33,312 bases of DNA, from the NCBI GenBank assembly GCA_947311645.1, contig CAMZKZ010000042.1, forward strand, positions 1 to 33,312, given 5' to 3'. A program made the translations under genes and the position numbers. The stretch's first letter is position 1; each line of letters starts with the position of its first letter. Of the stretch, positions 1 through 33,312 are shown piece by piece. A model generated the notes under the pieces. The model was not told the origin of the DNA and made no database searches. It was given only the letters and a program-made list of their open reading frames with translations. This stretch comes from an uncultured Candidatus Altimarinota bacterium. GTDB taxonomy: Bacteria > Patescibacteriota > Gracilibacteria > CAIRYL01.

Positions 1-660
1 TACATAATAATTATAGATGAAATAAATCGTGGAAATATTTCTAAAATTTTTGGAGAACTCATAACACTTATTGAAGATTCGAAACGAATGGGAAACGATG
101 AAGCACTAGAAATTACTCTTCCAAATTCATCAGGTGAAAAATTTTCTGTTCCAAATAATTTATATATTTTAGGAACAATGAATACTGCAGATAAAAGTAT
201 AGCACTACTTGATACAGCACTTCGTCGTCGATTTGAATTTGAAGAAATAATGCCAAAACCAGATTTATTATCAGAAGATGTAGAAGGGGTAAATCTTCAG
301 GAGTTACTCATTTCAATAAATAAGAGAATAGAATATTTTTACGATAGAGATCATTCTATTGGACATGCATATTTAATAGATGTTAAAAATTTAAAAGATT
401 TGAAAATAATATTTTCAACAAAAATAATTCCGTTATTACAAGAATATTTTTATGATGATTGGGAAAAGATAAATATAATTTTAGGAAATAATGGATTTAT
501 TATAGAAAAACCGAAATTTACAACAGCTGATATTTTTAATATAACATTACCAGATGAATTTTTGCTTGAAGAAGATAAAAAGTTTTTTACAGTAAGTGCT
601 GTTGAGGCATGGAATGCTGAAAGTTTTATAAAAATTTATAAAAAAAATAGTGAAAAATAA
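1..660 (+). CDS. mcrB: McrB, AAA+ GTPase subunit of McrBC restriction system (5' partial)
   Basis: The frame is open from the first base, so this is the C-terminal part (219 residues) of a longer protein. McrB is the GTP-driven motor of the modification-dependent restriction system and works with McrC to cut DNA carrying methylated or hydroxymethylated cytosine. Seen here: the Walker B segment IIIIDEINRGNISKIFGEL at residues 2-20, the sensor motif GTMNTADKS near residue 58, and the arginine-finger region LDTALRRRFEF just after. These match the McrB-type AAA+ family. The Walker A motif and the N-terminal DNA-recognition domain lie off the contig, so target specificity cannot be judged. The stop overlaps the mcrC start by 11 bases, as expected for translational coupling. 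Confidence 0.93.
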   Translation, partial: YIIIIDEINRGNISKIFGELITLIEDSKRMGNDEALEITLPNSSGEKFSVPNNLYILGTMNTADKSIALLDTALRRRFEFEEIMPKPDLLSEDVEGVNLQELLISINKRIEYFYDRDHSIGHAYLIDVKNLKDLKIIFSTKIIPLLQEYFYDDWEKINIILGNNGFIIEKPKFTTADIFNITLPDEFLLEEDKKFFTVSAVEAWNAESFIKIYKKNSEK

Positions 661-1897
661 CTCTATTCAAATTGTCGAATATGGATTTTTACATTGTAAT
701 GATTTGTATCAAGAGGAAACTTCAAAATCAGTGTATGTTAAAGAAAAATTTTTTAATGAATTGAAGCAATTTGTTTTAGAAAATAAGTCGGAAGGTTCTG
801 AATTTTTAAAAATTTCACATAAAAAAAACTATGGTGAAATTTTACACGCTCAACAGTTTGTTGGAGTATTGCAAGCGAAAGATGGAACAACTTTAGAAAT
901 TTTGCCAAAAATTACAGATATTTCAGAAAATGTAGAATATAATAAGAATTTGTTTTTAAAAATGCTAATACATTTAAAAAACTCTACATTTAAAAATTTA
1001 AATTTTGCACATTTAAAATCACAAAAAAATTTTCCATTACTAGAAATTTTTATTACATTGTTTTGTGATGAAATCTCAAATCTTATAAAAAAAGGGATAA
1101 AATCTGCATATAATACAAGGAAAGAGAATAGCTTTTTCTTGAAAGGACAATTACTGTTTAAGCAACAGATTACGAAGAATTTTATTCATAAAGAAAAATT
1201 TTTTATAGAATATGATGAATTTTCACTCGATATACCAGAAAATCAACTATTAAAGTCGGCAATAAATCTGTTGATAAAACAATCAAAATCACAAAAAAAT
1301 ATCTCAAAATTACAAGAATATCTTTTTGTATTTGAAGGTATTACGGAGTCGAAAAATATTGATGTAGATTTCAAAAAAATCAAATCGGCAAGGGGGATGA
1401 AACACTATATTAAACCATTACAATTGGCCGAAATGTTTTTACAGCACAAGTATATTTGTCCCGTAGTTGGTTCTACATTAGCATTTAGCTTACTTTTTGA
1501 TATGAATAAAGTTTTTGAAAATTATGTAGCACATTGCTTAAAAAAATCAGGAAAATATCAGAAGGTAAAAACACAAGTTTCACAAGAATATCTTGTTGCA
1601 TTCCCCAATAATAAATTTACATTACAACCAGATATTCTTCTTATAAATTTTGATAATTCAAAAATTATAGCAGATACGAAATGGAAAAAAATATCAGAAA
1701 TAAAAAATATTTCACAAAGTGATATGTATCAAATGTTTGCATATGTCAAAAAATATAAAGTAGGTAAAATACAGCTTATTTATCCAAAGCATTCAGATTT
1801 AATAGAGAAATTTTGCACAATGTATTTTGATAAAGAGAAAAAACTGAGTGTAGAAATATTATTTTTTGATATAGAAAAAGATGAACTATGCTCATAA
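650..1897 (+). CDS. mcrC: McrC, nuclease subunit of McrBC restriction system
   Basis: This 415-residue protein starts at a GTG that overlaps the end of mcrB. McrC binds the McrB ring, stimulates its GTPase and carries the PD-(D/E)xK nuclease centre. The catalytic signature is visible in the C-terminal third: PDILL (D328), then ADTKWK (D342, K344). The N-terminal half contains a predicted β-rich stretch (GVLQAKDGTTLEILPKI) typical of McrC. The length is somewhat above the roughly 350 residues of E. coli McrC. No DNA methyltransferase lies beside it, which fits a system that attacks modified foreign DNA. Codon use resembles its neighbours, so there is no visible sign of recent transfer. Confidence 0.92.
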   Translation: MKNNSIQIVEYGFLHCNDLYQEETSKSVYVKEKFFNELKQFVLENKSEGSEFLKISHKKNYGEILHAQQFVGVLQAKDGTTLEILPKITDISENVEYNKNLFLKMLIHLKNSTFKNLNFAHLKSQKNFPLLEIFITLFCDEISNLIKKGIKSAYNTRKENSFFLKGQLLFKQQITKNFIHKEKFFIEYDEFSLDIPENQLLKSAINLLIKQSKSQKNISKLQEYLFVFEGITESKNIDVDFKKIKSARGMKHYIKPLQLAEMFLQHKYICPVVGSTLAFSLLFDMNKVFENYVAHCLKKSGKYQKVKTQVSQEYLVAFPNNKFTLQPDILLINFDNSKIIADTKWKKISEIKNISQSDMYQMFAYVKKYKVGKIQLIYPKHSDLIEKFCTMYFDKEKKLSVEILFFDIEKDELCS

Positions 1898-1907
1898 TAT
1901 AAATTCC

Positions 1908-2816
1908 ATGAAAGCGATTCAAATAATGTCAATTATAAATATTACACCAAATAGTTTTTCTGACGATGGTGTGTACATGAATGAAAAAAAAGTATTGGAA
2001 GATATTTCCAATAATATTGCGTCTGGTGCGGATATAATTGATATTGGGGCAGAAAGTACAGCTCCACATAATTCTGCAATTTCTGAAGAAGAAGAGTGGA
2101 GTAGACTCGAAACACTTCTTCCGAAAATATTTTCATATATTTCTCAGTATAATACACAGGTAGAAAAAAATAATAAAAACAATAAAACAAACAAGTGTAT
2201 TAAAATTTCACTTGATTCGTATAAAGTAGAAATATGGAAAAAATTTCTTTGCAGTGCAGAAGACAATAATTTTGATATAAATGCTATTATTATAAATGAT
2301 GTTTCTGGCTTGCATAGTACTCTTGATTGTAAAAATATCTGTGAAAAAAAAATACATACTATTAAGTATTATGCAGAACGATATGAGGGCTTTCAAGTGT
2401 GTGTAATGTTTGATAAACATAAAACTTCTGAAGTCTTAACACCAGAAAATATTAGCAAAGAAATCATTCTATATTTTACAAAAATTATTCATATATTTTC
2501 TGAAAATAATATCAATAAAAAACACCTTATTATAGATACAGGAATGGGTGGGTTTTTATCAAAAAATGCAGAAGTTTCTTTTTCTGTACTTAGAAATTTA
2601 CACGATGTGCGGCGTTTCGCAGATGAAAATAATATTGCAGATATTCTCGTTGGGACATCGCGAAAAACATTTCTTGCTCCAGAAAAATTACCAAAAGATA
2701 GAGTGAAAGAGTCTGTTTCATCAAGTATTCAATGTGTAAAAAATGGTGCGAATATTATTCGAATTCATGATACAAAAGAGGTAGTGCTTGGTATGAAAAA
2801 AGAGTGTATAGTGTAG
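1908..2816 (+). CDS. folP: Dihydropteroate synthase-like protein (FolP)
   Basis: DHPS condenses p-aminobenzoate with the pterin pyrophosphate in folate synthesis. Family motifs occur in order: NITPNSFSDDG near the N-terminus, GADIIDIGAEST (pterin site), ISLDSYK, IIINDVSG, IIDTGMGGFL in place of the usual DPGIGFGK, LVGTSRKTF, and NGANIIRIHDTKEV at the end. It is divergent: STRPG is replaced by STAPH, and the usual MH motif after the NDVSG strand reads VCVMFDKHK. At about 302 residues it is slightly long, with a lysine/asparagine-rich insert around residue 85. An upstream ATG at 1881 overlaps mcrC; the ATG at 1908 places the first β-strand normally and is preferred. No other folate gene is in the window. 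Confidence 0.8.
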   Translation: MKAIQIMSIINITPNSFSDDGVYMNEKKVLEDISNNIASGADIIDIGAESTAPHNSAISEEEEWSRLETLLPKIFSYISQYNTQVEKNNKNNKTNKCIKISLDSYKVEIWKKFLCSAEDNNFDINAIIINDVSGLHSTLDCKNICEKKIHTIKYYAERYEGFQVCVMFDKHKTSEVLTPENISKEIILYFTKIIHIFSENNINKKHLIIDTGMGGFLSKNAEVSFSVLRNLHDVRRFADENNIADILVGTSRKTFLAPEKLPKDRVKESVSSSIQCVKNGANIIRIHDTKEVVLGMKKECIV

Positions 2817-2829
2817 TATAACTAATAAT

Positions 2830-3654
2830 ATGAAAATAATTTCTTGGAATGTAAATGGGATTCGTGCAGTTCATAAAAAAAAAGAATTGGAAGGGTGTTT
2901 ACAAAAGTATCAGCCAGATATTTTTTGTATGCAAGAAACAAAATGCAAGGAAAATCAAATTACCAATATTATTGAGGAATTTTCAGAATTTATTCAATTT
3001 TATACAGAAGCAGAAAAAGCTGGGTATTCAGGAACTTCTATTTGGGTATCGAAAAGTTTTTTAGAAGCTAATGCAATAGAGAAAGACGATATAACATTTG
3101 TGTCTGGTATGTCTCCGTTTTATGAAGATAACGAAGGGCGAATATCACGGATAGATTTTATAAGCAATAAAAAAGAGTATTCTGTGCTTACCGTCTACTT
3201 TCCAAATGGTGGGAAAAGTGAGGAAGCATGGAATCAAAAACTTGTATTTTATAGAAAGTTTTTAGAATATGTGCAGTATTTAGAAGCAAGCAAAAGCGAA
3301 GGAGGGTGTGAAAAAACTGTTATTTTTTCGGGAGATGTAAATGTGTGTCATGAGGAAATAGATATTGCGCGTCCAAAGCAAAATGATGGGAAAATAGGGT
3401 TTCATCCTTTGGAACGACAAGAGATTACAAAATGGGTAGACGCAGGGTTTAAAGATGTATGGAGAGAAAAAAATGCAACACAGGTAGGGCAATATTCATG
3501 GTGGAGTTATAGAGGTGGAGCAAGAGCACGAAATGTTGGATGGAGGATTGATTATTTTTTTGTTCCGCAATATTTATTGGAATCGGTGTGCACTATAGAA
3601 TATCTTAATGAGCAAGTCGGTTCTGATCATTGTCCTATTTTATTAGAAATATAA
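2830..3654 (+). CDS. xthA: Exodeoxyribonuclease III / AP endonuclease
   Basis: A member of the exonuclease III family, which incises DNA 5' to abasic sites and removes 3' blocking groups in base-excision repair. All catalytic landmarks are present over 274 residues, the family's normal length: ISWNVNGIRA with N7, MQETKC with E36, TVYFPNG, SGDVNV with D169 and N171, the WWSYRGGARARNVGWRIDY segment, and the closing SDHCPI with D266 and H267. It begins 13 bases after folP. There is no ribosome-binding sequence; a TATAAC hexamer sits only 7 bases before the ATG, which could mean a leaderless start. Confidence 0.96.
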   Translation: MKIISWNVNGIRAVHKKKELEGCLQKYQPDIFCMQETKCKENQITNIIEEFSEFIQFYTEAEKAGYSGTSIWVSKSFLEANAIEKDDITFVSGMSPFYEDNEGRISRIDFISNKKEYSVLTVYFPNGGKSEEAWNQKLVFYRKFLEYVQYLEASKSEGGCEKTVIFSGDVNVCHEEIDIARPKQNDGKIGFHPLERQEITKWVDAGFKDVWREKNATQVGQYSWWSYRGGARARNVGWRIDYFFVPQYLLESVCTIEYLNEQVGSDHCPILLEI

Positions 3655-3726
3655 ATTATTTTTTGCTAGAGTGTGTGTAAAAGAGAAAAATTTAAATTTT
3701 GAAATAGTAAATATATATTGAAGCAT

Positions 3727-5829
3727 ATGTCTGAAGAATTAAAAAATAGTGTAAAAGAAAAAGTTCAAAATAACGCTGAGAGTACAACTGAGAGTGAAAA
3801 TCACGATAAAAGAGGGGAGAAAGGGGAAGATGTGTCTAAAAATGCTGTTGTTTTAACAGAGGAAGAAAAAAAAAGATTGAAAGAAGAGGCAAAAGAAATT
3901 TTAGAAAAAAGTTCATCTGGATGTGTCTTGGAAGAGAAGCTGAAATTGAATGATAAAAATAAGAATATATATTCAAAAATAAAAAGTTTTTTTACCTTTG
4001 AACAATTTGAGTTTTTAGAGCAATCAGATAAAAAGAAAGAAGAAATTGCATTGCTTATTAAAGCGCAAAACAATCCAGATAAATTGTATTGGATGGAAAT
4101 TTTACTTTCTACTCTTATTGCAACCTTTGGTCTTTTGCAAAATTCTGTTGCGGTAATTATTGGGGCAATGCTTATTGCTCCGCTTATTCGACCGATGCAA
4201 GGAATGAGTTTTGCTATGGCAAGAGGACAGTCGCGTTTTTTTTGGAAAACAACTTCATTACTTTTTAAAAGTGTAGTTATTTCTATTATCGTATCATTTT
4301 TGTTTGCATTGTTGATTCCGCTAAAAATAGAGCAACCGGAAATATTAGCACGAACATCTCCAAATATTCTTGATTTATTTATTGCAATTTTCTCAGCAAT
4401 TATTGCGCTTCTTTCTCTTGGGTATGAACGGCTTTCTGCGAGTGTTGCTGGGGTTGCAATGGCAGCGAGTTTGATGCCACCTTTGGCGGTTGTGGGAATA
4501 GAGCTTTCTTTGGGAAATCCTATGGCAGCATGGGGAAGTTTTCTTTTATTTTTTGTCAATTTTCTCGCTATTTTATTAGTAGGGGTTGTGGTTTTGTTGG
4601 CATATGGTTTTACTCCAACACAAGAATTAAAAAAACAGGTTTCTGTACGAAAGATTTTAACATTATTAGTAATTATTTTGTTTACTTCAATTCCGTTGTA
4701 TTCTTCGCTTTCTACTATTTCTGATAAAATTGAAGTAGAAAGAGCATCAAAAGAATTACTCGAACAACTTATTCCAGAGAAAATTCAAGATGCAAAATTG
4801 AAAGGATTGAAAGTTTTAGAAGTTACAGAAGAATCAATTAAGATGGTTGGGGAATTGCAGGTTCCAGAAAATATTAAAATTTTTAATTCAACGAAAATAG
4901 CAATTATTTCAGATCTTGAATCGCATTTTAATAAAGAAGTTATTATTGATTTTGAAACAATTCGTACTGCAAATTTTAGTTCTCCAGATGTATTACATAA
5001 GCTAAAAAAAGAAATTATTGATGTGTTTACAGTATATCTTTCTGAAGTAGCACCAAATTTTACGCTCTTGCAGGTATCAGCAGAAGAAGTGGATGAAAGT
5101 GTATGGAAAATTATCGCAGTGGTAAGTGTGCCAGATGGGGAGTTTTTAACAGATGAAATACAGAAATTATTTGAACAAAAATTTGTAGAACAGTTTGATA
5201 AAAGCATAACATTTAAATGGGTTACGGTTGCGGGAAGTCCACGAAAAGAAAACACAAAACCGCTTACGACTGTGCAAATTGTGCAAGCTGATATTATGAA
5301 GCAAATTCAAGAATTTCTTTCTCGACCAGATATGAAAGGAATAAAACTTGAAAATATTGTAATAGATATTGATGTGGCTGGGGAAGATGCACGCCTTGAA
5401 AATATATATGTATCGGCACGAGTATTGTATGAGGTAGAAATGAAGGATGAATCTCCTCGGGAAAATGATGATATTAGAGATGTTTTATCGGAGTTATGGA
5501 GGGTGTCTTCTGATGTTTCAACGCAAGAAATAAAGAAGGTAAACGATGGAAAGGTGGGTTCTGATGAAAGCAGTATTCGAGAATATTTTACGGAAGATTT
5601 TGTACAAATGATGCAGTCTTTACCGTATGAGAATATCCATCTGAATCTTGAATATATTCCGTATTCGGTGCAGGTTATAGATGTATCGCAAGTAGATAAA
5701 GAAGCAGATAAAGATAAAGATAAAGAGGTGATAACTTTAAAAGAACAAGAACAAGCGGATGAGGTAGTGAATGATAAGCAGAAAGGGAGTTTGTCGTTAG
5801 GGGGTATTACTGATAGTGTAGAGCAATAG
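3727..5829 (+). CDS. DUF389 family integral membrane protein
   Basis: A 700-residue membrane protein with the DUF389 hydrophobic core. The first 115 or so residues are highly charged (Lys/Glu-rich) and probably cytoplasmic. About seven membrane spans follow between residues 122 and 326, including the family signature SVAVIIGAMLIAPLIRPMQG and the glycine/alanine-rich VAGVAMAASLMPPLAVVG. The remaining 370 residues are soluble and acidic, ending in a Lys/Asp/Glu-rich low-complexity tail. The function of the family is unknown. A TTG three codons upstream (3718) would extend the frame, but the ATG at 3727 is preferred. It stands alone, 28 bases before rlmN. Confidence 0.85.
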   Translation: MSEELKNSVKEKVQNNAESTTESENHDKRGEKGEDVSKNAVVLTEEEKKRLKEEAKEILEKSSSGCVLEEKLKLNDKNKNIYSKIKSFFTFEQFEFLEQSDKKKEEIALLIKAQNNPDKLYWMEILLSTLIATFGLLQNSVAVIIGAMLIAPLIRPMQGMSFAMARGQSRFFWKTTSLLFKSVVISIIVSFLFALLIPLKIEQPEILARTSPNILDLFIAIFSAIIALLSLGYERLSASVAGVAMAASLMPPLAVVGIELSLGNPMAAWGSFLLFFVNFLAILLVGVVVLLAYGFTPTQELKKQVSVRKILTLLVIILFTSIPLYSSLSTISDKIEVERASKELLEQLIPEKIQDAKLKGLKVLEVTEESIKMVGELQVPENIKIFNSTKIAIISDLESHFNKEVIIDFETIRTANFSSPDVLHKLKKEIIDVFTVYLSEVAPNFTLLQVSAEEVDESVWKIIAVVSVPDGEFLTDEIQKLFEQKFVEQFDKSITFKWVTVAGSPRKENTKPLTTVQIVQADIMKQIQEFLSRPDMKGIKLENIVIDIDVAGEDARLENIYVSARVLYEVEMKDESPRENDDIRDVLSELWRVSSDVSTQEIKKVNDGKVGSDESSIREYFTEDFVQMMQSLPYENIHLNLEYIPYSVQVIDVSQVDKEADKDKDKEVITLKEQEQADEVVNDKQKGSLSLGGITDSVEQ

Positions 5830-5857
5830 AAGAAATAATATTATATAAAAAAATACA

Positions 5858-6991
5858 ATGTTTTCAAAATATTTAGAAGAAACGGGGCAGAAAAAATTTA
5901 GAATCACTCAGGTAAATCAAGCAATTTTTAGAGATTTAGTATCAAGTTTTTCTGAAATAACTACCTTGTCTGAACAGTTGCGAGAAGATTTAGAAAAAAA
6001 TCAAAAATTTTCTGTTTTAAAAAAAACAAAGCATGTAAAAAGTAAGGATACAGAAAAAATTCTTTTTCAAACAGAAGATGGGAAGTTTATAGAATCTGTT
6101 TTAATGCGACATAAGGGGCGAAAAACAGTGTGTATTTCATCGCAAATTGGGTGCCCTGCAGGGTGCGTGTTTTGTGCAACTGGAAAAATGGGGATTATTC
6201 GAAATTTGACTGATAGAGAAATTTATGAACAAGTATTGTATTGGAATAGGGTGTTAAAAGATGAATATATTGCAGAGTGTGAAGATCGTGGAGAAGATCC
6301 AAAATGGAATGGAAAAAATCCTCCACATGAAGCACGAGTTCGAAATATTGTTTTTATGGGAATGGGAGAGCCAATGTTTAATTATGAAAATGTTATTTCT
6401 GCAATTAAATTTTTAAACGACGATAAAAAATTTGGAATTGGGGTTCGGCATATTACTCTTTCGACAGTGGGGATTGTTCCAGGAATTGAAAAGTTATTAG
6501 AAGAAGGGTTGCTTATAAATCTTGCATTTTCATTGCATGCTGCAACAAATGAGTTACGAGATAAATTGGTTCCAATGAATAAAACATATAATTTAGATGT
6601 GTTGATGCCTGTTTTAGATAGATATACAAAAAAAACAGGACGACGAATTTTTTATGAATATGTTGTATTAAAGGGGAAAAATGATAGACCTCAAGATGCT
6701 CATGATTTAGGAAAATTGTTACAGCACAGAATGGCGCATTTAAATTTTATTCCTTATAATGTAAATCCTGAATGTGGAGATGATTTAATTACTCCAGATG
6801 AGCCAGAAATGCGTATTATGCAAAATATTCTATTGAATGAATATGATGTTCCTTCTACTATTAGAATGACGATGGGAGATGATGTGGATGCAGCATGTGG
6901 ACAATTGGCGAATAAAGAAGATAAACCAGAAAATAAGGATAAAATTGTAAGTATTGTAGAGGGGAATTTTGAGCCAACAGGGCAAGCATAA
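5858..6991 (+). CDS. rlmN: 23S rRNA (adenine2503-C2)-methyltransferase RlmN
   Basis: This radical-SAM enzyme methylates A2503 of 23S rRNA (and A37 of some tRNAs) in the peptidyl-transferase tunnel. At 377 residues it has normal length. The CxxxCxxC iron-sulfur motif is C99, C103 and C106 in GCPAGCVFCATGKMG. SAM-binding motifs GMGEPMFNYENV and SLHA follow. The second catalytic cysteine, which forms the protein-RNA intermediate, is C347 in DDVDAACGQL. Cfr resistance enzymes share this fold; the position among housekeeping genes and the DDxDAACGQL ending favour RlmN. No ribosome-binding sequence precedes the ATG. Confidence 0.95.
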   Translation: MFSKYLEETGQKKFRITQVNQAIFRDLVSSFSEITTLSEQLREDLEKNQKFSVLKKTKHVKSKDTEKILFQTEDGKFIESVLMRHKGRKTVCISSQIGCPAGCVFCATGKMGIIRNLTDREIYEQVLYWNRVLKDEYIAECEDRGEDPKWNGKNPPHEARVRNIVFMGMGEPMFNYENVISAIKFLNDDKKFGIGVRHITLSTVGIVPGIEKLLEEGLLINLAFSLHAATNELRDKLVPMNKTYNLDVLMPVLDRYTKKTGRRIFYEYVVLKGKNDRPQDAHDLGKLLQHRMAHLNFIPYNVNPECGDDLITPDEPEMRIMQNILLNEYDVPSTIRMTMGDDVDAACGQLANKEDKPENKDKIVSIVEGNFEPTGQA

Positions 6992-7010
6992 AAAATATAC
7001 AAATATTATC

Positions 7011-7038
7011 TTGTCAGAAAAAATAATCTTTGTAATAC
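7011..7038 (+). promoter_or_regulatory. Predicted promoter of tRNA-His
   Basis: TTGTCA at 7011-7016 and TAATAC at 7033-7038 are separated by 16 bases and lie 31 bases before the mature tRNA 5' end. The spacing fits a housekeeping sigma-70-type promoter. It is inferred from sequence only. Confidence 0.5.
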
Positions 7039-7043
7039 TGTTT

Positions 7044-7065
7044 CATGCAAAAAATATTTTGCATG
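7044..7065 (+). promoter_or_regulatory. Perfect 9-bp hairpin in the tRNA-His leader
   Basis: CATGCAAAA (7044-7052) and TTTTGCATG (7057-7065) form a perfect inverted repeat with a 4-base loop. It lies between the predicted promoter and the tRNA, ending 4 bases before the G-1 nucleotide. It could be a processing signal in the pre-tRNA leader or an operator palindrome. It lacks a following T-run on the plus strand, so it is not a terminator for plus-strand transcription. Confidence 0.6.
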
Positions 7066-7069
7066 GTAT

Positions 7070-7147
7070 GGCGATTGTAGCTCAGTTGGTTAGAGCATCG
7101 GGTTGTGATTCCGAGGGTCGAGGGTTCGAACCCCTTCATTCGCCCCA
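7070..7147 (+). tRNA. tRNA-His (GUG)
   Basis: A full cloverleaf can be drawn. The extra 5' G (G-1, 7070) pairs with discriminator C73, the tRNA-His hallmark. The anticodon loop TTGTGAT carries GTG, closed by TCGGG/TCCGA. The D arm is GCTC/GAGC, the T arm GAGGG-TTCGAAC-CCCTT, and the CCA end is encoded. The acceptor stem has one T-T mismatch (position 5 against 68, base 7139 in the gene), where pairing would need an A. This may be a real variant or a sequencing error. Confidence 0.95.
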
Positions 7148-7152
7148 GAATT

Positions 7153-7193
7153 TTTTTAAAAAAAACAAATAATGTATTTATTTGTTTTTTTTT
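7153..7193 (+). terminator. AT-rich terminator after tRNA-His
   Basis: A run of A followed by ACAAATA, a short loop and TATTTGT leading into a long T-run forms an AT-rich hairpin just downstream of the tRNA. This is consistent with intrinsic termination of the tRNA transcript before the next gene. Confidence 0.6.
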
Positions 7194-7257
7194 AATTATT
7201 TTGTTTTGTGTGTTTTGTATGATACTATTTGTTGTAAGTAATATTTTATAAAAATAT

Positions 7258-7563
7258 ATGGGGGAATATAATAATGGTGAAGATTGGGATAATATGGAAT
7301 GGGATGAGGAATTAGGAGATTTTGTATGTAAACAAAAGGAGGAAGAAATTGCTATTGTGACAAAAGATTCAAATGGTGTGGTATTGGAAACAGGTGATAC
7401 TGTTATTTTAACACGAGATTTAGATGTAAAAGGCGTGGCAATATCTATGAAAAGAGGGGATAAATTGAAAAAAATTCGAACAGGTGATGATCCAGAATTG
7501 ATTGAATGTAAAATTGGAAAAAAAGGGGTGTATATCAAAACATGTTTTGTAAAAAAGGTATAA
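7258..7563 (+). CDS. PhnA/YjdM-like protein lacking the zinc ribbon
   Basis: This 101-residue protein matches the C-terminal SH3-like domain of the PhnA (YjdM) family: VTKDSNGVVLETGDTVILT, DLDVKG, a KRGDKLKKIR segment, IECKIGKKGVYIK and the ending FVKKV. Family members normally begin with a four-cysteine zinc ribbon. Here the first 35 residues are acidic (Asp/Glu/Trp-rich) and hold a single Cys, so the metal site is absent. The family's biochemical role is not established despite its historical link to alkylphosphonate use, and no phosphonate genes are nearby. The ATG follows AT-rich DNA without a ribosome-binding sequence. The next gene starts 22 bases later. Confidence 0.75.
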   Translation: MGEYNNGEDWDNMEWDEELGDFVCKQKEEEIAIVTKDSNGVVLETGDTVILTRDLDVKGVAISMKRGDKLKKIRTGDDPELIECKIGKKGVYIKTCFVKKV

Positions 7564-7585
7564 ATTCTAAATTTTAAGGGGAAAA

Positions 7586-8266
7586 ATGAAACACATACTT
7601 TCTTTTGTAGAGCTTGAAAAAGAATTGCAAAAAAGATTTTGTATTCCATATGAATGGGGTGGAAAAAAGCAAAATAATAGAGATGATAAAAGGAGTAATT
7701 TTATATATAAAGCTCCTTTTTTTGTATATGTGCAACACATGATAGCGAAAAATGAATGTGAAGATATTGCTTCATATACAATGAATAGGTGGTATAATTT
7801 TTGGTCAGCAAAAGCAGTAGAGTCGATTTTTACTAAAAATAATTATATTACAGCGAATAAAAATACAAAAAGTAAAACGGTTGATTTTACTTTTTATGAT
7901 ATAGAAACAAAGCAGTATATAGGTTTTGATCATAAAACTACTGTGTTGCCGAGATATTTTTGGAAAAAAATACATGATTTTTTAGAGACGAATAGTGTGA
8001 AAAATCTTCATGTATTTGATGAGGAGCTTGTTGGATGGTTGTATGAAAATCAGAGTCAGCAACAGCGAAAACATTGGAAGAATAGATTTTTTGTTGTGTT
8101 GATAGATAAGAAAAAGAATGAGCACTGGAAAATAAAATCTGAGCTTTTATTTTTGCATGAAAATATTTCTCATTATTTACAAAATTTTTCTTTGAAAAAG
8201 TGTGTGAAATTTATTCATGAGAAAAATCAAGTGTATGCATCGATAATTTGGATTGTAAAAGACTGA
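7586..8266 (+). CDS. Predicted PD-(D/E)xK-like nuclease, uncharacterised
   Basis: A 226-residue soluble protein without an assigned family. Two blocks stand out: MNRWYNFWSAKAVESIF (about residues 66-82), followed by TKSKTVDFTFYD (about residues 95-106) and IGFDHKTTVLPRYF (about residues 113-126). The spacing of an Asp in a β-strand (VDF) and a DxK triad (DHK) with an upstream helix bearing Glu resembles the restriction-endonuclease-like fold; this is an inference. It is basic and rich in Lys and aromatic residues. It has one of the few good ribosome-binding sequences here (AAGGGG, 4 bases before ATG) and is the only gene in the window that ends in TGA. Reading through that TGA would add about 15 codons to a TAA at 8311, running into the rpoB promoter. 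Confidence 0.6.
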   Translation: MKHILSFVELEKELQKRFCIPYEWGGKKQNNRDDKRSNFIYKAPFFVYVQHMIAKNECEDIASYTMNRWYNFWSAKAVESIFTKNNYITANKNTKSKTVDFTFYDIETKQYIGFDHKTTVLPRYFWKKIHDFLETNSVKNLHVFDEELVGWLYENQSQQQRKHWKNRFFVVLIDKKKNEHWKIKSELLFLHENISHYLQNFSLKKCVKFIHEKNQVYASIIWIVKD

Positions 8267-8294
8267 TTAATAGTTTTTAGTGTATATATTAGTC

Positions 8295-8322
8295 TTGTTT
8301 TTTGTTGGTAAAAAAGTATAAT
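8295..8322 (+). promoter_or_regulatory. Predicted rpoB operon promoter
   Basis: TTGTTT at 8295-8300 and a consensus TATAAT at 8317-8322 are 16 bases apart. Transcription would start near 8330, leaving a leader of about 95 bases before the rpoB ATG. No clear regulatory structure or ribosome-binding sequence was seen in that leader. Confidence 0.65.
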
Positions 8323-8424
8323 AGGTCTACATTATATCCATTCTTTTCTGTTTTGATTGAGTAACGAAAGAAAAAGAAGGCATTTTTATAGTGTTTTTCT
8401 TATTTTTTTATACATTTTTACAGT

Positions 8425-11400
8425 ATGCCGAACGCATTACAAAAAGATTTGTTTACTCAAAAACCTACAAAGGTTGTGAATGGGCGATACTTTTTTTCGG
8501 AAAGTGAAGATGCGGAATATCTTCCAAATCTTATTCAGGTTCAGCTTGATTCATATGATGATTTCTTGAAAAATGGAATTCATGAAATGCTTCAAGAGAT
8601 TTCTCCGTTACAAGATTTTTCTGGAAAAAAAGTAGAGGTTCACTTTTTAAAGCATTCTTTAGAGGAAGCAAAAATTGATCCAGAAACTGCTAAACGGGAT
8701 AATCTTTCATATGAAGCAAATCTAAAAGTAGAGGTAAAGCTTGTTAACAAAGAAACTGGTGAAATTAAGCAACAAGAAGTATTTCTTGGGGTTATGCCAT
8801 TGATGACAGAAAAAGGAACATTTATTATAAATGGTATTGAGAGAGTTGTTGTAAACCAGATTGTTCGTTCTCCAGGTGCATTTTTCTCTCGAGTGCAAGG
8901 AGTTCCAGGTGCATTTGCAACGAAAATTATTCCTCGTCGAGGAGTATGGCTTGAAATTGAATCGGATAAAAAAGGATTGCTGTATGCAAAAATAGATAGA
9001 AAACGAAAATTTCCTGCAACACAATTAATGCGTATTTTTGGGTATGAAACCGATGCAGACATTATTGAAGCATTTGGTGATATGCATGAAGCAGATAGAG
9101 AGGTGTTATTGCAAACACTGGAAAAAGATTCTGCAAAAACTGTAGCAGAAGCGTATCAGTCAATTTATCGGAAAATTCGACCAGGAGATATGGCAACTGC
9201 GGAAAATGCAAAATCTCTTGTGGATTCGATGTTTTTTGATTTTCGAAAATATGACTTAGGTCCTATTGCTCGATATAAATTAAATAAACGATTTAATCTG
9301 GATAAATCAGATACTCGAGAAAATAGAATTTTCCAAATTTCTGATTTTCTTCCAATTATGAAGGAGTTAATTCAATTAACTGCAAAAACTGGAGGACAGG
9401 TAGATGATATTGATCATTTGCAAAATCGACGAATTCGAAGTGTTGGGGAATTAGTAATGAATAAATTTCGAGTTGGGTTGATGAGAGTTGATCGAATTGC
9501 AAAAGATAGAATGACTGTTGTTGATCTTGAAGCAATTACAGCTGTACAAATTGTGAATTCACGACCTATTACAGCGGCAATGCGAGAATTTTTTGCAAGT
9601 TCTCAATTGTCTCAATTTATGGATCAAATTAATCCTTTGGCAGAACTTGCGCATAAACGGCGTATTTCTACAATGGGACCTGGAGGGCTTTCTCGAGAGC
9701 GTGCAGGGTTTGATGTGCGAGATGTGCATTCGTCTCACTTTGGACGAATTTGTCCTATTGCAACTCCAGAGGGGCCAAATATTGGACTTGTTCTGCATTT
9801 TGCATCGTATGCAAAAGTAAATGAGTATGGGTTTATTACTACACCTCTGCAGAAGGTTAAAAATGAACTTCCGGTATCAGGTGATATAGTAGGAAGAATA
9901 CTTGGAGAAGATATTGCTGGAGGAAAAATTGGAGATGTAATAACAGAAGCACTTGCAAAAAATATTGTTTCTTCAGGGAAAGATATAGTGCGGTTACAAT
10001 CATTTGTAGATGGTGATATTCATTATTTAGATGCAGCAGAAGAAGAGTCAATTATTGTTGGTCAGCTTGCTGGAAATGTAGATGATTATGGAAATGTAAT
10101 AGGAACAATGATTGCTGCTCGTGTAAAAGGAGAAGCATCGTTGGTTCCTGTAGAATCAATTACTCATTTTGATATTTCGTCAAAACAAATTGTTTCGGAA
10201 ACAACAGCACTTATCCCATTTCTAGAAAATGATGATAATACGCGAGCATCGATGGGGTCGAACATGCAACGGCAAGCGGTTCCATTAGTATCTCCTCATT
10301 CTCCAATTGTTGGAACTGGTTTAGAGGGAGAAGTGGCAAGGGCTGCAGGTACTGCAATTGTTGCAGATGAAGACGGAGAAATTACTGATGTTGATGCACG
10401 AGAACTTACTGTTCAGTATGCTTCTGGAAAAAGAAGAACATATGAACTTCCAAATTATGTGCGGTCAAATCAAACAACATGTTTTCATTTTTCTCCATCT
10501 GTTTCAAAAGGGGATAGCGTAAAAAAAGGACAAACACTTATAAATGGAGCATCTACAGAGAATGGAGAATTGGCTCTTGGTCAAAATCTTCTTGTGGCAT
10601 ATATGACATGGGAGGGGTATAATTACGAAGATGCCATTATTATATCGGATAAGGTAGCACAAAAAGGGTTTTATGATTCAATTCATATTGAGAACTTTTC
10701 TATTGATATTCGAGAAACAAAACTTGGAAATGAGCAAGTAACACGAGATATTCCAAATGTTGGAGATGCAAAACTTGCAAATCTTGATGATGAAGGGATT
10801 ATTCGAGTTGGTTCTTGGGTAAATGATGGAGATATTTTAGTTGGGAAAATCACTCCAAAAGGAGAGGTTGAACTTACTCCAGAAGAGCAATTACTGCAGT
10901 CTATTTTTGGGGAAAAAGCAAAAGATGTACGAGATTCGTCGCTTCGTCTTCCAGGGGGAGAAGGAGGAAAAGTTATTGATATTCAAGTGTTTACAAAAGA
11001 AAAAGGACACGATTTACATCAAGGTGTATTAAAACAAATTCGTGTATATGTTGCACAAACACGAAAAATTCAAGTAGGAGATAAAATGGCAGGACGACAT
11101 GGAAATAAAGGGGTTATTTCAAAAATTGTTCCTCGAGAAGATATGCCATTTTTAGCAGATGGAACACATGTAGATATTATTTTGAATCCATTAGGGGTTT
11201 CGTCTCGTATGAATATTGGGCAAATTTTAGAAACACATTTAGGGCTTGTTGGAAATAAGCTTGGTATACGATTTGCAACTCCAGTATTGAATGGTATTAC
11301 ATCGGAAGAAATTAAACAGTTTTTAAAAGATGCTGATTTACCAGAAGATGGGAAATCACAATTATTTGATGGGAAAACAGGGGATCCATTTCAATTTAAA

Positions 11401-11925
11401 ACAACAATGGGGGTTACTTATATGATTAAGTTGAATCATCTTGTTGAAGATAAACTTCATGCTCGTTCTGTTGGGCCATATTCTATTGTGACGCAACAAC
11501 CTCTTGGAGGGAAAGCACAGCAAGGGGGGCAACGGTTTGGAGAAATGGAGGTATGGGCATTGGAAGCATATTCTGCATCACATATTCTTCAGGAAATGCT
11601 TACGATTAAATCTGATGATGTAGTGGGTCGTTCAAAAGCATATGAATCGATTGTGAAGGGATTACCTCTTGGAAAACCTTCTATTCCAGAGTCATTTAAT
11701 GTACTTCTTCATGAATTACGAGGTCTTGGATTAGAGGTTGATTTAGCAAATGAAGAGGATAAACCTGTAGACTTAGCTCTTGATGAGTTGTATACAGATG
11801 AAGAATCAGGAATTCCAGAAGAAGATAAAGTTTCTGAGTTAAAAACATCTCTTCATGAAACAGATGCGGAGATTGACTCGGAAGTGCATGGAGAAATTCC
11901 ATCTGCACAAGAGGGAGAGGTATAA
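8425..11925 (+). CDS. rpoB: DNA-directed RNA polymerase subunit beta
   Basis: The 1166-residue β subunit, colinear with bacterial RpoB and without large lineage inserts. The rifampicin-pocket region (about residues 392-452) reads SQLSQFMDQINPLAELAHKR and then RISTMGPGGLSRERAGFDV, keeping the Asp, His and Ser that usually confer sensitivity. The nucleotide-binding and β'-contact blocks GDKMAGRHGNKGV and FGEMEVWALEAYSA are intact. After the usual end (ELRGLGLEVDL) there is an unusual acidic tail of about 60 residues. The ribosomal genes rplJL, commonly just upstream, are absent here; the operon starts from its own promoter. No ribosome-binding sequence precedes the ATG. Confidence 0.98.
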   Translation: MPNALQKDLFTQKPTKVVNGRYFFSESEDAEYLPNLIQVQLDSYDDFLKNGIHEMLQEISPLQDFSGKKVEVHFLKHSLEEAKIDPETAKRDNLSYEANLKVEVKLVNKETGEIKQQEVFLGVMPLMTEKGTFIINGIERVVVNQIVRSPGAFFSRVQGVPGAFATKIIPRRGVWLEIESDKKGLLYAKIDRKRKFPATQLMRIFGYETDADIIEAFGDMHEADREVLLQTLEKDSAKTVAEAYQSIYRKIRPGDMATAENAKSLVDSMFFDFRKYDLGPIARYKLNKRFNLDKSDTRENRIFQISDFLPIMKELIQLTAKTGGQVDDIDHLQNRRIRSVGELVMNKFRVGLMRVDRIAKDRMTVVDLEAITAVQIVNSRPITAAMREFFASSQLSQFMDQINPLAELAHKRRISTMGPGGLSRERAGFDVRDVHSSHFGRICPIATPEGPNIGLVLHFASYAKVNEYGFITTPLQKVKNELPVSGDIVGRILGEDIAGGKIGDVITEALAKNIVSSGKDIVRLQSFVDGDIHYLDAAEEESIIVGQLAGNVDDYGNVIGTMIAARVKGEASLVPVESITHFDISSKQIVSETTALIPFLENDDNTRASMGSNMQRQAVPLVSPHSPIVGTGLEGEVARAAGTAIVADEDGEITDVDARELTVQYASGKRRTYELPNYVRSNQTTCFHFSPSVSKGDSVKKGQTLINGASTENGELALGQNLLVAYMTWEGYNYEDAIIISDKVAQKGFYDSIHIENFSIDIRETKLGNEQVTRDIPNVGDAKLANLDDEGIIRVGSWVNDGDILVGKITPKGEVELTPEEQLLQSIFGEKAKDVRDSSLRLPGGEGGKVIDIQVFTKEKGHDLHQGVLKQIRVYVAQTRKIQVGDKMAGRHGNKGVISKIVPREDMPFLADGTHVDIILNPLGVSSRMNIGQILETHLGLVGNKLGIRFATPVLNGITSEEIKQFLKDADLPEDGKSQLFDGKTGDPFQFKTTMGVTYMIKLNHLVEDKLHARSVGPYSIVTQQPLGGKAQQGGQRFGEMEVWALEAYSASHILQEMLTIKSDDVVGRSKAYESIVKGLPLGKPSIPESFNVLLHELRGLGLEVDLANEEDKPVDLALDELYTDEESGIPEEDKVSELKTSLHETDAEIDSEVHGEIPSAQEGEV

Positions 11926-11966
11926 TGAAGAGATGAGCACTATAAAAACTGTATATAATTCGTATT

Positions 11967-12356
11967 ATGAAACCCTTTAAAACAGTTAATTCGGTTACAC
12001 TTCTTGGGAAAATTTCAAGAAGTCCAGATCGTAAAACTATTACATCGGGGAGAAAGCTTGCAGTGTTTTCTCTTCAAACACAAAATGATGATATGTATTC
12101 ATCGTCGGAATTTCATAATATTGTTGCATGGGATGAGCTATCGGATATAGCAGAGTCATGTACGGTATCAGATACTGTTTATATTGAAGGCTGTATTAAA
12201 ACACGAAATTTTATAAATAAGCACAATATAAAAATTTTTAAAACAGAAATAATTGCTCAAAAAATAATAGTACTTTCTTCGAATGAAAAAAAAGGATTTA
12301 CAGCAGAGGAAGAAAAAACTTTTTTTTCTGCTTCTAAAAAAGACTTTTATTTATAA
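11967..12356 (+). CDS. Single-stranded DNA-binding (SSB)-like OB-fold protein
   Basis: This 129-residue protein lies between rpoB and rpoC. SSB-family landmarks are present: NSVTLLGKISRSPDRKTI at the start, SGRKLAVFSLQTQ, EFHNIVAWDELSDIAE, DTVYIEGCIKTRNF and a KTEIIAQKIIVLSS strand. The C-terminus is short and ends in KKDFYL, lacking the acidic DDDIPF-type tip by which true SSB recruits repair proteins, so it is probably a paralogue and not the main replication SSB. A TATAAT hexamer 7 bases before the ATG could drive a leaderless transcript in addition to read-through from rpoB, whose stop is 41 bases upstream. Confidence 0.85.
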   Translation: MKPFKTVNSVTLLGKISRSPDRKTITSGRKLAVFSLQTQNDDMYSSSEFHNIVAWDELSDIAESCTVSDTVYIEGCIKTRNFINKHNIKIFKTEIIAQKIIVLSSNEKKGFTAEEEKTFFSASKKDFYL

Positions 12357-12407
12357 AAAAAATCTCAAAAAAATCTCAAAAAATATATTCTTAATAAAAA
12401 TTGTTGT

Positions 12408-15400
12408 ATGAAACAAATTGATAATGACTTTGCGTCAATTTCTTTGAAAATTGCGTCACCAGAATTGATTCATGAATGGTCTCATGGAGAAGTTACAAAA
12501 CCAGAAACTATTAATTATCGAACACAGCGTCCAGAGCTTGATGGATTGTTTTGTGAGAGAATTTTTGGTCCTTCAAAAAACTACGAATGTTATTGTGGTA
12601 AATATAAACGAATTCGGTATAAAGGAATTACATGTGAAAAATGTGGAGTTGAAGTAACGAAATCTATAGTTCGTCGAGAAAGAATGGGGCATATTGATTT
12701 ATGTGTTCCTGTTTCTCATACATGGTATGTTCGGTCTACTCCTTCACGGATTGGTATTGCTTTAGATTTACCTGTAAAAACACTTGAGCAAATTTTATAT
12801 TTTGCATCGTATATCATTACAAATGTTGATGAATCGGAACGAGAAAATGTAAAACTTGACTTGATGAATCAAGCAAAACAGGCAAAGAAAGATATTCAAA
12901 ATACATTTAAAAATGAAGAAGTTCGAGTGCAAGCAGAAATTCGAGATGGAAATCTTAATAATTCTGATTTAGAAAAATTACAATCAGATTTTGCAGATCG
13001 TTTAGAAGAGCTACAAGAAGCTATGAAACAGGCAGAAATAGAATTGGAAAAAGTTCAAGTACGATCGGTTATATCAGAAATTGAATACCGAAATTTAAGT
13101 ATGAAGTTTGGTCATATTTTTACAGCAGGAACAGGTGCAGAAGCTGTAAAAATCCTTTTAGAACAGGTTGATATTGATGCAGAGCTTGAATTGTTGCGAG
13201 AGCAACAACCTGCTGCGACAGGGCAAAAACAGGTAAAAATTATTCGAAATATTCAATTTTTTGAATCACTTAAAAAATCTGGTATTCGTCCAGAATGGAT
13301 GCTTATTACAACGCTTTCGGTAATTCCACCTGATTTACGGCCGATGGTGCAGTTAGATGGTGGGCGATTTGCAGCATCAGATTTAAATGATTTATATCGA
13401 AGAATTATTAACCGTAATAATCGATTAAAACGATTATTATCGATTGGAGCACCAGAAGTAATTTGTCGAAATGAAAAACGAATGCTTCAGGAAGCTGTTG
13501 ATACACTTTTAAATAATTCACCTCGATCTGGTCGAGTTGCCTTTGCGTCTGATAAAAGACAATTAAAATCTCTTTCAGATATGTTGAAAGGAAAACAAGG
13601 ACGATTTCGTCAAAATCTTTTAGGGAAACGAGTTGATTACTCTGGTCGATCTGTAATTGTTGTTGGTCCACAGTTAAAACTTCATCAATGTGGTATTCCA
13701 AAAAAAATGGGATTAAAATTATTTAAACCATTTGTAATTGGGGCATTAATTCAAAATGAATATACTCATAATGTAAAAGGAGCAGAAAAAATTATTGCTT
13801 CAAATGCAGAAATTGTATGGGATTTATTAGAAGAAATTATTTCTGATAAATATGTTTTATTAAATCGAGCACCAACTCTTCATAGATTAGGTATTCAAGC
13901 ATTTTCTCCAGTGTTAATTGAGGGACGAGCGATTCAAATTCATCCACTTGTGTGTGCTGCATATAATGCGGATTTTGATGGGGATCAAATGGCGGTTCAT
14001 CTTCCTTTATCTGAAGAAGCACAAAAAGAAGCAAAAGAATTGATGCTTGCATCTACAAATATTTTAAAATTATCAGCAGGAGATCCTATTATTACTCCGA
14101 GTCAAGATATGGTTCTTGGGTCATATTACATTACGACTATTCATGATAATAGAAAAGGTGAGGGAAATGTATATGGTTCGATGGAAGAAGCAAAATATGC
14201 ATATGATACAGGGCATTTAGATATGCAAGCACGAATTTCTCTTCGATTGAATGGTGAAATCATTGAAAATACTTCATATGGTAGAGCAGTATTTAATGCA
14301 ATTATTCCAGAAGAACTCGGATATAGAAATGAGATATTTAAAAATAAAACAATTCATAATCTTTTTACAGAAATTTTTGAAACAGTTTCTCCTGATCGAG
14401 TTGTAGAATTTGCGGATAATATTAAAGAATTAGGATTTAAATATTCAACAAAATCTGGGTTATCTATTGGTATGGATGATATGGTTGTTCCAGAAGAACG
14501 GCATGCAGTATTAGATACATCAACACAATTGCTAGAAAAAGTAACAGATGCGTATACAAAAGGTCTTCTTTCTGATGAAGAACGATATACTCATTCAATT
14601 AAAATTTGGGCTGATGCAAAAATTAAAATCTCAGATTCAATGGTTACAGAGTTTAAGAAAAATCCAGAAAATCATATTTATTATATGATTGACTCTGGAG
14701 CTCGAGGGAACTGGGGGCAAATTACTCAAATGTGTGGGATGAAAGGTTTGGTAGCAAATCCGGGAGGACGAACTATTGAGCTTCCTATTAAATCAAATTT
14801 AAAAGGAGGATTTTCTATTGTAGAGTACTTTATTGCAACCCATGGGGGACGAAAAGGGAAATCTGATACAGCCTTAAAAACAGCAGAAGCAGGGTACTTA
14901 ACTCGTCGTCTTGTAGATTCTGTTCAAGATACAATTATTAGAGAAGAAGATTGTGGAAATAACTATCCATATATTGTAACACGAGAAGATGCAAAATTAT
15001 TAGGAGTAACATTTGATCAACGGCTTCTTGGGCGACATCTTGTAGAAGATTTAGCAGATAATGATGGAGAACTTATAGGTGTGCGAAATCAAGAAATTGA
15101 TAGAGCAATGTTGAAAGTTATTAATGAAAAAGAAGTAAATACTGTTAAAATTCGAGCAATTCTTGACTGTACTGTAGAAAAAGGAGTGTGTCAAAAATGT
15201 TATGGTCGAGATTTAGGAGATGATAAACATGTGAAAATTGGTACACCAGTTGGAATTATTGCTGCACAATCAATTGGGGAACCAGGAACACAGCTTACTA
15301 TGCGAACATTCCATATGGGAGGGGTTGCTGATGCTGGAAATGATATTACGCAAGGTCTTTCGCGAGTAGAAGAATTATTTGAAGCACGAAATCCAAAAAC

Positions 15401-16277
15401 ACCTGCTATTTTGTCAAAAATTAATGGAAAAGTGCGATTTGAAAGAAATAATAAATCGGTTACTATTTACATTGAAGCACAAGAAAAAGGAGAGGATGTG
15501 TATCCTATTACTCCTCTTATGAAAATATTAGTTTCAGAAGGAGATGTAGTAAAATCTGGAAAAATTCTTGCGAAAGGAACAACTATTATTCGAGCAAATT
15601 ATCCAGGGACAATAGAAAAAGTTTCAGAAAATGAAATTATTGTAAAACATGATGAGAAAATTTCTGATCAATATGAATTTAATGGAAATGAAAACTTCTT
15701 AGTAGAAGATGGAGATTTTATACAATCGGGAGATCCTTTAATTTCTGGACATTTTAATCTTCGAGAATTATTACAACAAACAGATTTCGCAACGGTACAA
15801 CGATATATTACACGAGAAATTCAAGGAATTTATGCATCACAAGGGCAAACAATTCATGATAAACATATGGAGGTAATTGTGCGAGAAATGTTTTCTAGAG
15901 TACGAATTATTGATAAAGGGGAGTATTCTGATTTGGTAAATGGAGAACTTACAGATTATTATAAAGTTCTTCGATTTATTACAGATAATCCAGATAAGAA
16001 AGCTCCAGTATTTGAACGACAACTTCTTGGGCTTACACGAAGTGCTTTAACAACTGATTCATGGTTGTCTGCGGCATCGTTCCAAGAAACAATTCGAGTA
16101 TTGGTAGATGCATCTATTTCAGGGAAAAAAGATACATTACATGGTCTAAAAGAAAATGTAATTATTGGGAAATTAATTCCTGCGGGAGAAGTGTTTCGAA
16201 AAAAATATGAAAAAGAGAAACTAAAAAAAGCTGAAGTTCTTTCAAAGGCAGAAGATAGTGTTTCTGAAGATGTGTAA
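12408..16277 (+). CDS. rpoC: DNA-directed RNA polymerase subunit beta'
   Basis: The 1289-residue β' subunit. The N-terminal zinc site is C61, C63, C76 and C79 (CYCGKYKRIRYKGITCEKC). The clamp coiled coil follows, and the catalytic NADFDGD sits at residues 520-526, providing the three magnesium-binding aspartates. Bridge-helix and trigger-loop regions are recognisable: ATHGGRKGKSDTALKTAEAG and QSIGEPGTQLTMRTFHMGG. The second zinc site is CTVEKGVCQKCYGRDL with an earlier Cys (EEDCG). The gene starts 51 bases after the ssb-like gene, so it is probably in the same operon. A strong terminator lies 44 bases after the stop. Confidence 0.98.
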   Translation: MKQIDNDFASISLKIASPELIHEWSHGEVTKPETINYRTQRPELDGLFCERIFGPSKNYECYCGKYKRIRYKGITCEKCGVEVTKSIVRRERMGHIDLCVPVSHTWYVRSTPSRIGIALDLPVKTLEQILYFASYIITNVDESERENVKLDLMNQAKQAKKDIQNTFKNEEVRVQAEIRDGNLNNSDLEKLQSDFADRLEELQEAMKQAEIELEKVQVRSVISEIEYRNLSMKFGHIFTAGTGAEAVKILLEQVDIDAELELLREQQPAATGQKQVKIIRNIQFFESLKKSGIRPEWMLITTLSVIPPDLRPMVQLDGGRFAASDLNDLYRRIINRNNRLKRLLSIGAPEVICRNEKRMLQEAVDTLLNNSPRSGRVAFASDKRQLKSLSDMLKGKQGRFRQNLLGKRVDYSGRSVIVVGPQLKLHQCGIPKKMGLKLFKPFVIGALIQNEYTHNVKGAEKIIASNAEIVWDLLEEIISDKYVLLNRAPTLHRLGIQAFSPVLIEGRAIQIHPLVCAAYNADFDGDQMAVHLPLSEEAQKEAKELMLASTNILKLSAGDPIITPSQDMVLGSYYITTIHDNRKGEGNVYGSMEEAKYAYDTGHLDMQARISLRLNGEIIENTSYGRAVFNAIIPEELGYRNEIFKNKTIHNLFTEIFETVSPDRVVEFADNIKELGFKYSTKSGLSIGMDDMVVPEERHAVLDTSTQLLEKVTDAYTKGLLSDEERYTHSIKIWADAKIKISDSMVTEFKKNPENHIYYMIDSGARGNWGQITQMCGMKGLVANPGGRTIELPIKSNLKGGFSIVEYFIATHGGRKGKSDTALKTAEAGYLTRRLVDSVQDTIIREEDCGNNYPYIVTREDAKLLGVTFDQRLLGRHLVEDLADNDGELIGVRNQEIDRAMLKVINEKEVNTVKIRAILDCTVEKGVCQKCYGRDLGDDKHVKIGTPVGIIAAQSIGEPGTQLTMRTFHMGGVADAGNDITQGLSRVEELFEARNPKTPAILSKINGKVRFERNNKSVTIYIEAQEKGEDVYPITPLMKILVSEGDVVKSGKILAKGTTIIRANYPGTIEKVSENEIIVKHDEKISDQYEFNGNENFLVEDGDFIQSGDPLISGHFNLRELLQQTDFATVQRYITREIQGIYASQGQTIHDKHMEVIVREMFSRVRIIDKGEYSDLVNGELTDYYKVLRFITDNPDKKAPVFERQLLGLTRSALTTDSWLSAASFQETIRVLVDASISGKKDTLHGLKENVIIGKLIPAGEVFRKKYEKEKLKKAEVLSKAEDSVSEDV

Positions 16278-16321
16278 AACATTGTAAATATTTTCATGAG
16301 ATGAAGAACTGCTGGAAAAAT

Positions 16322-16358
16322 AAAAAAAATAATACCAACTCTGGTATTATTTTTTTTT
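16322..16358 (+). terminator. Terminator of the rpoB-ssb-rpoC operon
   Basis: A hairpin whose arms end in ATAATACCA and TGGTATTAT around a 4-base loop is flanked by an A-run and a T-run of about 9. This is a typical intrinsic terminator just after rpoC. Confidence 0.9.
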
Positions 16359-16391
16359 ACTATCCTATTTGTATCCGAAAAAATAGTGTAC

Positions 16392-16425
16392 AAAAAAACC
16401 TCTCAATAAAATTGAAAGGTTTTTT
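16392..16425 (-). terminator. Terminator after tRNA-Asn (probably bidirectional)
   Basis: AAAAAACCT...TCAAT and ATTGA...AGGTTTTTT pair across a 3-base loop with one mismatch. On the minus strand it lies about 14 bases beyond the tRNA-Asn CCA end and ends in a T-run. It can also work on the plus strand behind rpoC. Confidence 0.8.
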
Positions 16426-16438
16426 ATAGTATAAAAGT

Positions 16439-16513
16439 TGGCTCCCCGGACTAGATTCGAACTAGTGACCTAACGGTTAACAGCCGTGTGCTCTACCACT
16501 GAGCTACCGAGGA
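16439..16513 (-). tRNA. tRNA-Asn (GUU)
   Basis: On the minus strand a complete cloverleaf is visible: acceptor TCCTCGG/CCGGGGA with one T-G pair, D arm GCTC/GAGC, anticodon loop CTGTTAA carrying GTT, T loop TTCGAAT, discriminator G and an encoded CCA at 16439-16441. The length is 75 bases including CCA. Confidence 0.96.
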
Positions 16514-16535
16514 ATATTCCTTTTATAGCTGATAG

Positions 16536-16565
16536 ATTTTACAGTATAATAGAATGGAGAATCAA
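16536..16565 (-). promoter_or_regulatory. Possible tRNA-Asn promoter
   Basis: On the minus strand TTGATT (16560-16565) and TAAAAT (16536-16541) are 18 bases apart and 22 bases before the tRNA 5' end. The match is weak and the region is AT-rich. Confidence 0.3.
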
Positions 16566-16653
16566 GCTATTTTTATATTTTTATAGAATATTGAGAGAGA
16601 ATATATTTACTAAAAAATAAAATATTGTATAGTAAAAAAACTATAGTATCTTT

Positions 16654-18039
16654 TTAATCAGATCCTTTTCCAATAAGCAGTACAATTGGTGTTTTAAAAA
16701 ATATTTTGAGATCAAGCCAGATATTCATATTTTCACAATAGTATGAGTCAAGAAAAATTTCTCTTTGAAATGATAAATCACTTCTTCCTGAAACTTGAGA
16801 GAGCCCAGAAATTCCTGGTTTAATTGATAAAATTCGTCGTTGAGAAAGTGTGTATTGTTCAATTTCTGATGGTAGGTGAGGGCGAGGTCCAATTAACGAC
16901 ATATCACCTTTTATAACATTCCATAGTTGTGGAAGTTCGTCTATAGAAGTTCTTCGAATAAATTTTCCAAAAGCAGTAATTCGTGGGTCATTTTTTATTT
17001 TAAAGAGTGGGCCTTTTCTTTGATTCTGTTCTAAAAGTGTATCTTTTATTTTATCTGCATTTACTATCATCGATCGAAATTTGTAAATCGTAAAAAGCTG
17101 TCCATTTTTTCCTACTCGTTGCGATGCATAAATAATATGTGTTCGAAGTTTATACGCAACAAAAAGAAAAAGAGGAGAGAGGAGTATGAGTAAAATACTA
17201 CTAATTATAATATCAAAAAATCGTTTAAGCGCAAAAAACCAATAGTTTTGTTTAATATGTGTATGTGTTGTGAGTGGAATATCTTCTATGGTATTAAAAT
17301 ACGAATGTCCTAAAAATTCTTGAGAGTGGTGAGGAATAATATGAAGATGAAATCCTTTTTCTGCAGAGAGCACTTTTATATGTTCTCTGTATGTAAATGT
17401 TTCTCTGTCTTTTCCATCGGTGAAAAAAATATCTGTAAGTTGTGTTGTGTTACTATCTAAAAAGTCTAAAAAATCTATTGATGTTCCAGAAAAGCAAAGA
17501 GAGTATTTAGGGTTATTATCAAAGATTTGTAAGAGCTGTTCTCTTCCTTTTTCATTGCTGATAATTGCAATATTTTTTTTAATAATAAAATATTTTTCAA
17601 AGATTACTCGAAGAAGAAATCGAAAAAATAGTCCAATTATTCCGGTAAAAAGCATTGCTTGTGCAAGCATTACTCTTGAAAAAATAAGTTCATGAAAAAC
17701 AAGAGCATATACAGCAATAATACTCATTCCCCATAATATAATTCCCCATATATATTTCCCTATAACATTCCATGAAAAATATTGAATGGTATGGTGTTTT
17801 TTATTATATGAATACAGTGACAGAGAGAAGAGAATACCAATAAAGCCCACTGCAGAAATAAGTGTAAAATTAAGAAAAAAAACTTTATTTGGTAAATTTT
17901 CTACAGGGAAATAATACGCACTATTTGGAATTAAATCAGTAATTGGGCGTATAAAATATGCTAGTATCCATGCACTGGTTACAGAGATGCTATCTGTAAC
18001 AATTCGAGTAAATCCTTGAAAAAATTCTTTTTTATGCAT
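16654..18039 (-). CDS. Polyprenyl-phosphate sugar-1-phosphate transferase (WbaP-type)
   Basis: A 461-residue membrane enzyme that places the first sugar phosphate on the lipid carrier for exopolysaccharide or glycan repeat-unit assembly. The N-terminal half has about four membrane spans (for example residues 45-70 and 95-145) and then a nucleotide-fold-like region. The C-terminal half is the bacterial sugar-transferase domain: a membrane-embedded helix [20 protein letters not shown], the [19 protein letters not shown] block, [20 protein letters not shown] (catalytic Asp-Glu pair), [19 protein letters not shown] and [15 protein letters not shown]. Its sugar substrate cannot be told from sequence. 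It is transcribed divergently from the Wzz-like gene. Confidence 0.92.
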
Positions 18040-18066
18040 AGGTATATATAAGTTTCTCTCTTGTTT

Positions 18067-18072
18067 ATTATA
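18067..18072 (-). promoter_or_regulatory. -10 element for the sugar transferase gene
   Basis: A consensus TATAAT on the minus strand lies 27 bases before the start codon. No convincing -35 was found; a TG dinucleotide directly precedes the hexamer. Confidence 0.4.
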
Positions 18073-18193
18073 CAGTAAAAAAATATAAAAAATAACTATA
18101 TTTCAATTTTTATTTTATTTATACTAATATAGATAGTGATACAGAGAATTATACATCTAATGATAGAGGTGAAGAGATTTAATACTAAAAAAC

Positions 18194-18730
18194 ATGAATA
18201 TATATGGGAAAATAGGGTTTGTTGTATGTACGACACTTATAGGAAGTCTGTTTGGGTTTCAAAAAAGTAATTCGGAAATCAGTACGGTAAATTATGAAAC
18301 GGTTCTCTTTGCTACAGTTTTAAGTAGTGATGCGGATTCAAGTGTAGAAGAAAAAGAAGCATCGTCTCATTTTTTTTCTGAAGCAATTTTAGGTTGGACA
18401 CTTTCTCCTTATTTTAAAGAAGAGGTAGGGTTTTCATTTTCGGGAAGAAAGCAAGAAAGAGGAAATATTATTTTTGAATTTACCTCGACTACAGAAGAAA
18501 AAGCTGATGAAAAAACACAGAAATTTATTACAACTTTGGCAGATAAACTTACAAAATATAACGAAAGAGCAGTAACACAATTTGATATTTTGCTTGATCC
18601 TGCATTTACAACTGTAAAAAACCCTCATAAAAGTTTTTGGACAATGGGAGGTGGGATTGCTGGATTTTTCTTTGGATTATTTCTTGTGGAAGTGTATATC
18701 TTTCTACGACAGAAAAAAGAAAAAAAATAG
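18194..18730 (+). CDS. Wzz-like two-helix membrane protein
   Basis: A 178-residue protein with an N-terminal hydrophobic segment (GKIGFVVCTTLIGSLFGF, residues 5-22), a soluble middle, and a C-terminal membrane helix (residues 149-171, GGGIAGFFFGLFLVEVYIFL) preceded by a proline-containing NPHKSFW segment and ending in basic residues. This helix-loop-helix layout is that of polysaccharide copolymerases (Wzz) that set glycan chain length, although the middle domain is short. Its position opposite a sugar-1-phosphate transferase supports a role in the same surface polymer. Family membership is inferred from topology and context, not from a diagnostic motif. The stop is only 3 bases from the end of the convergent csaB-like gene. 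Confidence 0.55.
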   Translation: MNIYGKIGFVVCTTLIGSLFGFQKSNSEISTVNYETVLFATVLSSDADSSVEEKEASSHFFSEAILGWTLSPYFKEEVGFSFSGRKQERGNIIFEFTSTTEEKADEKTQKFITTLADKLTKYNERAVTQFDILLDPAFTTVKNPHKSFWTMGGGIAGFFFGLFLVEVYIFLRQKKEKK

Positions 18731-18733
18731 TTG

Positions 18734-19834
18734 TTACTGTAGAATATCAGGAAAGAAGTTTTGTAGCTTCTTTTTTTGTACTGTTAAAAATTTATTATTT
18801 TGCTCTGTAAAGTTATATGCATTATGTGATTGAAGTATTTTGAGTCGTGTTTGAAAATTCTGTATGCTTTTTTTTGTTTTTTTTATCTGATGTGCATCAA
18901 TGATATTTTGAGGAAGTGATTCGCTCAGTAGATTTTTTACTTTATCTCGACATGAAATTGCGAGAAAATTTGTACTACATACCGATGCTAAAATATTGGC
19001 ATGGAGTCGTGAAGAGCATACAAAATGTGCAGAGGATATTTTAGAGAGTAACTGTTCTATATTTTCTGGGTAAAATACAGAAATATTTTTATGTCGTTCC
19101 GCAAATTTTTCATCGTGTGATTGATGAGACTGCATAACAATACATTCAAATGTATAGGTTTTAAGCGGGAATTGTTGCTGAAGGGCAGAAAGTATAATTT
19201 TTTCTTGTTCAATACTTATATCACCTTCACGCATTGCAAGAAGAATACATTTTTTTTTTGAAGTATGTGTAGGTGGTTCTAAAAAAAATGCAGCATCTGC
19301 AGTAGTATTTATTTTTGCACTGTGCACATGGTATGTGTTTTTAAGAATTTCTTCTGATTGTGTATCGCGTACTGTAAAAAATTTTACTTTTTTAAAAAGT
19401 TTTGTAGTTTTTTGAATAATTTTTTTATATTTCTTTGTATGAGAAGAAGGGTTTGAAAGGATTGAAAAAGAGGTTCCAAGGCTCAATACTTTTTTTTCAA
19501 AAAAGAGACAAATATCTAAGTAAAAATTCCACAAGGCCATAGCTTTTAGTGGTTTTGGTTGCCATAGTCCTCCTCCACCAATAATAATATAATCAGCATT
19601 TTTTATTTCTTTAATGGTTTGTATCCATTGAAATGAAAAAAAGCTTCGAATTCCAAATGGGGGAGGGGAAAGTGCCTTCACATTATGAAGTGTTTCTGTT
19701 TGTTGTGGTGCATGAGAAATAACGGTTACAGAAAAACGAGCTATGTTTATTTGTGATATAATACCAGATAAAATAGCTTCGTCTCCCCAGTTTGGAACAC
19801 CATAGTGCCCGAATATAACAATTTTTTTTCTCAT
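18734..19834 (-). CDS. Polysaccharide pyruvyl transferase (CsaB-like)
   Basis: A 366-residue member of the pyruvyl transferase family, which transfers a ketal pyruvate from phosphoenolpyruvate to a sugar of a cell-wall polymer. In many bacteria CsaB makes the pyruvylated polymer that SLH domains bind, anchoring the S-layer. Seen here: the N-terminal VIFGHYGVPNWGDEAIL, the YIIIGGGGLWQP loop, FFTVRDTQSEEILK, and the C-terminal VCSSRLHANILASVCSTNF with the conserved Arg-His. It is the last gene of a tight minus-strand run, 10 bases behind the flavodoxin-like gene. The terminator hairpin of the opposite gene lies inside its 3' end. Confidence 0.82.
   Translation of the reverse strand: MRKKIVIFGHYGVPNWGDEAILSGIISQINIARFSVTVISHAPQQTETLHNVKALSPPPFGIRSFFSFQWIQTIKEIKNADYIIIGGGGLWQPKPLKAMALWNFYLDICLFFEKKVLSLGTSFSILSNPSSHTKKYKKIIQKTTKLFKKVKFFTVRDTQSEEILKNTYHVHSAKINTTADAAFFLEPPTHTSKKKCILLAMREGDISIEQEKIILSALQQQFPLKTYTFECIVMQSHQSHDEKFAERHKNISVFYPENIEQLLSKISSAHFVCSSRLHANILASVCSTNFLAISCRDKVKNLLSESLPQNIIDAHQIKKTKKSIQNFQTRLKILQSHNAYNFTEQNNKFLTVQKKKLQNFFPDILQ
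18752..18777 (+). terminator. Terminator for the Wzz-like gene, inside csaB-like 3' end
   Basis: AAAGAAG (18752-18758) and CTTCTTT (18767-18773) form a hairpin followed by T residues, 21 bases after the plus-strand stop. It lies within the last codons of the convergent minus-strand gene. Confidence 0.65.
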
Positions 19835-19844
19835 TATTTATAAT

Positions 19845-20408
19845 TTAGTGTAGAGCTAATTTTGTTATTTTTTCTAAAATTTTATTTTTATCTTGTTCTG
19901 TTGTTTTTCCAATTGATCCAAAATCTAAAAAGTCTGTTGTTTTTACTCCACAAAATTTAAGAATATTTTTTGTAATAAGTTTTTTTATTGGAAATGGTGT
20001 AAACCAATATACCCATGAAGGAGCATCGTATGTTGTGATAATTTTTGCAGTTTTTCCCTTTAATAACGGAGTTGGTTTTCCTTTTTCATATGTAAATGCG
20101 AATCCAGCACCAAAGACATTATCAAAAAAATTTTTTAGAATTGCAGGCATGCTTCCCCACCAGAGTGGAAAGATGAACACTAATTCATCAGCATCAGCAA
20201 TTTTATTTTGTAATTTTTTTACTGTATCGGAAACTTTAATTTCTCGTATATTTTCAAAAGCAAGAAATGGAATAGCATATTCTTCATCATATAAATTGAT
20301 AATTTCAGATTGAAGGTCTGTATTGTTTTTTGTTCCATTGTATTGCGATGCAAGAGTGTGGACGAATCCTTTTGAGCTTGGTTGAGCTGTAAAAATAAGA
20401 GTTTTCAT
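19845..20408 (-). CDS. Flavodoxin-fold NAD(P)H oxidoreductase
   Basis: A 187-residue protein of the NAD(P)H quinone oxidoreductase/KefF-type flavodoxin family. The N-terminal strand and phosphate loop read LIFTAQPSSKGFVHTLA. The central FIFPLWWGSMPAILKNFFDN and VFGAGFAFTY are characteristic of FMN/FAD binding in this family, and KIITTYDAP follows. It probably carries out two-electron reduction of quinones or similar acceptors in the cytoplasm. It sits 28 bases behind the HTH gene and 10 bases ahead of the csaB-like gene. Confidence 0.88.
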   Translation of the reverse strand: MKTLIFTAQPSSKGFVHTLASQYNGTKNNTDLQSEIINLYDEEYAIPFLAFENIREIKVSDTVKKLQNKIADADELVFIFPLWWGSMPAILKNFFDNVFGAGFAFTYEKGKPTPLLKGKTAKIITTYDAPSWVYWFTPFPIKKLITKNILKFCGVKTTDFLDFGSIGKTTEQDKNKILEKITKLALH

Positions 20409-20436
20409 ATGTTTTATAAAATATGTATAGAGAGGG

Positions 20437-21030
20437 TTAGACTATATTTCCCATGATAAGAAAGAAGATAAACAATAAAAAAAGTAAGATGAGGGAGACA
20501 ATAAAAAATATACTTCTTCCACTTCGTGCTGTTTTAATATCTTCAAGAAGGAATGTTTTTTCTGCTTCTAGGGTTGCAATATTTTTTTCGAGCATTTGCT
20601 TTTCATTTTCTGCTTCAAGTACAGGAATTTTTGATTTTGATTCTGTTTCAAGTATTCCAAGTTGATAATGCATATGTCGTAACAATTCATCTTTTTTTTC
20701 AAGTTCTTGTTTTGCATCATCATATAATACTTTGTATTTATGTATTTCTTGTGCAAATTGATTCTGAAGTGCTATATCTGTGTTTGGTTCTGTGTATGGA
20801 GAGTCGTCTTCTGTATGCTTTGGTTTTGATTTCTTTCCAATTACTTGTGTTACACTTGGGTTTTTTTCATTTTTTATTACATCGAGTTCTGTAATAAGAA
20901 GGAGAACATGCCCATTTTCTCGGGTAATGGATAATTTCCCTTTGGCAACATATCTATCAAGTGTTCGAGTTGAAACACCAATATATTTTGCTGCATCAAT
21001 TCTATTTAAAAATGTGGTTTCGTCGTACAT
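20437..21030 (-). CDS. Membrane-anchored HTH protein with coiled coil
   Basis: This 197-residue protein combines three parts. Residues 8-45 form an excisionase/MerR-type helix-turn-helix (RIDAAKYIGVSTRTLDRYVA, then a GKL wing). Residues 88-165 are a Glu/Lys-rich predicted coiled coil. Residues 173-194 form a single C-terminal membrane helix (FFIVSLILLFLLFIFFLI) with almost nothing after it. DNA binding near the membrane is therefore likely, with the bulk in the cytoplasm. No family name could be given. It lies 39 bases behind purQ and ahead of the oxidoreductase and csaB-like genes, so it may belong to that transcript. Confidence 0.7.
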   Translation of the reverse strand: MYDETTFLNRIDAAKYIGVSTRTLDRYVAKGKLSITRENGHVLLLITELDVIKNEKNPSVTQVIGKKSKPKHTEDDSPYTEPNTDIALQNQFAQEIHKYKVLYDDAKQELEKKDELLRHMHYQLGILETESKSKIPVLEAENEKQMLEKNIATLEAEKTFLLEDIKTARSGRSIFFIVSLILLFLLFIFFLIMGNIV

Positions 21031-21069
21031 AATATCTTTTTTTAGGAGTAAAAAGTGCTTACAAATCTC

Positions 21070-22359
21070 TTAAAAAGTTTTAATTATATTTCCTACTCGT
21101 GAAGAAAAAAGAGGATGAGAAATATATTCCTCTTTTTTTGATTGAGGAACTTCCCAGCATACACCGTATTGTATAGATTTAAGAGGTATTTCTGGAAGTG
21201 TATGAGAAAGATGTTCGTGTTTTTCTTGTCCTTTAAAATCATCTTTTGCTTCTACTATAAAACAATTTTCTTCTGAGAATCGTGCTTCTGATAGAATAAA
21301 TTCATTAGTATTTGTCCAGTCGTACCATTTTCCATCGATTTTTGCGACTACCAATTGTTTATTTAAATTTACAAGTTCTCCAGAGGTAATGATTTTTGAA
21401 AGTGTTTGTATTTTTTCTTCGAGAGAAAGTGTTGCATCACAGTAAAATCCCCATTTTTCTCTTCTTTTAATATTTTCTTCATGAAGAGTATTTGCAAATG
21501 TTTTTTCTGTTTTATCTGTAATTTTTAATCGCACAAGTATCGTGAGTTCGGTTGGGTCAATTTGTTGAGGAATAATATCTGTGAAGTCCGTTACCGATAT
21601 TGTTTGGTTGTTCAATTCGGTAGTATTTTTATTTTGAAAATATTCCCAAAGCGATGCAAATACTGGGTTTCCATTTTCATTTCTTTCTGGATGAGGCATG
21701 AGTGCAACTACATTTCCTTTTGGATTACAAATTGCTGCTGCATTTTTAAAACTTCCATTTGGATTTGTTGGATAATGGTTATCTTCTTCACCTTTATCAT
21801 TTACATATGTAAATACAATAAGATTTTTTTCTGCTACCTCTTTTTCCATTTCAGGAGTAAGTGTAAATCGTCCTTCACCATGGGCAATAGGAATATGAAT
21901 ATTTTCTGAAAAATTTGAAAATGGTGTTTTTGTATTTACGGGTTTAAGTGTTCTATAAGAGTGGTAAAACCCTGTTCCAAGAATTTCTCCTTTTGCATTT
22001 GTTCGTTTGTTATCTAGTAATGCAATAGTTGGAATATTGTTAGAATCAGAAAGAATGAGCCCACTTTCTACAAGCATTTGTGCTCCATTACAAATTCCTA
22101 GAATTGGAGTATTGTTTTTTGCCATTTCTGTAAGTGTAGAAAAAATTGCTTCTTGGCTAGAGACAATACCACTTCTACCTCTGTCTTCAAAAGAAAATCC
22201 ACCAGGAAGTACAACCCCATCAAATGTTTGAAGTTCTTGTGGGTTTCTATTCCATAAAAATACTTCAGCTTGAAAACCTTGGTTTTGTAAGGCTCGTACT
22301 GTTTCTGTTTCGCAGTTATTTCCTGGAAATGTAAGTACTGCAATATTTGGTGTATTCAC
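21070..22359 (-). CDS. purQ: PurQ-like FGAM synthase glutaminase with C-terminal extension
   Basis: Residues 1-245 are a class I glutamine amidotransferase of the phosphoribosylformylglycinamidine synthase I type, supplying ammonia for purine synthesis. Seen: NIAVLTFPGNNCETET, VVLPGGFSFEDRGRSG, nucleophile C90 in LGICNGAQML, IAHGEGRF, and H223/E225 in MPHPERN. Free-standing PurQ is normally about 220-260 residues. Here a further 180 residues follow (250-429), containing two strand-helix-strand-like stretches (ELTILVRLKITDK, KQLVVAKIDGKWYDWT). This part might be a PurS-like or PurL-contacting domain, but that is not shown. No purL, purS or other purine gene is in the window. Confidence 0.82.
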   Translation of the reverse strand: MNTPNIAVLTFPGNNCETETVRALQNQGFQAEVFLWNRNPQELQTFDGVVLPGGFSFEDRGRSGIVSSQEAIFSTLTEMAKNNTPILGICNGAQMLVESGLILSDSNNIPTIALLDNKRTNAKGEILGTGFYHSYRTLKPVNTKTPFSNFSENIHIPIAHGEGRFTLTPEMEKEVAEKNLIVFTYVNDKGEEDNHYPTNPNGSFKNAAAICNPKGNVVALMPHPERNENGNPVFASLWEYFQNKNTTELNNQTISVTDFTDIIPQQIDPTELTILVRLKITDKTEKTFANTLHEENIKRREKWGFYCDATLSLEEKIQTLSKIITSGELVNLNKQLVVAKIDGKWYDWTNTNEFILSEARFSEENCFIVEAKDDFKGQEKHEHLSHTLPEIPLKSIQYGVCWEVPQSKKEEYISHPLFSSRVGNIIKTF

Positions 22360-22440
22360 AATGTGATAATAAAATAATGTAAGATTTTTGATATTTTTAT
22401 TTTATCATATATTTGGTGAAAATTCTAAACAATATATAAA

Positions 22441-22477
22441 AAAAAGCCTCGGAATATAAAATATTCTGAGGCTTTTT
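22441..22477 (-). terminator. Terminator of the clpB operon
   Basis: AAAAAGCCTC-GAATAT and ATATTC-GAGGCTTTTT pair over about 16 bp with one mismatch and a 3-base loop, ending in a T-run on the minus strand, 20 bases after the TM-helix protein gene. Confidence 0.9.
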
Positions 22478-22496
22478 ATAAAAAGTACTATAAAAA

Positions 22497-23273
22497 TTAT
22501 TTACAGATTTTGTTAATAATTTCTTTTGCTTTGTCTTGTCCTCCAAGACCAAAAGCAATACCACCAGCAATAGTAAGAACTCCAACAATTCCAGAGAATA
22601 GTGTTTGAATTAATTCTGCTGCAATGTTTAATTGGTTTAATACAGCCATTACTGTGAATACAAGTACTGCAATTTTTGCAATTTTCGCTACTGTTGTCGC
22701 AGTATCTGCAGATGCAAATAATGATGCAGAGTTTTGAATAAGGTTTTTAACAAAGTTTGCAATTGCAACTCCTGCAAGAAGAAGAATAACAGCAACAATT
22801 CCATCAGAGATAAGAAATGTAAGAATATCTTGCATAAGAGTTGAAAGTGCTGGTATTCCTAATACATTAATAGCTGCCATATATAATGCAACTTTCGCAA
22901 CAACTCCAATCACTCCTGCTACAGCAGTAGATGGTGAAATATCAATTCCAAATTCTTTTAATTGACCTGTTAATCCAACTTTTTCAAAAAGTGCATCGAC
23001 TCGTGCTTTTTCAAGAGCAATTTGTACAAATTTCAAAATTTTTGAAATAATCCATCCTCCTACGATGATGATAATAAGTGCAACCAATGCTGGTTTTACA
23101 AAAGTAAGAACTCCTCCTAGTGTAGAAAGAATATTGTCTACAATTCCTTGAGATGTGGCTATTGTAGAATCAGCAATTCCTTGCGTATTAATGTTAAGCA
23201 TAAATATAAAATGTAAAATAATAAATAACACAGTAATTATCTCATGTATTGTTATGAAGAGCAATTTCATCCC
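22497..23273 (-). CDS. MscS-like conserved TM-helix protein
   Basis: A 258-residue membrane protein with about five hydrophobic segments. It carries the repeated conserved TM-helix pattern seen in MscS-related channels: ALIIIIVGGWIISKILKF followed by an amphipathic linker ALEKARVDALFEKVG, and later a second copy ending in GGIAFGLGGQDKAKEIINKI. That last stretch resembles the MscS pore helix, but the protein ends directly after it, so the β domain of MscS is missing. The ATG at 23273 follows a G-rich stretch; an upstream TTG at 23324 would overlap clpB and is less likely. It lies 43 bases behind clpB, before a terminator. Confidence 0.7.
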   Translation of the reverse strand, partial: GMKLLFITIHEIITVLFIILHFIFMLNINTQGIADSTIATSQGIVDNILSTLGGVLTFVKPALVALIIIIVGGWIISKILKFVQIALEKARVDALFEKVGLTGQLKEFGIDISPSTAVAGVIGVVAKVALYMAAINVLGIPALSTLMQDILTFLISDGIVAVILLLAGVAIANFVKNLIQNSASLFASADTATTVAKIAKIAVLVFTVMAVLNQLNIAAELIQTLFSGIVGVLTIAGGIAFGLGGQDKAKEIINKICK

Positions 23274-23316
23274 CCTTGTTTTTTTATACTTGTATTGTTG
23301 TATAGTTGTTGGATAC

Positions 23317-25941
23317 TTATGCAATTTTTATTGCAGTTTTGTCGCTATTTACATCAATATAAACAGTTGCTTTTTCTGTTTCTTCATTACATTCTAAATT
23401 TCCTTCAATAAGTTTCATTGCAAGTTCATCGAGTAATTCGTTTTGAATTGCTCTTGCAAGTGGTCGTGCTCCAAATTCTTGGTCGTATCCTTTCTCTATT
23501 AAAAAGTTTTTTGCAGTATCAGAAATTTCAAAAAGAATATTTTGTTTTTCTAATTTTTTTGTAAGTGAAGACAAGTGGATATCTAAAATTTTTCTTACAT
23601 CATCTTTTGAAAGCTGATTAAATGTTACAATCTCATCTATTCTATTGATAAGTTCTGGTCGGAAAAAAGTTAATAATTCTTGTTGTATTTCTTTTCGAGA
23701 TTTTGCCTCTCCTTTGTCATTATTCATATCTGTTACAAGATTTGAAGTCATAACAATTATTGTATTTTTAAAATTTACAATTCGACCTTTACTGTCTGTT
23801 AAATGCCCTTCGTCTAATATTTGTAAAAAAAGTTTAAATACATCTGGGTGTGCTTTTTCTATTTCATCAAAAAGTAAAACAGAAAAAGGTTTTCTTCGTA
23901 CTTGTCCTGTTAATTGTCCTTCGTCATCGTGTCCAACATATCCAGGAGGAGATCCAATAAGTTTAGAAACACTATGACTTTCCATAAATTCAGACATGTC
24001 AAATCGAATCATTGCATGTTCATCTGAAAATAAAAATTCGGATAATGCTTTTGAAAGTTCTGTTTTTCCTACTCCCGTTGGTCCTAAAAATAAGAAGCTT
24101 GCAAGTGGTTTATTTTCATCACTCAGTCCAGAACGAGATCGTCGTACTGCATTTGCAACAGATTGTAGTGCATTTTCTTGCCCAATAACTCGCTCTCGTA
24201 AATGCGTTTCTAATTGTAATAATTTTTGTGTTTCTGTTTCTGTCATTTTTTCTGCAGGAATTCCTGTCCATCGTTCTAAAACTTCTGCAATTTCTTTTAC
24301 TGTTACTTCTTCTCGTAATAATTTATGTTCAGATGTATTTTCTCTATTTTCCGCTGTTTCATTTTTTCGTAATAATTCTTCAAGTGCTGGAATTTTATTA
24401 TATCGAATTTCTGCAACTTTTTGGAGTTCTCCATTTCGTTCGGCTACTTCGGCTTCTTGTCTGAGTGCATCAATATTTTTTTGAGCATTTCTAATTTCTA
24501 CGACAGAGGCTCTTTCTTTTTCCCATTGCATAGAAATTTCTTGAAACTCTTCTTTTAATTCAGAAAGAATTTTATTGATTTCATGTAATCGTTTTGCATT
24601 TTTACTCTGTGTAGTGTTTTTATTTTTTTTCTCATTTTTACTTTCTTGAAGAACTGCTTGTTTTTCAATTTCAAGCGTTCGTATTTTTCGCTCTAATATA
24701 TCTAAAATTTCTGGCTGACTTTCTATTTCCATTTTTAATGCAGAGGTAGCTTCATCCATTAAATCGATTGCTTTGTCTGGAAGTTTTCGGTCTGTTAAAT
24801 ATCGAGCAGAAAGTGTTGCAGATGCAATAACTGCTTCATCTGTAATTCGTACTCCGTGGTGGACTTCGTATTTTTCTTTAATTCCTCGTAAAATCGCAAT
24901 TGTATCTTCAATACTTGGTTCATCAACTTTTACTGGTTGAAATCGTCGCTCAAGAGCAGAATCTTTTTCAATGTATTTTCTGTATTCTGAAAGTGTTGTA
25001 GCACCAATTACACGAATTCTTCCACGAGCAAGAGCTGGTTTTAAAATATTTCCTGCATCCATGCTTCCTTCTGCACTTCCAGCTCCTACAATTGTATGTA
25101 ATTCGTCAATAAATAAGATGATTTCACTATTGGATTTTTTTGATTCTTCCAGTTCTTTTACGATAGATTTAAGCCGTTCTTCAAACTCTCCTCTGAATTT
25201 TGTTCCTGCGACTAAAGCTCCCATATCAAGTTCTAAAAGTTTGATATTTTTTAAATTATCAGGGACTTCGCCAGCAATAATTCGTCGTGCTAACCCTTCT
25301 GCAATTGCGGTTTTTCCCACTCCTGGGTCTCCCACTAAAACAGGGTTATTTTTTGTTCTTCTTGATAAAATTTGCATTGTTCGTCGAATTTCACTATCTC
25401 TTCCAATAATAGGATCTATATTTCCGCTTTCTGCTTCTGCTGTTAAATCTTTGCAGAATTTTTTTAATGCATCTCGTTTTGCTTCGGGGTTTGCATCGGT
25501 AACTTTTTCAGAACCTCTTATTTTTGTAAATATTTTGATAACTTCGTCTTTGTTGAAAAACTGTTCTACAATGCTTTTTGCAGAGTTTGTTGTTTCAAAA
25601 AATGCTAAAAATATATGTTCTACAGAAATAAAACTATCTCCCATAGTTTGCATATTTTCTTCTGCTTTTTCAAAAATACGCGTAAATTCAGAATCAAAAT
25701 TACGAGTAATATCGCCGGTAACGGTTGATTCTTGTTGTAATTTTGTAGAAATATTTTCAATAAATTGAAGTCTATCTATTTTGGTAATTTCGAGTAAATT
25801 TGGAATAACTGTATCGTTTTGATCAAGCAAAATTCGTAATACATGAATAGCTTTTACACTTGCATGAGAAAGTTCTTTCGCAAGGTTTTGTGCTTTTTGC
25901 ATGCTTTCAGCTACTCGTTGAGTAAATTTTTCTGGATTCAT
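23317..25941 (-). CDS. clpB: ATP-dependent chaperone ClpB
   Basis: ClpB is an 874-residue AAA+ disaggregase that threads aggregated proteins together with DnaK. The order is the standard one: N-domain (residues 1-145), first AAA+ module with GDPGVGKT (K210) and [14 protein letters not shown], a middle coiled-coil propeller (about 405-530) that distinguishes ClpB from ClpA/ClpC, and a second AAA+ module with GPTGVGKT (K626), [14 protein letters not shown] and [13 protein letters not shown]. Unusually, the coiled coil holds a Lys/Asn-rich stretch around residues 435-450. It is preceded by a CIRCE-like operator overlapping its promoter, which points to HrcA control and heat-shock induction. Confidence 0.97.
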
Positions 25942-25983
25942 AAAATATGTGGTTAAAATGTAATGTTTGTGTTGTCTTTCTTT

Positions 25984-26013
25984 ATATTACCAATTTTAGC
26001 AGTTGAATGTCAA
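25984..26013 (-). promoter_or_regulatory. clpB promoter
   Basis: On the minus strand a perfect TTGACA (26008-26013) and TAATAT (25984-25989) are 18 bases apart. The -10 ends 42 bases before the clpB ATG. The -35 lies inside the CIRCE-like inverted repeat. Confidence 0.75.
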
Positions 26014-26022
26014 GAGTGCTAA
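25996..26022 (-). promoter_or_regulatory. CIRCE-like HrcA operator of clpB
   Basis: On the minus strand TTAGCACTC, 9 spacer bases, then AACTGCTAA. The first half matches the CIRCE consensus (TTAGCACTC-N9-GAGTGCTAA) fully and the second half at 6 of 9 positions, with the required spacing. It covers the -35 box of clpB, as expected for repression by HrcA. hrcA itself is not in the window. Confidence 0.8.
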
Positions 26023-26082
26023 TTTTAAAAATATGTTACTCTGTTTTTGTTGAATATTTACTAGTTCTGTAACAAAAAAATT

Positions 26083-26607
26083 ATGAAAATTTATTGCTTT
26101 TTAGGAAATATTGGAAAAGAGTATGAAAAAACACGCCATAATGTTGGATTTTTATGTGGTGATTTTTTACGAGAAAAATTGAATTTTTCAGAGTGGAAAA
26201 AAGAAAAAAAGTTTTTTGGAGAAATTGCAGAGGGAATGGTAAATGGTGAAAAAACTCTTTTTCTTAAACCACATACCTATATGAATGCAAGTGGGAAAAG
26301 TTTGCTTGCGGTGCATCAGTTTTATAAAACAGAAATTTCTGATATTTGTGTGATATATGATGATAAAGATATGGTATTGGAAAAAATTCGATACCGGAAA
26401 AAAGGGTCGAGTGGAGGACAAAATGGAATAAAAAATATTATTTCTGTATTTGGAACAGATGAAATTTCACGAATAAAAATAGGTGTTGGAAACGAAAAAC
26501 AAGTCTATTTTAACGATACTGCAGATTTTGTATTATCAAAATTTTCAAGTGATGAGCTTTCTTTTTTAGAGACGGATATTTTTCCGCAAGTTTTTACACT
26601 GTTGTAA
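26083..26607 (+). CDS. pth: Peptidyl-tRNA hydrolase
   Basis: This enzyme frees tRNA from peptidyl-tRNAs that drop off the ribosome. At 174 residues it is slightly shorter than the usual 185-195 because of a short C-terminus. Catalytic and binding residues are at or next to their E. coli numbers: N9 in FLGNIG, H19 in TRHNVG, M67 and N68 in KPHTYMNASG, D93 in IYDDKDM, N114 in SSGGQNGIKNI. The usual His before N114 is Gln here, and the family's GGGxxGHNG loop reads GSSGGQNG. A TTGTTG-17-TAACAA pair ends 7 bases before the ATG, which could produce a nearly leaderless transcript. Confidence 0.93.
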   Translation: MKIYCFLGNIGKEYEKTRHNVGFLCGDFLREKLNFSEWKKEKKFFGEIAEGMVNGEKTLFLKPHTYMNASGKSLLAVHQFYKTEISDICVIYDDKDMVLEKIRYRKKGSSGGQNGIKNIISVFGTDEISRIKIGVGNEKQVYFNDTADFVLSKFSSDELSFLETDIFPQVFTLL

Positions 26608-26660
26608 ATTCTAAAAAAAATATAAACTCTTGATAGAACATATAATTTATCTCTTTTTTT

Positions 26661-27110
26661 ATGCGTAAAATTTTTATAGGAAATGATCATGCAGGTCCAG
26701 AATATGTAGATGCTATTATTGAATATTTACAATCTAAACAGTATGAAGTAGAACATGTTGGAAGTGTTGGAGGTACATCGGTGGATTATCCAGATTTTGG
26801 GGAAAAGTGCGGAAAGGCTGTTGCCGAAAGTAATGCACAAAATGAAAATTCTGCATTTGGAATTGTTATTTGTGGAACAGGGTTGGGGATTGGAATTGCT
26901 GCAAATAAAGTAAAAGGAATTCGATGTGCACACTGTGTAAGTCCATATTATGCAGAAATGGGAAGAAGTCATAACGATGCAAATATGATTTCTTTGGGTG
27001 CACGAGTTATTGATTTAGAAAATGCAAAAACGATTATTGATACATTTTTAGAAACAGAATTTGAAGGAGGTCGACATGAAAGACGAGTGAAAAAATTAGA
27101 TGTAATTTAA
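26661..27110 (+). CDS. rpiB: Ribose-5-phosphate isomerase B
   Basis: A 149-residue RpiB/LacAB-family sugar-phosphate isomerase, interconverting ribose 5-phosphate and ribulose 5-phosphate. The N-terminal FIGNDHAG carries the phosphate/substrate Asp and His. The catalytic Cys is in VICGTGLGIGIAANK, and RCAHCVSPYYAEMGRSHNDA and ISLGARVI complete the family pattern, with a C-terminal ETEFEGGRHERRV. Length is normal. A consensus TATAAT lies at 26641-26646, 14 bases before the ATG. It is 53 bases downstream of pth. Confidence 0.95.
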   Translation: MRKIFIGNDHAGPEYVDAIIEYLQSKQYEVEHVGSVGGTSVDYPDFGEKCGKAVAESNAQNENSAFGIVICGTGLGIGIAANKVKGIRCAHCVSPYYAEMGRSHNDANMISLGARVIDLENAKTIIDTFLETEFEGGRHERRVKKLDVI

Positions 27111-27138
27111 TAGGGTGAGTTTTTTTGAAAAAATAAAC

Positions 27139-27168
27139 TTGTTTTGTTGTATATAGGTATGGTAACAT
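27139..27168 (+). promoter_or_regulatory. Possible promoter of the repeat-preceded coiled-coil gene
   Basis: TTGTTT (27139-27144) and TAACAT (27163-27168) are 18 bases apart, ending 32 bases before the ATG at 27201. An alternative -10 (TATATG, 27169-27174) overlaps. The assignment is tentative in AT-rich DNA, but it places the CTCAG tract in the transcribed, translated leader and not in the promoter spacer. Confidence 0.35.
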
Positions 27169-27200
27169 TATATGAAATTTATAATTTTACCTTTCATAGT

Positions 27201-27272
27201 ATGTTAATTTTTGGTACTCAGCTCAGCTCAGCTCAGCTCAGCTCAGCTCAGCTCATGAATTTTATTTTTTAG
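27201..27272 (+). CDS. Out-of-frame leader ORF carrying the repeat tract
   Basis: From the ATG at 27201 the frame reads MLIFGTQ followed by repeats of LSSAQ encoded by the CTCAG tract, then stops at TAG (27270-27272) after 23 codons. The downstream coiled-coil frame is open back to 27200 but has no ATG or GTG before 27284. Removing one 5-base unit, or adding two, would join this start to the downstream frame. It is therefore best read as the 5' end of the following gene in an out-of-frame state. Confidence 0.55.
   Translation: MLIFGTQLSSAQLSSAQLMNFIF
27217..27255 (+). repeat. Pentanucleotide tract (CTCAG)7 plus CTCA
   Basis: Seven perfect CTCAG units followed by a partial CTCA make 39 bases of uninterrupted tandem repeat. 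It is much richer in G+C than its surroundings and the only such tract in the window. Because 5 is not a multiple of 3, each unit gained or lost by slippage changes the reading frame of the leader codons. Confidence 0.98.
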
Positions 27273-27283
27273 AAAAACGATTT

Positions 27284-28735
27284 TTGTATTTACGATCTGC
27301 TCCTTCGGAGGCAGGGGATTCTTTAGAGAATCGAGCAGAGGCTATTGATGGAAAGGTTGAATCTGTAGAAGAAATTGTTAAAAACGATTTGAACGCATTA
27401 AAACAAGCAGTTAAAAAATCTATTATACCGAAGAATGCTGAATTATTTGATGCAGCATTAGAAAAAGCAAATTCACTTGATGATATTGAGAAAGCTGTAG
27501 ATGTATATGCAGAATCTGTTGAAAAAGCAATTGATCTCGCGGAGGATAGAAACAAAGCAGTTATAGATTTAATTGAAGGTGATTTATTAAGTGATTCGGA
27601 AAAACAAGAATTATATGGAACTCAAAATCCAAAGATTTCAATATTGTTTGCTGCTGCACAAGAACAAGTACAAGCATTAATTAATCTTAAAGAAAAATAT
27701 GATATTAGTGCAGATGTCTTTGATGAAGCTGATTTTGAAGATATAGTTGAAGAGGTGAAAGATGATTTAGCTGATCGAATTCATCAATCAGGAAAATATT
27801 CAGATAAATTTTTACTTACATCAGAGAGAGATAAGTTGGTCTTAGAATATCGTAATATTGAATTCGGAGAATATGATAGAAGCCCAGTGTTGCGAAATAT
27901 TGTAGCAATGAGGAAAAACTTAAATAAGTCTAAAGGAATGTTGAATAATGCTATTAATGCTTCTCTTAAATCTTCTATTGTATCTGCGAATTCTGTTAAA
28001 TTTGCTGCAATTCAGGCAGAGGTTACAGATTTATCAAATATTGTAAAAACTTTTAATCAGCAATCTGAAAAAGTAGAAGCACAGCGTTCTTCATTACGAA
28101 AAGAAATAGCACAATTAGAAAAAGTAGTTTCTGGAGCAAAAAAGAAATTATTACGTTTTGATAAATCAATTGATAGTTTGGAAAAATCTATAGGTAAAGC
28201 GGAAGATAGTGTAGATGGTGCAGAAGACAGCTATAGTGCAATAAGAAGAAAACATGGTGTATTTTGGACAATGGAAAAAAATATCAAAGAGGTTCTTGTT
28301 GAAAAAAAAGAAGATGAATTAATAGATGAAATAAAGGAAAAAGATGATAAATTTTTACTCGATAAGGAGAGAAATTTAAGAATTTTAAAACTGAGAAAGT
28401 TAAGAAGTGGGTCATTAGATCTTCCAGAAATTAAAAAAGCATTAGAGGAAATAAAACAAGCAAAACAAGCAATTATTAATTCTGAAAGAAATGTTGATCA
28501 AGGAGAGGCTCGTTTATTTGAATTAGAAGGGCAACAAAAAAGTGTTGAAGATATTATAGAAAATCTTGAAGGAGGTATATTTACCGAAGGAAAAATTGAA
28601 AAACTTAAAAAAGAATTATCGAATGTAACAGCTGAATATGAAAAAGGATTTTGGAACACTGTATCTTCATGGTTTTCAAGTCCTGATTCGACGAACACGA
28701 TTGATGATAATGAGGATGATGGTTATAATTATTAG
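27284..28735 (+). CDS. Coiled-coil protein of unknown function, candidate phase-variable
   Basis: A 483-codon frame coding for a highly charged, almost wholly helical protein rich in Glu, Lys, Asp, Ser and Leu. Long predicted coiled coils occupy about residues 230-330 and 385-460. The C-terminus is acidic and ends in DDNEDDGYNY. Cys is absent, no membrane helix is apparent, and no enzyme motif is visible. The only start in this frame after the last upstream stop is TTG 27284, with no ribosome-binding sequence. The better start is ATG 27201, which is out of frame with seven CTCAG units. With six units the product would begin MLIFGTQLSSAQLSSA and continue HEFYFLEKRF into this frame. Function unknown; a surface or structural role is only a guess. 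Confidence 0.65.
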   Translation: MYLRSAPSEAGDSLENRAEAIDGKVESVEEIVKNDLNALKQAVKKSIIPKNAELFDAALEKANSLDDIEKAVDVYAESVEKAIDLAEDRNKAVIDLIEGDLLSDSEKQELYGTQNPKISILFAAAQEQVQALINLKEKYDISADVFDEADFEDIVEEVKDDLADRIHQSGKYSDKFLLTSERDKLVLEYRNIEFGEYDRSPVLRNIVAMRKNLNKSKGMLNNAINASLKSSIVSANSVKFAAIQAEVTDLSNIVKTFNQQSEKVEAQRSSLRKEIAQLEKVVSGAKKKLLRFDKSIDSLEKSIGKAEDSVDGAEDSYSAIRRKHGVFWTMEKNIKEVLVEKKEDELIDEIKEKDDKFLLDKERNLRILKLRKLRSGSLDLPEIKKALEEIKQAKQAIINSERNVDQGEARLFELEGQQKSVEDIIENLEGGIFTEGKIEKLKKELSNVTAEYEKGFWNTVSSWFSSPDSTNTIDDNEDDGYNY

Positions 28736-28740
28736 AACTC

Positions 28741-29307
28741 CTACTTCTCTGTCTTTTTCATAGTATACATTCCATAGACTCCAGTGATAAATAAGACACA
28801 GTCTGTTAATGCTCCTCCAATAGAACCGTTTGAAATATTATAAGTAAACCACCCTAAAAGCATTATTGTAAATGCAATTCGCATCCAAATACCTTTTAAG
28901 GTAAATAAAATAATAGTACTGATAATTGAGGCACCAACAGGGATAAGATTTATCATTTTTTCAGTATCTGTTCCATCATCAATATATATATATAAGTAAA
29001 ATCCAATAAAAATATAAATAAGAACAATTACAAAAGATATTTTTTTGTTAAATGGATATTTAATAGCTAATAAATTTTTTATTACATCAACAGCATTTAA
29101 AAATCCTGCAGAAAGTGCTCCTAAAAGCAGGAAATGTATTGCCCAAATAAAAGATGAAATCGTCATTCGTATCATAAATTTTTCGTTGTTATTGCTCAGA
29201 AATGTTAAAAGAGACATTCCAAATCCTGCAAACCCAATAATTTGAGCAAGTGGATTTTCTTGAAAAAGGTGAATAAGATTGAAAAATAAGTCAGTAAATA
29301 TATCCAT
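28741..29307 (-). CDS. YgjV-like inner membrane protein
   Basis: A 188-residue protein with six to seven hydrophobic segments spread along its length and short loops. The arrangement and motifs such as AQIIGFAGFGMSLLTFLSNN, SSFIWAIHFLLLGALSAGFL and NAVDVIKNLL resemble the YgjV family of bacterial inner membrane proteins, whose function is unknown. It is convergent with the coiled-coil gene (5 bases between stops) and divergent from coaBC. No clear terminator separates the convergent ends. Confidence 0.7.
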   Translation of the reverse strand: MDIFTDLFFNLIHLFQENPLAQIIGFAGFGMSLLTFLSNNNEKFMIRMTISSFIWAIHFLLLGALSAGFLNAVDVIKNLLAIKYPFNKKISFVIVLIYIFIGFYLYIYIDDGTDTEKMINLIPVGASIISTIILFTLKGIWMRIAFTIMLLGWFTYNISNGSIGGALTDCVLFITGVYGMYTMKKTEK

Positions 29308-29383
29308 GTTTTTTTGGTATGTAAAAATAATTGTAATGATATATGGAGTGTAGCAAAAAGAAAAACTATGCTAAAATAAAAAT

Positions 29384-30709
29384 ATGAAAAATTCCAAAAA
29401 AATATTATTGGCAATAACAGGGTCTATAGCAGCTGTAAAAGCATATGATGCAATTCGAATGTTTCAAAATGATGGATATGAAGTGCAATGTGTGGTGAGT
29501 AAAGGTGGGGAGAAATTTATTTCTCGTTTATCGCTTGAAGCACTTTCTTTATATCCAGTTTTAGGTCCAGATATTTTTAGTTTTCCATCTTCGGAACATA
29601 CAAATCTTACATTACAAAATTATACTACAAAACATTCTTCTGATATTTTTGCACATATAGAATGTACGAAAGATGTGGATGCGGTGGTTGTGCTTCCTGC
29701 ATCTGCAAATTTTTTAGCAGATTTTTCTCAGGGAAGAGCAAGCGATTTTTTATCGAGTATGATGCTTGCAAATACAAAGCCAGTGTTGTTGTGTCCTGCA
29801 ATGAATGGGAATATGTGGAAAAATGAAGCAGTTCAAAATAATATAAAACAAATTAAAAAGAGAGAGGGAAATATCGAAATAGTAGCACCACAAAAATCTG
29901 GAATTTTAGCATGTGGAGATGAAGGAGTGGGGAAGTTAGCTCTCCTTCAAAATATAAGATTATATCTTGAAAAAGTATTAGCAAAACATGGTACTATAAA
30001 TACTCTTGAAAATACAACAGTTGTAATAACTATGGGAGGAACACAAGAAAAAATTGATCCTGTTCGTTTTCTTGGAAATTTTTCTTCTGGAGAAACAGGG
30101 AAAATTATTGCAGAGCAGTGTTTTATTTTAGGGGCAAAAAAAGTGATTTGTATAGTGGGAAATGTGAGTGTTTCTTTGGAATATTTGAAAGAAATAGAAA
30201 ATTTTGAAATTGTTACTTTGAACAATAACTCAGCACAAGAAATGTTAATTGCTACAGAAAAATATGTACAAGATGCTGATATTATAATTTTTGCCGCAGC
30301 AGTTGCAGATTTTACACCAAAAAATTATTCGGAAAATAAAATAAAAAAAATACATGATAATGGTAGTATTCCTGCACATGTAGTGCTAGATTTACAAGAA
30401 ACAATAGATATTGCAAAATATATTACAGAATACTGTAAAAAAACTCTTAATAATAAACAAATATTTGTAGGGTTTGCACTTGAAACAGAAAAAAAAAGAG
30501 AACATTTTAAACAGATTATTCAACAAAAATGTGAAAAGAAAAATTTAGATTATGTATTGGGGAATACACCACAAAATTTTTCTCAAAACGGAATATCTCA
30601 AAATTTTAATTATGTAGTGTATTCAAAAAAAACTCAAACCTTTACAGAAGGTGTTGAGTTTTTCGATAAAAAAAGTTTTTTTACAGCGTTTTTAAAATCT
30701 CTTTTGTAA
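29384..30709 (+). CDS. coaBC: Phosphopantothenoylcysteine decarboxylase/synthetase (CoaBC)
   Basis: A bifunctional enzyme of coenzyme A synthesis: the C-terminal domain joins cysteine to phosphopantothenate and the N-terminal flavoprotein domain decarboxylates the product. At 441 residues, its N-terminal half shows LLAITGSIAAVKAYD, FAHIEC with the catalytic His, VVLPASANF, CPAMNGNMW and CGDEGVGKLA. The C-terminal half shows VITMGGTQEKIDPVRFLGNF, SSGETG and FAAAVADFTP. A TAAAAT hexamer ends 6 bases before the ATG and there is no ribosome-binding sequence. The last 29 bases overlap the convergent pgi gene. Confidence 0.95.
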   Translation: MKNSKKILLAITGSIAAVKAYDAIRMFQNDGYEVQCVVSKGGEKFISRLSLEALSLYPVLGPDIFSFPSSEHTNLTLQNYTTKHSSDIFAHIECTKDVDAVVVLPASANFLADFSQGRASDFLSSMMLANTKPVLLCPAMNGNMWKNEAVQNNIKQIKKREGNIEIVAPQKSGILACGDEGVGKLALLQNIRLYLEKVLAKHGTINTLENTTVVITMGGTQEKIDPVRFLGNFSSGETGKIIAEQCFILGAKKVICIVGNVSVSLEYLKEIENFEIVTLNNNSAQEMLIATEKYVQDADIIIFAAAVADFTPKNYSENKIKKIHDNGSIPAHVVLDLQETIDIAKYITEYCKKTLNNKQIFVGFALETEKKREHFKQIIQQKCEKKNLDYVLGNTPQNFSQNGISQNFNYVVYSKKTQTFTEGVEFFDKKSFFTAFLKSLL

Positions 30710-31940
30710 TGCATTTAGACCGTTCAACTCCTGGTTGATTAAATGTGTTTACACCAAGCATTTCCCCAATAAAGGCAGTAGAAGCTTCTAAAAATAAAAA
30801 GAGTTGTCCGAGTGTGTTCTCGTTTATTTCAGAAATATGAAGGGTAAGGTTCGAGACATTTTTTTCTTGAAGTGAAGTTTGTGTTCCTTGAAGTTCTGCG
30901 TGAATTAAATCTTGAAATGTTTTCTTATGAAAAATTTTGTGTTGTGAAGAGAGAGAATCGCTTTGTGTGATGAAAACAGTATTTTCAAAGTTTTCTACTT
31001 TTACAAAAATAACAAGTTTATCTTCTGGTCCATCGGAAAAGAGTTGGAGTTGAGAATGTTGATCGGTTGCACCAACAGCAGAAAGAACAGTGTATCCTTG
31101 TCCGTCTTTTCCTGTCGATTCTGCTAAGAGTTGTGTGTACCACGCTCCAAGTTGCTGTAGTCGAGAAGAATAGGGCATAAATGCATGAATGGGTTCATCG
31201 GCTAAATAACAGCTGAGAGCAAATTGAAATGGAGTATTGTTGTGAGGGTTAGGATCGGTAAACAGTTTTACCATTTTTTTTGCACCAGCAATCATTTCAT
31301 CAATATCTATTTTCATGAAAAGAGCTGGAAGCAGTCCTACGGCAGTAAGTACAGAAAATCGTCCGCCAATATTTTCTGGTACAGAAAAGGTTGGAATATT
31401 ATATTTTTCCCCTTCTTCTCGTAAAAATCCAGTTTTTCCAGTGATGATAGCTATATTGTTTTGTAATTCATCATCTGTACTCTTTCCTTCTGTTTTAAGA
31501 AGATTAGAAAAATATAAGTATTGTGAAACCGTTTCAGATGTTCCACCAGATTTTGAAATAATAATAAAAAGTGTTTTTTTAAGTGTTATTTTTTGAGTAC
31601 ATGAAAATATTATATCTGGATCACTATTGTCGAGAATATGTAAGTTTGGAGTATTTTTTTTTGGTAATGCATTTACTATCGCAGATAGCCCAAGTGCAGA
31701 TCCTCCAATTCCACAAATTACAATATCTGTGAAATTATTTTTATTTTTTTTATAAAATAATTGTATTTCTTGTATTTCATTTTGAAATGCAGGTGTTTCA
31801 AATATTGAATAAAACCCTTGTTCGTGTTTGTGTATTCTTGTAAGAAGTTCTGGTAGTTTTTTTGTTCCTACTTCCCAGTGGTCATCATAAATTTTTTGTG
31901 CAGAAAATAAATTTGTATTATTAAGCGTTATAGTGGTCAT
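30681..31940 (-). CDS. pgi: Glucose-6-phosphate isomerase
   Basis: A 419-residue phosphoglucose isomerase of the shorter bacterial type. Sugar-phosphate motifs are in order: VICGIGGSALGLSAIVNAL, FIIISKSGGTSETVSQYL, ENIGGRFSVLTAVGLLPA, the ESTGKDGQGYTVLSAVGA segment, TDQHSQLQLFSDGPEDK and the C-terminal FNQPGVERSKCITKEIL. An upstream TTG at 32000 would overlap the preceding gene; the ATG at 31940 is chosen. It is the last gene of the run superoxide reductase - membrane protein - pgi and overlaps the convergent coaBC end by 29 bases. Confidence 0.94.
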   Translation of the reverse strand: MTTITLNNTNLFSAQKIYDDHWEVGTKKLPELLTRIHKHEQGFYSIFETPAFQNEIQEIQLFYKKNKNNFTDIVICGIGGSALGLSAIVNALPKKNTPNLHILDNSDPDIIFSCTQKITLKKTLFIIISKSGGTSETVSQYLYFSNLLKTEGKSTDDELQNNIAIITGKTGFLREEGEKYNIPTFSVPENIGGRFSVLTAVGLLPALFMKIDIDEMIAGAKKMVKLFTDPNPHNNTPFQFALSCYLADEPIHAFMPYSSRLQQLGAWYTQLLAESTGKDGQGYTVLSAVGATDQHSQLQLFSDGPEDKLVIFVKVENFENTVFITQSDSLSSQHKIFHKKTFQDLIHAELQGTQTSLQEKNVSNLTLHISEINENTLGQLFLFLEASTAFIGEMLGVNTFNQPGVERSKCITKEILKTL

Positions 31941-31950
31941 AAGAAGTATA

Positions 31951-32586
31951 TTATTTAAATATTTTGCTATTAAAGGCAAAGTATAATTGTTCTGTTGCAA
32001 GAATTACGATGGGAAGCATCATCCAGATAAATGGGGTAAAGAGAACGGTAACCATTGTGTTTGAAGATGGAGCACCAATTCCTATATAAATAAGAATAAG
32101 CAGTGTTTGTGAAAGTGTAACACCAATCACACCTCCAATAGCATACTTCACTCCTGCAAAAATTTCTGCAAATAATGCGGATCCACTAGCAGAAAGAAAA
32201 AGATGTATTCCAGCGATGGTAAGGGTGAAACTTTGAGTTGAAGATAAAAGGTAGAAGGGAAGTACTGTAATAAATAAAAATATATTTAAGAAAAATACGG
32301 CTTGCAGAGTTTGTTTTGTATATACATATTTTTTTTTATTGTATTTTGTTAAAAAATATACCGCAGAAAAATTTGATGAAAATGATAATATGAATAATAT
32401 AATGAGCAAACTACTTCCAGAGAAGTCTGCTGAAGTAAGGCTATTCATAGAATTAAGATACATTATTGCTACCATTGCGAATAGTGCAATTACAGTACCG
32501 AGTAATCCTCCTGCAGTGCATGAAGCAATATCAGTAAAAAAATTTCCGATAGAGTGGGTATTTTCTTTTTTTGATTGCATTGTCAT
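31951..32586 (-). CDS. Six-helix membrane protein, unknown
   Basis: A 211-residue hydrophobic protein with about six predicted membrane spans (about residues 20-45, 57-80, 95-112, 118-140, 145-165, 172-200) and a short polar N-terminus containing MQSKKENTHS. No family motif was recognised. The glycine/serine-rich spans 4 and 5 suggest tightly packed helices. It starts 5 bases after the superoxide reductase stop and ends 10 bases before pgi, so co-transcription is likely. An ATG two codons later (32580) is an equal alternative start. Confidence 0.65.
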   Translation of the reverse strand: MTMQSKKENTHSIGNFFTDIASCTAGGLLGTVIALFAMVAIMYLNSMNSLTSADFSGSSLLIILFILSFSSNFSAVYFLTKYNKKKYVYTKQTLQAVFFLNIFLFITVLPFYLLSSTQSFTLTIAGIHLFLSASGSALFAEIFAGVKYAIGGVIGVTLSQTLLILIYIGIGAPSSNTMVTVLFTPFIWMMLPIVILATEQLYFAFNSKIFK

Positions 32587-32591
32587 AAATG

Positions 32592-32903
32592 TTATAGGCT
32601 TTCCCAAATACCATGAAGGTTACAGAATGCATGTGCAGATAGTGTATCTGTATCAGTAAGGTTAGACACAGTGAATACTGCTTTTGGTTCATCTGTTTTT
32701 TTCAGTGTTATTTTTTCAACTGATTCTCCATTTTTAAAGAGTTCAATAAAAATAATCCAGTGGTCATCTTCCATTGGGTGTGTAATTCCATCTCCACAGC
32801 TTACGGTTACAGTATTTTCCGATATTGTGATAAAAGGAATATGTTTTCGTTCAGAATCTGTAAGATTGTTTTTATCTACTGCAGTTTTAATAAGTGGTGC
32901 CAT
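32592..32903 (-). CDS. Superoxide reductase, one-iron (neelaredoxin type)
   Basis: A 103-residue enzyme that reduces superoxide to peroxide without releasing oxygen, typical of anaerobes and microaerophiles. All five iron ligands are visible: H21 in RKHIPFI, H42 in ITHPMED, H48 in DDHWIIF, and C94 and H97 in FCNLHGIW. There is no N-terminal desulforedoxin domain. The Glu that usually stands directly before the Lys-His pair is Arg here (E18-R19-K20-H21), so the trans-iron Glu may be absent or shifted; some functional members also lack it. The frame extends upstream to 32999, but that part overlaps a terminator hairpin, so ATG 32903 is preferred. Confidence 0.88.
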   Translation of the reverse strand: MAPLIKTAVDKNNLTDSERKHIPFITISENTVTVSCGDGITHPMEDDHWIIFIELFKNGESVEKITLKKTDEPKAVFTVSNLTDTDTLSAHAFCNLHGIWESL

Positions 32904-32931
32904 TGTAATATAGGGGTAAGATAGGGTGATA

Positions 32932-32959
32932 GTAATATATTCTATAGAAAGTGTAACAA
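32932..32959 (-). promoter_or_regulatory. Predicted superoxide reductase promoter
   Basis: On the minus strand TTGTTA (32954-32959) and TATTAC (32932-32937) are 16 bases apart, 28 bases before the start codon and just downstream of the typA terminator. Confidence 0.4.
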
Positions 32960-32971
32960 AATCATCTCTAT

Positions 32972-33010
32972 AAAAAAAGAGCAGTGAAATATTTTTCACT
33001 GCTCTTTTTA
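32972..33010 (-). terminator. Terminator after typA (bidirectional)
   Basis: A perfect 16-bp stem (AAAAAGAGCAGTGAAA with its complement) around a 4-base loop, ending in T-runs on both strands, lies 21 bases after the typA stop. It separates typA from the superoxide reductase operon. Confidence 0.93.
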
Positions 33011-33030
33011 CTAATACTTAGGCGTTCTTA

Positions 33031-33194
33031 TTAATTTTTCTTTCCATTTCGTTTTCGTTCTGTTTCAGTAAGCCATCGTTTTCGTAATCGAATATTTAAT
33101 GGAGTAATTTCTACAAATTCTGTTGCATCGATATATTCAAGAGCGATTTCAAGAGACATTGGAAGTGGTGGTGTAAGATTTACAGCATCATCTT
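33031..33194 (-). CDS. typA: TypA/BipA translational GTPase, C-terminal fragment
   Basis: About 54 C-terminal residues of TypA (BipA), a ribosome-associated GTPase for stress and cold adaptation. KDDAVNLTPPLPMSLEIALE and the following FVEITPLNIRLRKRWL match the family's conserved C-terminal domain, ending in ERKRNGKKN. Upstream of the KDDAV block the frame remains open but enters the palindrome arm and no longer resembles TypA, so the fragment is taken to end at the foldback point. The GTPase domain is not in the window. Confidence 0.88.
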
Positions 33195-33312
33195 TTCCAA
33201 TGTCTCTTGAAATCGCTCTTGAATATATCGATGCAACAGAATTTGTAGAAATTACTCCATTAAATATTCGATTACGAAAACGATGGCTTACTGAAACAGA
33301 ACGAAAACGAAA
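33047..33312. repeat. Perfect 118-bp inverted repeat at the contig end
   Basis: Bases 33047-33164 are the exact reverse complement of 33195-33312, with a 30-base spacer. Both arms encode the same TypA C-terminal segment on opposite strands, and the right arm runs to the last base. A perfect foldback within a conserved coding region at a contig end is the usual mark of an amplification or assembly chimera. Confidence 0.97.

Follow-up and report, generated by a model that had tools for sequence, protein, structure and literature searches.

An SSB gene kept between rpoB and rpoC in Peregrinibacteria-like families of ultra-small bacteria

Introduction

Few bacterial genes stay side by side as persistently as rpoB and rpoC, which encode the beta and beta-prime subunits of RNA polymerase. 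In the genome of an uncultured Candidatus Altimarinota bacterium, a gene for a single-stranded DNA-binding protein (SSB) stands between them, which raises the question of how an SSB came to this address and what it does there. The window is the whole stretch of DNA that was analysed, 33,312 nucleotides; families are labelled f1, f2 and so on, and genomes G000 (that of the window), G001 and so on.

Results

The rpoB-ssb-rpoC locus

The interval 11926-12407 runs exactly from the rpoB stop to the rpoC start and holds a single ORF. The features of the locus are as follows.

8425..11925, + strand: rpoB, RNA polymerase beta subunit, 1166 aa (TIGR02013, 1480 bits)
11926..11966, + strand: rpoB-ssb gap, 41 bases, with TATAAT at 11954-11959
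11967..12356, + strand: ssb paralogue, 129 aa, single OB fold (Pfam PF00436, 63.4 bits; AlphaFold2 model)
12306..12353, + strand: ssb tail EEEKTFFSASKKDFYL, residues 114-129, acidic stretch retained, terminal Pro-Phe absent
12357..12407, + strand: ssb-rpoC gap, 51 bases, of which the 3' ~30 bases are conserved within the genus
12408..16277, + strand: rpoC, RNA polymerase beta-prime subunit, 1289 aa (TIGR02386, 1531 bits)

ORF coordinates and profile matches confirm the original prediction that an SSB-like gene separates rpoB from rpoC, leaving gaps of 41 and 51 bases. The terminator predicted to be absent was indeed not seen, a scan of 11926-12407 giving no terminator-like site. No forward promoter-like site was scored in the same interval. 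The TATAAT, 7 bases 5' of the ATG, has the look of a leaderless promoter of the ssb's own; it gave no promoter-like score and is missing in three sister species (G002-G004), and because it is not conserved there it is probably a chance match. The AT-rich element before rpoC at 12378-12407 (tatattcttaataaaa then ttgtt) is conserved in four species of the window's genus. No Shine-Dalgarno-like sequence is visible 5' of most of these genes, including most of the rpoC upstream stretches.

An OB-fold SSB under purifying selection

The ORF matches the SSB profiles Pfam PF00436 (63.4 bits, cut-off 26) and NCBIfam TIGR00621 (58 bits, cut-off 53.95), and the AlphaFold2 model (mean pLDDT 83, the OB core mostly >90 and the tail of low confidence) has OB strands at residues 10-24, 30-38, 48-55, 70-83 and 89-103; matches above cut-off and the modelled fold together bear out the predicted OB-fold SSB paralogue. 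All 50 of the Foldseek matches listed for this model are bacterial or mitochondrial SSBs, the closest solved structures among them being the SSBs of Salinibacter ruber (5odn) and Coxiella burnetii (3tqy).

The DNA-contact positions were numbered on the sequence of E. coli SSB. On this numbering, the W54, F60 and W88 positions are aromatic and His55 is invariant in 43/43 rpoB-linked SSBs, and the W40 position is kept in 37 of the 43. In the window's SSB the W40 position is deleted, as part of a loop lost in its genus, and F49, W55 and F82 occupy the other three stacking positions. The alignment suggests that the ssDNA-binding surface of the rpoB-linked SSB has been largely retained.

The window's genus evolves fast, with a branch of 2.15 in the SSB tree. 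The rpoB-linked ssb is under purifying selection, with dN/dS in this genus of 0.13-0.31, compared to 0.06-0.10 for rpoB and rpoC. These values and the intact frames in four species rule out a degenerate pseudogene, and a defence gene was dismissed after PADLOC gave no match.

A changed C-terminal tip

The prediction also held that the protein lacks the acidic tail, and this is correct only for the very end: the terminal (D/E)xPF tip is missing, while acid remains (EEEKTFF at residues 114-120, then SASKKDFYL). The chain ends in KKDFYL, the Pro-Phe tip of replicative SsbA (DDDIPF type) being absent, and the tails in G002, G003 and G004 are similar. A PF end was found in none of 43 rpoB-linked SSBs and in all 40 SSBs of the EDLPF, or replicative, type; of 42 complete rpoB-linked copies, 41 lack a terminal Phe and one has it, and it is present in 13/19 rpsF-linked ones. 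The rpoB-linked tips fall into types: IDxDLGL in f18, f21, f23, f26 and f27, DDxxF(D/N)P plus a few residues in f10, and an acidic run then FF (EEExFFxASKxDFY) in f1.

DDDIPF is the C-terminal hexapeptide that docks many SSB partners, and modelling and NMR with primase put the terminal Phe of SSB in a pocket and its carboxylate near an arginine (PMC5872125). Loss of the terminal Phe end should uncouple the rpoB-linked SSB from these partners. The clade-specific tips may dock another partner, and an SSB without the usual docking peptide may serve a function of its own in connection with transcription or growth. A less likely reading is a dedicated RNA polymerase factor, an SSB that would bind the polymerase, for example via the changed tail, and act at the bubble or at R-loops, a role that the original prediction raised as a possibility; tips conserved within clades, such as the IDxDLGL of five families, are in its favour, whereas their variation between clades is unlike a single conserved polymerase site.

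In this class, the C termini of bS6, the rpsF product, are also acidic (L214-L243: GEDFNL, GDDLNI, DDPDITL, DADIDI) and resemble the SSB tips EDLPF and IDxDLGL.

A separate SSB of the replicative type

The original prediction allowed that, if the genome had no other SSB, this would be the usual replication SSB, only at an odd address. The genome of the window (G000; 775 kb in 53 contigs, 87% complete) does have one other, full-length ssb (L001, 1126-1980 on contig C2), which encodes 284 aa with two OB folds and the C-terminus SDIKPEDLPF, so that the rpoB-linked SSB is not its sole SSB and, with this KPEDLPF-tailed protein present, the odd-address reading is refuted for the window. Two-OB matches occur as well in G001-G003, G005 and G006. 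The EDLPF lineage consists of a single-OB gene or, in f1, f2, f5, f10 and f12, a two-OB gene; two-OB-fold SSBs are also found in Thermus and Deinococcus.

The odd-address reading draws on f10, where the linked SSB is the only SSB match in 5 of 15 genomes. Since the two-OB gene of f10 often lies <3 kb from a contig start, assembly gaps are likely and we judged the apparent sole SSB to be one; were these not gaps, the linked SSB would be the sole SSB in the five genomes. With two-OB genes in the genomes named above as well, we regard an ordinary replication SSB as very improbable.

Two-OB SSB genes often sit near a contig start. A third group comprises short SSBs without an acidic tip (L190, L194, L199, L201, L203, L204, L206 and L050), which cluster in the tree, excepting the f5 copies adjoining rpoB.

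Distribution of the arrangement

The arrangement is real and conserved, and a survey of rpoB-rpoC spacing in related genomes shows it to be old and clade-wide. In 39 genomes a single contig carries rpoB-ssb-rpoC. These genomes represent 11 families (f1, f2, f4, f10, f12, f18, f20, f21, f23, f26 and f27), all of the class to which the window's genome belongs (Ca. Peregrinibacteria/Peribacteria and kin), a recurrence that excludes chance. In 80 genomes of the class we inspected the DNA preceding rpoC: 30 have the SSB between the two genes, 29 have rpoB and rpoC close with no SSB between (three of these, from f16, with a gene-sized gap) and 21 have no rpoB within a few kb upstream of rpoC; nine further genomes bring the total to 39. 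The window's family has the linked ssb in 7/7 genomes, the contig of G001 ending inside ssb, before rpoC.

Families f6, f8, f14, f16, f25, f28 and f29 have no ssb at the rpoB-rpoC junction, and at ~55 junctions from elsewhere in the phylum, outside this class, none was found. Of the 80 named SSB loci in the matches listed for GTDB genomes, five are rpoB-linked, all from Peregrinibacteria, Peribacteria or Patescibacteria records, and none of the 80 is an rpoB-linked ssb from another phylum. We found no published description of the order in the open papers searched.

In f5, rpoB and rpoC are not neighbours; in the single-contig genome G049, ~300 kb separate them. In the four f5 genomes inspected, the ssb still stands behind rpoB (4/4). 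This fits a transcriptional reading and a general growth-gene link alike. That the place is retained in 11 families, and behind rpoB in f5 despite rpoC being elsewhere, counts towards an RNA polymerase factor; the seven families without ssb at the junction count against one, and contact with the polymerase does not follow from gene order alone.

Non-adjacent rpoB and rpoC, seen in f5 and f7, are unusual for bacteria. In f16, a gene for a membrane protein of 315 aa that looks like a sodium/calcium exchanger lies between rpoB and rpoC (L140, 550-1497, - strand), and the gaps in L142 and L143 are about as long; in G005 a 341-aa secreted SLH-like protein (L094, 2971-3996) lies between ssb and rpoC. 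Conserved proteins of f11, f13 and f15 contain in-frame TGA, so TGA seems to encode an amino acid in part of the class, though not in the window's family.

Descent and relocation

A fork of 99/84 in the SSB tree sets the EDLPF-tailed SSBs apart from the rpsF-linked plus rpoB-linked ones, the exception being a long-branched rpsF-linked row (L059) that falls between, just outside the fork. On this tree the class has two main SSB lineages, one EDLPF-tailed and the other comprising the rpsF-linked and rpoB-linked copies. Because it has 118 columns and the rpsF- and rpoB-linked copies are intermixed in it, the tree cannot fix the number of moves.

Sister families hold the same SSB lineage in the ribosomal operon, as rpsF-ssb, and f4 and f18 have both rpsF-linked and rpoB-linked copies. 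In f1, f2, f10 and f12, rpsF leads directly into rpsR (recognised by eye) with no ssb, and in G000 it is followed directly by an rpsR-like ORF, the rpsF-ssb-rpsR location being absent; since rpsF adjoins rpsR in the window's family, the ssb has left its classical place. The simplest account of these gene orders is that an rpsF-linked copy entered rpoB-rpoC, after which several families lost the one beside rpsF. In an RpoB tree built from 70 genomes, a 96/90 branch separates all carriers, together with f5, from f3, f15, f17 and f22. This fits one gain and several losses, the inner branches being weak.

With these losses and with other insertions in f16 and G005, the junction tolerates passengers, as would suit a neutral relocation, in which an ordinary useful second SSB came to lie in a strong operon and has been inherited with no functional tie to RNA polymerase. 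We consider this unlikely, given an arrangement common to 11 families and a consistent difference in tail between rpoB-linked and rpsF-linked copies.

Discussion

We consider the best explanation, with a probability of about 0.55, to be that the linked gene encodes an accessory ssDNA-binding protein of the rpsF-linked lineage whose supply is tied to RNA polymerase. An SSB of that lineage would have been inserted between rpoB and rpoC in an ancestor of the Peregrinibacteria-like families and retained since. It would be made from the rpoBC transcript, so that its amount would follow that of RNA polymerase, and would coat ssDNA exposed in active growth, such as the non-template strand, R-loops and the lagging strand; E. 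coli SSB has been reported to matter for R-loop homeostasis (PMC8318588). With a tail lacking the Pro-Phe end, it would coat ssDNA without recruiting the usual SSB partners, which would stay with the EDLPF-tailed SSB.

For this explanation we count the conservation of the junction, the lineage tree, the kept DNA-contact residues, the altered tail, dN/dS and the short gaps without a terminator. Against it we count the apparent single-SSB genomes of f10 and the fast evolution and W40 loss in the window's genus, and the change of tail could be simple drift. Because the same SSB lineage also stands beside rpsF in sister families, location alone does not single out transcription, a general growth-gene link explains the position as well, and the reading as an RNA polymerase factor is weakened too. 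The more specific proposal that a chromosomal SSB has become a dedicated RNA polymerase partner in one clade, its tail retuned from PF to, e.g., DLGL and its dose set by the rpoB-rpoC site, seems to us doubtful.

That a gene has been kept between rpoB and rpoC in at least 11 families of a branch of ultra-small bacteria (Peregrinibacteria) naturally hints that the coating of ssDNA and transcription are linked. The swapped tip peptides offer a simple handle for finding the partner of the linked SSB. If the link is one of dosage only, it still shows how genome-reduced bacteria divide the work of SSB between one copy that docks partners and one that does not.

In common with the bacterial SSB family, the window's SSB has the OB fold and the interface His, and it appears to keep most stacking aromatics; it differs in lacking the terminal Pro-Phe tip and the W40 loop and in sitting between rpoB and rpoC. 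The phage N4 SSB, the precedent for an RNA polymerase factor, activates E. coli sigma70 RNA polymerase and contacts the beta-prime C-terminus, and its activation needs C-terminal residues, not ssDNA binding (PMC4496689). As an SSB acting on RNA polymerase via its C-terminus, it is an analogy for how the linked SSB might work, and by that analogy direct binding to RNA polymerase is possible; N4SSB works at phage late promoters.

SsbB and SsbC of Firmicutes are paralogous SSBs beside a full-length one (PMC5945547). The window's SSB is like them in being an extra copy beside a full-length SSB. SsbB and SsbC are not known to be located in an RNA polymerase operon. SsbA of B. subtilis and S. aureus is encoded in rpsF-ssbA-rpsR (PMC8509808), and the window's SSB groups with the rpsF-linked SSB of its class, which keeps this classical rpsF place. 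Unlike SsbA, the window's SSB has moved to rpoB-rpoC, and the rpsF-linked type of the class is a second SSB, without the LPF tip.
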